Below are positions 1 to 64,000 of a DNA stretch of 64,000 nt, in pieces (position 1 is the stretch's first letter; every line of letters begins with the position of its first letter). The stretch spans positions 4,650,001 to 4,714,000 of the forward strand of contig NZ_CP155619.1 in assembly GCF_039697315.1 (NCBI RefSeq), read 5' to 3'. Below the pieces are notes generated by a model. That model was not told the origin of the DNA. It saw only the letters and a program-made list of their open reading frames with translations, and did not search any database. The translations under genes were made by a program, and so were the position numbers. This DNA comes from Pseudomonas abietaniphila (lineage in GTDB: Bacteria > Pseudomonadota > Gammaproteobacteria > Pseudomonadales > Pseudomonadaceae).

Positions 1-375
1 CTCGAATTCGAAGGTCTCCAGAGTGCGCAGCAGTTGTTCCAGGTGACGCTTGCCGATACCGGCCTGCCAGTCGTGGGAAAGCGCCTTTGGCGCGCCGACC
101 TCTTGCAGGATGGCGTCAGCGATCTCGTCGTAGCGGTCCATGAAGGCGGCAAGAATGCTTTGCAGCAGCTGTGTGCGCTGAGCCGGTGATGTTTCCGCGA
201 AAGAGGGAAACGCGCGCCGTGCTGCGATCACGGCGGCTTCCACGTCGTCCAGATTGCCCAAGGCGATTTCGCCGAACGCCTGCTCGGTGGCAGGGTTGAT
301 CACCGGCAGGCGGGTGCTGCTGCAGGGTTCGACCCAGCGGCCATCGATATAAAACTTCAGGGCGTTTCGCATCAT
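1..375 (-). CDS. Aldehyde dehydrogenase family protein, N-terminal part (cut by window edge)
   Basis: An open frame runs leftward from ATG at 375 (a second ATG lies at 372) to the window edge with no stop. The visible ~125 residues start MMRNALKFYIDGRWVEP and continue with a VINPATEQAFGEIALG segment, the classic N-terminal strand region of NAD(P)-dependent aldehyde dehydrogenases. The catalytic Cys and Glu lie outside the window. It is divergent from the LysR gene at 522, so that regulator is a plausible controller. Together with the neighbouring amine-oxidase-type genes it would oxidise an aldehyde intermediate. The substrate cannot be told from this fragment. Confidence 0.85.
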   Translation of the reverse strand, partial: MMRNALKFYIDGRWVEPCSSTRLPVINPATEQAFGEIALGNLDDVEAAVIAARRAFPSFAETSPAQRTQLLQSILAAFMDRYDEIADAILQEVGAPKALSHDWQAGIGKRHLEQLLRTLETFEFE

Positions 376-521
376 CGGGGCAGTCTCGTGGGGAGTATGA
401 AGAAGGGGCGCACATCGGCTGGCCGGTGGCCGAAAAGCTGCGGGCGGTCGCTCGCAAGAATAGCCCCGGTTTTTTTCAGCCGGCAATTTACTAATAGTTG
501 TGAGAGGCATAAGCTCAGGTC

Positions 522-1469
522 ATGTCTACTCTTCGTCGAAAGCTCCCCAGTTCCAGTTCGTTGTTCGTCTTTGAAGCCGCCGCCCGTTGTGGCAGCTTCA
601 CCCGAGCGGCGGATGAATTGTGCGTCAGTCAGCCGGCGGTCAGTCGCATGTTGTCGCGCCTGGAAGAGCACCTGGGCGTACAGCTTTTCGAGCGGGTTCG
701 TGGCGGTGCGCGGCTGACCGAGAGCGGCAGCATTTTGTATCGTCGGGTGCAGGAAGGGTTCAGCACCATCGAGTCGGCGATCAGTGAAATCGAAGCGAGA
801 GCGACGGGCATCGAGACCGTCACGTTGTCGGTGTCAACCGCGTTCACCACCCATTGGCTGATGCCTCGAATGAGCCGGTTCAGTCAGCGGTTCCCCACTG
901 TCGACATGCGATATCAGTTGATGTCCGGCAGGATCGGTGGCCCGTTGGTGGACGTTGATCTGGGCATGCGCTACCTCGACGTCGGAAGCCTGAAACCCAC
1001 GGAAAGTCTGGTCATTCCCGAAATAACGCTGCCCGTTTGCAACCCTCAATACCTGGCTGATGTGCTGCAAGGAAAGGGTAAGAAACGGTCCCCGACCCTG
1101 ATCAGCATGGACAACCAGGAACGCGAATGGGCCTCGGCTTTTGAAACGGCGGGCCGTACGGTCAACACCCTGGTGTTTTCCGATTATGCCGTGGTGGTTC
1201 AGGCTGCGTTGCTCGGCCAGGGCATGGCGCTGGGTTGGCTGAATGTGATCTCGAACTCGCTGTGCAAAGGCGAACTGGTGCCCGCGATCGATGCGTGCCG
1301 GGTCACCTCCCGTCGATGCTGTCTGGTGGTGCCGGCCAATCGTCCGGTCCGGCCGATCGTGGAAAATGTACGCGACTGGATCATCGAAGAAATGCGCGCG
1401 GACATGCTCGAAATCGACGCGCTCTACCCTCATCTGAGGTTGGGATCGATCCTCGAATCCCACCGTTGA
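522..1469 (+). CDS. LysR-family transcriptional regulator (GcvA-like)
   Basis: This 315-residue protein has the normal LysR length. Residues ~10-65 form the winged HTH (FEAAARCGSFTRAADEL, VSQPAVSRMLSRLEEHLG). The rest is a periplasmic-binding-protein-like effector domain, with the VSTAFTTHWLMPRMSRF stretch typical of the GcvA/AmpR subgroup. It starts at ATG 522 and is divergent from the aldehyde dehydrogenase at 375; the 146-bp gap is the usual place for LysR sites, though no clear T-N11-A box was singled out. The HAD/oxidase/cupin genes follow on the same strand after 142 bp and may also be targets. The effector is unknown. Confidence 0.9.
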   Translation: MSTLRRKLPSSSSLFVFEAAARCGSFTRAADELCVSQPAVSRMLSRLEEHLGVQLFERVRGGARLTESGSILYRRVQEGFSTIESAISEIEARATGIETVTLSVSTAFTTHWLMPRMSRFSQRFPTVDMRYQLMSGRIGGPLVDVDLGMRYLDVGSLKPTESLVIPEITLPVCNPQYLADVLQGKGKKRSPTLISMDNQEREWASAFETAGRTVNTLVFSDYAVVVQAALLGQGMALGWLNVISNSLCKGELVPAIDACRVTSRRCCLVVPANRPVRPIVENVRDWIIEEMRADMLEIDALYPHLRLGSILESHR

Positions 1470-1611
1470 GCACAGGTACCGCACCCCGAGTAGAAAAACA
1501 GTAGGTTATGCCTCCAGGGCAGGGCAAAACAGAATATTGCGCGAGAGAGCGGGCAGATAATGAGTCCGTCCAGTCAGTTTCACCCTCACGACTTTTCTTG
1601 CGGAGCGCCCT

Positions 1612-2316
1612 ATGTCTTTCAAGCAGTTCAAAGCCCTGACGTTCGACGTCGTCGGTACCCTGATCGATTTCGAAGCCGGCATCCTCGCCCATGTGCGAGA
1701 AGTCGCGGGTGACGCGGGCAAAGCCTGCACCGACGACGACATCCTGAAAGCTTACCGTGAAGCACGCGCCTCCACCGACTCCGGCTGGTGGCCCGATGAT
1801 CTGGAGCGTTGCTACCACGTCATCGCTTCCAGGCTCGGGCTGCCGGATAACGATGATTACGCCAAAGGCCTGGCGCAGTCGGTTAAAAATTTCCCTGCAT
1901 TTCCTGATTCGGTTGAAGCCCTCAAACGCCTGCGCAAACACTTCAAGCTGGTGGCGACGACCAACTCGCAGATCTGGGCGCTCAATCATATGGCCGAAAC
2001 GCTGGATCATCCGTTTGACGTCCGCGTGACCGTCGATGATGTGCGTTTCGAGAAGCCCGATCCGCAGTTTTTTGCCTACACCCGTGGCGTCCTGGCGACC
2101 CAGGGCATCCTGTTCGAAAACATCCTCCACGTTGCCCAGAGCCAGTACCACGACATCGGCGTCGCCATGCGTCTCGGTTACCAGACGTGCTGGATCGAGC
2201 GCCGTTTCGCTCAGAAGGGCACGGGCGGCACGCTGGAGTCTGAGCGCACCGAACCGCATTACCACTTCACTTCGCTGGCGCAATTGGCCGACGCAGTCGA
2301 GAAAGAGCTGGGTTGA
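1612..2316 (+). CDS. HAD-superfamily hydrolase, 2-haloacid-dehalogenase type
   Basis: The protein has 234 residues and GGAG lies 6 nt before ATG 1612. Motif I is TFDVVGTL near residue 10: the nucleophilic Asp is present but the residue two further on is Val, not the Asp of phosphatases. This is the arrangement of L-2-haloacid dehalogenases (DxYGTL). Motif II is ATTNS (~residue 117), motif III RFEKPDP (~145) and motif IV QSQYHD (~180). It may act on a small acid rather than a phosphate ester. It heads the plus-strand group with the FAD oxidase and cupin. A degenerate paralogue lies at 5053-5739. Confidence 0.85.
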   Translation: MSFKQFKALTFDVVGTLIDFEAGILAHVREVAGDAGKACTDDDILKAYREARASTDSGWWPDDLERCYHVIASRLGLPDNDDYAKGLAQSVKNFPAFPDSVEALKRLRKHFKLVATTNSQIWALNHMAETLDHPFDVRVTVDDVRFEKPDPQFFAYTRGVLATQGILFENILHVAQSQYHDIGVAMRLGYQTCWIERRFAQKGTGGTLESERTEPHYHFTSLAQLADAVEKELG

Positions 2317-2385
2317 TCTCCGCGGCGCTCTGGGCCTGCTCACCCTGGCCATGGGCGCCAGTCCTCATTTAGCCGAGACGCTGGC

Positions 2386-3669
2386 ATGACTGTTCAGAGC
2401 TTATGGGCGGCCACCGCCCAACCTGCACCTGCGCTGCAATCGCTGGAAGGCGAGCGTCAGTGCGACGTGGTGATCATCGGTGCCGGCTACACCGGCCTCT
2501 CGGCGGCGCGTCACATCGCTGAGAGCGGCCGCGAGCCGCTGATCGTCGAAGCCAATACCCTGGCGTGGGGTGCGAGCGGGCGAAACGGCGGTGTGGTTTC
2601 ACCGAAGTTTCGAGTCGGTTTCTCCACCCTCATGTCGCGCTTCGGTCGCGACACGGCCTTACAGATGTACCGTACCGGTTACGCGGCGGTGGACAGCCTG
2701 GTCGAAACGGTGGAGAGCCTTGGCTTGACGGCGGCCAACCTGCAGATGGCAGGGCATATCGCTGCCGCCCATAACGCTCATGCGCTCGGCGGCCTGGAAT
2801 CGACCGCTCAGTGGATCAAGCGCGAAACCGGCGGCGAGTCGTCGGTGATGATATCCGCCGACCAGGTCTGCGAGATGACCGGCGCCACGATTTTTGCCGG
2901 TGGCCTGCTGACGCCTCGGGCGGGCGGTATCCATCCCCTTAATTACGCCCGCGGGATCGCGCAGCATCTGGTCGACCGGGGCGTGAAACTGTTCATCAAC
3001 AGCCCTGCGCAGGAGGTCCGTCGCGAAGGTGAGCGGATCATCGTGCAGACGCCACAGGGACGCATCAGCGCCCGGCAAGTGATCTACGCCACCAACGGCT
3101 ACTCGGATCAGACCCGGGTAACCGACACGCTGCACCGCCGCCTGATACCGTTCCGCAGTGCGATCATCGCCACAGAATCGCTGCCTGCGTCTGTCCTTGC
3201 CACGATCATGCCGGGCGGCCAGGTGTGCGGCGACACCAAGCGCATGCTGCGCTGGTTCAGGGTGATCGGCGATCGGTTGATCTTCGGCGGACGGGGTGCA
3301 TTTGGCAAAGACGATTCACAGAGCGCTTTTGATGATCTGCAACGCAGCATGGGGGTGGTTTTTCCCGTCCTGCGTGACCAGAAAATCGCGTATCGCTGGT
3401 CTGGCCTGGTCGCCATGACGCTGGACTATCTGCCCCACGCCGGGCAGCTGGACGACCGCAGTTTCTACGCCATCGGCTACAACGGCGGCGGAGTGGCGAT
3501 GTCGACGTGGATGGGCAAGCAACTGTCTGCCATGACGGCGGGCGAGAAGGTCGATCTCGGTCTGTTGGCGGGCGACCATTTCAAACCGATTCCCTTGCAT
3601 GCCTTTCGTGCGCCCGGCGTTCGCTTGGCGGCGGGTTGGCAGCAATTTCTTGATGTCATCGGACGATGA
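2386..3669 (+). CDS. FAD-dependent amine oxidase/oxidoreductase (DAO family, PuuB/OrdL-like)
   Basis: This 427-residue protein of the D-amino-acid-oxidase fold has a Rossmann motif IIGAGYTGLSAARHIAESG at ~31-50, then LIVEANTLAWGASGRNGG, the signature of gamma-glutamylputrescine oxidase-like enzymes, and a C-terminal FAD-contact stretch YAIGYNGGGVAMSTWMG at ~365. Such enzymes oxidise secondary or primary amines to aldehydes, which the nearby aldehyde dehydrogenases could take on. It lies 69 bp after the HAD gene and 15 bp before the cupin gene, so the three are likely co-transcribed. The ribosome site before ATG 2386 is weak. The exact amine is not known. Confidence 0.85.
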   Translation: MTVQSLWAATAQPAPALQSLEGERQCDVVIIGAGYTGLSAARHIAESGREPLIVEANTLAWGASGRNGGVVSPKFRVGFSTLMSRFGRDTALQMYRTGYAAVDSLVETVESLGLTAANLQMAGHIAAAHNAHALGGLESTAQWIKRETGGESSVMISADQVCEMTGATIFAGGLLTPRAGGIHPLNYARGIAQHLVDRGVKLFINSPAQEVRREGERIIVQTPQGRISARQVIYATNGYSDQTRVTDTLHRRLIPFRSAIIATESLPASVLATIMPGGQVCGDTKRMLRWFRVIGDRLIFGGRGAFGKDDSQSAFDDLQRSMGVVFPVLRDQKIAYRWSGLVAMTLDYLPHAGQLDDRSFYAIGYNGGGVAMSTWMGKQLSAMTAGEKVDLGLLAGDHFKPIPLHAFRAPGVRLAAGWQQFLDVIGR

Positions 3670-3684
3670 GCGAGCGTTAAGCGT

Positions 3685-4395
3685 ATGCCACCGATTTTGC
3701 ACTACACCCATCCCCATGCTGAGCGCCAGATGCCTTGCGCGGCGTTTGCATTGCACGGCGATCCACTGGCTGCGGGGCGTGTGATCCATTTCCACGATCC
3801 TTTACAGGGGTATGCCGCAGGCAGCAGTATCAGCGTCGGCGCGAACCTGTTGATCGAGGATTTTCCCTGGGTCGAACTGGGGGTTGTCGAAGCGGGCGAG
3901 TTGCGTTTGCAGGGCGACGGCTTCGACCTTCAACTCAGTGCCGGCGATTGCTTCGTGGTGCCGCGAGGCGTTCACGTCCGGTGGCATCACCGGGGGCCGT
4001 TACGTCGACTGTTCATGGCGTTTCCAGGCCTTGAAGCCTGCTCGGACATGCCCAAGGTGCCCATCCGGCTCGATCTGTCCCAACCCCTCAGCGAAGCCAG
4101 TCCGCCAGCTGCCAGCGTGCTGCTGACGCCGACGCCAAAAGCCTGGAGCGAGACGCTCTTCAGCGTCGCCAGCCTGCGGATTGGCCTGTGGCAATGCGAG
4201 CCGTATGCGCGCAGGCAAGTTGAACCGGCCTACACCGAACTGATGTTCATCCTGGAAGGCGCAGTGACCCTGACCGCCGACCAGGGCGAGCGTCATGTCA
4301 TACGTTCGGGGGAAGTTGTTGTGGTGCCCAGAGGCGCGACCAACGCATGGGCCAGCGAGGAAACCGTGCGCAAGGTGTTTTGCATTCTGGGGTGA
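3685..4395 (+). CDS. Bicupin-type protein (cupin domain-containing)
   Basis: A 236-residue protein with two small beta-barrel segments. The first has SAGDCFVVPRGVHVRWHH (~residues 90-107), and the second has YTELMFILEGAVTLTADQGE with SGEVVVVPRGATNAW near the C terminus. There is no HTH and no signal peptide, so it is cytosolic and enzymatic or ligand-binding rather than an AraC regulator. It follows the FAD oxidase by 15 bp and is very likely in its operon. Cupins of this second type (DUF861-like) often sit beside amine oxidases. The reaction is unknown. Confidence 0.75.
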   Translation: MPPILHYTHPHAERQMPCAAFALHGDPLAAGRVIHFHDPLQGYAAGSSISVGANLLIEDFPWVELGVVEAGELRLQGDGFDLQLSAGDCFVVPRGVHVRWHHRGPLRRLFMAFPGLEACSDMPKVPIRLDLSQPLSEASPPAASVLLTPTPKAWSETLFSVASLRIGLWQCEPYARRQVEPAYTELMFILEGAVTLTADQGERHVIRSGEVVVVPRGATNAWASEETVRKVFCILG

Positions 4396-4522
4396 TCGCG
4401 CTCGTGCGTGGTTGCGCTGATACAGAAACGCCGAACGGTTTGACTGTCACTGGGCGGCAGATCGCGGGCACCCGCGCTTCCTCGCCTTTCGGGCAGAAGC
4501 GCGATGCGATAAGCGGAAGGAA

Positions 4523-5014
4523 TCAAACGGCCCTGACCAGGCTCCGCAAAGGCACTGTGCTCTTGACCACCGGCGACTTGATCACGATGTAGCTGAAGTA
4601 TTTTTCGATGCCGATGTTCTTGTCCAGAATCGACTCCATCAGCTCCTGATAGTGCTGGATGCTGCTGCACAGGAAGCGCACCAGGTAGTCATAACCGCCG
4701 CTGATCAGATGGCACTCCAGCACCTCGTCGATATTGCGAATGCTCGATTCGAATTTCACGAAGTCGGCGCGCTTGTGATCTGAGAGGGTCATCTCAGTGA
4801 AGACCGTCACTGAGTTGGCAAACTTGGCCAGATTGACGTGGGCTTCGTAGCCGCTGATATAACCCGCAGATTCAAGACGTTTGACACGCTGCAGGCAGGG
4901 GCTGGGCGACAGGCCGACGGCCTCGGCGAGGCTGACGTTGGTCATGCGCCCGTCTTTCTGTAACTGAACCAGAATGTTGATATCGATACGATCGAGCTTG
5001 GTTGCAGCGTCCAT
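4523..5014 (-). CDS. Lrp/AsnC-family transcriptional regulator
   Basis: At 163 residues it has the standard Lrp length. The N-terminal HTH reads LDRIDINILVQLQKDGRMTN followed by VSLAEAVGLSPSPCLQRVKRLE; the C-terminal RAM domain includes VLECHLISGGYDYLVRF. GAGG lies 9 nt before ATG 5014. It is the last minus-strand gene of the island, 38 bp after the degenerate HAD gene, so it may be co-transcribed with gabT or have its own promoter. A member in such a place commonly senses an amino-acid-like substrate and controls the adjacent catabolic operon; that role is inferred. Confidence 0.9.
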   Translation of the reverse strand: MDAATKLDRIDINILVQLQKDGRMTNVSLAEAVGLSPSPCLQRVKRLESAGYISGYEAHVNLAKFANSVTVFTEMTLSDHKRADFVKFESSIRNIDEVLECHLISGGYDYLVRFLCSSIQHYQELMESILDKNIGIEKYFSYIVIKSPVVKSTVPLRSLVRAV

Positions 5015-5052
5015 TGATCAGTCCTCGCAATGTCAAATCCGGGCCGTCGGTC

Positions 5053-5739
5053 TCAGGCGTGCAATGCCTTTTGATGGGCATGTGCAAGGTCGGCAAGGCT
5101 GGCGTACTCACAGCGCTTGCCATCCATTGCCTGAGGCGAATGGTTCCACGGCAGGTTGTGGCCGCGGCGTAAGGTGCACACCGGAAAATCCACCCGATCG
5201 GTCCACGGGTCGTCGGTTTCCGTACTGCGCACCGGTAACAACGCTGAACGCTCCAGGCCCAGGCGGTGCAGCTCGCGTTCAAGGCTGCGGTGCCAGTCGT
5301 CGTCACGGGGTTCGATGATTGCATCAAATTCCACCGGCAGCCGACGGCTGAGCGCTGTCACATCAATCCCATGGGGTGGGGCGATCAGTATCAAACGGTA
5401 GAACTTGCTCAGGTACTGAAGGGCACCAGGAGCATCCTCGAAAATCGGCCACTGGGCGCAAGAGCTACTGAACGCCACACTTTCATCCCAGCCCGGGATG
5501 ATTTGCAATTGTTGCGCCACCCGTTGGTATAGCTGTCCGTGAAAAGCTGTCGCGCTCACCGGCATCGCCCGTGCGGCAAGCTCCTCTGCCACCTGTCGAT
5601 AAGTGCTCAGCAATTGCGCATCACTGGTCACCGATTCACTTTGCACTGCCAGCGGTCGCAGGCCCTCAAGAATGCCCCGTTCACGATCAACCAGGGTGGC
5701 GAATGACAGGCCCAAAGCCTTGTACTGCGTAACTCTCAT
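5053..5739 (-). CDS. Degenerate HAD-like protein (probable pseudoenzyme)
   Basis: ATG 5739 is preferred over an upstream ATG at 5769 because GGAG lies 6 nt before it and the N terminus MRVTQYKAL then lines up with MSFKQFKAL of the HAD protein at 1612. The match continues as TLVDRERGIL against TLIDFEAGIL, and both end in an ASLADLA/TSLAQLA helix. All catalytic motifs are changed: the FDVVGT nucleophile stretch has become LSFAT with one residue lost, motif II is IAPPHG, and the motif III Lys and motif IV Asp pattern are gone. The frame is intact over 228 residues, so it is maintained, perhaps as a binding or regulatory protein. It lies between gabT and the Lrp gene. Confidence 0.7.
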   Translation of the reverse strand: MRVTQYKALGLSFATLVDRERGILEGLRPLAVQSESVTSDAQLLSTYRQVAEELAARAMPVSATAFHGQLYQRVAQQLQIIPGWDESVAFSSSCAQWPIFEDAPGALQYLSKFYRLILIAPPHGIDVTALSRRLPVEFDAIIEPRDDDWHRSLERELHRLGLERSALLPVRSTETDDPWTDRVDFPVCTLRRGHNLPWNHSPQAMDGKRCEYASLADLAHAHQKALHA

Positions 5740-5789
5740 GATCTGCTCCAGAGTAAGGCTTTCGCGCATCCATTAACCTTCAAGCCCAA

Positions 5790-5818
5790 GGCCCGACAGT
5801 GCATTCGCAGGTCGGGCC
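5790..5818. repeat. Hairpin between gabT and the degenerate HAD gene
   Basis: GGCCCGAC (5790-5797) and GTCGGGCC (5811-5818) are perfect 8-bp arms around 13 bases, in the 89-bp gap. No T-run follows on the minus strand, so it is more likely an mRNA stability or attenuation hairpin than a terminator. Confidence 0.5.
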
Positions 5819-5828
5819 GACACCTCGT

Positions 5829-7118
5829 TCAGCAGGCGGCCGCCAATGCCTTTTCCAGCATTTGCAGCGCCTCGGCCACCTGTTCCGGCGTCGTCACCAA
5901 GGGTGCGAGGAAACGCACGACGTTACGGTGTACACCGCACTTGATCACCAGCAAGCCGGCGTGGCGGGCTTCGTCGATGACCTTCTGTGCCAGCGCCGCA
6001 TCAGGGGTCTGATGGGCATCGTCGGCGACCATTTCGATGGCCTGCATGAAGCCCAGGCCGCGCACGTCGCCGATTCTCGGGTAGCGCTTTTGCAAGCCCT
6101 GCAAACCTTCGCTGAGCTGCGCGGCCAGTCTCTCGCCTTGCGCCAGCAGATCCTGCTCTTCGAAAAGATCGAGTACGGCCAGTGCCGCAGCACAAGCCAC
6201 TGCGTTGCCGCCGTAAGTTCCGCCCAGACCGCCGGGCGTTGGAGCGTCCATGATGTCGGCGCGACCGACCACGCCGGACAGCGGCATACCGCCGGCCAGG
6301 CTCTTGGCGACGGTGACCAGGTCAGGCTGGATGTCAGCATGCTGGAAGCCGAACATCGTGCCGGTACGCCCGAATCCAGCCTGGATTTCATCGAGGATCA
6401 ACACGATGCCGTGTTGGGTGCAGCGTGCGCGCAGGGCTTGCAGGAATGCCTTGGGTGCGGCCAGAAAGCCGCCGTCGCCCTGGACGGGCTCGATGATGAT
6501 GGCGGCCACACGGTCCGGCGCGACGTCGGTGGCGAACAGTTCATCGAGTTCGGCCAGCGCGTCGTCGCTGCTGATGCCGCGATAGGCGTTGGGGTAGGTC
6601 GCGTGGTAGATCTCGGCGGGGAAGGGGCCGAAGTTCTGCTTGTAGGGCTGGCTCATGCCGGTCAGGGTCACGCCGAGCAACGTGCGCCCATGGAACCCTC
6701 CACGGAAGGAAATCACAGCGGTCCGGTTGGTGTAACCACGGGCGATTTTGACGGCATTTTCTACGGCTTCGGCGCCCGAGGTGAACAACACGCTTTTGTA
6801 GTGGGCGTCGCCGCCGATCATTTTGTTCAGCCGGGCGGCGACCTCAATGTAGTTCTCATAGGCAACCACTTGAAAGCTGGCGTGAGAGATCTCACCGACC
6901 TGACGCCTTACGGCCTCAACGACCTTGGGATGGTTATGGCCAACGTTGAGAACGCCAATACCGCCAACGAAATCCAGATAGCGCTTGCCATCGACGTCCC
7001 ACAACTCGGCGCCTTGCGCTTTTGCGGCAACGATGGGGTGAGCGGTGGCGATGCCGCGAGGCACGTTGTGTTCACGCAGGGCCAGCAGGCGTTGGTTTTC
7101 AGTCAGTGCAGAATTCAT
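5829..7118 (-). CDS. gabT: 4-aminobutyrate aminotransferase, PLP class III
   Basis: Start ATG 7118 is chosen because GGAG lies 6 nt upstream and the protein then starts MNSALTENQR, the normal GabT length (429 residues). Visible features are FTSGAEAVENAVK (~113-125), FRGGFHGRT (~138-146), IIIEPVQGDGGF (~207), LDEIQAGFGRTG (~242) and the PLP lysine in TVAKSLAGG (Lys ~272). It transfers the amino group of GABA, or a similar omega-amino acid, to 2-oxoglutarate, giving succinate semialdehyde for GabD. It sits downstream of the ABC ATPase with a 215-bp gap holding a hairpin. Related diamine or beta-alanine transaminases cannot be fully excluded. Confidence 0.9.
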   Translation of the reverse strand: MNSALTENQRLLALREHNVPRGIATAHPIVAAKAQGAELWDVDGKRYLDFVGGIGVLNVGHNHPKVVEAVRRQVGEISHASFQVVAYENYIEVAARLNKMIGGDAHYKSVLFTSGAEAVENAVKIARGYTNRTAVISFRGGFHGRTLLGVTLTGMSQPYKQNFGPFPAEIYHATYPNAYRGISSDDALAELDELFATDVAPDRVAAIIIEPVQGDGGFLAAPKAFLQALRARCTQHGIVLILDEIQAGFGRTGTMFGFQHADIQPDLVTVAKSLAGGMPLSGVVGRADIMDAPTPGGLGGTYGGNAVACAAALAVLDLFEEQDLLAQGERLAAQLSEGLQGLQKRYPRIGDVRGLGFMQAIEMVADDAHQTPDAALAQKVIDEARHAGLLVIKCGVHRNVVRFLAPLVTTPEQVAEALQMLEKALAAAC

Positions 7119-7283
7119 CTCGATCTCCGTGAACGCCGAGTTGGCGGTTGATGTGATCAGGATAAGGATTGGCCGGAACCACAAGCGCTGAACTTGGGGC
7201 GGGCGGCGCTGTGATCGACTGTTTTGAGGGGGTGTTACGACATATTTCGCTGCGGTGTTTTTGGCGGGGATGGAGGAGGAATG

Positions 7284-7312
7284 ATCGACCCACGCGAAGC
7301 GTGGGCGCGATC
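7284..7312. repeat. Hairpin between the ABC ATPase gene and gabT
   Basis: GATCG plus CCCACGC and GCGTGGG plus CGATC form a near-perfect stem around GAA, just after the ATPase stop at 7334. There is no T-run. It may set the ratio of transporter to enzyme expression. Confidence 0.45.
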
Positions 7313-7333
7313 AGTGAGCCACGGCCAATTGCA

Positions 7334-8422
7334 TCAGGCGCCGGCCCGTGGCACGACGATGGTGTCTTCCGGGTGCAGGCGCATCATCATCGGCGAGCCG
7401 ATCGGGGGCAGCGACAGGTTGCCTTCGTGGTGGCTCGGCTGGCGCAGGCTGACGGTAGGGCCGCCTTCCAGGTCGACAAAAACTTTCAGGCTTTCACCCT
7501 GGAACACGATGTCGGAAACCCGGCCGCGCAGGCGATTCCACTCGGGGCCGGAACTGTCGTTATCCAGCAGCAGTTTTTCTGACTGCAACGCCAGGAAGAC
7601 ATCCCCGGATGGGGGAATCGGGCGGGTGGTGCGCAACGCAGTGGCGCCCAGCGTCAGACCGTTGTCGGCGCCACGTTGCAGCGGCACCAGCGTGCTCTCA
7701 CCGATAAAGCTGGCGACGAAATCATTGGCCGGATGATCGTGCAGACGGCGCGGCGTATCGACCTGCACCAACTCACCGCCGCGCATGATCGCGATACGGT
7801 CGCTCATGGTCAGGGCTTCACGTTGATCGTGGGTCACGTAGATCATGGTCGCGCCCAGTCGCTTGTGCAGGGCGCGCAGTTCGATCTGCATGATCTCGCG
7901 CAATTGCTTGTCCAGTGCCGACAGAGGTTCGTCCATCAAAATCAGTTTGGGCTCGAAGACAATTGCGCGGGCCAGGGCCACGCGCTGACGCTGGCCGCCG
8001 GAGAGCGCTGCGATGTTGCGGTCTTCGTAGCCCGACAGCTCGACGGTCGCCAGGGCGCTCTTGACCCTGTCCCGGCTCTTGCTCGCGCTTTCACCGCGTG
8101 CGCGCAGCGGGAAGGCGACGTTCTCGCCGACGGTCATGTGCGGGAACAACGCATAGTTCTGAAACACCACGCCGATTTCGCGCTTGTGCGGCGGCATCAA
8201 GGTGACGTCGCGTTCACCGAAGAAAATGCTCCCGGAACTAACCCGAATGAAGCCGCCAAGAATGCTCAGCAACGTGGTCTTACCCGACCCCGAAGGCCCC
8301 AGCAAAGACATGAACTCCCCGGCTTCCACCTTGAGATCCACATTGTTCAGCGCTTTGAGGTTGCCGTAGTGTTTGCACACCTTGTTCACGCTGACCGATT
8401 CAAAACCTTCAGTGAAATTCAT
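7334..8422 (-). CDS. ABC transporter ATP-binding protein (PotA-type, polyamine/GABA-like importer)
   Basis: A 362-residue ATPase: Walker A LLGPSGSGKTT (~40), signature LSGGQRQRVALARAI (~138), Walker B LILMDEPLSALD (~160), switch His in YVTHDQREAL (~198), then a C-terminal TOBE domain. The length and TOBE domain fit the PotA/FbpC subfamily of importers. It works with the permeases at 10280-12004 and the binding protein at 12016, although gabD is inserted between them. All are on the minus strand and likely one operon. The pairing with gabT/gabD suggests the substrate is GABA, a polyamine or a derivative; this is inferred. Confidence 0.9.
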   Translation of the reverse strand: MNFTEGFESVSVNKVCKHYGNLKALNNVDLKVEAGEFMSLLGPSGSGKTTLLSILGGFIRVSSGSIFFGERDVTLMPPHKREIGVVFQNYALFPHMTVGENVAFPLRARGESASKSRDRVKSALATVELSGYEDRNIAALSGGQRQRVALARAIVFEPKLILMDEPLSALDKQLREIMQIELRALHKRLGATMIYVTHDQREALTMSDRIAIMRGGELVQVDTPRRLHDHPANDFVASFIGESTLVPLQRGADNGLTLGATALRTTRPIPPSGDVFLALQSEKLLLDNDSSGPEWNRLRGRVSDIVFQGESLKVFVDLEGGPTVSLRQPSHHEGNLSLPPIGSPMMMRLHPEDTIVVPRAGA

Positions 8423-8512
8423 TAAGCATCCTCCTCTGCAGAGCCGGGGATTACCCGAACCGTCTGCCAGTCATCTGAACACAGGCCCAAACCTGATTCG
8501 TGCCGTATTGGG

Positions 8513-8544
8513 GCGTCGGACCGACAGGATCTGCTGTCCGACGC
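8513..8544. repeat. Hairpin between gabD and the ABC ATPase gene
   Basis: GCGTCGGAC (8513-8521) and GTCCGACGC (8536-8544) are perfect 9-bp arms with a 14-base loop, in the gap between gabD and the ATPase gene. There is no clear T-run. Confidence 0.5.
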
Positions 8545-8568
8545 GTAGGGTGTCAGTCAGTCAGGCAA

Positions 8569-10029
8569 TCAACCCAACCCGCCGATGTGCCAGGCCTTCA
8601 CTTCCAGGAACTCGTCCAGTCCGTACTTTGAGCCTTCGCGACCGGTGCCTGATTGCTTCATGCCACCGAAGGGCGCGACCTCCATCGAAATGATCCCGGT
8701 GTTCAGGCCGACCATGCCGAATTCCAGACGTTCGCCGACGCGCCAGGCGCGGCGCATGTCCTGGGTGAAGTAGTAGGCGCCGAGCCCGTAAGGCGTGGCG
8801 TTGGCCAGCGCCAGTGCCTCGTTTTCGTCCTTGAAGCGGAACAACGGCGCGACGGGGCCAAAGGTTTCTTCAGTGGCCAGCAACATTTCGGGGTTGGCGT
8901 CGCGTAACACCGTGGGCTGCACGTAAAGCCCTTCACCTTGAGGGGCTCCGCCGATCGCCAGGCTGGCGCCTTTCTCCAGGGCATCGTTGATGTGCCTGGC
9001 CACTTTTTCGACGGCCGCCGCGTTGATCAACGGCCCGATCGTGACACCGCTTTGCAGGCCATCACCCACTTTCAGCTCGGCCACCGCAGCGCTCAAGCGT
9101 TCGGCGAAACGGTCGTAGATACCGTCTTGCACCAGAATCCGGTTGGCGCAGACACAGGTCTGTCCGGCGTTGCGAAACTTGCTCTGCATGACACCGGCGA
9201 TCGCCAGATCCAGATCGGCGTCGTCGAACACGATGAAAGGGGCGTTGCCGCCGAGCTCAAGGCTCAGACGTTTGATGGTTGCCGCGCACTGGCTCATCAG
9301 CAGTTGGCCGATCCGGGTGGAGCCTGTAAACGACAGCTTGCGCACGGCGGGATTGGCGGTCATCTCGCCGCCGACGCCTGCGGGCATGCCGGTCAGCACG
9401 TTGAACACGCCCGCAGGAATCCCGGCGCGCTCGGCGAGCACCGCCAGGGCAAGCGCCGACAGCGGGGTCATGTCCGAAGGTTTGACCAGTACGGTACAGC
9501 CTGCCGCCAGCGCCGGGGCGCATTTGCGGGTGATCATCGCGTTGGGGAAGTTCCACGGGGTGATCGCCGCGACCACGCCGATCGGTTGCTTGAGCACCAG
9601 AATGCGTCGATCGGCAGCCGGCGCGGGAATGGTGTCGCCGTAGATGCGTCTGGCTTCTTCGGCGAACCATTTGACGAAGCTGGCGCCGTAGGCGATTTCA
9701 CCGCGAGACTCGGCCAGCGGTTTTCCCTGTTCGGCGGTCATGATCAGCGCCAGGTCTTCCTGGTTTTCCATGATCAGCGCAAACCAGGTCTCAAGGTAGC
9801 GCGCACGTTCTGCTGCCGGCACTTCACGCCATGAAGCGAATCGTGCCTCGGCGGCTTCGATGGCGCGGCGGGTTTCGCTTGCCTGAAGCGCCGGAACGCG
9901 CGCGATGACACTGCCGTCGGCGGGGTTGGTCACGTCGATTGTTGCGCCGTCATCGGCCTCGATCCAGGCGCCGTTGGCATAGGCGCGCTCGACAAGCAGG
10001 GAAGGGTCACGCAGTTGGCTTTTCAACAT
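8569..10029 (-). CDS. gabD: Succinate-semialdehyde dehydrogenase (NADP+), GabD type
   Basis: The protein begins MLKSQLRDPSLLVERAYANG from ATG 10029 and is 486 residues, the GabD length; an upstream extension to 10170 is not supported. Features are TPWNFPNAMITRK (~153), the Glu/Gly stretch SLELGGNAPFIVFDDADLD (~250) and the catalytic Cys in FRNAGQTCVCANR (~285). It ends with GREGSKYGLDEFLEVK, as GabD does. It oxidises succinate semialdehyde from GabT to succinate. Its place inside the transporter operon, with REP DNA upstream and a hairpin downstream, links uptake to catabolism. Other semialdehydes remain possible. Confidence 0.9.
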   Translation of the reverse strand: MLKSQLRDPSLLVERAYANGAWIEADDGATIDVTNPADGSVIARVPALQASETRRAIEAAEARFASWREVPAAERARYLETWFALIMENQEDLALIMTAEQGKPLAESRGEIAYGASFVKWFAEEARRIYGDTIPAPAADRRILVLKQPIGVVAAITPWNFPNAMITRKCAPALAAGCTVLVKPSDMTPLSALALAVLAERAGIPAGVFNVLTGMPAGVGGEMTANPAVRKLSFTGSTRIGQLLMSQCAATIKRLSLELGGNAPFIVFDDADLDLAIAGVMQSKFRNAGQTCVCANRILVQDGIYDRFAERLSAAVAELKVGDGLQSGVTIGPLINAAAVEKVARHINDALEKGASLAIGGAPQGEGLYVQPTVLRDANPEMLLATEETFGPVAPLFRFKDENEALALANATPYGLGAYYFTQDMRRAWRVGERLEFGMVGLNTGIISMEVAPFGGMKQSGTGREGSKYGLDEFLEVKAWHIGGLG

Positions 10030-10180
10030 GATCTGGGGCCTTGAGGGTGCGAACGATGGCTTCATTGTAAAAACGCCCGCCCAGTGGCCGATGCCGAGAT
10101 GAAGGGTTGAGCGGGTGATTGATGCTGAATTGCGAGGATTGACGGCAGGCTCTGCTGGGGTGCGAAACACGACGGCCTCT

Positions 10181-10266
10181 GTAGGAGCGCGCTTGCCCGC
10201 GATTGCGGCGTGTCAGCGAGAAAAGATTGACTGACACACCGCAATCACGGGCAAGCGCGCTCCTAC
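10181..10266. repeat. REP doublet (GTAGGAGCGCGCTTGCCCGCGA family)
   Basis: Arms of about 36 bp (GTAGGAGCGCGCTTGCCCGC to TGTCAG, and the inverse ending at 10266) face each other with a 14-bp centre. It lies between the permease stop (10280) and gabD start (10029) inside the transport operon. Confidence 0.92.
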
Positions 10267-10279
10267 GGTTGCGAGGTTC

Positions 10280-11077
10280 TCAACCCTGCTTATTGCGGCC
10301 CGCGATCACCACCAGAATCAGCGACGCCAGAATCAGGATCGAACTGATGGCCGCGATGGTCGGGTCGATCTCGTCGCGCAGCGCGGTGAACATACGCTTG
10401 GTCAAGGTCTGGTTGTCGCCGCCTGAGATAAACAGTGCCACCACGGTTTCATCCAGGGAGGTGATGAAGGCAAACAGCGTGGCCGAGACCACACTCGGTT
10501 TGATCTGCGGCAGGGTCACGGCCATGAAGGCCCGAAAGCGGTTCATGCCCAGGCTGCGGGCCACCATCTCCTGAGACATGTCGAAGTTACGCAGCCCTGC
10601 CAGCAGCGCAATGATCACGTAAGGCAATGCCAGCATGATGTGCGCCAGCACCAACCCGGTCATGGTGCTGATCAGACCGACCCGTGCGTAGACAAAGAAC
10701 ACCCCCGCTGCGATCAGGATGATGGGGACCATCATCGGCAGCAGCAGAATGATCTGCAGCGTGCGCACGATCTTCAGGCTCGAGTTATTGATGGCGTACG
10801 CTGCCGCCATGCCGATGGGCAGGCTGATCACCATGGTGAAAAACGCAGTGATCAGGCTGACCCGTGCGGCGGACATCCACTCCACGCTGTTGAAGAACGC
10901 TTCGTACCAGTGGAATGACCACTGCTTGGGCGGGAACTGCAAAAAGCGCGCTTCGGAAAACGACATCGGGACGACGATCAGCACCGGGATGATCAGGTAC
11001 AGCAGGATCGCCGCCACCACCACGGTGAACAGCAGGTGCGAGAGTTTGAGGTGACGCAGGTTGGCAAGCAGGTTCAT
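10280..11077 (-). CDS. ABC transporter permease (PotC-like)
   Basis: A 265-residue inner-membrane permease with about six hydrophobic segments. The first is at ~13-38 (LLFTVVVAAILLYLIIPVLI), followed by the WYEAFF motif common in PotC-type permeases and an EAA-like loop around ARSLGMNRFRAFMAVTLPQI (~165-185) that contacts the ATPase. ATG 11077 follows the stop of the preceding permease gene directly, as TAAATG, so translation is coupled. It forms the channel with the permease at 11078-12004. Confidence 0.9.
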   Translation of the reverse strand: MNLLANLRHLKLSHLLFTVVVAAILLYLIIPVLIVVPMSFSEARFLQFPPKQWSFHWYEAFFNSVEWMSAARVSLITAFFTMVISLPIGMAAAYAINNSSLKIVRTLQIILLLPMMVPIILIAAGVFFVYARVGLISTMTGLVLAHIMLALPYVIIALLAGLRNFDMSQEMVARSLGMNRFRAFMAVTLPQIKPSVVSATLFAFITSLDETVVALFISGGDNQTLTKRMFTALRDEIDPTIAAISSILILASLILVVIAGRNKQG

Positions 11078-12004
11078 TTAGCGCGCTCCCAGAATGCGTT
11101 CGATGGGGATGAAGCGGTTGATGCCCCAGAAAATCAGGAACACCACGAACAGCAGCACCAGGCCGACTGCGCTGGCCGCGCCCCAGGCGTGGTACAGCTC
11201 GACGTTGCGTTGCACCAGCATCGACACCAGGATCGTGCGGCCACCGCCCAGCAGTTCCGGGGTGATGAAAAAGCCGAGGCAGATCACGAACACCAGAATC
11301 GAGCCCGCCATGATCCCCGGAGCGGCCATCGGCAGGAACACCCGGCGGAAGGTATAGAAGGGTTTGGCGCCCAGGCTCTCGGAGGCCTGCATCAGGTCTT
11401 GGGGAATCTTCTTCATGACCGAGTACAGCGGCAGGACCATGAAGGGCAGCATCACATGCAGCGTGCCGATCACGGTGCCGGTGGTGTTGTGCATCAGGTT
11501 GAGGGGTTGGTCGATGATGCCCAGGTCGATCAGCGTCTGGTTAACCAGACCGCGGCGCTGCAGCAGCACCAGCCAGGCGTAAGAGCGCACCAGCACGCTG
11601 GTCCAGAACGGCAGGATCACGCAGATCAGCACCAGGTTGGCCCAGAACCCGTGAAGGCGCGACGCGGCATAGGCAATGGGAAACCCCATCACAATGGACA
11701 GAATCGTGACCAGGAAACTGATCTTGAAGGTCAGGGCAAACGTGTCCCAGTAAATCGTCTCCTGAAAGATCCTGGCGTAGTTGGCCAGGGAGAATCCCTC
11801 TTCGGTCTGAACGGACTGAAAAGCCAGCCAGCACAGCGGCATGATGAGCAGCACCACGACCATCACCAGCGCTGGCGTGAGCAGTAACAGCATCGAGGTG
11901 TTTTCCTTGCGCTCCTCACGTGCCAGCGCGTGCTCGTTGGTCAACGGCGGCGGTAGCTGATCGCTGGAGTCAGGCAGGGATTTGGCGAGATACGCGTTGG
12001 ACAT
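11078..12004 (-). CDS. ABC transporter permease (PotB-like)
   Basis: The start is ATG 12004, with GGGAGG a few bases upstream; a longer frame to 12082 overlaps the binding-protein gene and lacks such support. The protein is 308 residues, with a ~45-residue polar N-terminal extension, then about six membrane segments beginning LLLLTPALVMVVVLLIMPLC. The loop ASESLGAKPFYTFRRVFLPM (~215) is the EAA motif for ATPase docking. It lies 11 bp after the binding-protein gene and abuts the next permease, as expected for an importer operon. Confidence 0.9.
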   Translation of the reverse strand: MSNAYLAKSLPDSSDQLPPPLTNEHALAREERKENTSMLLLLTPALVMVVVLLIMPLCWLAFQSVQTEEGFSLANYARIFQETIYWDTFALTFKISFLVTILSIVMGFPIAYAASRLHGFWANLVLICVILPFWTSVLVRSYAWLVLLQRRGLVNQTLIDLGIIDQPLNLMHNTTGTVIGTLHVMLPFMVLPLYSVMKKIPQDLMQASESLGAKPFYTFRRVFLPMAAPGIMAGSILVFVICLGFFITPELLGGGRTILVSMLVQRNVELYHAWGAASAVGLVLLFVVFLIFWGINRFIPIERILGAR

Positions 12005-12015
12005 AGATCCTCCCA

Positions 12016-13068
12016 TTACTTTTTCTGAACGAAGGACAACCAGCGCTCTTCGGCTTTGACGCCTGCGTCCGACGCCCACCACTGCGCGGAAAGCAGCGCC
12101 TGACGCGACAGGTTTTCCGGAGAGGACGGCAGCTTGGCTTCACGCTCGGCCGGTATCACGCCGGTCTTGAATGCTTCCGGGTTCAGCGGGCCGTAATCGA
12201 TGATCATCGGCAGCGCGGCCTGCAGCTTGGCGTCTATGGCTTCATTGACGAACTTCATCGCCGCTGCCTTGTGAGGGGTGCCTTTGAGTACGCACAGCGA
12301 GTTGGTTTCCAGCACACCCTGGTTGTAATCGAAGGCGACCGGCGCGCCCGCCGCCTGTACCGCACTGATGCGACCGTTCCAGGCCTGGATCATGTCCACT
12401 TCGCCGTCGCTGATCAGTTGTGCCGACTGACCTCCCGACGTCCACCAGGTGGCGATGTCCGGCTTGATCTGCTCAAGCTTGCGGAAAGCCCGGTCAACGT
12501 CCAGTGGATAGAGTTTGTCGGCGGATACGCCATCGGCCATCAGCGCTATTTCCAGCGTAGGACGAGGCAAGTTACGCAGCGAGCGTTGGCCCGGGTATTT
12601 TTTCGTGTCCCAGAAATCGGCCCAGGTCTTGGGGACGTCCTTTCCTTTGAACGCGTCGGTGCGATAGGCGAGCACGGTGGAATAGCTGATGTAGCCGACG
12701 CTGTAGTCGTCTTTCAGCGTGGCGGGCAACTGCGCCGCATTGGGGATCAGACTGAGGTCCAGTTTTTCGAACAGTCCCTCAGCCTCGCCGCGAATGCAGT
12801 CGCCGGTGGGCAGGTCCACCACATCCCACGTGACCTTGCCACTTTCCACCTGGGTCTTGATGACGGGGTAGGCCTTGGGCGAACTGTCCTGCTTGAGGGT
12901 CAGCCCCAATCGTTTGGCCGCAGGTTCCAGGATCGCTTTGCTCTGGGCTTCTTGATATGCGCCACCCTGGGACACGAATGTGATGTCTTCGGCAAACGCC
13001 TGGGAGGTGCCACCGATCAGTAGCGCCAGGCTCGCCAGTCTGAAAACTTTGCTACGCGTTTTACTCAT
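12016..13068 (-). CDS. Periplasmic substrate-binding protein of ABC importer (PotD-like)
   Basis: A 350-residue protein with a signal peptide (KVFRLASLALLIGGTSQAFA, cleavage likely before Glu27). The mature part begins EDITFVSQGGAYQEAQSKAI, the typical first strand and helix of polyamine-type binding proteins (family 1). It is the first gene of the minus-strand operon, with the 393-bp gap to the FKBP gene as its promoter region. Ligand residues cannot be assigned with certainty. Because gabD and gabT share the operon, GABA, a polyamine or an acylated form is the best guess. Confidence 0.88.
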   Translation of the reverse strand: MSKTRSKVFRLASLALLIGGTSQAFAEDITFVSQGGAYQEAQSKAILEPAAKRLGLTLKQDSSPKAYPVIKTQVESGKVTWDVVDLPTGDCIRGEAEGLFEKLDLSLIPNAAQLPATLKDDYSVGYISYSTVLAYRTDAFKGKDVPKTWADFWDTKKYPGQRSLRNLPRPTLEIALMADGVSADKLYPLDVDRAFRKLEQIKPDIATWWTSGGQSAQLISDGEVDMIQAWNGRISAVQAAGAPVAFDYNQGVLETNSLCVLKGTPHKAAAMKFVNEAIDAKLQAALPMIIDYGPLNPEAFKTGVIPAEREAKLPSSPENLSRQALLSAQWWASDAGVKAEERWLSFVQKK

Positions 13069-13461
13069 GTGAAGACTCCGGATGGTTGGCAGATTTCATA
13101 AGCGAGCTGGAGGTTTTGTTATCGGTCGCTCTGCGGGACCATGCTCACTTAATGTACTGGCTTGTCCATGCGCGAAGAGGGCATAAATGCGTGGCTGAAA
13201 AGTGCTTTATTGCGAAATTGTGAACCGGGACGGCATCTCCTGCGTTTGCCGCCGTCGGACATTCCCTGCGCACGAATTGCTTTTTTCTGACAGTGGCCTG
13301 AACCGAAACTGAACGGTTTTCTCGATGAAACAAGAAAACCTTTGGTTACCTGAACTTATCTGCCTTTTCCCCCTCTCATGCCGGTAGCCATTGATCGCGG
13401 CGGCCTGATAAGCTCGCGGCTTTACTCGTTTGCCCTATTGGCGCATGAACAAGGAAACAGG
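13069..13461. other. 393-bp divergent intergenic region
   Basis: It lies between the starts of the PotD-like gene (13068, minus) and the FKBP gene (13462, plus) and must hold both promoters. It is moderately AT-rich near 13180-13230. No hairpin, REP, sigma-54 site or credible small gene was recognised. Confidence 0.4.
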
Positions 13462-14256
13462 ATGAAACAGCATCGGTTGGCAGCGGCGATTGCCCTGGTC
13501 GGTCTGGTACTCGCGGGCTGCGATAAGCAAGCCAGCACCGTTGAGCTGAAAACCCCGGCACAAAAAGCCTCTTATGGCATCGGCCTGAACATGGGCAAAA
13601 GCCTGGCTCAGGAAGGCATGGACGATCTGGATTCCAAAGCCGTAGCGCTGGGTATCGAAGACGCCGTCGGCAAGAAAGAGCAGAAGCTCAAAGACGAAGA
13701 GCTGGTAGCAGCCTTCGGCGAGCTGCAGAAGCGTGCTGAAGAGCGCATGGCCAAAATGAGCGAAGAGTCGGCAGCCGCTGGCAAGAAATTCCTCGAAGAA
13801 AACGGCAAGCGCAAGGAAGTCACCACGACTGCTTCCGGCCTGCAATACGAAATCATCAAGAAAGCTGACGGTCCAGTTCCTAAGCCAACTGACGTCGTGA
13901 CCGTTCACTACGAAGGCAAGCTGACTGACGGCAAAGTGTTCGACAGCTCGGTTGAGCGCGGTAGCCCGATCGATCTGCCGGTCAGCGGTGTGATCCCGGG
14001 TTGGGTCGAAGGCCTGCAACTGATGCACGTCGGCGAGAAGATCAAGCTCTACATTCCTAGCGAACTGGCTTACGGCGCGCAGAGCCCGAGCCCGATGATT
14101 CCGGCCAACTCGGTACTGGTCTTCGACCTGGAACTGCTGGGTATCAAGGATCCGGCTGCTGCAGGTAACGACGCCGCTGGCGGCGCTGCTGGCGCGGACG
14201 AGGAAGAAGAAGCTGCACCGGCTCCAGAACCTGCGAAGCCTGCAGCCAAGAAGTAA
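13462..14256 (+). CDS. FKBP-type peptidyl-prolyl isomerase, lipoprotein (FklB/Mip-like)
   Basis: ATG 13462 has AAGGAAACAGG just upstream; an in-frame extension to 13378 is unlikely. The 264-residue product has a lipoprotein signal (LVGLVLAGC, Cys18), an alpha-helical dimerisation region (YGIGLNMGKSLAQEGMDDLD onward), then the FKBP domain from ~130 (VTVHYEGKLTDGKVFDSS, GVIPGWVEGLQLMHVGEK, IPSELAYG). It ends in a low-complexity Ala/Glu/Pro/Lys tail (~230-264) that is more acidic than usual. It catalyses prolyl isomerisation in the periplasm. From memory it corresponds to PA3262. A terminator follows at 14284. Confidence 0.92.
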   Translation: MKQHRLAAAIALVGLVLAGCDKQASTVELKTPAQKASYGIGLNMGKSLAQEGMDDLDSKAVALGIEDAVGKKEQKLKDEELVAAFGELQKRAEERMAKMSEESAAAGKKFLEENGKRKEVTTTASGLQYEIIKKADGPVPKPTDVVTVHYEGKLTDGKVFDSSVERGSPIDLPVSGVIPGWVEGLQLMHVGEKIKLYIPSELAYGAQSPSPMIPANSVLVFDLELLGIKDPAAAGNDAAGGAAGADEEEEAAPAPEPAKPAAKK

Positions 14257-14283
14257 TCGATACCTCGATTGCCGCTTGTACGA

Positions 14284-14316
14284 AATGCCCCGTCTCGACG
14301 GGGCATTTTCATTTTT
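14284..14316 (+). terminator. Rho-independent terminator after the FKBP gene
   Basis: AATGCCCCGTC, a 2-nt loop and GACGGGGCATT are followed by TTCATTTTTG. It lies 28 bp after the stop at 14256. Confidence 0.9.
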
Positions 14317-14545
14317 GTTGAAAAGAAATCGAACCGGGCAGGGTAGGTAGAGTCCCAATACCGTTGGCAGACCGGGCAAATGTCGAGATTTTTTGTCGGT
14401 GCGGACAGGTTTGAAGCGTGCGTCGGGAGCGTCGACATCCACCTGAGTCAACGGTTTTTGCGTTGGGTGATGTGAGTAAAAAACGCGCGATTTAAGCAAA
14501 ACCCTTATGGTACGGGCGTTCCAGCGCCGAAAAGCGGGTCTGTTC

Positions 14546-14580
14546 ACAAGGTTATCCACAATTTGTGTGGATAACCTTGT
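14546..14580. promoter_or_regulatory. 35-bp palindrome with two inverted perfect DnaA boxes
   Basis: ACAAGGTTATCCACA (14546-14560) and TGTGGATAACCTTGT (14566-14580) are exact inverse copies around ATTTG. Each arm holds the DnaA consensus TTATCCACA without mismatch (14552-14560 and 14566-14574). It ends 88 bp before the DUF1232 gene start. The site is far from any oriC-type gene set. Confidence 0.6.
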
Positions 14581-14668
14581 GCGCGTGAGGCTGTGCATGC
14601 GGTTGAGCGGCTTGCAACCGAGGCGATTGGCCGTCAGGTCGATTTTTATCGATATCGCGGGAGTGAAT

Positions 14669-15118
14669 ATGAAAGCACCCTGGAACTTCATTCGTTACCT
14701 GCCCATGGCCAAGCGGCTCATGGCGGCAGGCCGGTTGCCCGCCTTGTTGTTCGCCGTGGCGGGCAAGGCTGCCAGTGAAGGCAATCGACTAGGCAAGCTC
14801 AAGGATGATTTGAAACTGCTTCAGGCGCTCTGTCTGGCTTACTGGCGGGGTGAGTATCGTGCCATCAGCGGCAAGGCGATCTTGTCGGTGGTGGCGGGCC
14901 TGATGTATTTCCTCAGCCCGCTGGATGCGATTCCGGACTGGATACCCGGTCTGGGCATGCTTGATGACATCGCGGTTCTGGCTTGGGTGATGAAGAATCT
15001 TGAGGCCGAGCTCAATGCGTTCCGCGCCTGGCGTGCTCGCCAAAACCCCGAGAAACTCGCGGTGGTCGAGCGGCTGCCGCCAACACCCAGGTTGCTTGAG
15101 AAAGAAAAGAAGGATTGA
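14669..15118 (+). CDS. YkvA-family (DUF1232) membrane protein
   Basis: The start is ATG 14669 with GGGAG six bases upstream, which discards 54 residues of upstream frame. The 149-residue product carries the DUF1232 core YFLSPLDAIPDWIPGLGMLDD followed by a hydrophobic stretch, a family of small proteins of unknown function with 1-2 membrane-associated helices. The tail is rich in Lys and Glu. The upstream 90-130 bp contains a perfect inverted pair of DnaA-box sequences (14546-14580). From memory it matches PA3261 in position. Confidence 0.85.
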   Translation: MKAPWNFIRYLPMAKRLMAAGRLPALLFAVAGKAASEGNRLGKLKDDLKLLQALCLAYWRGEYRAISGKAILSVVAGLMYFLSPLDAIPDWIPGLGMLDDIAVLAWVMKNLEAELNAFRAWRARQNPEKLAVVERLPPTPRLLEKEKKD

Positions 15119-15260
15119 GCCAGAAAACCTCCGGGAAAAGTCGCATCTGAGAAAGCCGTGTCGATCAGGCGCACGCAAGTTCTACCCATCCACTGTTAAG
15201 ATGCCGCCAATACAGAGAAAAAGACTACAAGAAAGACTTTTTTGTCCTACAGGGGGTGGT

Positions 15261-15611
15261 ATGGATCTTCAGGTTATTTCTCGCGACGGAGAGCCGGAGT
15301 ACGCGGTGCTGCCCTGGGCGCAATATCAGGCGCTGTTGCAGGCCGCTGGCGGCGTTCAGCCTCAGAATGCCGCATCCGCTGCTCAGCCTGTCGATTTCCC
15401 CGCTTCTGTTTCTCACGATTACCCCGCTTTTGATCAGATTGGCCCGCTGCGTCAGGCCAAGGGGCTGGAGCTGGCGCAACTCGCCCGCGCGGTGGGCATC
15501 AGCCCTTCGTATCTGGAGTTGATCGAGAATGGCACGCGGCAGCCCGACGCGGCTATTCGACGAAGCCTTGCCTGGGAGTTAGGCGTCCCTGGCTGGCGAG
15601 GTGAGCCGTGA
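15261..15611 (+). CDS. Helix-turn-helix (XRE) protein with Phd-like N terminus
   Basis: ATG 15261 has AGGGGGTGGT directly before it. The product is 116 residues. The N-terminal ~25 residues (VISRDGEPEYAVLPWAQYQA) look like the strand-turn-helix of Phd/YefM antitoxins. Residues ~60-112 form a Cro/XRE HTH (LRQAKGLELAQLARAVGISP then SYLELIENGTRQPDAAIRRS). The next gene begins at GTG 15608, overlapping this stop by 4 bp (GTGA), so the two are coupled. It is probably a DNA-binding regulator; an antitoxin-like role is possible but unproven. It corresponds from memory to PA3260. Confidence 0.75.
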   Translation: MDLQVISRDGEPEYAVLPWAQYQALLQAAGGVQPQNAASAAQPVDFPASVSHDYPAFDQIGPLRQAKGLELAQLARAVGISPSYLELIENGTRQPDAAIRRSLAWELGVPGWRGEP

Positions 15612-15982
15612 GCGTGCGCATCAGCCGTCAGCATTGGGAAGCGCTGTTGGCTGAACTGGATCTGGCGCGTCGGCAACGGCATCTGGTCACTTATCGCGCG
15701 TTGTTGGAGCGCCTGCAACTCCCCAGCCCGGCCATGCAAACCCTGACCGCAGCCCTCGAGCACCTCGCCGCCATCGATGCCCGGGCCGAGCAACCGCTGC
15801 GCAGTTCGCTGGTCATCAGCCAGGGCGCCAGCCGGCTGCCGCGCACGGGCTTCTTCGAATGCGCCGAACGCCTCGGTCGTTTTTCCGGCCCCTCCGACGG
15901 GGTTGCTGCAGCCTCTTGGCATGCCTCTGAAGTGGTCCGCGTGTTCGAGTTCGAGTATCCGGAAGAGGCGAAGCCGGAATAA
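15608..15982 (+). CDS. Hypothetical protein, coupled to the HTH gene
   Basis: A 124-residue protein read from GTG 15608, whose first bases overlap the stop of the preceding HTH gene. The first ~75 residues look helical (EALLAELDLARRQRHLVTYR and LTAALEHLAAIDARAEQPLR). The rest has strands with SSLVISQGASRLPRTGFFE. There is no signal peptide or membrane segment. I do not recognise a family. It resembles the second gene of a two-gene regulator/partner unit; from memory PA3259 occupies this place, so it is probably a conserved pseudomonad gene rather than a mobile toxin. Confidence 0.65.
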   Translation: MSVRISRQHWEALLAELDLARRQRHLVTYRALLERLQLPSPAMQTLTAALEHLAAIDARAEQPLRSSLVISQGASRLPRTGFFECAERLGRFSGPSDGVAAASWHASEVVRVFEFEYPEEAKPE

Positions 15983-16030
15983 ATTTATCGTCTGCGCCTA
16001 CGCAAACTGGCGGATCCTACGCTGTTCTTT

Positions 16031-16390
16031 GGAGCCGGCTTGGTGCGGGCCGCGTTCGGACGAATGCGTTGGGTCAGGGGCATCCATGGTGACTGAGCCA
16101 CCTCATTCGCTGCCCTCGTAACCTCGGACGTCTCCTACAGGGATTATCGGTGTTCCGGGAATCTGGGGCAGGCACCGACCTTGTGAGAGCCGGCTTGGTG
16201 CGGGCCGCGTTCGGACGAATGCGGTGGGTCAGGGGCATCCATGGTGACTGAGTCACCGCATTCGCTGCCCTCGTAACCTCGGACGTCTCCCACAGAGACC
16301 GGGTTGATGCACGAACCTATGTCCAGACCTCGGAACTTGTGGGAGCCGGCTTGGTGCGGCTGCGTTCGGACGAATGCGGTGGCGCTGGAA
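16031..16390. repeat. Tandem ~155-bp repeat, two full copies and one partial
   Basis: The unit beginning GGAGCCGGCTTGGTGCGG occurs at 16031, ~16186 and ~16342, a period of 155-156 bp. Each full copy then has TTCGGACGAATGCGTTGGG or a close variant, a GCATCCATGGTGACTGAG spacer and an arm ATTCGCTGCCCTCGTAACC leading to CGGACGTCTCC. The third copy breaks off near 16390. The same arms occur inverted at 33340-33566. It fills the gap between the unknown gene at 15982 and the EAL gene stop at 16426. No reading frame here looks real. Confidence 0.85.
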
Positions 16391-16425
16391 CGTATAGAGT
16401 GTCTGACACCGCGCGACGATGGAAT

Positions 16426-18219
16426 TTAGCTCCCCGAAATCGCCTGATTCAACGCAACCATCACCTCCGCTTCCCGCGTGTCGATCACATGCACGCTGGC
16501 GCCAAGCACGTCTTTGGCGTGGTGCTTGGCCTGTGAGGCGAGTTCGGCGAGCTGGCTGGCGTCCAGGCTGCTGCAGACCTCTGGGTGCAGGTGCACCACG
16601 CCTATCGACAACGACAGCAGCGCAAATTCCTGGCGCTGACCCTGGCGGTTGAGGGCGATGAAGCAGCCCGCTTCAAGATGCTCGGCGCGGTAGAAGCGTC
16701 GGCACTGGTTCTGAAAATCTTCCAGCAGCAGGTTCAAACGTTTGCGCCAGTCTTCGGAGCCCAGCACCATCAGGAAATCGTCGCCCCCGATGTGGCCGAC
16801 GAAGTCGCGGCTGGGGTCGATGCGGTCGTTCAGACATTGCGCCAGGCACAGCAACACTTCATCGCCACGGCCATAGCCGTAGAGGTCGTTGAAGGGTTTG
16901 AAGCTGTCGATGTCGACGTAGCAGATCATCGATTCGCGGCCCTGTTGCAGCAGGCGCGTCAGGCACTGCTGGATCGGTACGTTGCCCGGTAACAGGGTCA
17001 ACGGGTTGGCATAGCGTGCTTGCTGGATCTTCAGCTCGGTGATCAGTTTGAGGACGTCGATCACCCGGCCCAGGCCCAGGTACACGCCGTGCTGCATGAT
17101 GATGAAGTCCTCTTCGATGCGTTGCCGCGCGCGGCTGGTGATCAATCGGCTGACCTGCTGCAACGACTGGCTCAATTCCACCGCAAGGAAATCGTCGCTC
17201 ATCAGCCGGCTGATCGGCTTGCGGGCGTAGATCTCGGTCGCGAACGGCTGCAGCAGGACGTCCGACAAGGTGTGACGGTGGACGATGCCGATCGGGTGCT
17301 GCTGGTCATCCAGCACCGCCAGAGAATTAAGGTTCGCCTGCTTGCGAAAGGCTTCCAGCACTGCGGCGGTCGGCGTGGTTTGCTGCACCGCAGGCACCGA
17401 GTTAAGGAGCGCGCTCAGGTCGCTGCCTTCTTCAGTCAGCACCACCGCCGTGGGGTCGATCTTGGGCAGTAGCGCACGGGCATCACGGGGCGGGTGCTCT
17501 TGCGGGCGGCACAGCAAATAGCCCTGGACCAGTTCGACGCCCATGTCGATCAAGACGGCCAGCTCTTCCTGCAACTCGATGCCTTCGGCGATGACCAGCG
17601 CTCGCGAAGCTTTGGCCATTTGCAACATGGAGCCGACGAATTCACGCTTCACCGCGTCCTGATGAATGCCGTCGATGAAGTGGCGGTCGATCTTGACGTA
17701 ATCCGGACGCAATTCGGACCACAGCCGCAGGCTCGAGTAGCCGGCGCCCAGGTCATCGAGCGCAATCGAAAACCCCATGTCGCGGTAATGGTAGAGCGCG
17801 TTGTACAGCAGCCCGAAATCGTCGGTGGGCGTCTGCTCGGTCAGTTCGATCACCACTTGGCTCGGCGGAATGCCATAGCGCTGCAACAGCTGAAGCGTGC
17901 GCCCCGGTGGGTGCGAAGGTTCAAGAAGCGATTCGGGCGAGATGTTCAGGAACAGTTTGCCTTCCAGCTTCTGCTCGCTGAAGCGACGACAGGCGGACTC
18001 GCGACAGGCCAGTTCCAGTTCGCTCAGACGACCGGCCTGGCGGGCCACGGCAAACAGACTGACAGGGGAGTGCAGCGCGCTGTTGGACGGACCACGGGTC
18101 AAGGCTTCGTAGCCCAGAATGCGGCGGTCTGACAGCGACACAATCGGTTGGAACAGGCTGTACACGTCGCGGTGAGTCAGAATTGCACTCAAAGCGCTCA
18201 GCTGTTCGGTCACGGTCAT
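16426..18219 (-). CDS. EAL-CBS-GGDEF c-di-GMP protein with GGDDF site
   Basis: A 597-residue cytosolic protein. The EAL domain is at the N terminus (GYEALTRGP ~32-40, LFLNISPESL ~92, ELTEQTP ~127, DDLGAGYSSL ~153, KIDRHFIDGI ~175). A CBS-pair-like region follows at ~285-400, then a GGDEF domain at ~430-590 with VDIDSFKPFNDLYGYGRGDE and HIGGDDFLMV. The signature is GGDDF, not GGDEF, and no RxxD I-site is seen before it, so phosphodiesterase activity is more likely than cyclase activity. The layout fits PA3258, beside algO, as it is here. A terminator for the upstream protease gene lies just before its start. Confidence 0.92.
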   Translation of the reverse strand: MTVTEQLSALSAILTHRDVYSLFQPIVSLSDRRILGYEALTRGPSNSALHSPVSLFAVARQAGRLSELELACRESACRRFSEQKLEGKLFLNISPESLLEPSHPPGRTLQLLQRYGIPPSQVVIELTEQTPTDDFGLLYNALYHYRDMGFSIALDDLGAGYSSLRLWSELRPDYVKIDRHFIDGIHQDAVKREFVGSMLQMAKASRALVIAEGIELQEELAVLIDMGVELVQGYLLCRPQEHPPRDARALLPKIDPTAVVLTEEGSDLSALLNSVPAVQQTTPTAAVLEAFRKQANLNSLAVLDDQQHPIGIVHRHTLSDVLLQPFATEIYARKPISRLMSDDFLAVELSQSLQQVSRLITSRARQRIEEDFIIMQHGVYLGLGRVIDVLKLITELKIQQARYANPLTLLPGNVPIQQCLTRLLQQGRESMICYVDIDSFKPFNDLYGYGRGDEVLLCLAQCLNDRIDPSRDFVGHIGGDDFLMVLGSEDWRKRLNLLLEDFQNQCRRFYRAEHLEAGCFIALNRQGQRQEFALLSLSIGVVHLHPEVCSSLDASQLAELASQAKHHAKDVLGASVHVIDTREAEVMVALNQAISGS

Positions 18220-18235
18220 GGCAATCTCGGGGCAA

Positions 18236-18271
18236 GAAAAAGGGGCTCGACGCCTGTAGCGCCGAGCCCCC
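18236..18271 (-). terminator. Rho-independent terminator after prc
   Basis: Read on the minus strand, GGGGCTCGGCG and CGTCGAGCCCC form a strong stem with a 7-nt loop, followed by TTTTTCTT. It lies between the prc stop (18352) and the EAL gene start (18219), so the EAL gene probably has its own promoter. Confidence 0.85.
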
Positions 18272-18351
18272 GTATTTCACGACAGATTCATGACTGTTTG
18301 ATGACGATTTGCCACCATCTCGTCATCTTTCATGACGAGCCGATCACGGTT

Positions 18352-20466
18352 TTACTTTTTTGCGACGGAACCACTCAGGCCCAGGTAATCGATAAGGATT
18401 CGCCCGGTTTCCGACAGGTAAGCGTCGTCTTCCGGTTTGGTCTTGTCGTCATCCACGGGCAGTGCGTCTTCGTCCTCTTTCTTCAGCTCTTTGAGCGGTT
18501 CTTCGCCCTTGGCTTTGCGACGGGTGTTTTCCATCACCAGTTGCTTGCTCTCGACGTCGGCGTGCTCCGCGCGACGCTCGGCTTCGTTCAGGCTGACGGT
18601 TTTTTCGCTCATCAGTTTCTTGGCCAGCGCCAGCTTCTGCTCGACGAACACGAACTCGGCGTCTTTGGCCGAACGTACGTCGTGGCGAGATTGCAGTTGG
18701 GCCAGGAACGGTTTGAACGGGTCCACTGCCGGCTTGATGGCAGGCTTGATGGTGTCGTAGGTCATCGCTTCAGGCAGCGCGCTTTCGCCGATTTCCTTGG
18801 TGTCGATGATCGACGGGTAGGCGATGTCAGGGAGAACGCCCTGATGCTGGGTGCTCTGACCGGAAACCCGGTAGAACTTGGCCAATGTCAGTTTGAGTTC
18901 GCCGTGGTTCAGCGGCTGAATCGTCTGCACGGTGCCTTTGCCGAAGGTCTGGCCACCGATGATCAGCGCGCGGTGATAGTCCTGCATGGCGCCGGCGAAA
19001 ATCTCCGAAGCCGAAGCGGACAAGCGGTTGACCAGAAGCGCCATCGGGCCTTTGTAGAACGCGCCGCTGTTCTCGTCTTCCAGCACGTCGACCTTGCCGT
19101 CAGCGTTACGCACCAGCACGGTCGGGCCTTTGTCGATAAACAGGCTGGTCAGCTCGGTGGCTTCCTGCAGCGAACCACCGCCGTTGTTGCGCAAATCGAT
19201 GACCACGCCGTCGACTTTCTCCGACTGCAGCTCGGTCAGCAGTTTCTTCACGTCGCGGGTGGTGCTCTTGTACTCAGGATCGCCAGCGCGGTAAGCCTTG
19301 AAGTCCAGATAGAACGCAGGGATCTCGATCACGCCGAGTTTGTAGTCCTTGCCATCCTGGTTCAGGTGCAGGATCGACTTCTTGGCTGCCTGCTCTTCAA
19401 GCTTCACGGCCTCGCGGGTGATCGACACGATCTTGGTGGTCTGATCGTTCGGCGCGTTGCTCGCCGGGATGATTTCCAGACGCACCACCGAGCCTTTCGG
19501 ACCACGGATCAGCTTGACCACTTCGTCCAGACGCCAGCCGATCACGTCGACCATCTCTTTGTCGCCCTGGGCGACGCCGATGATCTTGTCAGCGGTTGCC
19601 ACCTGTTTGGTCTTGGCGGCAGGGCCGGCCGGAACCAGGCGCACGATCTTGACGTTGTCGTTGTCGCTTTGCAGGACGGCACCGATGCCTTCCAGCGACA
19701 AACTCATGTTGATGTCGAAGTTTTCCGCACTGTCAGGTGACAGGTAGTTGGTGTGCGGATCGTAGGACATCGCGAAGGTGTTCAGGTACGCCTGGAAGAT
19801 GTCCTCGCTGCGGGTCTGACCCAGACGCGCCAGCTGGTTCTTGTAGCGCTTGGTCAGGGTTTCCTGAATCTTCGCCGGGTCTTTGCCCGCGATCTTCAAG
19901 CGCAGAACTTCGTCCTTGACGCGCTTGCGCCACAGGTCATCCAGTTCGGCTTCGTTCTTCGGCCAAGGGGCGTCCTTGCGATCAACCAGCAGGGTTTCCT
20001 GCGTATTGAGGTCGATCTTGTCGACGCCTTTACTCAATTGGGCCAAGGCGAAGTCCAGACGCGACTTGATGCGGTCCAGATAGCGCTTGTAGATAGTGAA
20101 TCCCGGGTTCAGGTCGCCGCTCTTGAGGAAGTCGTCGAACTGAAAACGCCATTTGTCGAACTCAGCGATGTCGCTGGCCAGAAAATAGCTGCGCGCAGGG
20201 TCCAGCAGTTTCAGATAGCTCTGATAGATGATTTCCGAGCGCTTGTCGTCCAGCGGCGGCTTGCTGTAGTGGTGGCGTTTAAGCAGCTCCACGACGTTCA
20301 GGCTGGCGATAACCTCATCGCGATCAGGTTGAAGGTTGTCCCAGCTGTTGGCTGCGAACGAGCTGGCTGACATCGGCAATGCGGCCAGGCCAATGAGTAA
20401 TGCAAGGGTGGTGCTGGGCAATAATTGCTTCATGCTGATTCGACGCGGGGACAATTGATAACGCAT
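18352..20466 (-). CDS. prc: Tail-specific periplasmic protease Prc (AlgO)
   Basis: A 704-residue protein of peptidase family S41. A signal peptide lies at the N terminus (LLPSTTLALLIGLAALPM, cleavage near SFA-AN). A second in-frame ATG at 20433 fits the signal peptide equally well, and neither has a clear ribosome site. The PDZ region is at ~245-335, and the catalytic Ser in RLSASASEIFAGAM and Lys in GGQTFGKGTVQ form the dyad. A DUF3340-type tail follows. It degrades misfolded or tagged periplasmic proteins; in P. aeruginosa AlgO (PA3257) acts on alginate control through sigma-E-type regulation. It is divergent from the quinone oxidoreductase gene. Confidence 0.93.
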   Translation of the reverse strand: MRYQLSPRRISMKQLLPSTTLALLIGLAALPMSASSFAANSWDNLQPDRDEVIASLNVVELLKRHHYSKPPLDDKRSEIIYQSYLKLLDPARSYFLASDIAEFDKWRFQFDDFLKSGDLNPGFTIYKRYLDRIKSRLDFALAQLSKGVDKIDLNTQETLLVDRKDAPWPKNEAELDDLWRKRVKDEVLRLKIAGKDPAKIQETLTKRYKNQLARLGQTRSEDIFQAYLNTFAMSYDPHTNYLSPDSAENFDINMSLSLEGIGAVLQSDNDNVKIVRLVPAGPAAKTKQVATADKIIGVAQGDKEMVDVIGWRLDEVVKLIRGPKGSVVRLEIIPASNAPNDQTTKIVSITREAVKLEEQAAKKSILHLNQDGKDYKLGVIEIPAFYLDFKAYRAGDPEYKSTTRDVKKLLTELQSEKVDGVVIDLRNNGGGSLQEATELTSLFIDKGPTVLVRNADGKVDVLEDENSGAFYKGPMALLVNRLSASASEIFAGAMQDYHRALIIGGQTFGKGTVQTIQPLNHGELKLTLAKFYRVSGQSTQHQGVLPDIAYPSIIDTKEIGESALPEAMTYDTIKPAIKPAVDPFKPFLAQLQSRHDVRSAKDAEFVFVEQKLALAKKLMSEKTVSLNEAERRAEHADVESKQLVMENTRRKAKGEEPLKELKKEDEDALPVDDDKTKPEDDAYLSETGRILIDYLGLSGSVAKK

Positions 20467-20537
20467 AGTAGGCCGTCTTAGAGGTCGCCGGTTCCGTTCA
20501 GATTCGTGAAAGCTACTGCGCTCGACAATACTGCGTT

Positions 20538-20596
20538 AAAAACAGGCGGGAAATGCTCATTTAGAACACCTAGACTCCGCTTTCCCGCCTGTTTTT
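20538..20596. repeat. 16-bp perfect inverted repeat with 27-bp spacer
   Basis: AAAAACAGGCGGGAAA (20538-20553) is exactly repeated in inverse at 20581-20596. It lies between the divergent prc and quinone oxidoreductase genes, 72-130 bp from the prc start. From memory, close relatives of this arrangement occur at many places in pseudomonad genomes, so it may be a dispersed palindromic element rather than a terminator. Confidence 0.6.
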
Positions 20597-20720
20597 GCCT
20601 TGTCTTGCCTTCGCTCGTGACGCTTTCACGATTCTGACCCCGAAACTCGGTCGCATAATGCAAGAAAGCCAGAATGCTTCTCTGCACGCTGGCTCAGTCA
20701 GAACTCACTATGGAGGCACC

Positions 20721-21683
20721 GTGAAAGCATTGCAAGGCGTTGAAGGTCACGTGGAATGGGTTGAACAGCCATCACCGACGCTCGATGTGGGGCAAGTTCG
20801 CATCAAGGTCGCTGCGGCAGGGCTTAATCGCGCCGATCTGCTGCAACGCGCGGGGCTTTATCCGCCACCGCCAGGCGTCACGGAAATCCTTGGAATGGAG
20901 TGTTCCGGTGTGATCGCCGAGGTGGGGTCCGGCACGTCATGGAAGGTCGGAGACCGAGTCTGTGCGCTGGTTGCAGGCGGAGCGATGGCCGAAGAAGTGG
21001 TCGTCGACGCACGGCATGTTTTACCCGTACCAGCGGGTATGTCTTTGCATGAAGCTGCTGGCATTCCGGAAGTCTATGCAACGGCCTGGCTAAATCTTTT
21101 TCAGTTGGCGGGTCTCAAGCCCGGCGAAAAAGTGTTGCTGCACGCCGGCGCAAGTGGCGTTGGTTCAGCCGCCATTCAGCTGTGCAAGGCGTTTGGCAAC
21201 CCGTGTTGGGTCAGTGTCGGTTCGGCTGAGCGACTGGCGTACTGCGAGGCACTCGGCGCGCAGGGCGGTGTGATCCGTAACGAGAGTCTGGAGGGTCTGA
21301 ACGATTTCGCCCCGTTCCACGTGATTCTCGATCCTGTGGGCGCCAACTATGCCGCCCTGAACCTGAAAGTGCTGGGCACTGACGGGCGGCTGGTGTTGAT
21401 CGGTTTGATGGGCGGGCGCAAGGCCGAACTGGATTTCGCGCAAGTGCTGGGTAAGCGCATCCAGATCCTGGGCTCGACCCTGCGCAGCCGTGACGATCAG
21501 TTCAAGGCCGACCTGCTCAGCGACCTGGGTCAGCACGTCTGGCCGCTGTTTACTGAAGGCCGGCTCAAGCCGCAACTGGCTCGCAGTTTCCCGATTCTTG
21601 AAGCGGAAGAGGCTTACGCCGAACTGGCGACCAATCAGGTGTCGGGCAAAGTGGTGTTGGTGATCGATCCAACGCTAAGTTAA
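20721..21683 (+). CDS. NAD(P)H quinone oxidoreductase, PIG3/Qor family
   Basis: The start is GTG 20721 because GGAGGCACC lies right before it and the protein then begins VKALQGVEGHVEWVEQPSP, as in the family. It is 320 residues: a GroES-like domain (AAGLNRADLLQRAG, LGMECSGVIAEVG) and a Rossmann domain (LLHAGASGVGSAAIQLCKAF ~140). No zinc ligands are present, which places it with quinone oxidoreductases of the MDR superfamily rather than alcohol dehydrogenases. It reduces quinones or related electrophiles with NADPH. It corresponds from memory to PA3256, transcribed divergently from prc. Confidence 0.9.
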   Translation: MKALQGVEGHVEWVEQPSPTLDVGQVRIKVAAAGLNRADLLQRAGLYPPPPGVTEILGMECSGVIAEVGSGTSWKVGDRVCALVAGGAMAEEVVVDARHVLPVPAGMSLHEAAGIPEVYATAWLNLFQLAGLKPGEKVLLHAGASGVGSAAIQLCKAFGNPCWVSVGSAERLAYCEALGAQGGVIRNESLEGLNDFAPFHVILDPVGANYAALNLKVLGTDGRLVLIGLMGGRKAELDFAQVLGKRIQILGSTLRSRDDQFKADLLSDLGQHVWPLFTEGRLKPQLARSFPILEAEEAYAELATNQVSGKVVLVIDPTLS

Positions 21684-21991
21684 ATCGTTTGGCAGCCTGC
21701 GTCATGACCAAGTATGACCGGTCAGTGACGCAGGCCTGTGACACATCCTTGTTTTCTTGTCCTCCCCCTTCTCGTAGCCCGCAGTCCCGTGGGTTCACAG
21801 TCTGCTCTGCCTATCAGTTCTGATAGTAGGCACGTTCGGTAATTCGACGCTCAATAAGCACCTGCCCGCCGGTCAGGTTGGGGTCAGCCCTTTTCAGGGG
21901 TTGGCGATGACCTGCCAGCCAGCGTTGCGGATCAAAGGTGTTCAGTTGGTCGGATCACCTCGTCGTGACCCATATCAAGGAGCGTTTGAGC
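21684..21991. promoter_or_regulatory. 308-bp gap with hairpin and CTATCA palindrome
   Basis: A hairpin at 21696-21734 has perfect outer arms CCTGCGTCA/TGACGCAGG and inner TGACC/GGTCA. It lacks a T-run, so it is only terminator-like for the upstream oxidoreductase gene. At 21811-21826 is the palindrome CTATCAGTTCTGATAG, 166-181 bp before the start of the next gene, a plausible operator for it. No other element was recognised. Confidence 0.5.
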
Positions 21992-23989
21992 ATGAATAGG
22001 AATGTTTCGGACAGGAACAGCATCGCAAGGGCCGTCGCGAAATACGTCAGGAAGACCGGCCACCTGAGAAAGGCCGGTGCGTTGGCGGATCTTGTGGCGC
22101 CGACATTGCCTGATTGGTGGTCGGGTGATCCTGAGTTTGCCGGGCTGGTGCCGCGAGATCAGCAGGAAGAGGCGATGGAGGTTAAAATCGACATCTGGCC
22201 AGGTTATACCGACTACACCGATGAGTACGATACCTTGATCTTCGAATGGTGCCGGGAGTCGACCGAGAGCTGGACAGTCTTTCAAGAGATACCCATTAAC
22301 GGTGGCAGAGATCCTGGCGAGTTCCCTATCCCCATCAGCCTGACAAACGACATCTTCAAAGAAGAAGGGAAATTTTTGCTGCGTTACCAAGTGAAACTTT
22401 TCATTGGTGAGCTCAATATCTCGTTAATCACCCCATTTATTATTGATAAAACGCCACCTCACAACAATTTAAAACCCAGTGCTTTGACATTCGTTGACTC
22501 GAGCGTGGGGACTGAAGGTATTACCGATGCTTACCTTCAGGCCAATGGCGGATTGAAGGTAACGATCCCTTCCTATTACGACACGCAAAGGGGGGATCGC
22601 ATTTGGGTCTATGCGTATACGGTCGAAGAGCAGCCGGTCAATTATGTGTATGACGACGAGTTGACGAGCAATCAGGTATTGATTCCCAAGGAGGCATTTA
22701 ACGGGCTGACCGATGGCAAGATCGACTTCAAATACCAGTTGGTCGATAAAGCCGGTAATGATGGCCCTGATTCTCAGCTTACCGAAACCAGTCTATTGAT
22801 CAAACCGCTGCCCACGGGGCTGGATAAACCGGTGGTGCCCTTGGCGAGTGACGGGTTGCTGGACCTTGAGGATATCCGGTCGATCCTGCCCCCGGCATCG
22901 CGGGCTCTTTCGGTTCCGGTGCACATCAAACGTTATGACAACTGGCAGCCCAAAGATACGGTGATCCTGACATGGGGCGGCGCGCAATCTATCGACCATA
23001 CGTTGGGGCCCGTACCTGGTGACCCTATCGTGGTCGAGGTCCCCTACAGCCTTATCGCGGCAGACTACGGGACACTGACAGGCGATAAGCCAACGACCGT
23101 GTCTTATGTCATTCAACGCGGCAGCAGGACGTTCGATGCGCCTCCTGAAACGATCAACGTGAACCTTTTCGTACCCGGCCCTGTCAATCCGGACCGGCCC
23201 GACCCCATCAACAAGCAGCTGCCGCCGGTGACGGTGAAGGGTGGGAGCGGGACTTCTCCGGACAACGTGTTGACGGCCGATGATATAGGGCTGGACGCCA
23301 CGGTATCGCTCAAACTGTACAACCCGATCGGCTCCGGTGAACGGATGAAGCTGTATTGGAACTCGACTGATAAGTCCGTTGCACGGTATCTCCCGGCCTC
23401 GGGATCGGAAGGCCAGGATTACGAGTTCAACGTGCCTTGGGCGGCTATCGCGGCACAGCCCAGCGCGGTGCCGTTGCCGGTCTTTTACACGGTGGATCTT
23501 GAATCGGGGGGCGGTAACAAGGAAATGTGCGAACCCACCCTGGTGGATGTGTCGGCGGCGGTGACCGTGCAACTGGCTGAACCGGAGTTTCCCGACGCAG
23601 GCAGCACCGCCACGGGTGACCCGATACTCAACTGCTCCTCCTTCATGGGGCCCGATCAAGAGGTCACCGTCTTCATTCCCGGCAACAGCCCCCATTTGAA
23701 AGGCGGGGAAACACTGAATTTTACCTGGCAGTGCTACGACAAGCGTGACGGATTGGCTGGGGACGAAGCAGGAACGCCACAAAAGTGGTCAAAAACGGTT
23801 ACACCGACTGAAGTTGCCGACGGTTTCACTTTTACCGTGGGGCCTTTCGATGACTACATAAAGCCTGTCGAAAAAAACGGTGCGGTTCGGTTGACCTATG
23901 TCTCAGATACGACCCCTCCACTCTCGGGAGAGGCACTTATTCGGGCATCAGCGTGGGATGCGGCAGGCTATTGCGAGTTCAAGCCCTAG
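21992..23989 (+). CDS. Large hypothetical protein with repeated beta-sandwich-like segments
   Basis: ATG 21992 (AAGGAG, 9-nt gap) is preferred to an ATG at 21938. The 665-residue product has no signal peptide or membrane segment. It starts with a basic helix (IARAVAKYVRKTGHLRKAGA), then several ~110-residue segments in the style of Ig-like modules, with recurring ends such as FIIDKTPPHNN, ASDGLLDLEDI and PDAGSTATGDPILNC. It has few Cys. I do not recognise a named family. It stands alone between a conserved core gene and an autotransporter, has its own palindrome upstream and a terminator downstream, and may be a surface or secreted accessory protein. Confidence 0.7.
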   Translation: MNRNVSDRNSIARAVAKYVRKTGHLRKAGALADLVAPTLPDWWSGDPEFAGLVPRDQQEEAMEVKIDIWPGYTDYTDEYDTLIFEWCRESTESWTVFQEIPINGGRDPGEFPIPISLTNDIFKEEGKFLLRYQVKLFIGELNISLITPFIIDKTPPHNNLKPSALTFVDSSVGTEGITDAYLQANGGLKVTIPSYYDTQRGDRIWVYAYTVEEQPVNYVYDDELTSNQVLIPKEAFNGLTDGKIDFKYQLVDKAGNDGPDSQLTETSLLIKPLPTGLDKPVVPLASDGLLDLEDIRSILPPASRALSVPVHIKRYDNWQPKDTVILTWGGAQSIDHTLGPVPGDPIVVEVPYSLIAADYGTLTGDKPTTVSYVIQRGSRTFDAPPETINVNLFVPGPVNPDRPDPINKQLPPVTVKGGSGTSPDNVLTADDIGLDATVSLKLYNPIGSGERMKLYWNSTDKSVARYLPASGSEGQDYEFNVPWAAIAAQPSAVPLPVFYTVDLESGGGNKEMCEPTLVDVSAAVTVQLAEPEFPDAGSTATGDPILNCSSFMGPDQEVTVFIPGNSPHLKGGETLNFTWQCYDKRDGLAGDEAGTPQKWSKTVTPTEVADGFTFTVGPFDDYIKPVEKNGAVRLTYVSDTTPPLSGEALIRASAWDAAGYCEFKP

Positions 23990-24037
23990 TCGTTGCGTTC
24001 GAGATAAACCCGCAGTTAACGGCGATACCCAGTCAAA

Positions 24038-24070
24038 GGAAGGCCGCCCTCGGGCGGCCTTCTTTTTCTC
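24038..24070 (+). terminator. Rho-independent terminator after the large hypothetical gene
   Basis: AAGGCCGCC, a 3-4 nt loop and GGCGGCCTT are followed by CTTTTTCTC. It ends transcription of the gene that stops at 23989. Confidence 0.85.
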
Positions 24071-24140
24071 GATTACGCGTGCCGGACGACGCGGACGAAC
24101 GGTAAAGCTCCGTAATTGTAGGAAGCTACGCTCAAAATTA

Positions 24141-24154
24141 TAGGACACGTCCTA
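24141..24154. promoter_or_regulatory. TAGGAC palindrome upstream of the autotransporter gene
   Basis: TAGGACACGTCCTA is a 6-bp inverted repeat with a 2-bp centre, 100 bp before ATG 24253. On the minus strand it contains GTAGGACGTGTC, which also occurs at about 60523-60534 upstream of the csrA paralogue. It may be a regulator site; its nature is unknown. Confidence 0.35.
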
Positions 24155-24252
24155 CAGAGCAGCGCGCCAGACGTGAGTAGTCTTCACGGCCCTTTCCTTC
24201 GGCGACGTCAGCAGTACCGTGGGATTTTCCTTTAATGCCATGGAGCGTTGCG

Positions 24253-26589
24253 ATGAGTGGATCACTTGTCTGTGTATCAAGGATATTCAAACCCTCATGT
24301 TTTCTGTCACTGGCCACCCTGTGCGTCAGCGCCGCCCACGCGGCGAATGTGAACCCTGGCGACTCCGCCGTGGTGAGCCCGGGCGATGCTGTTGATCGCT
24401 GGTCCCTGGGTTCAGGCTCCAGCCTGATCGTCAACGGCGCTCAGACCCTCGCCATCACCGCTGCTCCAGCTGCCACCGTGACGATCAACCCTGGAAGCAG
24501 CACGCAGGCGATCAGCGTGCTCGAGGGTTCTGTGGTCACCATCAGCGATTCGAACGTCAGTGCTGCTCCTGGCCAGTCGTTTGGTATGGCGATAACCGGC
24601 AGTTCAGCTGCGCTGACCAATACCAACGTCAGTAATGCCAACGGTGTCGGAATCAGTGGATCTCAGGACGGCACCACGAAAATTGGCAGTCGCTTCAGCA
24701 TCCTCGGCGGGACTGTCAGCGGCGGCCTGGGCGGGATCACGCTCTCAGAGCAGAGCACCCTGGACATGGATGGCACTCAGGTCACAGGAACAGGTGCAAC
24801 CAGTTACGGCGTGCTCGCGTTCGGGTCAGACATGACCCTGCGCAACAGCACCATCACCGGTGGCCTCAACGGCATCGTTTATCGCGGTACCGGGACCACC
24901 ACCCGCGTCGGCACGACTAACCTGGACGGTACTCATGTCGAGGGGCAAAGCGGTTCAGCGATTCTTCTGAGTGGCAGGAGAGTGCCGGTGGAGTTCAACC
25001 TCAACCTGCTCAACGGCACCACGCTGACCGGCGGCAACGGTAATGCACTGGAGGTGACTGATTCAGCCGTCGCCAATGTTCTGGTACAACGAAGTACGAT
25101 CGTCGGTAACGTTCAGGTCACCAATAACAGCACCACTAATCTGGCCGTCAACCAGGGCTCCCTGACCGGCGACATCGTGGTCGATGGCACGAGCCAGGGC
25201 GCCTTGTCCCTGCAAAATCAGGCAACGTTCACCGGCAACCTGATCAATGTCGACAACGTTGCCATTGGCGATCAATCCACCTGGAACATGGTGGCGTCCA
25301 ACACCATTGGTTCTCTGGCGATGAATGGCGGCGCGGTCAAGTTCGGAGGCGCCGATCAGTTCTATCAACTGAACGTGGCGAACCTTTCAGGCAGTGGCAC
25401 GTTCATCATGGACGTCGATTACGCCACCAATCAGCACGACACACTGAACGTGACCGGCACCGCAACGGGCAATCATACCTTGTTGATTGCCGGCTCCGGC
25501 GTCGACCCGGTTTCACCGCAGCAACTGACGGTCGTTCAGACCGCCGCAGGCGATGCCACCTTCGCACTGGCCGGTGGACGGGCGGTGGACGTGGGGACGT
25601 TTTCATATGACCTGGCGTCGGCCAGCAATGGTTCGGGCGGAACTGACTGGTTCCTCGACCCGGCCAGCAAAACCATCAGCCCCGGGACGGCCTCTGCATT
25701 GGCCTTGTTCAATACGGCGCCGACGGTCTGGTACGGCGAGCTCACCTCGTTGCGCAGCCGGATGGGCGAGCTGCGGCTCAACAAGGGCGACACCGGCGTC
25801 TGGATGCGCACTTACGGCAACAAGTATGACGTGAGTCAGTCATCCGGTCTGGGCTACAAGCAGACCCAATATGGCTTCTCACTGGGCGCGGATGCGCCGT
25901 TGCCGGTCGGTGACGGTCAGTGGCTGGTGGGGGTGCTGGCGGGCCAGAGCAATTCCAGTCTTGATCTCAGTCGCGGCACGTCCGGTTCTGTCAAAAGCTA
26001 TTACGCGGGTGTGTACACCACCTGGCTTGATCAAGACAGTGGTTATTACTTTGATGGCGTACTCAAATTCAACCGCTTTCGCAACGATGCCAAGGTCAGC
26101 ATGAGCGACGGTACCCGCGCCAAGGGCAATTACGATAACTCGGGCGCTGGCGGTTCGCTGGAGTTCGGACGCCATATCAAACTGGACGACGGCTACTTCG
26201 TTGAGCCTTTCACCCAACTGTCCGCTGTGGTGATTCAGGGCAAGGGCTTCACCCTCGATAACGACATGCAGGCCGACGGTGACCGCTCCCGCTCATTGCT
26301 GGGCAAGGTCGGTGTGACGGTAGGGCGCAATTTCGCGCTGGACAACGGCAGTGTCTTGCAGCCTTACGTCAAGGTGGCGGGTGCTCACGAGTTCGCCAAG
26401 AACAACCGGGTGGTGGTCAACGACAATACCTTCAATAACGACCTCTCGGGATCGCGAGCCGAACTGGGCGCAGGGGTTGCCGTGGCGTTCTCGCAGAACC
26501 TGCAGATGCATGCGGATTTCGACTACGCCAATGGCGAGAACATCGAGCAGCCGCTGGGCGCCAATCTCGGTGTGCGCTACAGCTGGTAA
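24253..26589 (+). CDS. Autotransporter (type V secretion) with pertactin-like passenger
   Basis: ATG 24253 has GGAG 7 nt upstream; an ATG at 24235 is less likely. The 778-residue product has a signal peptide (FLSLATLCVSAAHA-AN). A passenger of ~460 residues is rich in short Ser/Thr/Gly/Asn strand repeats typical of a right-handed beta-helix, and then comes a pertactin-like junction around VDYATNQHDTLNVTGTATGN. The C-terminal ~280 residues form the translocating barrel, starting near MGELRLNKGDTGVWMRTYG and ending in the aromatic LGVRYSW. No protease or lipase motif is seen, so adhesion or autoaggregation is more likely. Confidence 0.92.
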   Translation: MSGSLVCVSRIFKPSCFLSLATLCVSAAHAANVNPGDSAVVSPGDAVDRWSLGSGSSLIVNGAQTLAITAAPAATVTINPGSSTQAISVLEGSVVTISDSNVSAAPGQSFGMAITGSSAALTNTNVSNANGVGISGSQDGTTKIGSRFSILGGTVSGGLGGITLSEQSTLDMDGTQVTGTGATSYGVLAFGSDMTLRNSTITGGLNGIVYRGTGTTTRVGTTNLDGTHVEGQSGSAILLSGRRVPVEFNLNLLNGTTLTGGNGNALEVTDSAVANVLVQRSTIVGNVQVTNNSTTNLAVNQGSLTGDIVVDGTSQGALSLQNQATFTGNLINVDNVAIGDQSTWNMVASNTIGSLAMNGGAVKFGGADQFYQLNVANLSGSGTFIMDVDYATNQHDTLNVTGTATGNHTLLIAGSGVDPVSPQQLTVVQTAAGDATFALAGGRAVDVGTFSYDLASASNGSGGTDWFLDPASKTISPGTASALALFNTAPTVWYGELTSLRSRMGELRLNKGDTGVWMRTYGNKYDVSQSSGLGYKQTQYGFSLGADAPLPVGDGQWLVGVLAGQSNSSLDLSRGTSGSVKSYYAGVYTTWLDQDSGYYFDGVLKFNRFRNDAKVSMSDGTRAKGNYDNSGAGGSLEFGRHIKLDDGYFVEPFTQLSAVVIQGKGFTLDNDMQADGDRSRSLLGKVGVTVGRNFALDNGSVLQPYVKVAGAHEFAKNNRVVVNDNTFNNDLSGSRAELGAGVAVAFSQNLQMHADFDYANGENIEQPLGANLGVRYSW

Positions 26590-26608
26590 CTAGCGTCAGC
26601 GCCATCCT

Positions 26609-26641
26609 CAAAAAGCCCCTCACTCGCGAGGGGCTTTTTTT
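26609..26641. terminator. Bidirectional rho-independent terminator
   Basis: AAAAAGCCCCT, a short loop, then AGGGGCTTTTTTT. It separates the convergent autotransporter (stop 26589) and HAD gene (stop 26645) and has T-runs in both directions. Confidence 0.9.
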
Positions 26642-26644
26642 GGC

Positions 26645-27298
26645 TCACGTCCAGCTGTGAATCGGCCAGCCAGCCTTCTGCGCGGCCTCCCGAAGCACCG
26701 GATCGGGGTTCACCACGTGGGGGAAATCGACCTTCTGCAACAGTGGCAGGTCGTTGCGTGAGTCTGAGTAGAAACTGGCGCCTTCGAGGTTTTCGCCTTC
26801 CTGATCCAGCCACTCCATCAAACGGGTGATCTTGCCTTCGCGGTACGTCAGCACGCCTTGGGTCTTGCCGCTGTAGACGCCGTGGGCGATGTCCAGATCA
26901 ATGGCGAGCACTTCATCGACGCCGATTCGCTCGGCAATGGGTTTGACCAGATGCACACCGGACGCCGAGATGATGAGGATGCGGTCACCGGCCGCGCGGT
27001 GTTCGGCGATGGCTTTGGTAGCGTCGCTGAAAATGATCGGTTCGATGAAGTCCTCGACCCAGGGCCCCACCAGAAAATCCACTTCTTCAGGCGTGCGACC
27101 GATCATGGGTTCGAGGCTGAACGCCATGTAGTCTTCCATCGCCAGATCGCCCTTGCTGTAAGCCTCCATCAGTTCATGGTCTTTCTTGATGAAGGACTCG
27201 GGATCGACCCAGCCCAGACGGCCCATCTGCTCGCTCCACAGGCTGGCGCAGTCACCATGAATCAGGGTTTCGTCCAGGTCGAATATTGCTAATGCCAT
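26645..27298 (-). CDS. HAD-IB family phosphatase (SerB-like)
   Basis: A 217-residue protein with all phosphatase motifs: FDLDETL (Asp6, Asp8), ISASGVH (~110), a Lys in YSGKTQG (~143) and SDSRNDLPLL (~178). The helical cap between ~20 and 80 is of the C1 type found in phosphoserine phosphatase-like enzymes. It dephosphorylates a small phosphate ester, perhaps an aminoalcohol phosphate or phosphoserine-like compound. It is the last gene on the strand of the ABC transporter at 27509-32185, separated by a REP doublet, so it may act on the imported substrate. Confidence 0.85.
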   Translation of the reverse strand: MALAIFDLDETLIHGDCASLWSEQMGRLGWVDPESFIKKDHELMEAYSKGDLAMEDYMAFSLEPMIGRTPEEVDFLVGPWVEDFIEPIIFSDATKAIAEHRAAGDRILIISASGVHLVKPIAERIGVDEVLAIDLDIAHGVYSGKTQGVLTYREGKITRLMEWLDQEGENLEGASFYSDSRNDLPLLQKVDFPHVVNPDPVLREAAQKAGWPIHSWT

Positions 27299-27335
27299 TA
27301 CCGCTGTCCTCTTTTTTGATACTTACGCAATCATT

Positions 27336-27470
27336 TGTAGGAGCGTGGCTTGTCCCGCGATCGGCGGGGAACCCGCCGTGAAACCTGAGAAGCGGCTAGC
27401 TCTGAAAGACCGTGTCTGTCGGGTTTGCTGCCGGCTCCCGGCAGATCGCGGGACAAGCCACGCTCCTACA
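27336..27470. repeat. REP doublet (GTAGGAGCGTGGCTTGTCCCGC family)
   Basis: Two inverted copies of the 23-bp sequence starting GTAGGAGCGTGGCTTGTC end at 27336 and 27470, with a ~88-bp centre. They lie between the ABC ATPase stop and the HAD phosphatase start. Confidence 0.9.
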
Positions 27471-27508
27471 GGATCGCGGTCGTCGACAAAGGTCGTGCAA
27501 CATTGGAT

Positions 27509-28498
27509 TCAGGCCACTTCACACAGCGCCGAATCTTCAATGTTCAGGGTGACGCGCTGGCCGTTCGGGTGCAAGTCATTGGCCGAACGGTTGAGCACAT
27601 CGACCACCAGTTCCACACCTCGCGCTTCGACACGATAACGGATCACATTGCCCAGCAGGCTGTGGCTGCGCACTTCGCCTTCCAGCGAGCCGGTCAGGCT
27701 CAGTTGAATGGCTTCTGGCCGGATCGCCACACGGCTGCTGATCGGGCGCTGCATCAGGCGGCTGGCGGCGTCGGGTTCCAGCAGGTTGTAGTTACCGATG
27801 AAGCCGGCGGCGAACGCATCGACCGGCGCGGTGTACAGGGTTTCGGCATCGCCGCTCTGCACGATCCGACCCTGGTTCATCAGGAAGATCCGGTCCGACA
27901 TGGTCAGCGCCTCTTCCTGATCATGGGTCACGAAAATCGTGGTCAGGCCCAGTTCCTGCTGGATCGCCCGGATCTGTTCGCGCAGGTGTTTGCGAATGCG
28001 TGCATCCAGCGCCGACAGCGGTTCGTCGAGCAGCAGCAGGCGAGGGCGGGTCACCAGTGAGCGCGCCAGCGCCACACGCTGGCACTGGCCGCCCGACATC
28101 TGGTGCGGATAACGTTTGGCGAGCTCGGTCAGCTCCACCAGCTTCAGCACCTCGGCCACGCGCTGTCTGGTTTCATCGGCGCTGACCTTCTGCATGCGCA
28201 AGCCGAAGGCGACGTTTTGCTCCACGTTCATGTTGGGGAACAGCGCATAGCTCTGGAACACCATCCCGATGCCGCGCTTCTGCGGCGACACCGGCACGAT
28301 GTTCTTGCCGTCGAGGAAGATCCGCCCGCTGGTGACCGAGGTCAGCCCGGCGATGCAGCGCAAAAGGGTGGATTTACCGCAGCCGGACGGGCCGAGCAGG
28401 GTCACGAACTCGCCCTTGTTGATCACGCAGTTGATGTCACTGAAGACCGCTGTGCTGGCGTAGTTCTTTTGCAGGTTTTCGACACTGACGAAGCTCAT
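27509..28498 (-). CDS. ABC transporter ATP-binding protein (organophosphorus/AEP-type importer)
   Basis: A 329-residue ATPase: Walker A LLGPSGCGKSTLLR (~35), signature MSGGQCQRVALARSL (~135), Walker B LLLLDEPLSALDAR, His switch FVTHDQEEAL and a TOBE tail. It is coupled to the upstream permease (stop 28500, ATG 28498). The two separate permeases, the FbpA/AfuA-like binding protein and the phosphatase genes recall the 2-aminoethylphosphonate-type systems, but the substrate is inferred. From memory the set matches PA3250-PA3255 in gene order. Confidence 0.9.
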   Translation of the reverse strand: MSFVSVENLQKNYASTAVFSDINCVINKGEFVTLLGPSGCGKSTLLRCIAGLTSVTSGRIFLDGKNIVPVSPQKRGIGMVFQSYALFPNMNVEQNVAFGLRMQKVSADETRQRVAEVLKLVELTELAKRYPHQMSGGQCQRVALARSLVTRPRLLLLDEPLSALDARIRKHLREQIRAIQQELGLTTIFVTHDQEEALTMSDRIFLMNQGRIVQSGDAETLYTAPVDAFAAGFIGNYNLLEPDAASRLMQRPISSRVAIRPEAIQLSLTGSLEGEVRSHSLLGNVIRYRVEARGVELVVDVLNRSANDLHPNGQRVTLNIEDSALCEVA

Positions 28499-28499
28499 A

Positions 28500-29297
28500 T
28501 CAGTCTTTGTCCTTGTTGAGTCGATTGGCCGCCCAAGTCAGCAGCAATACGAAGAAGAAATAAGAGATCACCAGCGCGCTGTTGAAGTGTCCGCTGCTGT
28601 TGCGCATGTTGTTCAGGTAAACCTGCAGCGTTTCGTAGCGGGTGCCGACCAGCAGGTTGGCGAACACAAACTCACCGAACAGGAAGGAGAACGACAGCAG
28701 CAGGGCGATCATCAGGCCTTTGCGCAGGTTCGGCAGCACGACCAGAAACGCCGCCTGAAAGGTACTGGCGCCGAGCAACTGAGCCGCGTCCATCAGGTCG
28801 ACCAGGTTGATCGCCTGGAGGTTGTTGGTGATCGCCCGGTACATGAAGGGCAGGGCAATGGTGAAGTAGCAACCGATCAGGATCCACGGCGTGCCGACCA
28901 TCGCCAGCGGCCCGGAACCGTAGAGCTGCAGCAGCCCGACCGACGACACCACCGGCGGCACGGCGAACGGCAACAGGATCAGGATATTCATCAGCGCGTC
29001 GAGTTTCGGGAAGTGGTAATGCACCACGAACAACAGCGGCAGGATCAGCACCACCGACAGGATCAGCGCACCGACACACACCAGCAACGACTGCCCGAAC
29101 GCCATCAGGAAGCGCGGGTCGCTCCACAGCGCCACGTACCATTTGTAGGTGAAGCCGGCGGGAAGAATGGTGGCCGACCAACTGGTCGCAATGGAGTAAA
29201 CGAAGGTGCCCAGCAGAGGCGCCAGCAGGATCAGAAACAGGATGTACACCACCACGCGGTGGTAAAGCCCGGCCGGGCCGCGTTCAGCGCGAGACAT
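28500..29297 (-). CDS. ABC transporter permease
   Basis: A 265-residue inner-membrane protein with about six hydrophobic segments (the first is VVVYILFLILLAPLLGTFVY). An EAA-like loop lies around AAQLLGASTFQAAFLVVLPN (~175-195). Its start overlaps the stop of the upstream permease by 14 bp, and the ATPase gene follows after one base, so this is a tightly coupled operon. Confidence 0.9.
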   Translation of the reverse strand: MSRAERGPAGLYHRVVVYILFLILLAPLLGTFVYSIATSWSATILPAGFTYKWYVALWSDPRFLMAFGQSLLVCVGALILSVVLILPLLFVVHYHFPKLDALMNILILLPFAVPPVVSSVGLLQLYGSGPLAMVGTPWILIGCYFTIALPFMYRAITNNLQAINLVDLMDAAQLLGASTFQAAFLVVLPNLRKGLMIALLLSFSFLFGEFVFANLLVGTRYETLQVYLNNMRNSSGHFNSALVISYFFFVLLLTWAANRLNKDKD

Positions 29298-30126
29298 GGT
29301 AGCTCCTCTTCAACAGCCACTGATGAACGATGGTGACCAGGGTCATCATGCCCACCAGAATCATCGCCAGGGCGCTGGCCATGTTCGGGTCCAGCGTGAT
29401 ATCGCCCGCGACCATGGCCGCGATGCGGATGGGCAGGACGTTGAAGTTGCCAGTGGTCAGCGCATACACCGTGGCATAAGCGCCCAGTGCGTTGGCCAGG
29501 AGGATCACGAAGGTGCCGAGCAGGGCCGGCGTCAGCACCGGAATGCCGATATGCCGCCAGAAATCCCAGGTGCTGGCGCCCAGCAGGGACGCCGATTCGC
29601 GCCAGTCTTCGCGCAGTGCGTCGAACGCGGGGTAAAGCAGCAGCACACCGAGCGGAATCTGGAAGTAGGTGTAGAGGATGATCAGCCCGGTTTTCGAATA
29701 CAGGTTGAAGTCATCGATGATGCCGGCCTGCTTCAGAATCAACGTCAGCGCGCCGTTGAAGCCCAGCAGGATGATGAACGCGAACGCCAGCGGGACGCCG
29801 GAAAAGTTGCTGGTCATGTTGGCGAAGGCGCTGACGAAGTCACGCAGCCGTGACGGCACCTTGCGCAGCGAGTAACTGCCGAGGATCGCGATGACGATGC
29901 CGATCAGGCTCGACCAGAAACTGATCTCCAGGCTGTACTGCATGGCCTGTCGGTAGAAGCGCGAGTTGAAGGCCTTGATGAAGTTGTCCACACCCCAACC
30001 GGCGTCCGAATACAGGCTGTTGATGGCGACCCAGGCGAGCGGGGCGATCTGAAACGCGATGAAAAAAAGGGCAAAAGGCACCAGGCACAACAGCCCCAGC
30101 CATTTGCCGCGACTCTGTGAATTCAC
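29284..30126 (-). CDS. ABC transporter permease
   Basis: A 280-residue inner-membrane permease: about six hydrophobic segments (LGLLCLVPFALFFIAFQIAP first) and an EAA-like loop ESASLLGASTWDFWRHIGIP (~185-205). It overlaps the stop of the upstream phosphoesterase gene by 4 bp and the start of the next permease by 14 bp. It is the partner subunit of the permease at 28500-29297. Confidence 0.9.
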   Translation of the reverse strand: MNSQSRGKWLGLLCLVPFALFFIAFQIAPLAWVAINSLYSDAGWGVDNFIKAFNSRFYRQAMQYSLEISFWSSLIGIVIAILGSYSLRKVPSRLRDFVSAFANMTSNFSGVPLAFAFIILLGFNGALTLILKQAGIIDDFNLYSKTGLIILYTYFQIPLGVLLLYPAFDALREDWRESASLLGASTWDFWRHIGIPVLTPALLGTFVILLANALGAYATVYALTTGNFNVLPIRIAAMVAGDITLDPNMASALAMILVGMMTLVTIVHQWLLKRSYHVSR

Positions 30127-30929
30127 TTGAGCACCTCTCTGCAGACGGGTTTGTCGTGGGGCACGCCAAGCAGCTCGCAGACCGTCCCGCAGAGGTCGGT
30201 CTGTCTGGGTGACGCTTCGGGATCGAGGCTGAACGCATCGCCGATCACGAACAGCGGCACTTCACGCTCCTCGGGCAGGATGCCGTTGTGCGAGCGGTCG
30301 TTGTTCATGCCATGGTCGGCGGTCACCAGCACTTGATAACCGGCGTCCAGCCAGCGCTGCAGGTATTCGGCGAGGATGATGTCGGCCGAGCGCGCGCTGT
30401 TGCGGTACTGCGGGGTATCGAGGCCGTGTTTGTGGCCGGCGTCATCAATGTTCATCGGATGGATGAACAGGAAGTTCGGTTGATGCGCCGTTCGCAGATG
30501 CTCGGCATCGTCGAACAGGTGGGAATCGGGGTAGTGATCGACGTAGTAGAAATGACCGTGCTGGATCGGCAGGTCAGCGTCGTCGGTGTGGCGGTCGCGG
30601 CTGGCGATGAACGGGCTGCGGTTGTACAGCTCGCTGACCCAGTGATACGCGGCGGCGGCCGTGGTCAGACCCGATGCGGCGGCGTAATGAAACACGCTGC
30701 GCTGGTTGGACAGGCGTGAAACGTGGTTGTGCACGATGCCGCTGTCGATGGGCGCGACACCCGTCAGAATGCATTCGTACAATGGTCGGGAAAGCGCCGG
30801 CAGTTCGCATTCGAGCTTGTACAGCGCGGCGCGACCTGCGTTTCGATACGCCAGCAAATGCCCCATTGCATGCTGCGCCACGCTGTAACTCAGGCCGTCC
30901 AGCAGGATCAGAATGACGTTGTGTTTCAT
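30123..30929 (-). CDS. Alkaline-phosphatase-superfamily enzyme (cytosolic, NPP-like)
   Basis: ATG 30929 is preferred over an in-frame start at 30995 because GGAG lies 5 bases before it; the 268-residue protein then begins MKHNVILILLDGLSY. Metal ligands of the superfamily are visible: Asp10 (LLDGLSY), the nucleophile region ALSRPLYECILTG (Ser in the place of the usual Thr), NIDDAGHKHG and TADHGMN. There is no signal peptide, so it acts on something already imported, probably cleaving a phosphodiester or phosphonate. It is the first gene after the REP doublet and overlaps the permease gene by 4 bp. The substrate is not known. Confidence 0.85.
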   Translation of the reverse strand: MKHNVILILLDGLSYSVAQHAMGHLLAYRNAGRAALYKLECELPALSRPLYECILTGVAPIDSGIVHNHVSRLSNQRSVFHYAAASGLTTAAAAYHWVSELYNRSPFIASRDRHTDDADLPIQHGHFYYVDHYPDSHLFDDAEHLRTAHQPNFLFIHPMNIDDAGHKHGLDTPQYRNSARSADIILAEYLQRWLDAGYQVLVTADHGMNNDRSHNGILPEEREVPLFVIGDAFSLDPEASPRQTDLCGTVCELLGVPHDKPVCREVLK

Positions 30930-30973
30930 GGCCTCTCCGGGGGGCTTCGGTGGTGCGGGACGGACGCAGATCC

Positions 30974-31068
30974 CTGTGGGAGTGAGCTTGCTCACGAATG
31001 CTGAGTCTCAGCCGCCGGATAGGGGGGCGGATGTACCCACGTCTTCGTGAGCAAGCTCACTCCCACAG
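30974..31068. repeat. REP doublet (TGTGGGAGTGAGCTTGCTCACGA family)
   Basis: Inverted copies of CTGTGGGAGTGAGCTTGCTC face each other with a ~45-bp centre, between the binding-protein gene and the phosphoesterase gene of one operon. They may set the higher expression of the binding protein by protecting its mRNA end. Confidence 0.9.
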
Positions 31069-31120
31069 AGAAAATGTTGCATCAGAGAGTGGCGCTCCCT
31101 CCTTGAAGCGCCTACCCGGA

Positions 31121-32185
31121 TTACTGCATTTCTACAATGACCTGCTCGTTCCACTGCTGAGGCAAGGCTTTCGAGGTTTTTTCCCAGGCCGCGGCGTCTT
31201 TGATCGGCGTCACGTTCTTGTACTGCTCGTTAGGCAGCAGCTTGGCTTGCACTTCCGGTGGCAGCTTCAGGTGATCGGCACGGATCGGACGGGCGTTGCC
31301 GTTGGCCAGGTTGATCTGACCGGCGTCGCTGAAGATGTACTCGCGCGCCAGCTTGGCCGCGTTCGGGTGTTTGGCGTATTTGTTGATGATGGTGGTGTAG
31401 CCCGAGATCACCGAGCCGTCAGACGGGATCAGCACGACGTAATCGTCCGGGTTGGCCATCTTGGCTTTGTAGCTCAGGCCGTTGAAGTCCCATACCACGC
31501 CGACTTCCACTTCGCCTTTTTCCATGGTCTGGATGGTCGGGTTGTTGATGCCCAGACGCTTCTGCTTGGCCAGTTCGGTGAACAGTTGCAGGCCTGGGGC
31601 GATATTGGTTTCGTCACCTTTCATCGCAATCGCTGCCGCCAGCACACCGTTGGCCGCTTGAGCCGCGGTGCTCACATCGCCGATGGTGACTTTGTATTTA
31701 CCGGTCTTCAGGTCAGCCCAGGACTTCGGCACGTCGGAGCCGTGCAGCAGCTTCTTGTTGACGATGAAGGCGATGGTGCCGGTGTAGGCCAGTGCCCAGT
31801 GACCGTCCTTGTCTTTCGCCCAGTCCGGAACCTGATCCCAGGTGGTCGGCTTGTAAGGCTGGGTCACACCCTTGGCTACGGCGATGGGGCCGAAAGCGGC
31901 GCCCACGTCGCCGATATCGGCGCTGGCGTTGTCTTTTTCCGCATCGAACTTGGCCACTTCCTGTGCCGAACTCATGTCGGTGTCCATGTGCACCAGGCCG
32001 TACTTGGCCGTCAGGTCGGTCCAGGTGCCTTTCCAGTTCGCCCAGTCATCGGGCATGCCCACGCTGTTGACCGCGCCTTCGGTTTTCGCGGCGGCTTCCA
32101 GATCTTTGACGGAGTCGGCGGCCATGGCCGAGGTGCTCAGCGCGATGGCCGAACCCAGGAGTGATGCCAGCAAAAGGTGTTTCAT
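31121..32185 (-). CDS. ABC importer periplasmic substrate-binding protein
   Basis: A 354-residue protein with AAAGGAGC 6 nt before ATG 32185. The signal peptide is MKHLLLASLLGSAIALSTSA (cleavage near MAA-DS). The mature part has the type-II binding-protein pattern (EAAAKTEGAVNSVGMP, IGDVGAAFGPIAVAKG). It is the promoter-proximal gene of the transport operon and is divergent from the GntR gene at 32572. Operator-like sequences lie in the shared gap. The ligand is unknown; an organophosphorus compound is likely given the phosphatases downstream. Confidence 0.88.
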   Translation of the reverse strand: MKHLLLASLLGSAIALSTSAMAADSVKDLEAAAKTEGAVNSVGMPDDWANWKGTWTDLTAKYGLVHMDTDMSSAQEVAKFDAEKDNASADIGDVGAAFGPIAVAKGVTQPYKPTTWDQVPDWAKDKDGHWALAYTGTIAFIVNKKLLHGSDVPKSWADLKTGKYKVTIGDVSTAAQAANGVLAAAIAMKGDETNIAPGLQLFTELAKQKRLGINNPTIQTMEKGEVEVGVVWDFNGLSYKAKMANPDDYVVLIPSDGSVISGYTTIINKYAKHPNAAKLAREYIFSDAGQINLANGNARPIRADHLKLPPEVQAKLLPNEQYKNVTPIKDAAAWEKTSKALPQQWNEQVIVEMQ

Positions 32186-32269
32186 TCGAAGCTCCTTTGG
32201 TGCACTTCTCGACGTTTTATAAGAAAGGGTCGGTGAAATGCTCGTTGCGGGTTGGGATGTCTGGTGCGT

Positions 32270-32281
32270 TGGTCTAGGTCA
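32270..32281. promoter_or_regulatory. GntR/HutC-type operator-like site (TGGTCTAGGTCA)
   Basis: The site matches 10 of 12 bases of TGGTCTAGACCA, the palindrome typical of HutC-subfamily GntR regulators such as NagR/DasR. It is 85 bp upstream of the binding-protein start, so it could repress that operon. Confidence 0.5.
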
Positions 32282-32491
32282 GCAATACCTGAGCCAAGTT
32301 AGGCCACTCTCATGACACTTTCGTGTCTGGACCGACTTTTGCTGGGGTTAACACGAGCAGGCGGTATGGCTGTGGGGTAAGCGTAGACCATGGCCAACTC
32401 ACTGATATAAAAAGCCTAATTTCTTTTTATTGTCTGATTTTTCAAGCGGATCGCGCTGGCTTGTCACGTAACAGTCATCTACGCTGCCTAG

Positions 32492-32501
32492 GCTCTAGAG
32501 C
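32492..32501. promoter_or_regulatory. GCTCTAGAGC palindrome
   Basis: A perfect 10-bp palindrome in the 386-bp gap between the divergent binding-protein and GntR genes, 71-80 bp before the GntR start. It shares the CTAG core of the other two sites. It may be a further weak operator; no other element was seen in this gap. Confidence 0.3.
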
Positions 32502-32546
32502 ACTGAAACGGGCCATCATGCTGTCGATCCTGCCCCCCTTTAGCGC

Positions 32547-32558
32547 TGGTCTAGTCCA
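32547..32558. promoter_or_regulatory. GntR/HutC-type operator-like site (TGGTCTAGTCCA)
   Basis: Eleven of 12 bases fit TGGTCTAGACCA. It lies 14 bp before ATG 32572 of the GntR gene, a position suited to autorepression. Confidence 0.55.
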
Positions 32559-32571
32559 GATAGGTAACGCA

Positions 32572-33291
32572 ATGCGCCAGGATGTGCCTCGAGCGGTGAC
32601 GACCATCTGCAATGCCCTGCAGGAGCAGATCGAGCATGGTTTGTTGCTGCCCGGTAGCAAATTGCCTGCTGAACGCAAGCTTAGTGAAGTATTCGATACC
32701 ACGCGCATAACCTTGCGCGAGGCGCTGGTGCAGCTGGAGGCTCAAGGGCTGATCTATCGCGAAGAGCGCCGGGGCTGGTTCATCTCGCCCCCTCGGCTGG
32801 CCTATGACTTGATGCGTCGCAGCCACTTCCACGCGATGGTGCAGGCGCAAGGCCGCGTGCCGGCGACGCAGGTGATTTCCGCGCGACTGCAACCGGCATC
32901 GGCGGCGATCTGTAATTTGCTTCAGCTCCCGGCATTGTCCAGCGTGATCCAGATCTGCCGTGCGCGGCGCATCGACGAGCGATTGGTGCTGTACGTCGAG
33001 CATTACCTGAACCCCGAGTACTTCCCGCAGGTCCTGGATTTCGACCTCAATCAGTCACTGACCGAGCTGTACGCCAGTCACTACGGCATTCGTTACGGCC
33101 AGGTGCGTTTCGAAATGGTGCCCACCGCACTGCCGATGGACGCGGCGGCGGCATTGAAAGTCTCGATCGGCAGCCCCGGTTTGCGCATTGCCAGGGTCAA
33201 CCACGATCAGCGCGGCCGCCTGATCGATTGCGACCTGGAGTACTGGCGGCATGATGCGATTCATGTGAGTGCGGTGGTTGCGGACGTCTGA
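32572..33291 (+). CDS. GntR-family regulator, HutC/UTRA subfamily
   Basis: ATG 32572 is chosen because the family N terminus starts here (MRQDVPRAVTTICNALQEQI); a frame open to 32323 would carry 83 unrelated residues. The 239-residue product has a winged HTH at ~10-75 (KLPAERKLSEVFDTTRITLR) and a UTRA ligand domain (~85-235). UTRA regulators of this type sense sugar phosphates, phosphonates or histidine-like compounds. It is divergent from the transport operon, and both promoters carry CTAG-type palindromes, so it most likely controls that operon and itself. From memory PA3249 is the counterpart. Confidence 0.88.
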   Translation: MRQDVPRAVTTICNALQEQIEHGLLLPGSKLPAERKLSEVFDTTRITLREALVQLEAQGLIYREERRGWFISPPRLAYDLMRRSHFHAMVQAQGRVPATQVISARLQPASAAICNLLQLPALSSVIQICRARRIDERLVLYVEHYLNPEYFPQVLDFDLNQSLTELYASHYGIRYGQVRFEMVPTALPMDAAAALKVSIGSPGLRIARVNHDQRGRLIDCDLEYWRHDAIHVSAVVADV

Positions 33292-33339
33292 GACGTGTCC
33301 CAGGGGACTGAGCATCCGTCGCGCGCTCGCTGCAGTCTT

Positions 33340-33566
33340 TGTAGGAGACGTCCGAGGTTACGACGGCAGCGAATGCGGTGGGTCAGCCACGGGTGATGTC
33401 AGAGGCGGGTACAACCGTGAACCTGAGTGACGCCGCAATCCCTGTAGGGGACGTCCGAGGTTACGAGGGTATGGGCCGCATTTCGGACGAATGCGGTGGG
33501 TCAGCAAAAAATTCTTATCAGAGAAATCCCGTTCGCTGCCCTCGTAACCTCGGACGTCTCCTACAA
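33340..33566. repeat. Imperfect palindromic repeat (GACGTCCGAGGTTACGA family)
   Basis: GTAGGAGACGTCCGAGGTTA at 33341, a second direct copy starting GTAGGGGACGTCCGAGG near 33443, and an inverted copy ending at 33566 (CGTAACCTCGGACGTCTCC). The arms and the TTCGGACGAATGCGGTGGG centre match the tandem repeat at 16031-16390. It fills most of the 412-bp gap between the GntR and TetR genes. Confidence 0.85.
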
Positions 33567-33631
33567 GACGCCTTGCACGGCTGCGGTCACAGATCACGCA
33601 CACCAAAACCGAGTGACTGAACGTCGTCCGA

Positions 33632-33649
33632 ATGTACATCCGTGTACAT
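33632..33649. promoter_or_regulatory. ATGTACA-N4-TGTACAT palindrome, likely TetR operator
   Basis: Perfect 7-bp arms around four bases (TCCG), 55-72 bp before ATG 33704 of the TetR gene. Related TGTACAT half-sites lie in the divergent promoter at 37459-37500 of the same gene group, as expected for a shared repressor. Confidence 0.65.
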
Positions 33650-33703
33650 CAAAAGACCATGCGCGTACAGTTGCTCCACTCGTTTTCAAAAGGCGACACA
33701 CCT

Positions 33704-34408
33704 ATGTCGGAATCAGGTAAGAGCCGGGGCAAAACCCAGGACTCTGGATGGCGGGGCTCTGCCGAGGGCTGGCTGGAAGCCGCCTACGATGCCTTGAAGG
33801 AGTCCGGCGTGGATGCCGTGCGCGTTATGCCGCTGGCCAAGCGGCTGAACCTGTCGCGCACCAGTTTCTACTGGTTCTTTCAGGACCGTGAGCAATTGTT
33901 GGCCGCCTTGCTGGCGCGCTGGAAAGACAAGAACACCGGCGGCATGGTCAAGCAGTCCGAAAGCTATGCGGAAAACATCACCGAGGCGATCCTCAACGTA
34001 TTCGAGTGCTGGCTGAACCCGGAAGTCTTCGATTCCCAGTTCGAGTTCGCGGTGCGCAGCTGGGCGTTGCAGTCGGAAGAGGTCACCCAGGAAATCGTTG
34101 CGGCGGACGACGCGCGTATCAGCGCCCTGACGGCGATGTTCAGGCGTTTCGGCTACGAGCAGGACGGCGCTGACACCCGTGCTCGAACGATCTATCTGAC
34201 GCAGATCGGCTACATCTCGATGAAGACCACCGAAGACATTACCGAGCGCTTCCGACGCATCCCGCACTACGTCGCGATCTTCACCGGCAAGGCGCCCCGC
34301 AAGCGTGAGCTGGACCGCTTTTACGGCAAGTTCGGCTATGCCGAAAAAGAACCGGGCGAGTTCGTTCCGCTGGCGGATACCTTCGAGGAGACAACCGGTG
34401 CGAGCTGA
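33704..34408 (+). CDS. TetR-family transcriptional regulator
   Basis: ATG 33704 (AAGG upstream) gives 234 residues; a longer frame from 33632 would read through the operator palindrome and is rejected. The N-terminal HTH is AYDALKESGVDAVRVMPLAK followed by RLNLSRTSFYWFFQDREQLL (~25-70), with a helical ligand domain after it. It overlaps the ProC-like gene by 11 bp, so both are co-transcribed. It is likely the local repressor or activator of the betaine-type genes through the TGTACA sites. The ligand is not known; N-methylproline or proline betaine would fit. Confidence 0.85.
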   Translation: MSESGKSRGKTQDSGWRGSAEGWLEAAYDALKESGVDAVRVMPLAKRLNLSRTSFYWFFQDREQLLAALLARWKDKNTGGMVKQSESYAENITEAILNVFECWLNPEVFDSQFEFAVRSWALQSEEVTQEIVAADDARISALTAMFRRFGYEQDGADTRARTIYLTQIGYISMKTTEDITERFRRIPHYVAIFTGKAPRKRELDRFYGKFGYAEKEPGEFVPLADTFEETTGAS

Positions 34409-35177
34409 GACGGTAGGCATCATCGGCGGGACGGGCTGGCTGGGTGGGGCGCTTGCGCAGGCGTTGCTGGAGACGGCCTTTGTCGGTAATGGCAGCCTGT
34501 TTCTGTCTAACCGGTCCGGCAGCCATCCGCTGGCGGACGCGGGGGCGCAGTTGATGACTGACAATCAGGCGCTGGTGGACGCCAGCGACACCGTCATCCT
34601 CTCGGTGCGTCCCGAGCAGTTCAGCGCATTGAGTGTCGACGCTTCGGGCAAACGGGTGATTTCGCTGATGGCAGGTATCACGTCAAAGGCGATCAGCGCC
34701 GCGACGGGTGCCTCCACTGTCGTGCGGGCGATGCCCAATGCAGCGGTGGACATCCGGCAGTCGTTTACGCCGTGGCATTGCGCGAGTGAATTGTCGGCGT
34801 CCGATGTCGATTACGTGCAAGGTCTGTTGATGTGTGTCGGTAAGGCGAGTCGGGTGCCATCAGAAGACTGCATCGACTATCTGAGTGCGCTGTCAGGCAC
34901 TGGCCCGGCTTTTCCCGCCCTGTTGATGACGGCCCTCACTCATCAGGCCATTGCAGCGGGCATTCCAGAGGAGGTCGCCCGAGACGCGGCGCAAGGCGTG
35001 GTGCTCAACGCCAGCCAGTTGCTGGGGACGGCCGAACCGCAGGCGCTTATTGATTCACTGGTGGCGTACCAGGGTGTGACGGCGGCGGCGTTGCAGAGCC
35101 TGATGAGCGCGGGTTTCGAAGGATTGATTGGCGATGCTGTGCAGGCAGGGGCTGAAGTCGCGCGCAGAGGGATGTAG
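34398..35177 (+). CDS. Pyrroline-5-carboxylate reductase-like (ProC family) protein
   Basis: The start is GTG 34398 with GGAG 7 nt upstream, overlapping the TetR stop. The 259-residue protein has an N-terminal Rossmann motif (VGIIGGTGWLGGALAQALLE), VILSVRPEQF and VVRAMPNAAVDI in the places of ProC, and the C-terminal dimerisation region LSALSGTGPAFPALLMTALT. It is close to ProC in length (about 270). Beside the N-methylproline-demethylase-like gene it probably handles a proline-related imine, but housekeeping proC is expected elsewhere, so the substrate may differ. Confidence 0.75.
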   Translation: MRAETVGIIGGTGWLGGALAQALLETAFVGNGSLFLSNRSGSHPLADAGAQLMTDNQALVDASDTVILSVRPEQFSALSVDASGKRVISLMAGITSKAISAATGASTVVRAMPNAAVDIRQSFTPWHCASELSASDVDYVQGLLMCVGKASRVPSEDCIDYLSALSGTGPAFPALLMTALTHQAIAAGIPEEVARDAAQGVVLNASQLLGTAEPQALIDSLVAYQGVTAAALQSLMSAGFEGLIGDAVQAGAEVARRGM

Positions 35178-35222
35178 GCGCGGAGCGTGGATCGATCCTC
35201 AGATCCGGATGGGAATAACATC

Positions 35223-35312
35223 CTGTGGGAGCGAATTCATTCGCGAAAATCGTCCAGAAGACAAAAATCCATCACCCGTGCCGACCCATCGCGAATGAAT
35301 TCGCCATCACAG
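35223..35312. repeat. REP doublet (TGTGGGAGCGAATTCATTCGCGA family)
   Basis: The left copy starts CTGTGGGAGCGAATTCATTC at 35223. The right copy (ATCGCGAATGAATTCGCC) is inverted but has lost part of the CTCCCACAG end. It lies between the convergent ProC-like and flavoenzyme genes. Confidence 0.8.
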
Positions 35313-35366
35313 GAGTCGAGTGGAGTCGTCCCGTCGCGCCTCGGTGCCAGGCGCGACGGACACAGC

Positions 35367-37403
35367 CTACAAATCCTTCACCAACCGCAGCGCATCATAA
35401 ATGGCCGCGTGGGTATTGCGCGCGGCCACCGCGTCCCCGATGCGGAACAGCTGGAAACGCCCGGCCGGGTTGGTCACCAGGTTCTGCACCTTCCCCGCAA
35501 TCAAGTCATGCTGTTCGACGGCACCGCCGTTGCTGGAATGCGGGCGCAGGTCGAAATACAGGTCATCCAGCGGCAGCGTGCCGTGGTTGATCACCACTTG
35601 GTCGACCACACGTTCCTTATTGACCTTGCCGTAATCACTGCCGAAGACCGCTACCAGCTTGCCGTCACGCCTGAGTACCGACTCCACTCGATAGGTCACG
35701 GTGAACACCACGTCCAGATCCTGCAGGCTGCGCATGTACGGCACTAGGTTCATCGCCATCACTTCCGGCGAGAAGGCGCGGTCCGGGGTGACGATCTCCA
35801 GCCGTGCACCACTCTGCGCGATCACTTCGGCGGCTTGCAGCGCGGCGTGATCACCTGCGTCGTCGAAGATGAGCACGTTCTTGCCCGGTTTGACGTCCCC
35901 GGAAATGATGTCCCAGGCTGAGACCACCAGGTCGTTGCCTGCCTTCAGGACTTCCGTGTCCGGCAATCCGCCCGTGGCAACGATGACCACGTCCGGTTCC
36001 AGATCCTGCACCGTTTGCGCTTCCGCCCACGTGTTGAACTGAAACTTCACGCCCATCCGTTCGCACTGTGCCATGCGCCAGTCGATGATGCTGATCATCT
36101 CGCGGCGACGCTCGCTCAACGACGTGAGACGGATCTGCCCGCCGGGCTGGGCCGCAGCCTCCAGCACCGTGACGTCATGCCCGCGCTCGGCCGCAACGCG
36201 CGCCGCTTCGAGTCCGCCAGGGCCTGCGCCGATCACCACGACCTTGCGTTGCGTCGCGGCCTTGGGAATGTCGTGCGGCATGGTGGTTTCACGCCCGGTC
36301 GCCGGGTTGTGGATGCAATAGGCCGCGCCGCCCTGATAAATCCGGTCCAGGCAGTAGTTCGCGCCGACACACGGGCGTATGTCCTCTTCGCGTTTTTCGA
36401 TGATCTTGCGCACGATGTGCGGGTCGGTCATGTGCGCGCGGGTCATGCCGACCATGTCGACCTTGCCCGACGCAATGGCGTGGCGAGCCGTCGCCACGTC
36501 GGGAATCTTGGCGGCGTGGAAGGTCGGGAAGCCCGTTGCGGCGCGGATTTCCCCGGCAAAGTCCAGGTGAGGCGAGTTACGCATGCCCTGGATCGGGATC
36601 ACGTCCGTCAGGCCGGCATCGGTGTCGATGTGCCCTTTGACGACGTTGAGAAAGTCCACCAGCCCGCTGTCCTTGAGCTTGTGGGAGATGGCGATGCCTT
36701 CCTCGGCGCCGAACCCGCCCGGCAAGTCTTCATCGCCGGTGTAGCGCACGCCGAGCAGGAAGTCCTCGCCGCACTGTTTGCGAATTCCGCGCAGGATGTC
36801 GAAGGTGAAGCGCAGGCGGTTGTCCAGCGAGCCGCCGTATTCGCCTTGAAGGTCGTTGGTCAGCGGCGACCAGAACTGGTCCATCAAATGGCCATAAGCC
36901 TGAAGCTCCAAGCCGTCCATGCCCGCGGCTTTCATGCGCTCTGCAGCGTCGACGTAGTCCTTGATGATGCGCTGGATGTCCCATTCCTCCAGCTTTTTCG
37001 GGAACGACCGGTGGGAGGCTTCGCGCCGATGCGAAGGCGACACCACGGGTAACCAGTCAGCCTTGTCCCAGCGTGTCCGACGCCCCAGGTGCGTCAGCTG
37101 AATCATCACGGCCGCGCCGTGCTCATGGCATTCGTCGGTCAGGTCCTTCAGCCAGCCCACCACTTCATCCTTGTACGCCAGCACGTTGTTGAACACCGGC
37201 GGACTGTCACGGGACACGGCAGCGGAACCTGCAGTCATGGTCAGTGCAACACCGGCTTTGGCGCGCTCTACGTGATAGGCCCGGTACAAGTCTTTCGGCA
37301 TGCCATCGACCGGATAAGCCGGCTCGTGGGAAGTGGTGATGATGCGATTTCTGAGGGTGAGATTCTTGATCGTGTAGGGCTGCAGCAGCGGATCGCTGGA
37401 CAT
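35367..37403 (-). CDS. N-methylproline demethylase-like flavoenzyme (OYE/TMADH family)
   Basis: ATG 37403 has AGGAG upstream; 678 residues follow. Residues 1-~370 form an FMN TIM barrel of the 2,4-dienoyl-CoA reductase/trimethylamine dehydrogenase family. An Fe-S loop follows (CVGANYCLDRIYQGG and CIHN), then FAD/NAD Rossmann folds (VVVIGAGPGGLEAARVAAER ~390). In the loop, the usual C-x2-C-x2-C-x11-C pattern has Ala in the second position. From memory, close relatives are called N-methylproline demethylase (StcD) or DgcA-like. It likely removes N-methyl groups in proline-betaine breakdown. It is divergent from the betaine-binding gene. Confidence 0.8.
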   Translation of the reverse strand: MSSDPLLQPYTIKNLTLRNRIITTSHEPAYPVDGMPKDLYRAYHVERAKAGVALTMTAGSAAVSRDSPPVFNNVLAYKDEVVGWLKDLTDECHEHGAAVMIQLTHLGRRTRWDKADWLPVVSPSHRREASHRSFPKKLEEWDIQRIIKDYVDAAERMKAAGMDGLELQAYGHLMDQFWSPLTNDLQGEYGGSLDNRLRFTFDILRGIRKQCGEDFLLGVRYTGDEDLPGGFGAEEGIAISHKLKDSGLVDFLNVVKGHIDTDAGLTDVIPIQGMRNSPHLDFAGEIRAATGFPTFHAAKIPDVATARHAIASGKVDMVGMTRAHMTDPHIVRKIIEKREEDIRPCVGANYCLDRIYQGGAAYCIHNPATGRETTMPHDIPKAATQRKVVVIGAGPGGLEAARVAAERGHDVTVLEAAAQPGGQIRLTSLSERRREMISIIDWRMAQCERMGVKFQFNTWAEAQTVQDLEPDVVIVATGGLPDTEVLKAGNDLVVSAWDIISGDVKPGKNVLIFDDAGDHAALQAAEVIAQSGARLEIVTPDRAFSPEVMAMNLVPYMRSLQDLDVVFTVTYRVESVLRRDGKLVAVFGSDYGKVNKERVVDQVVINHGTLPLDDLYFDLRPHSSNGGAVEQHDLIAGKVQNLVTNPAGRFQLFRIGDAVAARNTHAAIYDALRLVKDL

Positions 37404-37458
37404 CGTGGGGCGCTCCTGTCGGGGAACATCAGGCATGGTTTGACGCAAAATTAGGTGG

Positions 37459-37500
37459 AATGTACATAGGTGTCAAGCATGGGTGACGCATGTGTACATT
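37459..37500. promoter_or_regulatory. Inverted TGTACAT half-sites in divergent promoter
   Basis: AATGTACAT at 37459-37467 and GTGTACATT at 37492-37500 are inverted, 24 bp apart. They lie between the flavoenzyme start (37403) and the betaine-binding start (37620) and match the palindrome before the TetR gene at 33632. The same regulator probably binds all three places. Confidence 0.6.
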
Positions 37501-37619
37501 TTGCTTGCACCCACACTGGCTGTGTGGCTACTATCGGCCGAACAGCTGGCCGAGACTGGCGATTCGACACTTTCACTGCCGCACCCAGTAACACCCATAC
37601 ACGACAGGGGACATGCACG

Positions 37620-38528
37620 ATGGATGCTTATTCGCCGTATAAGAAAAAACGTATTGGTTGGTTAGCAGGGATTGCCTTGACGACTGTGAGCCTGATCAGC
37701 CACGCCGCGGATCAACCGCCCGTGCGCATCGGATGGGTGAACTGGTCGGACACGGAAATCACGGTGAAGCTGGCCAATCTGGTGTTGGAAGATCAGTTGA
37801 AACAGCCGGTCAAGCTGGTGATGGCCGACATCGGTATTCAGTTCCAGGCCATGGCCAACGGTAATATCGATCTCATCCCGATGGTCTGGTTGCCGGGCAC
37901 GCACAAGGCCTTCTACGACAAGTACAAAGACAAACTCGAAGACCTGGGCGTGCTGTATGAAGGTCGCATCGGCATGGCGGTGCCGGACATCGTGCCTGCC
38001 AGCGAAGTGTCGAGCCTCGCTGATTTGAACAAACCGGGCATATCGGAGAAATTCGACGGCAAGATCCTGACGTCGGAGGTGGGCAACGGGCAGTACAAAC
38101 TGACCGAGAAAGTCCTCAACGATAAGAAGATCGTCGGTTACAAAATGGTCGCGTCTTCGGAAAGCGGCATGCTCAGCGAGCTGGACCGCAACCTCAAACG
38201 CGGGAAGTGGTCACTGGTCAACGCCTGGAGCCCGCACTGGATGTTCGCCAAATACCCGCTGCGTTACCTGGATGACCCGGAGCACCTGTTCGGCGGCACG
38301 GAGCAGATTCATGTCGTCGCCCGCAAAGGGTTCAGCGAGCAGTACCCGAAAGTGGCGCAGTTCTTCACCCATTTCTCGATCCCACAGGCTGACCTGCAAT
38401 CGATGATGTCCGAAGCGCGTGAGCAAGGCAGCTCACCTGAAAAAGTTGTCGCTGCATACTACGCCGCGAACAAACAGCGTTTTGCGGCGATGGTTGAAGG
38501 GAACAAGACGGCGGCAATCGCCCCGTAA
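37620..38528 (+). CDS. Glycine betaine/proline betaine-type ABC substrate-binding protein
   Basis: ATG 37620 with AGGGGA eight bases upstream; 302 residues. The signal peptide is IGWLAGIALTTVSLISHAA, preceded by KKKR. The OpuAC fold is clear: VRIGWVNWSDTEITVKLANL, VWLPGTHKAFYDKYKDKLED and NAWSPHWMFAKYPLRYLDDP, which parallels the ligand site of BetX at 54902. No permease or ATPase gene is next to it, so it is an orphan binding protein. From memory, CbcX, CaiX and BetX work this way with a shared CbcWV core. Beside the N-methylproline-demethylase-like gene, proline betaine is a fair guess. Confidence 0.85.
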   Translation: MDAYSPYKKKRIGWLAGIALTTVSLISHAADQPPVRIGWVNWSDTEITVKLANLVLEDQLKQPVKLVMADIGIQFQAMANGNIDLIPMVWLPGTHKAFYDKYKDKLEDLGVLYEGRIGMAVPDIVPASEVSSLADLNKPGISEKFDGKILTSEVGNGQYKLTEKVLNDKKIVGYKMVASSESGMLSELDRNLKRGKWSLVNAWSPHWMFAKYPLRYLDDPEHLFGGTEQIHVVARKGFSEQYPKVAQFFTHFSIPQADLQSMMSEAREQGSSPEKVVAAYYAANKQRFAAMVEGNKTAAIAP

Positions 38529-38582
38529 CGTTGTCTGCAGAGATCGGGTTGCCGTGCCTCTGATGGGATGGCAACAACACCA

Positions 38583-38675
38583 CTGTGGGAGCGAGCGTGC
38601 TCACGAAGACGCCGGTATGGCCGTGCAGCTGCGTTGGCCCGGCTGACGTCTTCGCGAGCAAGCTCGCTCCCACAG
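38583..38675. repeat. REP doublet (TGTGGGAGCGAGCTTGCTCGCGA family)
   Basis: Inverted copies start CTGTGGGAGCGAGCGTGCTC and end GCAAGCTCGCTCCCACAG. They lie between the convergent betaine-binding and mechanosensitive channel genes. Confidence 0.9.
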
Positions 38676-38688
38676 GTGATGTGATCGA

Positions 38689-40878
38689 TCAGTGGGCGGA
38701 TGCATCATCCTTCTTCCCGCGCAGCTCACTCACGCTGCCGCCGCTGGTGCTGACCTGCACATTCAGACGCGGTGTCGCCAAGTCCATCCCGGCCTCATCC
38801 AGATAACGTTTGAGCGACAGGTTGAACGCACGTGACACTTCCCATTGCTTGATCGGCGCCGTCTTGAAGCGCGCTCGCAGGATGGCGTTGCCCGACTCGA
38901 AACTTTCGACACCCTGAATTTCCAGCGGCGACCAGATGTTGCGGCGTTGCAGCGGATCGGTGCGCATCTTCTGGCCGACATCACGAATCATCTTCAGCGC
39001 GTCGTCGATGTTCATGTTCGACGGAATCGCGATGCGGAAAATCGCGTAGCCGAACTCCCGCGAATAGTTCTGGATGCTCTTGATCTCGCTGAACGGGATC
39101 GTGTGGACGATCCCGTCGATGTCCCGCAACCGGACCGTGCGGATCGTCAGCCCTTCGACCGTGCCCAGGTGTCCGCCCACGTCCACGTAATCGTCGATCG
39201 CCAACGAGTCCTCGATGATGATGAACAGGCCGGTGATCAAGTCCGCCACCAGCGACTGTGCGCCGAAGCCGATCGCCAGACCGATCACACCGGCACCGGC
39301 CAGCAGTGGCGTGACGTTCATGCCCATGTTCGCCAGCGCCACGATCACCGCGATGATGAAAATGGTCACGAACAGCACGTTGCGGATCAACGGCATCATG
39401 GTCTGCGCGCGGGCGTTGGCCATGCCTTTGCGAGAGCGGGTGAGGGCGTGGTGAATGGCGGTGTCGGCCAGGATCCACACCAGCCAGGCGAACATCAGCG
39501 TGGTCGCAAGGCCTGCAATACGCACACTGATGTCATGGCCGTCGCCTTCGGAGAAACGAATCAGCGACAGGCCCCAGACCCGCAGGCCCAATTCGATGAA
39601 CACCAGCCAGACCAGCAAATGCACCACGGTGTAGAAAAAGCTTTTCAGCCGGTCCGAGTACAGCGCATGGCGTTTGTGGCCGTGGGACGGTTCCTGCGAA
39701 TGACGACGCACCAGGCCGTTGAGCACCATGCACACCACCAGCAACACGGTGCAGATCAGCGACTGACGCAGCGCGGTGCTGGTGTCGCCCGCCGAGAAGA
39801 AGGTGGCGAACAGCGAGACGCCCACCAGCACCATCGCGGGCAAGTACCAGAAGCTGCCGAGAATCTCGATGGTGTCGCTCAGCGCCCGGCGTTTCAGGCG
39901 GCGGGACAGCGGTTGATTGCGGATCAAGTGCGCGATGGGGCGACGGAAACGCACGATGAACAGCCCCGTGGACACCGCCGCCATGACGTTGGCCAACGTG
40001 GCCGCAGTGTGTGCCAGATGCACGCCCAGGCTGGCGACGAGTCGCGGATCGCTCAGTGCTTCGCCAAACGCTGCAAAGCTGCCGATCCACCACAATGGAC
40101 GGAAGGCCTGGTGACGCAGGATATGCAGCGCCTGGTGCCGGTGCGGACCGTCGAGCAGCGAAAACGCTATCACGCAGATCGCCGAAAACAACGTGCCGAC
40201 CACCAACGCATAGGCCAGCACCATCGCCAGGTCGCGGCCCAATGACGGCGGCAGGGAATAACTGAGGTAGACGGTGATCACCAGCGCGATCAGCCAAGGG
40301 CCGAGTTTGCGCAGGGCAAAGCGCAACATGTCAGACGGGCGAGGGTGTTGCGGCAGCTCTTCCGACAGGCCAAAACGCACACGAACCCGGTGGCTTAGCC
40401 AGATCAGCGCCGCGGCCAGCAAGCTCCACAGCGCAATGACCACGGCGAAGCCGAAGATGATCGGCCACCACTGATTGGCGGGGAGCATCAGGTCCATCAG
40501 TTCCTGTTCGGCCAGCGACACCTCGTCGCCCCATCGGCTGAGCGGGCTGTCATCGCCGGTGAATTGTTTCTCGAATCCCGACAGCGTGCTGCCGATCAGC
40601 CCCAATACGCCCTGTTCTGCCGTGGGCTGGGCTTTCTTGGTGGCGTCACGGAGCTTTTTCAGGTCATCGAGCAACTTGCTGCGTTGCTGATCGTTCTCCA
40701 GCGAGGTGATCACCTCGTCCAATGACTGACCCAGTGGCTCTTGTGCCTGTGGCTGGGCTTTCTGGCCGCTCAACAGGCTGGGCAGACCGGCGGCCTGCGT
40801 CAGCGCGAAGGGAAACAGCGTCAGCATCACAATCAGCAGCAGACGCGACAGGAAGCAGGAGCGGAAAGGGTCGGTCAC
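38689..40878 (-). CDS. Mechanosensitive ion channel, MscS family, large (YbiO-like)
   Basis: A 729-residue protein read from GTG 40878. A signal peptide is present (LLLIVMLTLFPFALTQA-AG), then a ~100-residue periplasmic part, then about 11 membrane segments. The MscS core is at ~505-620: the Gly/Ala-rich pore helix GVIGLAIGFGAQSLVADLIT, then DYVDVGGHLGTVEGLTIRT and HTIPFSEIKSIQNYSR. It is a turgor-gated inner-membrane channel that releases solutes on hypo-osmotic shock. It starts 15 bp after the aminopeptidase gene stop, so it is likely co-transcribed with it. Confidence 0.92.
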   Translation of the reverse strand: MTDPFRSCFLSRLLLIVMLTLFPFALTQAAGLPSLLSGQKAQPQAQEPLGQSLDEVITSLENDQQRSKLLDDLKKLRDATKKAQPTAEQGVLGLIGSTLSGFEKQFTGDDSPLSRWGDEVSLAEQELMDLMLPANQWWPIIFGFAVVIALWSLLAAALIWLSHRVRVRFGLSEELPQHPRPSDMLRFALRKLGPWLIALVITVYLSYSLPPSLGRDLAMVLAYALVVGTLFSAICVIAFSLLDGPHRHQALHILRHQAFRPLWWIGSFAAFGEALSDPRLVASLGVHLAHTAATLANVMAAVSTGLFIVRFRRPIAHLIRNQPLSRRLKRRALSDTIEILGSFWYLPAMVLVGVSLFATFFSAGDTSTALRQSLICTVLLVVCMVLNGLVRRHSQEPSHGHKRHALYSDRLKSFFYTVVHLLVWLVFIELGLRVWGLSLIRFSEGDGHDISVRIAGLATTLMFAWLVWILADTAIHHALTRSRKGMANARAQTMMPLIRNVLFVTIFIIAVIVALANMGMNVTPLLAGAGVIGLAIGFGAQSLVADLITGLFIIIEDSLAIDDYVDVGGHLGTVEGLTIRTVRLRDIDGIVHTIPFSEIKSIQNYSREFGYAIFRIAIPSNMNIDDALKMIRDVGQKMRTDPLQRRNIWSPLEIQGVESFESGNAILRARFKTAPIKQWEVSRAFNLSLKRYLDEAGMDLATPRLNVQVSTSGGSVSELRGKKDDASAH

Positions 40879-40892
40879 CGGGTCATCAACCT

Positions 40893-42182
40893 CTATGGCA
40901 GCTCGGCGCTGGCGTAAAACGCGCTGAGCACCTTCACCAGATGCGCGAGGTCCTGGCTGCCCGCCAGTTCGCGGATCGAGTGCATGGCGAAGGTCGGCAA
41001 GCCGATGTCGACCGTGCGCACGCCCAAGTGACCGGCCGTGATCGGGCCGATGGTCGAACCGCAGGCCATGTCGGTGCGAACCACGAAGCTCTGCACCGGC
41101 ACTTCTTCAGCCATGCACAGATGACGGAAGAACCCGGCGGTTTCACTGTTGGTGGCATAACGCTGGTTGGTGTTGACCTTGATCACCGGGCCGGCGTTGA
41201 GTTTCGGGCCGTGGTTGCCGTCGTGCTTCTCTGCGTAGTTCGGGTGCACGCCGTGGGCGTTGTCGGCAGAAATCAGCAGCGACTTCTGGATCGTGCGCAC
41301 ATAGTCGTCGCCTTCAGGCAGCAGACGTTGCAGCACTTGCTCCAGCATCGGGCCGTCGGCGCCACAGGCGGAGGTCGAGCCGACTTCTTCGTGGTCCGTG
41401 CAGATCAGCAGGCACGTCTCGTCGCCATCGGCATTGAGCAGCGCTTGCAGACCGGCGAAGCACGACAGCAGGTTGTCCAGCCGCGCCCCGGCGATGAAGT
41501 CGCCGTTGAGACCAATGACGGCCGCGCTTTGGGTGTCGTAGAAACTCAGCTCGTAATCGAGCACCACGTCGGCGTTCAGGCCGTGCTCACGGGCGAGCTG
41601 GTCGGTCAGCAACGCGCGGAAGTCAGCACGTTCGTCGCCTGCGACTTGCGCGAGGATCGGCGGCAGTTCGTTCTGCGGGTTGATCGGCCAGCCTTCGTTG
41701 GCGGTGCGATTGAGGTGGATCGCCAGGTTCGGGATGATCGCGATCGGCAGTTTGAAGTCGATCAACTGGCTCTCGACCTTGCCGTCACGGCGGAAGGTGA
41801 CACGGCCCGCCAGTGACAGGTCGCGGTCGAACCAGGGGGCGAGCAGGGCGCCACCGTAGACTTCGACGCCCAGTTGCCAGAAACCCTGGCGCTGCAGCTC
41901 GGGCTGCGGTTTGACGCGTAGGCACGGGCTGTCGGTGTGTGCGCCGACCAGGCGGATACCGCCGATCAATGGCGACAGGCGGCCGAGTTTGAAGGCGACG
42001 ATGGAGGAGTCGTTACGGGTGACGTAGTAACGGCCGCCGGCTTCGGTGTGCCATGGCTCACGTTCGTCCAGGCGCTGATAACCGGCGCCTTCGAGGCGTT
42101 GCACAAGGCTTGCGGTGGCGTGAAACGGGGTGGGAGAGGCCTTGAGGAAATCGATCAGGCCTTGGTTCAACTCTTCGCGCAT
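40893..42182 (-). CDS. apeB: M18 family aspartyl-type aminopeptidase
   Basis: A 429-residue protein with the M18 zinc motifs: [13 protein letters not shown] (~80), [18 protein letters not shown] (~250), [13 protein letters not shown] (~303) and [15 protein letters not shown] (~378), with an [12 protein letters not shown] tail helix. It removes N-terminal residues in the cytosol. Pseudomonads annotate it as probable M18 aminopeptidase 2 (ApeB); from memory PA3247 lies at this position next to the RluA-type gene. Upstream is the long repeat element at 42.3-43.2 kb. Confidence 0.92.
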
Positions 42183-42320
42183 AAGTTACTCCAGACAGCA
42201 ATGGCGGGAGTTTACAGGCCTCTGTGTGAGGTAGCGAGCTTGGTGGTTGTTGGATTTTATGGCGGGGGGCATATCTGACGTCGGTATCGACGCACCTTGA
42301 GTTTATGACGCTAGGGCCGT

Positions 42321-43157
42321 GCGCATATCCGTTATCTGTGGGGGGGCAAATTATGGTTCCGCTCTTACAGCGGGTCACTTTTTCCAAGAGCCGAAAAAGT
42401 AACCAAAAAGGCCCTGCTCCTGGTTTGGCTTCGACTTCGTCGAAGTACCCTCACTCCGGCGACGCTCCGTGGGCCCGCGCCGAACGGACATCCATGTCCT
42501 GACGGCGCTCTCGCGGCATCCATGCCGCTCGGCCCACTCCACGCCGCCTGCGTTCAGCCTGCACCCAAGTCGCGTTTTGTGTCGTCCAAACGTTCTCGGT
42601 ATGAAGATCAAAAGCGGGAGCAGGAGCAGTTCACTGCCCCGCTTTTGATTCTGCCGAAGGCGTAGGAGCGTGGCTTGTCCCGCGATCTGCCGCGCAGCGG
42701 TAGCAAAATCAGACGACTCGGTTATGCCTGACATACCGCATGCACCGGTTTTGCTGCCGGTTCCCGGCAGATCGCGGGCAAGCGCGCTCCTACAGTTAAG
42801 AATGCAAGCAGACGATTGATGCACGTTCCAAAAAAGCGAAGAGCGTTAGCTCCAGCCCGCGTTGCTCTCTTACGCGACAGTTCAGACGACACAAATCGCG
42901 ACTTGGGTGCAGGCTGAACGCAGGCGATGCGGAGTGGGCCGAGCGGCATGGATGCCGCGAGAGCGCTGCTAGGACATGGATGTCCGTTCAGCGCGGGCCC
43001 ACGGAGCGTCGCCGGAGTGAAGGTACCTCGACGAAGTCGAGGCCAAACCGGGAGCCTGAAACCCTTGGTTACTTGGGGTTATCAAGTAACTCGCCGAAGG
43101 CGAAACAGGTCTGGCGTTAGCCAGACCCGTCAGCATCACTACATAAAACGGATATGC
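42321..43157. repeat. ~0.84-kb dispersed inverted-repeat element
   Basis: The outer ends GCATATCCGTT (42323) and AACGGATATGC (43147) are inverted. Inside, arms of about 185 bp (42397-42585 and 42896-43080) are inverted copies with scattered differences, sharing blocks such as CGAACGGACATCCATGTCC or variant, GCATCCATGCCGCTCGG and GCCTGCACCCAAGTCGCG. The centre carries a REP doublet (42662-42795). There is no transposase or credible protein in it, so it is a non-autonomous element. It fills the whole 1-kb gap between apeB and the RluA-type gene. Confidence 0.8.
42662..42795. repeat. REP doublet inside the larger inverted element
   Basis: The left copy is GTAGGAGCGTGGCTTGTCCC; the right inverted copy is of the CGGGCAAGCGCGCTCCTACA type, so the two halves come from different subfamilies. 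A second short inverted pair (CGATCTGCC / GGCAGATCG) lies inside. Confidence 0.85.
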
Positions 43158-43192
43158 CCACCGATCCACGCGCCATCCAAAAAACAACGCAA

Positions 43193-43828
43193 TCAAAAAG
43201 GCGCAGCACACTCAAACCGCAACCGCTCTCCCGAAACAGGGTGCGTAAACGCCAGCATGCTTGCGTGCAGACACAACCGCGGATAGGCCGCCAACGCCTC
43301 AGGATGCGCATACAGCCCGTCGCCCAGCAACGGATGCCCGATCGACAACATATGCACCCGCAACTGATGCGAACGCCCCGTAATCGGCGTGAGCTCGACC
43401 CGACAATGCGTGTCAAAACGCTCCAGCACCTTCCAGAACGTCAGGGCATGCTTGCCGAACTCATGATCCACCACATGCCGGGGTTTGGTCGGCGGGTCAT
43501 AACGAAGGGGCAAGTCGATGCTGCCGCTGTCCAGCGCAGGCTGTCCCCAGGCCAGCGCGGTGTACGCCTTTTCGGTTTCCCGGTCATGAAACTGGCGAGA
43601 CAGCTCGCGGTGCGTGTCCGCGTCCCGGGCGAGCAGGATGATCCCGGACGTTTCCCAGTCCAGCCGATGGACAATACGCGCCTCGGGGTAGCCGTTTTCC
43701 TGCAAGCGCGTGATCAGGCAATCCTTGTTGTCGTCAGCACGACCGGGGACCGAAAGCAGCAGGGTGGGTTTGTTCACCACCAGCACGGCGTCGTCCTGAT
43801 GGAGAATGTGAACATTGGACAGCGGCAT
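43193..43828 (-). CDS. rluA: RluA-family pseudouridine synthase
   Basis: ATG 43828 with GAGG seven bases upstream (the TTG just before is not needed); 211 residues. The catalytic motif ARIVHRLDWETSGIILLARD is at ~50, with Asp57 as the catalytic Asp, and the C-terminal RluA motif PITGRSHQLRVHMLSIGHPL follows (~145-165). RluA modifies U746 of 23S rRNA and U32 of some tRNAs. The length is typical of RluA rather than RluC/D, which have an S4 domain. It is the last gene after minE on the same strand, behind a terminator. Confidence 0.88.
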   Translation of the reverse strand: MPLSNVHILHQDDAVLVVNKPTLLLSVPGRADDNKDCLITRLQENGYPEARIVHRLDWETSGIILLARDADTHRELSRQFHDRETEKAYTALAWGQPALDSGSIDLPLRYDPPTKPRHVVDHEFGKHALTFWKVLERFDTHCRVELTPITGRSHQLRVHMLSIGHPLLGDGLYAHPEALAAYPRLCLHASMLAFTHPVSGERLRFECAAPF

Positions 43829-43858
43829 CAAACAGCCTCGTAGCTAAACGGTCTCGTC

Positions 43859-43891
43859 GCAAAAAACAGACCCGTTGAAAGCGCCAACGGC
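43859..43891 (-). terminator. Rho-independent terminator after minE
   Basis: Read on the minus strand, CCGTTG, a 7-nt loop and CAACGG are followed by GTCTGTTTTTT. A second, longer hairpin (arms ACGGCGGCTCGGTCACC with one mismatch, 43887-43941) lies directly upstream of it. Together they end the minCDE message before the RluA gene. Confidence 0.8.
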
Positions 43892-43958
43892 GGCTCGCTC
43901 ACCCGCACCCCGCAAAAGGGTACAGGTGACCGAGCCGCCGTGGCGACTGCCTGTTCGA

Positions 43959-44213
43959 TCAACGATCAGGCAGGGTGATATTGAGTTCCAGAATCGAGCA
44001 GCTGCCGTCGTTTTCCAACGCGACATGCACGTCATCGTTGCCGATATTGACGTATTTGCGAATCACCTCAACCAGTTCCTTCTGCAAGGCTGGCAGGTAA
44101 TCCGGGGTGCTGCGTTGGCCGCGTTCGTGCGCCACGATGATCTGTAGACGCTCTTTCGCTACCGACGCGGTGCTTGGCTTTTTGTTGGCACGAAAGAAGT
44201 CAAAAATACTCAT
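43959..44213 (-). CDS. minE: Cell division topological specificity factor MinE
   Basis: 84 residues. The N-terminal MinD-binding and membrane-targeting part is [20 protein letters not shown], followed by [14 protein letters not shown], the family signature. The dimerisation strands are [13 protein letters not shown] and [11 protein letters not shown]. It stimulates the MinD ATPase so that MinCD oscillates and the division ring forms at mid-cell. Its ATG overlaps the minD stop by one base. Confidence 0.97.
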
Positions 44214-45025
44214 TAATTACCCCCGAACAGACGTTCGAAAAATCCTTTTTTCTGTACGTCCAGGAAGCGGTGCTCGCGGTCTTTGCCCAGCAGGCGGTCG
44301 ACGGCATCGCTGTACGCCTGGCCGGCGTCGCTCTGGTCGTCGAGGATGACCGGCACGCCCTGGTTGGAAGCCTTGAGCACAGCCTGGGATTCAGGAATCA
44401 CGCCCAGCAGGGTGACGGCCAGGATTTCCTTGACGTCTTCCACGCCCAGCATCTCGCCCTTGCTGACGCGCTCAGGGTTGTAGCGGGTCAGGAGCAGGTG
44501 TTCCTTGATCGGGTCTTCGTTGCGCTCGGCACGACGCGATTTGCTGGCCAGCAGGCCCAGCATGCGGTCCGAGTCACGTACGGAGGAGACTTCCGGGTTG
44601 GTCACGACGATCGCTTCGTCGGCGAAATACATCGCCAGGTGAGCGCCCGTTTCGATACCGGCAGGGGAGTCGCAAACGATGTACTCGAAAGACTCCTTGA
44701 GTTCCATCAGGACTTTTTCCACGCCGTCTTTGGTCAGCGCTTCCTTGTCACGGGTCTGGCTGGCGGCCAGCACGTACAGACCTTCGATCTTCTTGTCCTT
44801 GATCAGGGCCTGTTGCAGGTTGGCTTCGCCGTTGACCACGTTGACGAAGTCATAAACGACGCGACGCTCGCAACCCATGATCAGGTCGAGGTTACGCAGG
44901 CCGACGTCGAAGTCGACGATCACTGTTTTGTGGCCGCGCAGAGCGAGACCGGTACCGATAGCGGCGCTGGTGGTGGTCTTGCCCACACCACCCTTGCCGG
45001 ATGTAACCACGAGAATCTTGGCCAA
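44213..45025 (-). CDS. minD: Septum site-determining ATPase MinD
   Basis: 270 residues. The deviant Walker A is [12 protein letters not shown] with Lys11 and Lys16, then [20 protein letters not shown] and [10 protein letters not shown] (switch region). The C-terminal amphipathic helix [14 protein letters not shown] anchors it in the membrane. It recruits MinC to the membrane and is driven off by MinE. It is 198 bp after minC, with minE overlapping its stop. Confidence 0.97.
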
Positions 45026-45223
45026 GGTGAATCACCCCTAGAGGAAAAGGATTTTTAGTCCCTGAAGAGCCCCTCGTGACACAGCGTGATTCGAGCAACG
45101 GTGGAGACACGCGCCTGGTATAGGCTCATGTTTCGAGAAAACACATGAATTTCCCGGATTTCCTTTCCCTTTGCATCGTTTTCGCGGTGAATCAGAGTGG
45201 CTTTGAAAATGGCGCAGTATCCG

Positions 45224-45970
45224 TTAAAGACGGGTGATGTTCAACACGTCGCCGGACAGACTGACCTGTACCCCGGCTCCCCACAGAGGATCTCTGCGCA
45301 GGTCTTCGGAAACCTTGTATTGCCCGGCGATGGAGACCAGTTCGGCCACCATTTGCTGGCAGAAAATCCGCGCTTTGGTATCGCCTTTGATGCCCGCCAG
45401 TGCCCGGCCCCGCATGGGACCATACACATGGATGTTGCCATCGGCGAGAAGTTCCGCGCCGGGGCTGACCGAGGAAATCACCACCAGGTCCGAGCCCTGG
45501 GCATAAATCTGTTGGCCTCCGCGCACAGGGGCCGTGATTATCTTGGTCGGCTTGATCAAAGGCTCGGGTGGCTTCTCGATGATTTCGGGCTTTTTCCGGA
45601 CTTCGCCTTCCGTCGGATCGAGCGGTCGCTCCCGCGCGCCGGAGGGTGGCAGAACGGGCAGATCGATGGCGATGGCGGCGGCGATGTCTTCAATGCGGTT
45701 GGCGCGGATGGCCAAGGTACGCAGGCCGTGCTGGCGACAGATGCGCATCATCGCCGGCAGGTCGATCGCGCCTTCGTTGGGCGGCAGCTTGTCCAGCGCC
45801 AGCACCAGCGGGGTATTGCTGAAGAAGTTCGGGGCCTGGGCGACTTTTGCCGCCAATTGACGATCCAGCGCTTCGAGGTTGTTGCGGGCCAGCTCCAGCA
45901 CGGTGATGGCCAGCATGCTGCCCTTCAACTGGAACACGGGATCCTGATCTTGCAATTCGATTTGGCTCAT
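45224..45970 (-). CDS. minC: Septum formation inhibitor MinC
   Basis: ATG 45970 gives a 248-residue protein starting [20 protein letters not shown], as in other pseudomonad MinC proteins; an in-frame extension to 46036 is rejected. The N-terminal domain inhibits FtsZ. A Pro/Lys/Glu linker (~115-145) leads to the beta-helical C-terminal domain with [18 protein letters not shown] and [18 protein letters not shown], which binds MinD. It is divergent from the acyltransferase gene at 46116. Confidence 0.96.
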
Positions 45971-46115
45971 GTCGGCATACAGCGGCTTGTCGCTAAAAGT
46001 GCCGAGACTTATAACGAGAACGCCCGCGAGTCGCAAGGGAGCTGCAACTGACGAACCGCCACCGATCCCGTCGAGACGATGTAGAATGCCCGCCTTTGCC
46101 TTGACGGAAGCTGTA

Positions 46116-47048
46116 ATGGATCGCCCGCGTTTTCGAGCTCAATTTCTTCATCCACGCTACTGGCCGCTCTGGCTGGGGCTGGGTTTGCTCTGGCTGGTCG
46201 TGCAGTTGCCGTTTCGGATGCTGGTGGCCATCGGCCGGGCACTGGGTGGCGTCATGTATTACTTCGCCACCGACCGACGGATCATTGCCGCGCGCAATCT
46301 GGAGCTGTGCTTCCCTCAATACTCCAAAGCCGAGCGCAAACGCCTGCTCAAGGAAAACTTCGCCTCCACCGGCATCGCCTTTTTCGAAATGGCCATGAGC
46401 TGGTGGTGGAGCCCGCAACGGCTGGCAAAGCTGGCCCATATTGAAGGGCTGCAGCACCTAAAGCAGCCGCATCTTGAAGGGCAGGGCGTGATTCTGATGG
46501 CGCTGCATTTCACCACCCTGGAAATCGGCGCAGCACTGCTCGGCCAGCAACACACCATCGACGGCATGTACCGCGAGCACAAAAACGCGTTGTTCGATTA
46601 TGTTCAGCGCCGGGGCCGTGAGCGTCACAACCTGGATTCCATCGCCGTCGAGCGCGAGGACGTGCGCGGGATGATCAAGCAGCTGCGCAAGGGCCGCGCC
46701 ATCTGGTACGCGCCGGATCAGGATTACGGCGCCAAGCAGAGCATCTTCGTGCCGCTGTTCGGCATCCCGGCCGCCACCGTCCCGGCCACCAGCAAGTTTG
46801 CCACCCTTGGCCGTGCGCAGGTCGTGCCGTTCACCCAGGAGCGTCTGGCGGACGGCAGTGGCTACAAACTGGTGATACACCCTCCGCTTGAGAACTTCCC
46901 CGGCGAAAGCGATGAGGCCGACTGCCTGCGCATCAATCAATGGGTCGAGCGGGCAGTCACGGCATGCCCTGAGCAATATTTGTGGGCGCACCGGCGCTTC
47001 AAAAGCCGACCACCGGGCGAGCCGAAACTGTATAAAAAGCGTGGTTGA
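46116..47048 (+). CDS. Lipid A biosynthesis late acyltransferase (LpxL/HtrB family)
   Basis: ATG 46116 with GGAAGC upstream; 310 residues. A single membrane anchor is near residues 15-40 ([20 protein letters not shown]). The catalytic HX4E motif is [10 protein letters not shown] (His ~130), followed by the GMYREHKN and [11 protein letters not shown] stretches of this family. It adds a secondary acyl chain to Kdo2-lipid A at the inner face of the inner membrane. From memory PA3242 (HtrB2) holds this place next to minC; P. aeruginosa has a second copy elsewhere. Confidence 0.92.
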
Positions 47049-47067
47049 ACCCCAAGGCTGAGCCTTC

Positions 47068-48318
47068 ATGACGACAAGCGCAACAGAACAAAAACCAGTC
47101 AGCAGCGCTTCTATGGGCTCGCAGGTTCCAGACGCCACCGAGCCGGTCACCGGTCTGATCCTTTCGGGCGGCGGTGCCCGAGCGGCCTATCAGGTCGGCG
47201 TGCTGGCGGGCATCGCCGACTTGCTGCCGGTCGGCGCCAAGAACCCCTTTCCCGTCATCGTCGGCACCTCGGCTGGCGCGATCAACGCGGTGAAGCTCGC
47301 CAGCGGCGCGGCGCAGTTTCGTACCGCGATCCATGAACTGACTGACTTCTGGCAAAGCTTTCGCAGCCATCAAGTGTTGCGCAGCGACTGGGCGGGTGTG
47401 ATTCGTCAGGCGGCACGATTCTTCGGTCGCAGCCTGCTGGGCATCGGTCGCAAACAAGTGCCCGTCGCCCTGCTCAACAGTTCGCCGCTGAAGGCATTGC
47501 TCACTCAGAGGCTCGATCTTCAAGGGATCGACGAGGCCATCGAGGCCAGGCACCTGCACGCGGTGGCGGTCACTGCGTTCGGGTACGAGTCGGGTCAGGC
47601 CGTCACCTTCTACCAGGGCAAGGGCACCATCGACGCCTGGTTGCGGCATCGGCGGATCGGCGTGCCGACCAGGCTGTCGGTCGATCACTTGCTGGCCAGC
47701 TCGGCGATCCCTCTGTTGTTCGCGCCGGTCAGGCTGGAACACGAATACTTCGGCGATGGTGCTGTGCGTCAGTCGGCGCCTATCAGCCCGGCCCTGCACC
47801 TGGGCGCCAATCGCGTGCTGGTGGTGGGCGTCAGTGGTAATCCGCGCGGGCTGGGCGCAAATACGCCGATTCAGCGTGCGGTGAGTGGTGTGCAGCCGAG
47901 CCTGGCCCAGATTGGCGGGCACATGCTCAACAGCACGTTCATCGACAGTCTCGAGAGTGACATCGAATTGCTGGAACGGCTGAACCTGCTGAGTCGCATG
48001 CTGCCTCCCCAGATTCCTCATCAACCTTCGCCTCAGGTCTCGGAACAACCGACGCCCGCGCAGTCGCTGGCGCCGGTCGAGGTGTTGGTGATCTCTCCCA
48101 GCCAACCCATCGATGAGATCGCTGCACGCCATCGCCGGGAACTGCCGCCCGCGTTGCGCACGTTTCTGCGCGGCCCGGGCGCGACCAAGACCAGCGGGGC
48201 AGGGGTGCTGAGTTATCTGCTGTTCGAATCGGGGTACTGCAGCGAGCTCATCGAACTGGGCCGCCGCGATGCGATGGCCCAGAAAGAACAGTTGATGAGG
48301 TTTTTGCGGCTGGATTAA
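47068..48318 (+). CDS. Patatin-like phospholipase
   Basis: A 416-residue cytosolic protein. The oxyanion loop LSGGGARAAYQVGVL is at ~31-46, the nucleophile Ser is in VGTSAGAINA (~72) and the Asp of the dyad is in GDGAVR (~232). The C-terminal third has a disordered Pro/Gln stretch (~312-335) and a basic helical end. Such proteins hydrolyse acyl chains of phospholipids. It starts 19 bp after the lipid A acyltransferase stop, so the two are probably co-transcribed, which suggests a role in membrane lipid turnover. Its exact substrate is unknown. Confidence 0.88.
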   Translation: MTTSATEQKPVSSASMGSQVPDATEPVTGLILSGGGARAAYQVGVLAGIADLLPVGAKNPFPVIVGTSAGAINAVKLASGAAQFRTAIHELTDFWQSFRSHQVLRSDWAGVIRQAARFFGRSLLGIGRKQVPVALLNSSPLKALLTQRLDLQGIDEAIEARHLHAVAVTAFGYESGQAVTFYQGKGTIDAWLRHRRIGVPTRLSVDHLLASSAIPLLFAPVRLEHEYFGDGAVRQSAPISPALHLGANRVLVVGVSGNPRGLGANTPIQRAVSGVQPSLAQIGGHMLNSTFIDSLESDIELLERLNLLSRMLPPQIPHQPSPQVSEQPTPAQSLAPVEVLVISPSQPIDEIAARHRRELPPALRTFLRGPGATKTSGAGVLSYLLFESGYCSELIELGRRDAMAQKEQLMRFLRLD

Positions 48319-48334
48319 ACACGCGTCTGGAAAC

Positions 48335-48429
48335 CTGTGGGAGTGAGCTTGCTCACGAATGTCGACTGTCAAACGCCACAGGTGTGTCGGATGTACAGGC
48401 CTCTTCGTGAGCCAGCTCAGTCCCACAGG
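48335..48429. repeat. REP doublet (TGTGGGAGTGAGCTTGCTCACGA family)
   Basis: Inverted copies CTGTGGGAGTGAGCTTGCTC and GTGAGCCAGCTCAGTCCCAC; the right copy has point changes. They lie between the convergent patatin and pirin genes. Confidence 0.88.
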
Positions 48430-48468
48430 GTATTTGAGGCCAGCGATATTGCGTAATCCGTTGGCCGC

Positions 48469-49323
48469 TCACGCCGTCAGCTTGTCATCCCGAAAATCGC
48501 GCAGCGCCTGCTCGATCTCTTCGCGGCTGTTCATCACGAACGGGCCGTACTGCACGATGGGCTCGCCCAGCGGTTTACCGGCAATCAGCAGCACCTTGCT
48601 GTCGGCCGATGCGGTCAGTTGCAGCTCACCGTTTTCAGACAGTCGAGCCAGACGGCTCTTGCCGAGTTTCTGCGGTTGACCGGCGATTGCCACCTCACCT
48701 TCGTACACATACAGCAGCACACGATGACCTTCCGGGACCTTGGGGGCGATGGTCGCGCCAGCCGGCATATGGAAGTCGAAATACTGCGGCTCGGTGTCCG
48801 GACGCTGCACCGCGCCGGCCTGATGTGTCTGACCGTCGTCGAACTGCCCGGCGATGACGACCACGTCGACGCCGTTCTGCGTGGTGATGCGTGGGATGCG
48901 TTCCGGCTGGATGTCGTCGTAACCGGCATCGCCCATCTTCGATTTGCCTGGCAGGTTGAGCCACAGCTGGAAGCCGCGCATCACGCCTTCTTCCTGCTCC
49001 GGCATTTCGCTGTGGATCACGCCGCGCGCCGCAGTCATCCATTGCACGCCGCCGCCTTGCAGCAAGCCGACGTTGCCCATGTGGTCTTCGTGGCGCATAC
49101 GACCTTCGAGCATGTAGGTCACGGTCTCGAAACCACGGTGTGGATGGGGCGGAAAACCTGCGATGTAGTCGTCCGCTTTGTCAGAACCGAACTCGTCGAG
49201 CATCAGAAACGGGTCGAACAACTCGACACCGGGACCGCCGAAAACGCGTGTCAGCTTGACGCCCGCGCCGTCCGAGGTCGGTTGACCGGCCTGGATCGAC
49301 AGCACTTTGCGTAATTGAGTCAT
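48469..49323 (-). CDS. Pirin family protein (quercetinase-like bicupin)
   Basis: ATG 49323 with GGAG 8 nt upstream; 284 residues. The metal ligands of pirins are visible in HPHRGFETVTYMLEG (His pair ~57-59) and MTAARGVIHSEMPE (His/Glu ~101-103), followed by the second cupin region (VPEGHRVLLYVYEGEVAIAG). YhhW-type pirins bind iron and some oxidise quercetin; others have redox regulatory roles. It is a single gene flanked by REP doublets. Assignment beyond the family is not possible. Confidence 0.9.
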   Translation of the reverse strand: MTQLRKVLSIQAGQPTSDGAGVKLTRVFGGPGVELFDPFLMLDEFGSDKADDYIAGFPPHPHRGFETVTYMLEGRMRHEDHMGNVGLLQGGGVQWMTAARGVIHSEMPEQEEGVMRGFQLWLNLPGKSKMGDAGYDDIQPERIPRITTQNGVDVVVIAGQFDDGQTHQAGAVQRPDTEPQYFDFHMPAGATIAPKVPEGHRVLLYVYEGEVAIAGQPQKLGKSRLARLSENGELQLTASADSKVLLIAGKPLGEPIVQYGPFVMNSREEIEQALRDFRDDKLTA

Positions 49324-49438
49324 GAGGCTCACTCCGGAACAGGTGGGAATGGCGCCTATGGTATGCCTGTTGAGGCGATAGATGGTTGACGATTTTGCGA
49401 GGGATTGATCGACTTTGTAGATGGTTTTGCCGCCGCAT

Positions 49439-49525
49439 TGTAGGAGCGCGCTTGCCCGCGAAGGCGTTCTGTCAGACGGCATCGGTGTGCCGGAAAGATT
49501 GCAATCGCGGGCAAGCGCGCTCCTA
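49439..49525. repeat. REP doublet (GTAGGAGCGCGCTTGCCCGCGA family)
   Basis: Inverted copies GTAGGAGCGCGCTTGCCCGC and GCGGGCAAGCGCGCTCCTA, between the pirin start and the MlaA-like gene stop. Confidence 0.9.
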
Positions 49526-49539
49526 AAAGGGGATTGGGT

Positions 49540-50343
49540 TTACTCCGAAATCTGCAACTTGCGCGCCTCGGTGTACACGTACCGCACCTTCTCGTACTCG
49601 AACGGCGAATCCATCTGTCCATAACGGAAGCTGGTGGTGTAGCGCCGGTCGATCGCGCGCAGCAGGTAGAGCTCAGGATGGTCCTGGCTGACCTGTGCAA
49701 CGTTCAGGAAGTTGATCTGCGATTCGGCGGTGAAGTCGAACACCAGACCGCCGGTGTCACGGAAGTTCGACGGGCCGAGGATCGGCAGGACGAAGTACGG
49801 ACCGGCAGGCACGCCGTAGAAGCCCAAGGTCTGACCGAAGTCTTCACTCTGCTTGGGCAAGCCCATCATGGTCGCCGGGTCCCACAGGCCCGCGATGCCG
49901 ATCGTGGTATTGATGATCAGGCGGCCGGTGGTTTCCATCGAGCGCTTGCCCTTGAACTGCAGCAGGCTGTTCAGCAGGTTGGGGACGTCGCCCAGGTTGC
50001 TGAAGAAGTTGCTGACGCCGGTGCGGACGAAGCTGGGCGTGACGTATTTGTAGCCATTGACCACGGGCAGAAAGACCCATTCATCAAACCGGTAGTTGAA
50101 GTGGTAGACCCGGCGGTTCCACGATTCCAGCGGGTCATAGACGTTGAGGGCGTTGAGCGAGGAACGCTCAAACTCCTGCGCATCCAGGCCGGGGTTGAAT
50201 TTCAGCGACTTCAACGGCTCGGTGAAGCCGTCGTCGTTGTCCTGGCGCTGCACGGGCGCGGCTTTGGAGACGATCGGCGCATCGGCCGCGTGAACGGCGC
50301 CTGCACAGAGCAGGGCGGCAATAAGCAATAGACGTTTAGCCAC
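49540..50343 (-). CDS. MlaA/VacJ family protein without lipobox
   Basis: A 267-residue protein from GTG 50343, which overlaps the hydrolase stop by 8 bp. It has the MlaA core: YDPLESWNRRVYHFNYRFDE (~70-90), NLLNSLLQFK (~122), GRLIINTTIGIAGLWDPA (~140) and LGFYGVPAGPYFVLPILGPS (~175-195). MlaA proteins move misplaced phospholipids out of the outer leaflet and are normally lipoproteins. Here the signal peptide LLLIAALLCAGAVHA-AD ends in a signal-peptidase I site, and the only Cys (ALLC) does not fit a lipobox. It may be a soluble periplasmic variant. From memory, P. aeruginosa also has a separate canonical MlaA (PA2800). Confidence 0.88.
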   Translation of the reverse strand: MAKRLLLIAALLCAGAVHAADAPIVSKAAPVQRQDNDDGFTEPLKSLKFNPGLDAQEFERSSLNALNVYDPLESWNRRVYHFNYRFDEWVFLPVVNGYKYVTPSFVRTGVSNFFSNLGDVPNLLNSLLQFKGKRSMETTGRLIINTTIGIAGLWDPATMMGLPKQSEDFGQTLGFYGVPAGPYFVLPILGPSNFRDTGGLVFDFTAESQINFLNVAQVSQDHPELYLLRAIDRRYTTSFRYGQMDSPFEYEKVRYVYTEARKLQISE

Positions 50344-51634
50344 GGAAAAACTCCAGCATGGCGTCGCTGTTGACGCGATAGTTCATGTTGCCGCAATGAC
50401 CGCCATAGGGGTAAACGGTCAGGCGATCGCCAAAGGTCTTGCGCAGGAATCCGAGGTCGCCCGGGCCGAGGATCACGTCATCGGCGTTGTGCATCACGGC
50501 AATTTTCTTGCTGGTGCTGAGGTAGTCCTTCAATGCATACAGGCTGACCTGATCGACCAGTTGCAGCAGGCTGCCGCCATCGGTGCGGGCGCGCCACATC
50601 GGGATCACCTGTTCGGTCACGTAGCAGTCGAAGTCGCATTGCAGTGCGCGCTTGAGGAACGGTGTCAGGCTGGTGCCTTCGCTGATCGGCGTCTTGGGCG
50701 GTGTAATCAGGCCGCGACGGTTGATCAGGTCCGACGTGAAAGCGATGTCGGCGGCCGAGAAGCGGAACGAAGTGCCGATCAGCATTGCCATCTGTTCGTT
50801 GGACAGGTGCTGTTTGGACTGCTGGAAGTCGTAGAGCAAGGCGTCGTTGAGGTCGATGTAGCCTTTTTCGCGGAAGTAACGGGTCAGTTTCTGCAGTACC
50901 AGCTCATAGAAGGTGGTGCTGTTGGTGATGCCCTTCACGTCGGTCTGGACCATTTTGTCCAGATTGGTGATCGAGGTGTAGAGGTTCACCGGCGGGTTGA
51001 TCAGCAGCACTTTCTTGAAGTTGAAGCTGCGACGGGTTTCGTCGAGCTTGCTGACAAAGGCTGCGTCCAGAGCGCCGAGGCTGTAGCCGCTGAGGTAATA
51101 CTCGGTGACTTGCAGCTTGCTCTGCTGGGCACGCACGGCCTGCATCACGCGGTACAGGTCTTCGGCGTCTTCGGACGTGACGCCGGGTGTGGCGAAACGT
51201 GAGGCCGCGCTCATGAAATCGTAGCTGGTAGGCGACGAAAGCTGCACGACGTTGTAGCCCGCTCCGTAATACAGCCGCTTGAGGTATTCGTTGAGGGTGC
51301 TGTTGTAGGGCGCGCCGGTGCCGGCGATGAGAAAGATCAGCGGCGCGGGTTTATCCTGTTTCGCCAGGCGGTACCGCAGTTTCTTCACGGCCCAGAAGTT
51401 GTCGGGCAGCGTGAACTCACGGTCAGGGCGCAGCGTCAGGCTGTAGTCGTCCTGATCGATGTCGGCGTCATCCGGCACCTTGGCACGCAAGTCAGGCGGC
51501 GTGGTGGCGATGGTCGCTTCAAACGGGTTGGTGAGAGGGAAGCCATAGCTGGACGGGTCGATGTCGACCGCCATCACGGACGCACTCAAGAACAAGCCGC
51601 CAGAGAGGGCGGCGAGGCGCAGAAAACGAAGCAT
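50336..51634 (-). CDS. Periplasmic alpha/beta hydrolase (serine hydrolase)
   Basis: 432 residues with a signal peptide (LRLAALSGGLFLSASVMA-VD) and AAGGG upstream of ATG 51634. The alpha/beta fold shows IFLIAGTGAPYNSTLNEYLK (oxyanion region), the nucleophile elbow YYLSGYSLGALDAA (Ser ~184), an acid in MHNADDVILG (~385) and the His in YPYGGHCGNMNY (~415). It is exported, so a lipid or ester of the envelope is a likely substrate. It is translationally coupled to the MlaA-like gene, suggesting a shared role in outer-membrane phospholipid handling. No closer family name is certain. Confidence 0.82.
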   Translation of the reverse strand: MLRFLRLAALSGGLFLSASVMAVDIDPSSYGFPLTNPFEATIATTPPDLRAKVPDDADIDQDDYSLTLRPDREFTLPDNFWAVKKLRYRLAKQDKPAPLIFLIAGTGAPYNSTLNEYLKRLYYGAGYNVVQLSSPTSYDFMSAASRFATPGVTSEDAEDLYRVMQAVRAQQSKLQVTEYYLSGYSLGALDAAFVSKLDETRRSFNFKKVLLINPPVNLYTSITNLDKMVQTDVKGITNSTTFYELVLQKLTRYFREKGYIDLNDALLYDFQQSKQHLSNEQMAMLIGTSFRFSAADIAFTSDLINRRGLITPPKTPISEGTSLTPFLKRALQCDFDCYVTEQVIPMWRARTDGGSLLQLVDQVSLYALKDYLSTSKKIAVMHNADDVILGPGDLGFLRKTFGDRLTVYPYGGHCGNMNYRVNSDAMLEFFRG

Positions 51635-51855
51635 GACTAAATCCCTTGGGAAAGAAGTGCTGTTGAGATACGCAGGCTATGACACGGGTGTAGTGCCAAA
51701 GTGCCGTGCTGGCAAGCAAGCCGGTACAGACCCTAGGCGACAATACACGTTCTGGCACTTCTGGCGTGTGTGGTTGTGCTTTTAATGTGATGTGGTTTCT
51801 GTCTGTACACGGCTGCAGCTATGCTGGGCATCGTTTTCCTGAGCTGGGGTGTTCC

Positions 51856-52227
51856 GTGTCGCGTCGTCTGCCGCTGGTTGTTCTGTTCGCTGTATTGGCC
51901 CTGTGGCTCGCCGCCGTTTATGGCGTGCGTTACGGCCTAATGGAAGACGTGCAATGGGTCGGACTGTGTTCTGAGGGCGCCGAGAAGTGGCAATGTCAGG
52001 TGCGCTCGAATCTGGGCCTGATGATCCATTTCGGAGTATTTGGCTGGGGCGCGCTGATCGCCTCGGTGATCGCGTTCTTTGTGCCGCATCGGGCGGGTCG
52101 AGCACTGGCGCTGCTCGGTTTGTTGCTGGGGATGCTGGCGCTCGTGTTGTATTCGGCGAGCCTTGCGGTGTTCGCCGTGGTGATTGCCGGGTTGCGGCTG
52201 GTGCGGGCGACGAACGTTCGACCCTGA
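51856..52227 (+). CDS. Small membrane protein, hypothetical
   Basis: GTG 51856 gives 123 residues; an open frame upstream to 51706 has no supported start. Three or four hydrophobic segments are seen: LPLVVLFAVLALWLAAVYGV (~4-24), MIHFGVFGWGALIASVIAFF (~56-76), and GRALALLGLLLGMLALVLYS running into ASLAVFAVVIAGL (~80-115). A periplasmic loop has two Cys (GLCSEGAEKWQCQ). The family is not recognised. It is convergent with the sRNA candidate, sharing the terminator at 52251. Confidence 0.7.
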   Translation: MSRRLPLVVLFAVLALWLAAVYGVRYGLMEDVQWVGLCSEGAEKWQCQVRSNLGLMIHFGVFGWGALIASVIAFFVPHRAGRALALLGLLLGMLALVLYSASLAVFAVVIAGLRLVRATNVRP

Positions 52228-52249
52228 AAAACCCAAACGCCAGACAGCA

Positions 52250-52628
52250 TAAAGGGGAGCCGAGGCTCCCCTTTAAATCGTTGCACGTGCTCTTTTTTTA
52301 TTGTTTTAGGGCGGTCTATTGTTGTTTTTGGCAACCAGTCCCTTCACAGCGTTCTTCAGTGATCCCCATCCGGGATACAAGAGCAAACGTATTTTTTTGA
52401 GCGCTGATCTGCTTTGATCCAATTCGCTTGTGGCGAAGATCCAACCCGTTCCGGACGCTACCTGAAGGTAGTTTTATTGTTCTCTGTCGGGCTGCGAGGC
52501 CAAGACCTCGCTAAAAGCACATCTACTCCAAAAAAATCTGTTGGCTGCGTCTCTGTACCGTTGTTCTTGTTATGTCAGAGCCGATTCATCTTATTTTTAT
52601 TGGGTTTTCACATTTTGTTCTTGTTATG
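52250..52628 (-). ncRNA. Candidate Crc/Hfq-sequestering sRNA (CrcX/CrcY/CrcZ family)
   Basis: An AT-rich stretch without a credible protein. Read on the minus strand it is rich in A/C Hfq-Crc motifs: CATAACAAGAACAA occurs twice (52628-52615 and 52574-52561), and ACAATAAAAC, AAAAACAACAATAG and AAAACAATAAAAAAAG follow. A sigma-54 promoter with exact GG-N10-GC spacing lies at 52653-52640, putting the start near 52628, and a hairpin at 52275-52251 would end it, giving ~380 nt. The length and motif style fit CrcZ-type RNAs, which bind Hfq/Crc and lift carbon catabolite repression. CbrB-like half-sites are ~110-150 bp upstream. Which member it is cannot be told here. Confidence 0.8.
52251..52275. 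terminator. Terminator hairpin shared by sRNA and small membrane gene
   Basis: AAAGGGGAGCC and GGCTCCCCTTT form an 11-bp stem with a 2-3 nt loop. Only short T-runs follow on both strands, so strength is uncertain. It would end the minus-strand sRNA and the plus-strand gene that stops at 52227. Confidence 0.7.
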
Positions 52629-52639
52629 CAGGAGATATA

Positions 52640-52655
52640 GCAGGTGCCGTGCCAA
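52640..52655 (-). promoter_or_regulatory. Sigma-54 (RpoN) promoter for the sRNA
   Basis: The minus strand reads TTGGCACGGCACCTGCTA: GG (52653-52652), exactly ten bases, then GC (52641-52640), within the TGGCAC-N5-TTGC consensus. It predicts transcription from about 52628. Confidence 0.8.
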
Positions 52656-52735
52656 CTTTTTAAATGCGTTTAAAATCAATGAGTTGTGAAATTTCTGAGT
52701 TTTCAAGACCGGCGTTGCTGGCCCATTCTGTTTCC

Positions 52736-52778
52736 GTGTTACCCGTATTCTGTTTTGGAATCCCGCCATCGGTAACAC
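52736..52778. promoter_or_regulatory. Inverted GTGTTAC/GTAACAC half-sites, possible CbrB enhancer
   Basis: GTGTTAC (52736-52742) and GTAACAC (52772-52778) are perfect 7-bp inverted copies 29 bp apart, ~108-150 bp upstream of the predicted sRNA start. The TGTTAC/GTAACA half-sites agree with the CbrB motif described for crcZ/crcY promoters, though the published spacing (about 14 bp) differs. Confidence 0.55.
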
Positions 52779-52796
52779 AATGTGTTTCGTGTGCCG

Positions 52797-54401
52797 TCAC
52801 CCGGATGCGCGCTCGAGTTCCGGCAACGACGAAGGCTGGACGTCCCGTGACGCCGCCCTCACTTTCAGGCTGCGCCACAGCGCCAACGTCATCAGCACGC
52901 TGACCACCGCCCACGCCCATGCCTGAGGATTGCTCAATCCTTCGCGGAACAACTGTGGGACGATACCCGCACCCACAATAAAGGCGAGCAAGCCGATTTC
53001 CCGGCGCGGTGCCCTCACGGGTCTGACTAAATAGAAGAGCGCGGGCAGCCATAAGGTTGAGGTGGCGAAGCTGCGATAACGCGGATCGAACACCATTCCC
53101 AGCATCATGACCGACGCGGCGAACCCTGCGGCGCCTAGCCACCACGCAGCGCGGGATTCGAACCAGATGAACGCGCGACCGCGCCATCCGGACCGTGCGC
53201 TCAGCGTTAATGCCGCATGGGCGAGCACCAGCAGATTGAGCACCACCAGCGTTACCGCCCACAGGTACTCACCTGCGGACCGGCTGGTCACACGCGCCAG
53301 CTCGCCCCATGTGCCGATGCAGCCTGCGCCGAACACCGCGAGCAGCGGCAGAATCACGGCACTGCGCGCGTGCGTTACCCGTCCGGCCAGTGCCAGGGTC
53401 GCCAGGCTGATGACGCCACTCACCAACAGCCAGAACGGCCACCAGGACAGGTTGGACACCGGGCCTGCCAATACGCCTTTCTCCTGGCGATCGGCGTCGA
53501 ACAGACCCCAGTAACCACCGACCGCGCCTTCAGCCTCGCGTTTCCAGGGCTGGTCGAAGGCCTCGATCAGGTTGTAATGCCAGCCGTTCTGTTCGGCCAT
53601 CGCGACAAAACTGCGAATGAACTTCGCTTCATTGACCCGACTCGGCAAGGCGGTCTCGCGCTGACGACCTTCGCTGGGCCATCCGGTCTCGCCGATGAGA
53701 ATATCCTTGGGGGCGAACTGCCTGCCGAAGGTCTGACGGATCTGCGCCACATGGGCCAGCGCGTCATCGATTCCTTTCGGATCGTCTTCCCAGTAAGGCA
53801 GCAGATGAATGGTCAGGAAGTCCACGGCGGGCGCGACTTCCGGGTACTGCAGCCAGTATTCCCAGACGTCGGCGTAGGTGACCGGCTGTTTGACCTTAGC
53901 TTTGACCTGACGAATCAGTTTCGCCAACTGCGCGCCGGTCACTTCTTTACGTAACAACGCCTCGTTACCCACGATCACGGCGGTGACAACATCCGGGTAG
54001 GCGTTTGCGGCCGCCACCAGCGCGTTGACCTCCTTGGCCGTGTCCACGGGGTTGGCGTTCACCCAGGCGCCCAACATGACTTTCAATCCATGTTTGCGCG
54101 CCAGTTCAGGAATCGCTTCCAGGCCGGTCATCGAGTAAGTCCGAATGCACTCGAAGCGCGTTGCCAGCAAGGCCAGGTCGGCATCCATTCGCGCCGGGCG
54201 CAACGTGAACGGCTGATCGAACGGCGATTGGTCCTTGTCGAACGGCGTGTAGGACGCGCATTGCAGCTTGTGTGTCGGGGTCGCCGCGTCCGGCAAAACC
54301 ACTGGTTTACCGAGCCCATACCAGTAGCCGGACAGGGCGATCAAAGCAAACAGACAGGAGAACAGGTAGAGAACGACAGGCGAGCGGGAGGTGGCGGGCA
54401 T
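52797..54401 (-). CDS. Membrane GH17-like beta-glucan enzyme (beta-(1-6) glucan synthase-type)
   Basis: ATG 54401 gives 534 residues; the ribosome site is weak. An N-terminal anchor (VVLYLFSCLFALIALSGYWY) precedes a periplasmic GH17-type barrel (~45-320). It shows FECIRTYSMTGLEAIPELAR, the acid motif VIVGNEALLRKE (catalytic Glu ~150) and LIGETGWPSEGRQRE (second catalytic Glu ~240). After ~325 come about seven membrane segments. Proteins of this layout are annotated in pseudomonads as beta-(1-6) glucan synthases acting in periplasmic glucan formation by transglycosylation. It is a single gene, with the sRNA promoter region downstream of its stop. Confidence 0.82.
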   Translation of the reverse strand: MPATSRSPVVLYLFSCLFALIALSGYWYGLGKPVVLPDAATPTHKLQCASYTPFDKDQSPFDQPFTLRPARMDADLALLATRFECIRTYSMTGLEAIPELARKHGLKVMLGAWVNANPVDTAKEVNALVAAANAYPDVVTAVIVGNEALLRKEVTGAQLAKLIRQVKAKVKQPVTYADVWEYWLQYPEVAPAVDFLTIHLLPYWEDDPKGIDDALAHVAQIRQTFGRQFAPKDILIGETGWPSEGRQRETALPSRVNEAKFIRSFVAMAEQNGWHYNLIEAFDQPWKREAEGAVGGYWGLFDADRQEKGVLAGPVSNLSWWPFWLLVSGVISLATLALAGRVTHARSAVILPLLAVFGAGCIGTWGELARVTSRSAGEYLWAVTLVVLNLLVLAHAALTLSARSGWRGRAFIWFESRAAWWLGAAGFAASVMMLGMVFDPRYRSFATSTLWLPALFYLVRPVRAPRREIGLLAFIVGAGIVPQLFREGLSNPQAWAWAVVSVLMTLALWRSLKVRAASRDVQPSSLPELERASG

Positions 54402-54458
54402 GATCGGGCCGAGAGGGGACAGAGAGCCGCAGTCTATCAAGCCAACGCCATAACATCT

Positions 54459-54592
54459 GTAGGAGCGTGGCTTGTCCTGCGATCTGCCGGGAACCGGCAG
54501 TCAAATCTGAAGGGTGGGTCATCGCTGGCACACCCAAGTCGTCTGGTTTACGACTGATTCTCAGCCGATCGCGGGACAAGCCACGCTCCTAC
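54459..54592. repeat. REP doublet (GTAGGAGCGTGGCTTGTCCCGC family)
   Basis: Inverted copies TGTAGGAGCGTGGCTTGTCC and CGCGGGACAAGCCACGCTCC, between the divergent glucan gene and betX. The rest of the gap (54593-54901) holds no gene; it should carry the betX promoter, but no site was recognised with confidence. Confidence 0.88.
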
Positions 54593-54901
54593 TCGTGAGC
54601 GCGACACAGGCTATTAAAAGACCCATGCAATTTTCGGACGGACTGCCACCCGTTTTACGACCTGTTTGTCGTTGATGGCCCGGTGATGTCGTTTCCCAGT
54701 GCCTGAGTGTCGCCCAGAGGAAAGGGACGAGGTCGGTGCAGGTCGATGATCGAACCGTCAACGCAGCGAGTGCGGCTGCGCAGGCAAGTGGTTGAGGCGT
54801 GAAAGGTGCGCGACGCGCCAAACGTGGGCGCAGGTCGCGGCCTTATAAGAACGTTAACGATTCCCGACGCCGTCGGGTTCAGGACTACCGGGGAAGTAAC
54901 G

Positions 54902-55759
54902 ATGAAGATTCGAAATATCCTGGGTGCAGGCGCCGCTCTGGCCCTTGCCATCAGTTCCACGCTGGCCGTTGCCGCCGACAAACCGGAGCTCAGCATCGGT
55001 TACGTGGATGGCTGGTCGGACAGCGTCGCCACCACCAACGTGGCCGCCGAAGTGATACAGCAAAAACTGGGCTACCCCGTGAAACTGCAAGCCGTCGCGG
55101 CCGGGATCATGTGGCAGGGCGTTGCGACCGGCAAGCTGGACATGATCCTGTCCGCCTGGCTGCCCGTGACCCACGGTGAATACTGGGCCAAGAACAAGGA
55201 CAAGGTCACCGACTACGGTCCTAACTTCAAGGACGCCAAAATCGGCCTGATCGTGCCGGAGTACGTGAAAGCCAACTCGGTGGCGGACCTGAAAACCGAC
55301 GAGTCCTTCAAGAAGAAAATTGTCGGCATCGACGCTGGTTCAGGTGTGATGATCAAGACCGACCAGGCGATCAAGGACTACGGTCTTGATGGCTACAAGC
55401 TTCAAGCGAGTTCCGGCGCCGGCATGATTGCCGAGCTGACCCGCGCTGAAAACAAGAAGGAATCCATCGCCGTGACCGGTTGGGTGCCGCACTGGATGTT
55501 TGCCAAGTGGAAACTGAAGTTCCTGGAAGATCCAAAAGGCGTTTACGGTGCAGCAGAAACCGTGGACAACATTGGTAGCCTGGACCTCGCCAAGAAAGCC
55601 CCGGACGTGGCTGACTTCCTGAAAAAATTCCAATGGAAAGACAAAGACGAGATCGGTGAAGTCATGCTCGCGATCCAGGACGGCGCCAAACCTGAAGCCG
55701 CTGCCAAGGACTGGGTCGCCAAGCACCCTGATCGCGTCAAAGAGTGGACCGGTAAGTAA
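54902..55759 (+). CDS. betX: Glycine betaine-binding protein BetX
   Basis: ATG 54902 with GGGGAAG upstream; 285 residues. The signal peptide is ILGAGAALALAISSTLAVAA. The OpuAC fold has LSIGYVDGWSDSVATTNVAA, ILSAWLPVTHGEYWAKNKDK and TGWVPHWMFAKWKLKFLEDP, with Trp residues placed for a quaternary amine cage. No permease or ATPase gene adjoins it. In P. aeruginosa the gene at this position (PA3236) is betX, an orphan binding protein that serves a shared betaine importer and is induced by betaine. A terminator follows. Confidence 0.88.
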   Translation: MKIRNILGAGAALALAISSTLAVAADKPELSIGYVDGWSDSVATTNVAAEVIQQKLGYPVKLQAVAAGIMWQGVATGKLDMILSAWLPVTHGEYWAKNKDKVTDYGPNFKDAKIGLIVPEYVKANSVADLKTDESFKKKIVGIDAGSGVMIKTDQAIKDYGLDGYKLQASSGAGMIAELTRAENKKESIAVTGWVPHWMFAKWKLKFLEDPKGVYGAAETVDNIGSLDLAKKAPDVADFLKKFQWKDKDEIGEVMLAIQDGAKPEAAAKDWVAKHPDRVKEWTGK

Positions 55760-55785
55760 GCTGTCATAAAGATTTAATCTTCAGG

Positions 55786-55826
55786 AAACCGCTTGGTGAG
55801 TGATCGCCAGGCGGTTTTTTATTTTT
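55786..55826 (+). terminator. Rho-independent terminator after betX
   Basis: AAACCGCTTGG and CCAGGCGGTTT form a stem with one G-T pair, followed by TTTATTTTT. Confidence 0.85.
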
Positions 55827-56028
55827 ACCGACCCTCCTTCCCTGTGAGATCAGGGTGCCTGATACGGCACTTACGCCAAACATGCCTCTTCTTTTTCTGC
55901 TTCTTCAGAAAGTGCAGGTCCGCGCACATCAACTAATGTCGTTCTAATACTAAGGTCGTCTGGAGTGCGCCTCAGAGCGGACTAAAGTGGAATACGTGAC
56001 ATCCATCTGTGCTGCGAGGACAAAAACA

Positions 56029-56340
56029 ATGAACGACAGCATTTACCTCTCGATTCAGAACAGCGCCCGTTTCAAGGAGCTGGTCTCGAAAAGGGAACGA
56101 TTCGCCTGGATTCTCTCGGCGATCATGCTTGGGCTCTATGCCGCATTCATCCTTTTGATTGCGTACGGGCCTCAGATTCTGGGCGCCAAACTCAGCGCCA
56201 CATCATCTATCACTTGGGGAATGCCAATCGGCGTCGGCCTGATTGTCTCTGCATTCGTGCTGACAGCCATCTATGTTCGCCGTGCCAACGGTGAATTCGA
56301 TGACCTGAACAACGCGATCCTGAAGGAGGCACAGCAATGA
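56029..56340 (+). CDS. yjcH: DUF485 membrane protein (YjcH-like)
   Basis: ATG 56029 with GAGGA upstream; 103 residues. Two membrane segments are present ([20 protein letters not shown] and [20 protein letters not shown]), with the [16 protein letters not shown] start typical of the family. It is always found before actP, and its stop overlaps the actP start by 4 bp (ATGA). It is probably an accessory subunit of the acetate symporter. The promoter region of ~270 bp upstream was scanned without a clear sigma-54 site. Confidence 0.9.
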
Positions 56341-57995
56341 TCCGCCCTCTGGTTGCGACCCTTGGCCTGTCTGCATTCGCACCGACCCTATGGGCGGCCG
56401 ATGCATTGACGGGTGCCGTACAGAAACAGCCGCTGAATATTTCGGCGATCATCATGTTCGTGGTCTTCGTGGCGTTCACGTTGTGCATCACGTACTGGGC
56501 TTCGAAGAAGAACAAGACAGCAGCGGATTACTACTCGGCGGGTGGCAAGATCACAGGCTTCCAGAACGGCTTGGCGATTGCGGGCGACTACATGTCGGCG
56601 GCGTCCTTCCTGGGTATTTCCGCGCTGGTTTACACCTCCGGCTACGATGGCCTGATCTACTCGATCGGCTTCCTGGTGGGCTGGCCGATCATTCTGTTCC
56701 TGATCGCCGAACGCCTGCGTAACCTGGGCAAATACACCTTCGCTGACGTGGCGTCCTACCGCCTGAAGCAGAAGGAAATCCGTACCCTGTCTGCCTGCGG
56801 TTCGCTGGTGGTGGTGGCGTTCTACCTGATTGCGCAGATGGTCGGCGCAGGCAAGCTGATCCAACTGCTGTTCGGTCTGGATTACGCGGTCGCCGTCGTG
56901 CTCGTCGGTATCCTGATGTGCCTGTATGTGCTGTTCGGCGGCATGCTGGCCACAACCTGGGTACAGATCATCAAGGCCGTGATGCTGTTGTCCGGTGCGT
57001 CGTTCATGGCGCTGATGGTCATGAAGCACGTCAACTTCGACTTCAACATGCTGTTCTCCGAAGCCGTGAAAGTTCACCCTAAAGGTGAGGCGATCATGAG
57101 CCCGGGCGGTCTGGTCAAAGACCCGATTTCGGCATTCTCGTTGGGTCTGGCGCTGATGTTCGGTACCGCTGGCCTGCCGCACATCCTCATGCGCTTCTTC
57201 ACCGTGAGCGATGCGAAGGAAGCCCGTAAATCGGTTCTGTATGCGACTGGTTTCATCGGCTACTTCTACATCCTGACCTTCATCATCGGCTTCGGCGCGA
57301 TCCTGCTGGTCAGCACAAACCCTGCGTTCAAAGATGCAGCGGGCGCACTGTTGGGCGGTAACAACATGGCCGCTGTCCACCTGGCCGATGCAGTGGGTGG
57401 CAGTCTGTTCCTCGGCTTCATCTCTGCGGTGGCGTTCGCAACGATTCTGGCGGTGGTTGCCGGTTTGACCTTGGCCGGTGCTTCGGCGGTGTCGCATGAC
57501 CTGTATGCCAGCGTGATCAAAGGCGGCAAGGCCAACGAGAAGGACGAAATCCGCGTGTCGAAGATCACCACCATCGCCCTGGCGGTTGTGGCGATCGGTC
57601 TGGGGATTGCGTTCGAAAGCCAGAACATCGCGTTCATGGTGGGCCTGGCGTTCTCCATCGCGGCGAGCTGTAACTTCCCAGTGCTGTTGCTTTCGATGTA
57701 CTGGAAGAACCTGACCACCCGTGGCGCGATGATCGGCGGCTGGATGGGGCTGATCAGCGCGGTGGTGCTGATGATTCTTGGCCCGACCATCTGGGTGCAG
57801 ATCCTGCATCACGAGAAGGCGATCTTCCCGTATGAGTACCCGGCGCTGTTCTCGATCGCCATTGCGTTTGTCGGCATCTGGTTCTTCTCGGTGACGGACA
57901 AGTCGAAGGCGGCGGAAGGTGAGCGTGCGTTGTTCTTCCCGCAGTTTGTGCGTTCGCAGACTGGGCTTGGGGCGAGCGGTGCGGTGTCGCATTGA
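56337..57995 (+). CDS. actP: Cation/acetate symporter
   Basis: A 552-residue sodium:solute symporter. It has a cleavable N-terminal signal ([18 protein letters not shown]), as ActP does, followed by 13 membrane segments. SSS-family motifs are visible: [20 protein letters not shown] (~65), [11 protein letters not shown] (~84), [15 protein letters not shown] (~280) and the [10 protein letters not shown] region. It takes up acetate and other short carboxylates with a cation. It is translationally coupled to yjcH. Confidence 0.94.
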
Positions 57996-58016
57996 TTTGA
58001 GGTAGTGGTGTAGTGC

Positions 58017-58053
58017 TTAAACGCCCCGACTGGTTCGGGGCGTTTTTGTTTTT
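58017..58053 (+). terminator. Rho-independent terminator after actP
   Basis: AAACGCCCCGA, a short loop and TCGGGGCGTTT are followed by TTGTTTTTG. Confidence 0.9.
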
Positions 58054-58100
58054 GGGGTTTGGGTTGAGGGTTTGTTCGTGCCCGCGCTCCTGGATGTGAT

Positions 58101-58204
58101 GATCGTTCCCACGCTCCGCGTGGTAACGCAGCGACTGACGCTCTGCGTCAGCGTGGACGCGGAGCGTCCCGGCAGGCATTCCCACGCAGAGCGTGGGGAC
58201 GATC
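58101..58204. repeat. REP-type doublet (GATCGTTCCCACGCTC family)
   Basis: GATCGTTCCCACGCTCCGCG and CGCAGAGCGTGGGGACGATC are inverted ends of a 104-bp element, with further GACGCTCTGCGTC and GACGCGGAGCGTC palindromes inside. It lies between actP and the DUF3309 gene. Confidence 0.88.
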
Positions 58205-58250
58205 AAATACCCAAACCAAAAGCCACCCAAACCACCAAAACCCGACCCAT

Positions 58251-58280
58251 AAAAAACCCCGCGACAAGCGCGGGGTTTTC
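58251..58280 (-). terminator. Rho-independent terminator after the DUF3309 gene
   Basis: On the minus strand, AACCCCGCG, a short loop and CGCGGGGTT are followed by a T-run (TTTTT). Confidence 0.88.
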
Positions 58281-58297
58281 CAGATGCTGCCAGGGGG

Positions 58298-58456
58298 TTA
58301 TATCCTGCCGAGCAACACCAAAATCAATAGAATCACCAGAATCGTACCGATGATGCCCGATGGCCCATAACCCCAACTTCTGGAGTGCGGGAACACTGGC
58401 AAACCGCCGACCAACAGGAGAATCAGGATGATGATAAGAATTGTGCCGATGCCCAT
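58298..58456 (-). CDS. Small DUF3309-family membrane peptide
   Basis: ATG 58456 with AAGGAAC upstream; 52 residues. Two hydrophobic segments (GTILIIILILLLVGGLPVF and IIGTILVILLILVLLGRI) surround the family motif PHSRSWGYGPSG. The function is unknown; members are common in proteobacteria and often stress-linked. It has its own terminator. The 305-bp gap after its start to 58762 is AT-rich and shows no recognisable element. Confidence 0.85.
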   Translation of the reverse strand: MGIGTILIIILILLLVGGLPVFPHSRSWGYGPSGIIGTILVILLILVLLGRI

Positions 58457-58761
58457 GACGAGTTCCTTCTTGTGTACCTGGAAAGTGGCTATGCCGTTCA
58501 AGCTGCTGGCCAACTTGGCAAAAAGTTGTACCGCTTGATTAATCCGACTATGGGCATAATCAAAAGGTTCGAATCCAGAGAAATAAAAAATAACATTTTT
58601 TAAAAGTGCATATAAAACAATGGCTTATATAAAAATCTGGCGCGGGAATGTATCTTGGTTTAGTCGCGATTCATGTGCAGTTAACACGTAATGAGTGTGG
58701 AACTTACACGCACGCCATCGGTCGCGAAAGTTGCCTTGGCAGGACAAATAGGAAGCAAGCT

Positions 58762-59139
58762 ATGTTTTATTCGCTCATGGCGGACGTGGTGGTTGTCTTC
58801 CATCTTTTATTTATCGTCTTCGTCATGTCGGGCGCACTTCTGGCATTGCGTTGGCGTGGATGGATCCTGATTCATTTACCGGCGGTGGCTTGGGGAATGG
58901 CCGTGGAGTTTTTGCACCTGTACTGCCCATTGACGCCGCTTGAAAACAGCCTGAGGCTCAAAGCGGGCATCGCGGGTTATCAAGGGGATTTCATCGGTCA
59001 CTATCTGATACCGCTGATTTATCCGGCCGGCCTCACACCGCAGATCCAGATCGCGCTCGGGACGTTGGTGGCCGTGGTCAATCTGACGGTGTATCTGATC
59101 GTCATCCAGCGTTGGCGCCGCCGACGCCGCGTGGCCTGA
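58762..59139 (+). CDS. DUF2784 family membrane protein
   Basis: ATG 58762 with AGGAAGC upstream; an open frame to 58648 has no supported start. The 125-residue protein has three or four membrane segments and the DUF2784 signature: FHLLFIVFVMSGALLALRW, CPLTPLENSLR and FIGHYLIPLIYP. It ends in a basic tail (QRWRRRRRVA). The function is unknown; the conserved polar residues inside the membrane suggest a heme- or quinone-type pocket, but this is a guess. Confidence 0.85.
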   Translation: MFYSLMADVVVVFHLLFIVFVMSGALLALRWRGWILIHLPAVAWGMAVEFLHLYCPLTPLENSLRLKAGIAGYQGDFIGHYLIPLIYPAGLTPQIQIALGTLVAVVNLTVYLIVIQRWRRRRRVA

Positions 59140-59243
59140 GGCGCCGGTTTGCCTCGCATATTCAGCGAGCTAATGAAGGCGTTGTCGGACAATTTGTCTG
59201 TTTACACTCAGCTCACTTCTTCGCAATCGACAAGGCAACTGCT

Positions 59244-60059
59244 ATGCAAAATCGCATCATGATCACTGGCGCCGGTTCCGGTCTGGGGCGTGAAATCGCA
59301 CTGCGCTGGGCGCGTGAAGGCTGGCGCCTGGCGCTGTCGGACGTGAGCGATGCCGGCCTTCAGGAAACCCTGAAACGGGTGCGTGAAGCGGGTGCAGACG
59401 GTTTCGTTCAACGTTGTGATGTGCGGGACTACAGCCAGTTGACGGCCTTCGCTCAAGCCTGCGAGCAGAAGTTCGGCGGCATCGACATCATCGTTAACAA
59501 CGCAGGCGTCGCGTCCGGCGGTTTCTTTGGCGAGTTGTCGCTGGAAGACTGGGATTGGCAGATCGCGATCAACCTCATGGGTGTGGTCAAGGGCTGCAAA
59601 GCGTTTCTGCCGTTGCTGGAGCAGAGCAAGGGCAAGATCATCAACATCGCTTCGATGGCGGCGTTGATGCAAGGCCCGGCGATGAGCAATTACAACGTCG
59701 CCAAGGCCGGTGTGGTGGCGTTGTCGGAAAGCTTGCTGATTGAATTGCGTCAGCAAGAGATCGGGGTCCACGTGGTGTGCCCGTCATTCTTCCAGACCAA
59801 CCTGTTGGACTCGTTCCGGGGCCCGACGCCAGCGATGAAAGCCCAGGTCGGCAAGCTGCTGGAGAGCTCGCCCATTACGGCGAGCGACATCGCCGAGTAC
59901 ATTTTCGATCAGGTCGGCAAAGGCGAGTTCATGATCCTGCCCCACGAGCAAGGGCGCATGGCCTGGCAACTCAAGCAGAAAAACCCACAGGTGCTGTACG
60001 ACGAAATGGCCAACATGGCGGACAAGATGCGCGCCAAGGCGAAGTCCGGGAAGGAGTGA
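59244..60059 (+). CDS. Short-chain dehydrogenase/reductase
   Basis: ATG 59244 with AAGGC upstream; 271 residues, typical of classical SDRs. The cofactor motif TGAGSGLG (~8-15), IIVNNAGVA (~80), the catalytic Ser in INIASMAAL (~135) and the YNVAK pair (~151-155) are all in order. An Asp after the second strand (LALSDVSD) suggests NAD(H) rather than NADP(H). The C-terminal ~60 residues with the EYIFDQVGKGEFMILPHEQG region are longer than the minimal fold. The substrate is unknown. It is separated by 104 bp from the upstream gene. Confidence 0.9.
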   Translation: MQNRIMITGAGSGLGREIALRWAREGWRLALSDVSDAGLQETLKRVREAGADGFVQRCDVRDYSQLTAFAQACEQKFGGIDIIVNNAGVASGGFFGELSLEDWDWQIAINLMGVVKGCKAFLPLLEQSKGKIINIASMAALMQGPAMSNYNVAKAGVVALSESLLIELRQQEIGVHVVCPSFFQTNLLDSFRGPTPAMKAQVGKLLESSPITASDIAEYIFDQVGKGEFMILPHEQGRMAWQLKQKNPQVLYDEMANMADKMRAKAKSGKE

Positions 60060-60121
60060 GCCGAGGCTTTTTCTGATAGGGTGCGCCGTATCTTTCCGGC
60101 CACCTTTGAAGAGTTTTCGCC

Positions 60122-60454
60122 GTGCTCAATTACTTTTGGTTCTTCCTGGCTGCGGTGTTCGAGATCGCCGGTTGTTATGGTTTCTGGATGTGGTTACGCC
60201 AGGGCAAGAGCGCGCTCTGGGTGATTCCAGCGGTGGTCAGTCTGACGCTGTTCGCGCTGTTGTTGACGCGTGTCGAGGCGGCGTATGCGGGACGTGCGTA
60301 TGCCGCGTATGGCGGGATCTACATCATCACTTCCGTTGCCTGGTTGAGCATTATCGAGCGCGTGCGGCCGTTGACGTCTGACTGGATCGGCGTGGCGTTC
60401 TGCGTCATCGGTGCGACCATTATCTTGCTGGGACCGCGCTGGGCGGCGACCTGA
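60122..60454 (+). CDS. YnfA family small membrane protein (UPF0060)
   Basis: 110 residues from GTG 60122. Four membrane segments are seen: [59 protein letters not shown] and [17 protein letters not shown]. The EIAGCYGFW start and [11 protein letters not shown] are family hallmarks. YnfA is a relative of small multidrug resistance proteins; an export role is likely but the substrate is unclear. It follows the SDR gene by 62 bp. Confidence 0.9.
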
Positions 60455-60650
60455 CAGGTCCATGAAAAAGACGACGTTGTACCGGGATTTTTTCCGATCG
60501 GCGTTGCGGGTTAGGAAGAGGCGTAGGACGTGTCTGTCAGCAATCGCCGTTCAAGCTTGAAGGGCAAGACTGATTTTCTCCAGGTGCATTGTAGCGCTCT
60601 GGCCCGCGCGGCAACCTTCTCTCTCGGTTACAACCAAGGGAGTAGGAAAA

Positions 60651-60848
60651 ATGCTGGTATTGACGCGAGAAATCGGAGAAACCTTCTCCATCGGCGATGA
60701 CATTACCGTGCAGATTCTGGGCATCACCGGCAATCAGGTACGGCTGGGCATCGACGCCCCGCAACACGTGAAGATCCACCGTGCGGAAGTCTACAAGCGC
60801 ATCGCTGCGCGTCTGCAGCAGATGGCGGCGCACTCATCGGGCACCTAG
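60651..60848 (+). CDS. csrA: Carbon storage regulator CsrA/RsmA paralogue
   Basis: 65 residues. [20 protein letters not shown] and [15 protein letters not shown] are the beta strands; HRAEVYKRI holds Arg44, the key RNA-contact residue, and Arg6 is also kept. The usual VHREEIY is KIHRAEVY here, and the tail ([10 protein letters not shown]) differs from RsmA and RsmE, so it is likely an additional paralogue of the type seen in the P. syringae/P. putida groups. It binds GGA motifs near ribosome sites. Its own leader has two GGA motifs (GGGAGTAGGAAAA before ATG), so autoregulation is possible. Confidence 0.92.
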
Positions 60849-60893
60849 ACCCGACGTCGCACCGATCAATCCTTTGCCTTGCGGCAACCTTTG

Positions 60894-61124
60894 TCATTCG
60901 TCGAAGTATTCTTTGGGCACGTCATGCTTGAGCATCAGCTGACATTGCTGACTGTCCAGATCAAAGAAAATCACCGCCTGACCTTTACTCAGCGCATGCC
61001 GGACCCGCAGCACGCGGGTTTCCAACGGGGTTTCGTCGCCATTGTCGGTCCCATCCCGCGTCACGAAATCCTCGATCAAACGCGTCAGGGTGTCGGCTTC
61101 GAGTTGGTCGTAGGGGATCAGCAT
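60894..61124 (-). CDS. YheU family protein (UPF0270)
   Basis: 76 residues. The start MLIPYDQLEADTLTRLIEDF is diagnostic: YheU proteins begin with M-I/L-P-Y/W-x-x-L. It continues with FVTRDGTDNGD and RHALSKGQAVIFFD. It is a small acidic cytosolic protein of unknown function. It is convergent with the csrA gene, with 45 bp between the stops. Confidence 0.9.
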   Translation of the reverse strand: MLIPYDQLEADTLTRLIEDFVTRDGTDNGDETPLETRVLRVRHALSKGQAVIFFDLDSQQCQLMLKHDVPKEYFDE

Positions 61125-61237
61125 GGGGTTCTCGGTCAGGGCGAAAGGGCAGGTGGCGGGATGCTAGCGCGGTCCAGGTTGGGAGGCTACAGCGGTGGTT
61201 AATTTTTCCTACGCTGCTGCTGATGTCGGCACTTTAA

Positions 61238-61329
61238 CTGTGGGAGCGAATTCATTCGCGAGACGGTGGTAGAGGCTCAACATCCCTATTGCCTGCAACT
61301 TTGCATCGCGAATGAATTCGCTCCCACAG
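61238..61329. repeat. REP doublet (TGTGGGAGCGAATTCATTCGCGA family)
   Basis: Perfect inverted ends CTGTGGGAGCGAATTCATTC and GAATGAATTCGCTCCCACAG with a ~45-bp centre. It lies between the YheU gene start and the M42 peptidase stop. It is the intact form of the element degraded at 35223. Confidence 0.9.
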
Positions 61330-61389
61330 GATTTCTTTGATCATTCCCACCCAGGGTGCAGGAATGATCAGTGAGGGGCGGATAAATGC

Positions 61390-62577
61390 TTAACGCTGCC
61401 CCACCAACGTATCCACAGACGGCACCCGGGTGTCGGTTTCCATCTGCGCGTCATGCTCCAGCTGGTGGCTGAAATTCTCCAGCGACGCGTTCGAGGGATG
61501 CGCATCGCTGGCGAACACCGGCGGGCTCATGATGTACGCCGAGAGCAGGCGGCTGAGCGTACTCAGGCTGTCGATGTGCGTGCGCTCGTAGCCGTGGGTC
61601 GCATCACAGCCGAAGGCCAGCAACGCGGTGCGCGTGTCATAGCCTGCAGTGATCGCCGAGTGCGCATCGCTGTAGTAGTAACGGAACAGGTCACGACGCA
61701 CCGAGAGTTCCTTTTCCTGGCCCAGACGCAACAAATGCCGGGACAGGTGATAGTCGTAAGGACCGCCGGAGTCCTGCATCGCCACGCTCACCGCGTGTTC
61801 GCTGGAGTGTTGGCCCGGAGCGACCGGGGCGATGTCGATGCCGACGAACTCACTGACGTCCCACGGCAGGCTGCCCGCTGCGCCGCTGCCGGTTTCCTCG
61901 GTGATGGTGAACAGCGGGTGGCAGTCGATCAAAGGCTCGGCGCCGCTGTCGACAATGGCCTTGAGCGCGGCGAGCAGGGCCGCAACGCCCGCCTTGTCGT
62001 CCAGATGCCGCGCGCTGATATGGCCACTTTCAGTGAACTCGGGAAGCGGATCGAAAGCGACGAAATCGCCGATGTTGATGCCCAGCGACTCACAGTCGGC
62101 GCGGGTGGCGCAGTAGGCGTCCAGGCGCAGTTCGATGTGATCCCAACTGATGGGCATCGTATCGACGGCGGTGTTGAACGCATGCCCTGATGCCATCAAC
62201 GGCAGCACGCTGCCGCGAATCACGCCCGTATCGGTGAACACACTGACGCGGCTGCCTTCGGCAAAACGGCTGGACCAGCAACCGACCGCCGACAGGCCCA
62301 ACCTGCCGTTGTCCTTCACTTCACGCACGCTGGCGCCGATGGTGTCCAGGTGAGCGGAAACCGCCCGGTCGGGGCTGTTCTGCTTGCCTTTCAAGGTGGC
62401 GCGAATGGTCCCGCGCCGGGTTAATTCAAAAGGAATGCCCAGCTCTTCCAGACGTTCGGCGACATAGCGCACGATGGTATCGGTAAAGCCCGTGGGACTT
62501 GGAATCGCGAGCATTTCCAGCAGGACTTTCTGCAGGTAATTCAGATCCGGTTCGAGGATTTTTTGTGCAGTGGTCAT
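61390..62577 (-). CDS. M42-type peptidase of the NAGGN osmoprotectant operon
   Basis: ATG 62577 with CAGGAG upstream; 395 residues. Metal motifs are visible: AVSAHLDTIGASV (~72), SARHLDDKAGVAALLAAL (~190), FTITEETGSGAAG (~222), IDIAPVAPG (~245) and DAHSAITAGYDTR (~308). These fit M42/M20-like metallopeptidases. It follows the synthetase gene at 62722; pseudomonads carry asnO, ngg and this peptidase together for N-acetylglutaminylglutamine amide, a dipeptide osmolyte. Its exact role in that pathway is unclear, perhaps turnover. A REP doublet separates it from ngg. Confidence 0.87.
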   Translation of the reverse strand: MTTAQKILEPDLNYLQKVLLEMLAIPSPTGFTDTIVRYVAERLEELGIPFELTRRGTIRATLKGKQNSPDRAVSAHLDTIGASVREVKDNGRLGLSAVGCWSSRFAEGSRVSVFTDTGVIRGSVLPLMASGHAFNTAVDTMPISWDHIELRLDAYCATRADCESLGINIGDFVAFDPLPEFTESGHISARHLDDKAGVAALLAALKAIVDSGAEPLIDCHPLFTITEETGSGAAGSLPWDVSEFVGIDIAPVAPGQHSSEHAVSVAMQDSGGPYDYHLSRHLLRLGQEKELSVRRDLFRYYYSDAHSAITAGYDTRTALLAFGCDATHGYERTHIDSLSTLSRLLSAYIMSPPVFASDAHPSNASLENFSHQLEHDAQMETDTRVPSVDTLVGQR

Positions 62578-62609
62578 GGAGAGGCTCCTGAATGTATGAG
62601 CGGATCCCT

Positions 62610-62697
62610 TGTAGGAGCGCGCTTGCCCGCGATATCGGTGTGTCAGCGACGAAGATGCTGACTGGCGCTACGCAATCGCGGGCAAGCGCGCTCCTAC
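62610..62697. repeat. REP doublet (GTAGGAGCGCGCTTGCCCGCGA family) inside the NAGGN operon
   Basis: Inverted ends GTAGGAGCGCGCTTGCCCGC and GCGGGCAAGCGCGCTCCTAC in the 144-bp gap between ngg and the peptidase. Its inner part resembles the doublet at 10181. Confidence 0.9.
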
Positions 62698-62721
62698 AAA
62701 AGCAGGGAAGCGCGCCGATTT

Positions 62722-64000
62722 TCAGCCGTGCACAGGCAGGCTGTGGGGGAACAAAAGGTCGACGAAGCGCTCGGCGGTTGGCTGTGGCTCGTGGTTGGCG
62801 AGGCCACAGCGTTCGTTGGCTTCGATGAACACGTATTCCGGCTGGTCGGCGGCCGGAACCATCAGGTCCAGACCCACCACCGGAATATCCAGGGCGCGGG
62901 CGGCGCGGATGGCCGCGTCTTTCAGTACCGGATGAAGAATCGCCGTCACGTCTTCCAGGCATCCGCCGGTGTGCAGATTGGCGGTGCGGCGTACCGCCAG
63001 ACGCTGATCGGCAGGCAGCACGCTGTCGAAGGTAAAGCCTGCATCCTCAACGGTACGACGGGTTTCTTCGTCCACCGGAATCTTGCTTTCGCCGCCCGTA
63101 GCCGCCGCGCGCCGACGGCTTTGCGCTTCGATCAACTGAGCGATGGTGTGACGACCGTCGCCCATGACTTCAGCCGGCCGCCGGATCGCTGCCGCCACGA
63201 CATCGAAACCGATGACGACGATGCGAAGGTCCAGCCCTTCATGAAAGCTTTCCAGCAGCACGCGGCTGTCGAACTGACGGGCGCGCTCGACGGCGGCCTG
63301 GACGTCATCGATGGTCCGCAGATCGACGGCAACGCCCTGGCCTTGCTCGCCATCGACCGGCTTGACCACCACCCGTTGATGTTCGTCGAGAAACGCCAGG
63401 TTGTCATCGGCATTGCCTGCCAGTTGTTGCACAGGCAATTCCAGACCCGCCGCTTTCAAGACCTCGTTCGTCAGGCGTTTGTCCTGGCACAGGGTCATGC
63501 TGACCGCGGTGGTCAGGTCGCTCAACGACTCACGGCAGCGAATGCGGCGTCCGCCATGAATCAGTGTAAACAGACCTGCCTCTGCGTCATCCACTTGCAC
63601 GTCAATGCCGCGACGGTGCGCCTCTTCGACGATGATCCGCGCGTACGGATTGAAATCCGCCTGCGGACCGGGGCCGAGAAACAGCTTCTCGTTGATGCCG
63701 TTCTTGCGCTTGATCGCGAAGGTCGGCAGGTTGCGAAAACCGAGCTTGCCGTACAGGTTTTTTGCCTGCTGGTTGTCATGCAGCACCGACAGGTCCAGAT
63801 AGGCGAGGCCGCGACTCTGGAAATGCTCGATCAAATGCCGAACCAGCACTTCGCCAACACCCGGCCGTGTGCATTGCGGATCAACCGCCAGGCACCACAG
63901 GCTGCTGCCATTCTCCGGATCATTGAAGGCTTTCTGATGGTTCAGGCCCATGACGCTGCCGATCACCGCATTCGTGGTCTCGTCTTCGGCGATCCAGTAC
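62722..64000 (-). CDS. ngg: N-acetylglutaminylglutamine synthetase (cut by window edge)
   Basis: The frame enters from the right edge with YWIAEDETTNAVIGSVMG and runs to the stop at 62722. The first ~110 visible residues are the end of a GNAT acetyltransferase domain (VDPQCTRPGVGEVLVRHL, LYGKLGFRNLPTF). Then comes an ATP-grasp ligase (VVVKPVDGEQGQGVAVDLRT, LLESFHEGLDLRIVVIG, VFIEANERCGLANHEPQP). This fusion is the hallmark of Ngg, which makes the acetylated dipeptide of the osmolyte NAGGN. Its 5' end and the upstream asnO are outside the window. Confidence 0.9.
   Translation of the reverse strand, partial: YWIAEDETTNAVIGSVMGLNHQKAFNDPENGSSLWCLAVDPQCTRPGVGEVLVRHLIEHFQSRGLAYLDLSVLHDNQQAKNLYGKLGFRNLPTFAIKRKNGINEKLFLGPGPQADFNPYARIIVEEAHRRGIDVQVDDAEAGLFTLIHGGRRIRCRESLSDLTTAVSMTLCQDKRLTNEVLKAAGLELPVQQLAGNADDNLAFLDEHQRVVVKPVDGEQGQGVAVDLRTIDDVQAAVERARQFDSRVLLESFHEGLDLRIVVIGFDVVAAAIRRPAEVMGDGRHTIAQLIEAQSRRRAAATGGESKIPVDEETRRTVEDAGFTFDSVLPADQRLAVRRTANLHTGGCLEDVTAILHPVLKDAAIRAARALDIPVVGLDLMVPAADQPEYVFIEANERCGLANHEPQPTAERFVDLLFPHSLPVHG

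Follow-up and report, generated by a model that had tools for sequence, protein, structure and literature searches.

The intergenic gap at 52228-52796 of the window (the whole analysed stretch of 64,000 nucleotides from Pseudomonas abietaniphila) holds, in our firm view, a bona fide small RNA (sRNA) gene of the CrcZ family, the third in this genome and, by locus and tree, of the crcX type, whose product would be a decoy for Hfq/Crc activated by CbrB and sigma-54. When the window was scanned over its full length, Rfam gave a single match, CrcZ (RF01675), at 52627-52219 on the minus strand with 301 bits against a cut-off of 95. The covariance model was matched end to end (positions 1-398 of 398), and its 5′ end coincides with the start predicted from the sigma-54 box. 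This covariance search had been proposed in a preliminary description of the same DNA, which read the gap as a CrcX/Y/Z-type RNA, and the reading is borne out by the match, by promoter elements kept in 32/32 related copies and by the presence of CbrB-like, RpoN, Hfq and Crc genes. The remark that an ordinary gene caller would miss the gene holds for protein gene callers, whereas a routine Rfam scan finds the RNA at once. The RNA is also predicted to fold more stably than expected, with a z-score of -3.2 and none of 100 shuffles as stable. The 569-bp gap extends from a small membrane gene to a GH17 gene, and Pfam recognized GH17, OpuAC-type (betX-like), DUF485 and SSF symporter (actP-like) products among the neighboring genes, in agreement with the glucan enzyme, small membrane gene, betX and actP named earlier. 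RNAs of this kind are already known, and what the window gene adds is that the genome truly has a third one; both this copy number and the subfamily go beyond the preliminary description. The existence of the gene, its full-length family match, conserved promoter elements and motifs, apparent crcY origin and partner genes can all be read from sequence.

The upstream region carries elements of a putative CbrB-dependent promoter. A sigma-54 -24/-12 box of the form GG-N10-GC (TTGGCACGGCACCTGC) is read directly on the minus strand at 52653-52640, exactly where it had been placed, and it is present in 32/32 copies of the clade; the stricter pattern TGGCAC-N5-YTGC also occurs in the gap, and in only 4 of 2000 shuffled gaps. 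From this box the RNA is predicted to start at 52628/52627. Farther upstream, the inverted half-sites noticed earlier were recovered on the minus strand as two CbrB-type subsites, TGTTAC of the forward type at 52777-52772 and GTAACA of the reverse type at 52742-52737, with starts 35 bp apart, an arrangement (TGTTAC-N29-GTAACA) that appeared in none of 2000 shuffled gaps. All 32 copies of the same locus class combine the sigma-54 box with an exact TGTTAC and an exact GTAACA, and the columns conserved to at least 90% in the clade promoters spell TGTGTTACCG and CGGGTAACACGG. The two subsites are spaced 34-36 bp apart in 31/32 window-type and 50/60 crcY copies, and 19-22 bp apart in 48/49 crcZ copies. 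Between box and subsites lies an exact integration host factor (IHF) consensus (YAANNNNTTGATW) at 52674-52686 on the minus strand, which is found in 20/32 window-type, 25/60 crcY and 3/49 crcZ copies, is absent in exact form from the promoters of crcY and crcZ in the window genome, and turned up by chance in 24 of 5000 sequences when the 260 nt upstream were shuffled by mononucleotide. In the accessible part of PMC6296734, the P. putida crcZ and crcY promoters are described with three CbrB subsites (F1, R1, and R2), IHF and sigma-54 sites, the centers of neighboring subsites being 20-25 bp apart (PMC6296734). Unlike that arrangement, the window promoter has no exact match for the middle subsite, a search for a third exact CbrB subsite upstream of the RNA having returned only the two that stand 35 bp apart.

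Inside the RNA, the most prominent feature is the recurrence of A-rich motifs of the Hfq type. The repeat reported in the preliminary description, CATAACAAGAACAA occurring twice at a distance of 54 bp, was confirmed (on the plus strand, TTGTTCTTGTTATG at 52561-52574 and 52615-52628); further A-rich motifs exist as it had stated, yet these number four by the AAnAAnAA pattern, not three. The resulting six motifs on the minus strand are AACAAGAA at 52618-52625 and again at 52564-52571, AATAAAAA at 52594-52601, AACAATAA at 52474-52481 and again at 52298-52305, and AAAAACAA at 52322-52329. The mean in dinucleotide-shuffled gaps was 0.94, and six were reached in none of 2000. Five runs of (ARN)4 were counted in the RNA, in keeping with the five to six A-rich Hfq/Crc motifs expected of the family, and every one of 146 distinct family copies carries 5-7 AAnAAnAA motifs. 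Titration of Hfq/Crc by P. aeruginosa CrcZ, through A-rich ARN stretches that engage the distal face of Hfq, is reported or proposed in the accessible parts of two papers (PMC4063720, PMC6422490), and the window RNA is most likely a decoy of the same kind. By homology, on exhaustion of good carbon sources CbrB at the TGTTAC/GTAACA sites, helped by a DNA bend due to IHF, would activate sigma-54 RNA polymerase at the -24/-12 box, yielding an RNA that titrates Hfq/Crc through its A-rich stretches. By soaking up this repressor, RNAs of the family are thought to let cells switch to poorer food. Transcription of the window RNA, its control by CbrB, sigma-54 and IHF, its binding of Hfq/Crc and its physiological effect are features that we infer from these studied relatives.

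The body of the RNA is conserved beyond its A-rich motifs. A consensus fold calculated from 24 of the 32 clade copies shows changes on both sides in 16 of 81 pairs, for example in the terminal hairpin and in a CUACC/GGUAG helix. Conservation is highest in CGUUUGCUCUUG, which is exact in 138/146 copies and is not A-rich. According to the consensus fold and to pair counts over the 146 copies, this stretch can pair with AAC on its upstream side and with AAGAGCA on its downstream side, the latter through UGCUCUU (52379-52385 on the minus strand, with its proposed partner at 52294-52288); AUUUUUUUGG can likewise pair with CAAAAAAAU. A possible long-range scaffold would thus join 52379-52400 of the window with 52288-52294 and with 52528-52542. 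In the printed Rfam structure line GCUCUU is unpaired. Pairs of the scaffold helix H3 are nearly invariant, with A/A at one of them in 3/49 Z copies and a non-standard outermost pair in 49/49 Z copies, and position 94/234 of the U-run helix is C/C in 49/49 Z copies. With so little variation in these pairs, and with some of them interrupted in crcZ, covariation is no proof here and the scaffold is put forward as a proposal; nor is it claimed as new, since PMC12510878, which in its accessible part cites CrcZ papers, may treat the structure of the RNA. The functional 3′ end is expected at the hairpin near 52250. A terminal hairpin had been described with an 11-bp stem, and it is indeed present, as a palindrome at 52250-52275 whose arms (52250-52261 and 52264-52275) measure 12 bp. 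A simple terminator scan did not report it as a minus-strand terminator, and no strong U-run follows it. The palindrome begins 22 bp past the end of the small membrane gene, which is convergent with the RNA and stops at 52227, and it may serve the transcripts of both genes.

The window genome contains three CrcZ-family matches above the cut-off, with 326, 312, and 301 bits. The crcZ copy has a CbrB-type activator gene on one side and a pcnB-like gene on the other, and the crcY copy is flanked by genes for HMG-CoA lyase (mvaB-like) and for acyl-CoA dehydrogenase, all of these names coming from reading the translations. We take PP3540 to be mvaB. Crc is encoded by a 263-aa open reading frame (ORF) flanked by a pyrE-like and an rph-like ORF; among solved structures its best relatives are 2myi_A, which scores 583 bits and is labeled exodeoxyribonuclease III, and 4jg3_A, the Catabolite repression control protein, with 541 bits. 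Hfq and the sigma-54 factor RpoN are also encoded, so that together with CbrB, as judged from its translation, all four partner genes are in the genome. In P. putida, crcY is listed as PP3540b in the accessible part of PMC6296734. The window copy resembles CrcZ (RF01675; P. aeruginosa, P. putida, and others) in its model match, A-rich motifs, sigma-54 box and CbrB-type subsites, but it does not adjoin cbrB, its subsites are 35 bp rather than about 20 bp apart, and it belongs to a separate clade. CrcY (P. putida PP3540b, Azotobacter vinelandii) is the closest paralogue, sharing the 34-36 bp spacing, the conserved core and the U-run/A-run helix; however, the window copy occupies a different locus, and the genome has a crcY at its mvaB-like gene as well.

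How widely the third gene occurs was judged from 199 genomes of the genus, in a sample where stricter filters can lose weak matches. Every one of the 199 has at least one CrcZ-family match, with two in 152 genomes (Z+Y and Z+X pooled), one in 22, and three or four in 25. Of the 24 genomes with three or four matches besides the window's own, the betX locus is occupied in 20, whereas two (G051 and G086) have tandem crcY copies instead, one (G151) has two extra copies elsewhere, and one (G082) falls outside the assigned classes. A maximum-likelihood tree was built from the 166 profile matches in loci, of which one (L215, below 200 bits and at a contig end) was left out; merging of 19 exact duplicates reduced the remaining 165 sequences to 146 distinct ones. 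In this tree all 32 copies at the window-type (betX) locus form one clade (support 85), which joins 32 crcY-type copies (support 98), and these 32 crcY-type copies come from genomes that also hold a window-type copy; a wider crcY group has a support of 99, and the Z clade, under midpoint rooting, one of 47. This placement makes a duplication of crcY, later than the splitting off of the lineage, the most likely origin of the third gene. At 13 of the 32 window-type loci a GH17 gene was not found in the stretch, and a search for spread on plasmids gave no match in 72,556 plasmid records.

A closer comparison of the locus was made in 80 named records, the best-ranking of 569 relatives that a search with the GH17 protein brought up, a set that does not cover the genus. 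Each of these best 80 carries the same block of four genes: betX, GH17, the one for the small membrane protein, and a conserved gene of 432 aa that has no Pfam match and looks hydrolase-like by eye. The RNA lies between GH17 and the membrane gene in 15 of these best 80 of 569, and none was found in the fetched stretch of the other 65; gaps that hold the RNA measure 588-764 bp, and those without it have a median length of 122 bp. The 15 RNA-bearing records are labeled P. abietaniphila, P. bohemica, P. graminis (three), P. syringae GR12-2, P. putida 700447 and Pseudomonas species, and each of these genomes has three CrcZ-family matches.

By its locus and its place in the tree, the window copy is best called crcX, as a putative counterpart of the gene of P. 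syringae DC3000: it sits in a clade of its own and at a locus of its own, apart from crcZ and crcY. The accessible parts of four papers (PMC8871633, PMC6296734, PMC8657755, PMC4063720) report CrcX, a further family member besides CrcZ and CrcY, from P. syringae. A hint in the same direction is that the record labeled P. syringae GR12-2 (L045) has the RNA at the same locus as the window copy. Of 22 genomes with the locus, 15 showed an Hrp marker, against 0 of 6 others (locus status being checked in two of those six), and the window genome had no match to it. Filiatrault 2013 is said to have treated CrcX as a P. syringae feature. If CrcX was so regarded, its presence in P. abietaniphila-like species represents a modest extension.

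Other explanations of the gap have to be weighed against a functional decoy. That it holds the 5′ leader of a gene, or a small coding gene, might be entertained on account of the mechanical ORFs that span it, but the RNA points away from GH17 and is convergent with the small membrane gene, and hence leads no gene, and a non-coding family is matched along its entire length; on this orientation and match we reject the protein-coding or leader reading, to which we give a very small probability. A copy that is real and yet decaying, a crcY duplicate that has lost its expression or importance, would agree with its score of 301 bits, the lowest of the three, and with the two other copies in the genome. 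We nevertheless consider such decay improbable, given that all 32 clade copies, which come from many species, retain the motifs, the promoter elements and the core. It is more improbable still that the gene encodes a related sRNA with a sigma-54 promoter which acts by base-pairing of its CGUUUGCUCUUG core and not by sequestration of Hfq/Crc. The near-invariance of this core (138/146 copies) and its lack of A-rich character would suit a base-pairing seed, although the core can pair within the RNA itself and the A-rich motifs are kept equally well, so that a seed function is the less likely one.

Taking the gene as a functional third decoy, a broader scenario may be sketched, one that is speculative and, as a whole, rather unlikely to be right in every part. 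CrcX would be an old decoy that a single Pseudomonas lineage, broader than P. syringae, acquired one time in its betX/GH17/membrane-gene block, with crcY as the donor, and has retained for an input or output of its own and not for dosage alone; the RNA of the family would be held by the long-range scaffold (UGCUCUU/AAGAGCA together with AUUUUUUUGG/CAAAAAAAU, unbroken in X and Y and interrupted in Z), which would present the A-rich sites. In other respects the window gene is as the known family predicts. Since the genome has three decoy genes, a study of carbon catabolite repression in this lineage must delete three and not two. Moreover, matched loci with and without the RNA, together with its crcY ancestry, make it possible to ask cleanly why the number of near-identical Hfq/Crc decoys that Pseudomonas lineages keep is one, two or three.

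Some minor observations concern the loci of the family. In six of the best 80 of 569 relatives (L060, L076, L090, L094, L109, and L110) the gap between GH17 and the membrane gene measures 1.2-1.3 kb and contains an open frame of 347-408 aa that is RHS-like by eye, and because 6/80 hold such a frame this gap seems to take insertions. Two genomes carry a tandem pair of CrcY copies, and not one, at the mvaB-like gene (L201 in G051, L197 in G086), and a genome with four matches (G151) has extra CrcY-like copies (L168 and L175) at loci without any marker gene. Lastly, two CrcY-type copies without an mvaB-like gene within the stretch (L205 in G181, L207 in G149) adjoin ORFs that by eye are OmpA/phosphate-binding-like and sigma-factor-like, which marks a shifted crcY locus.
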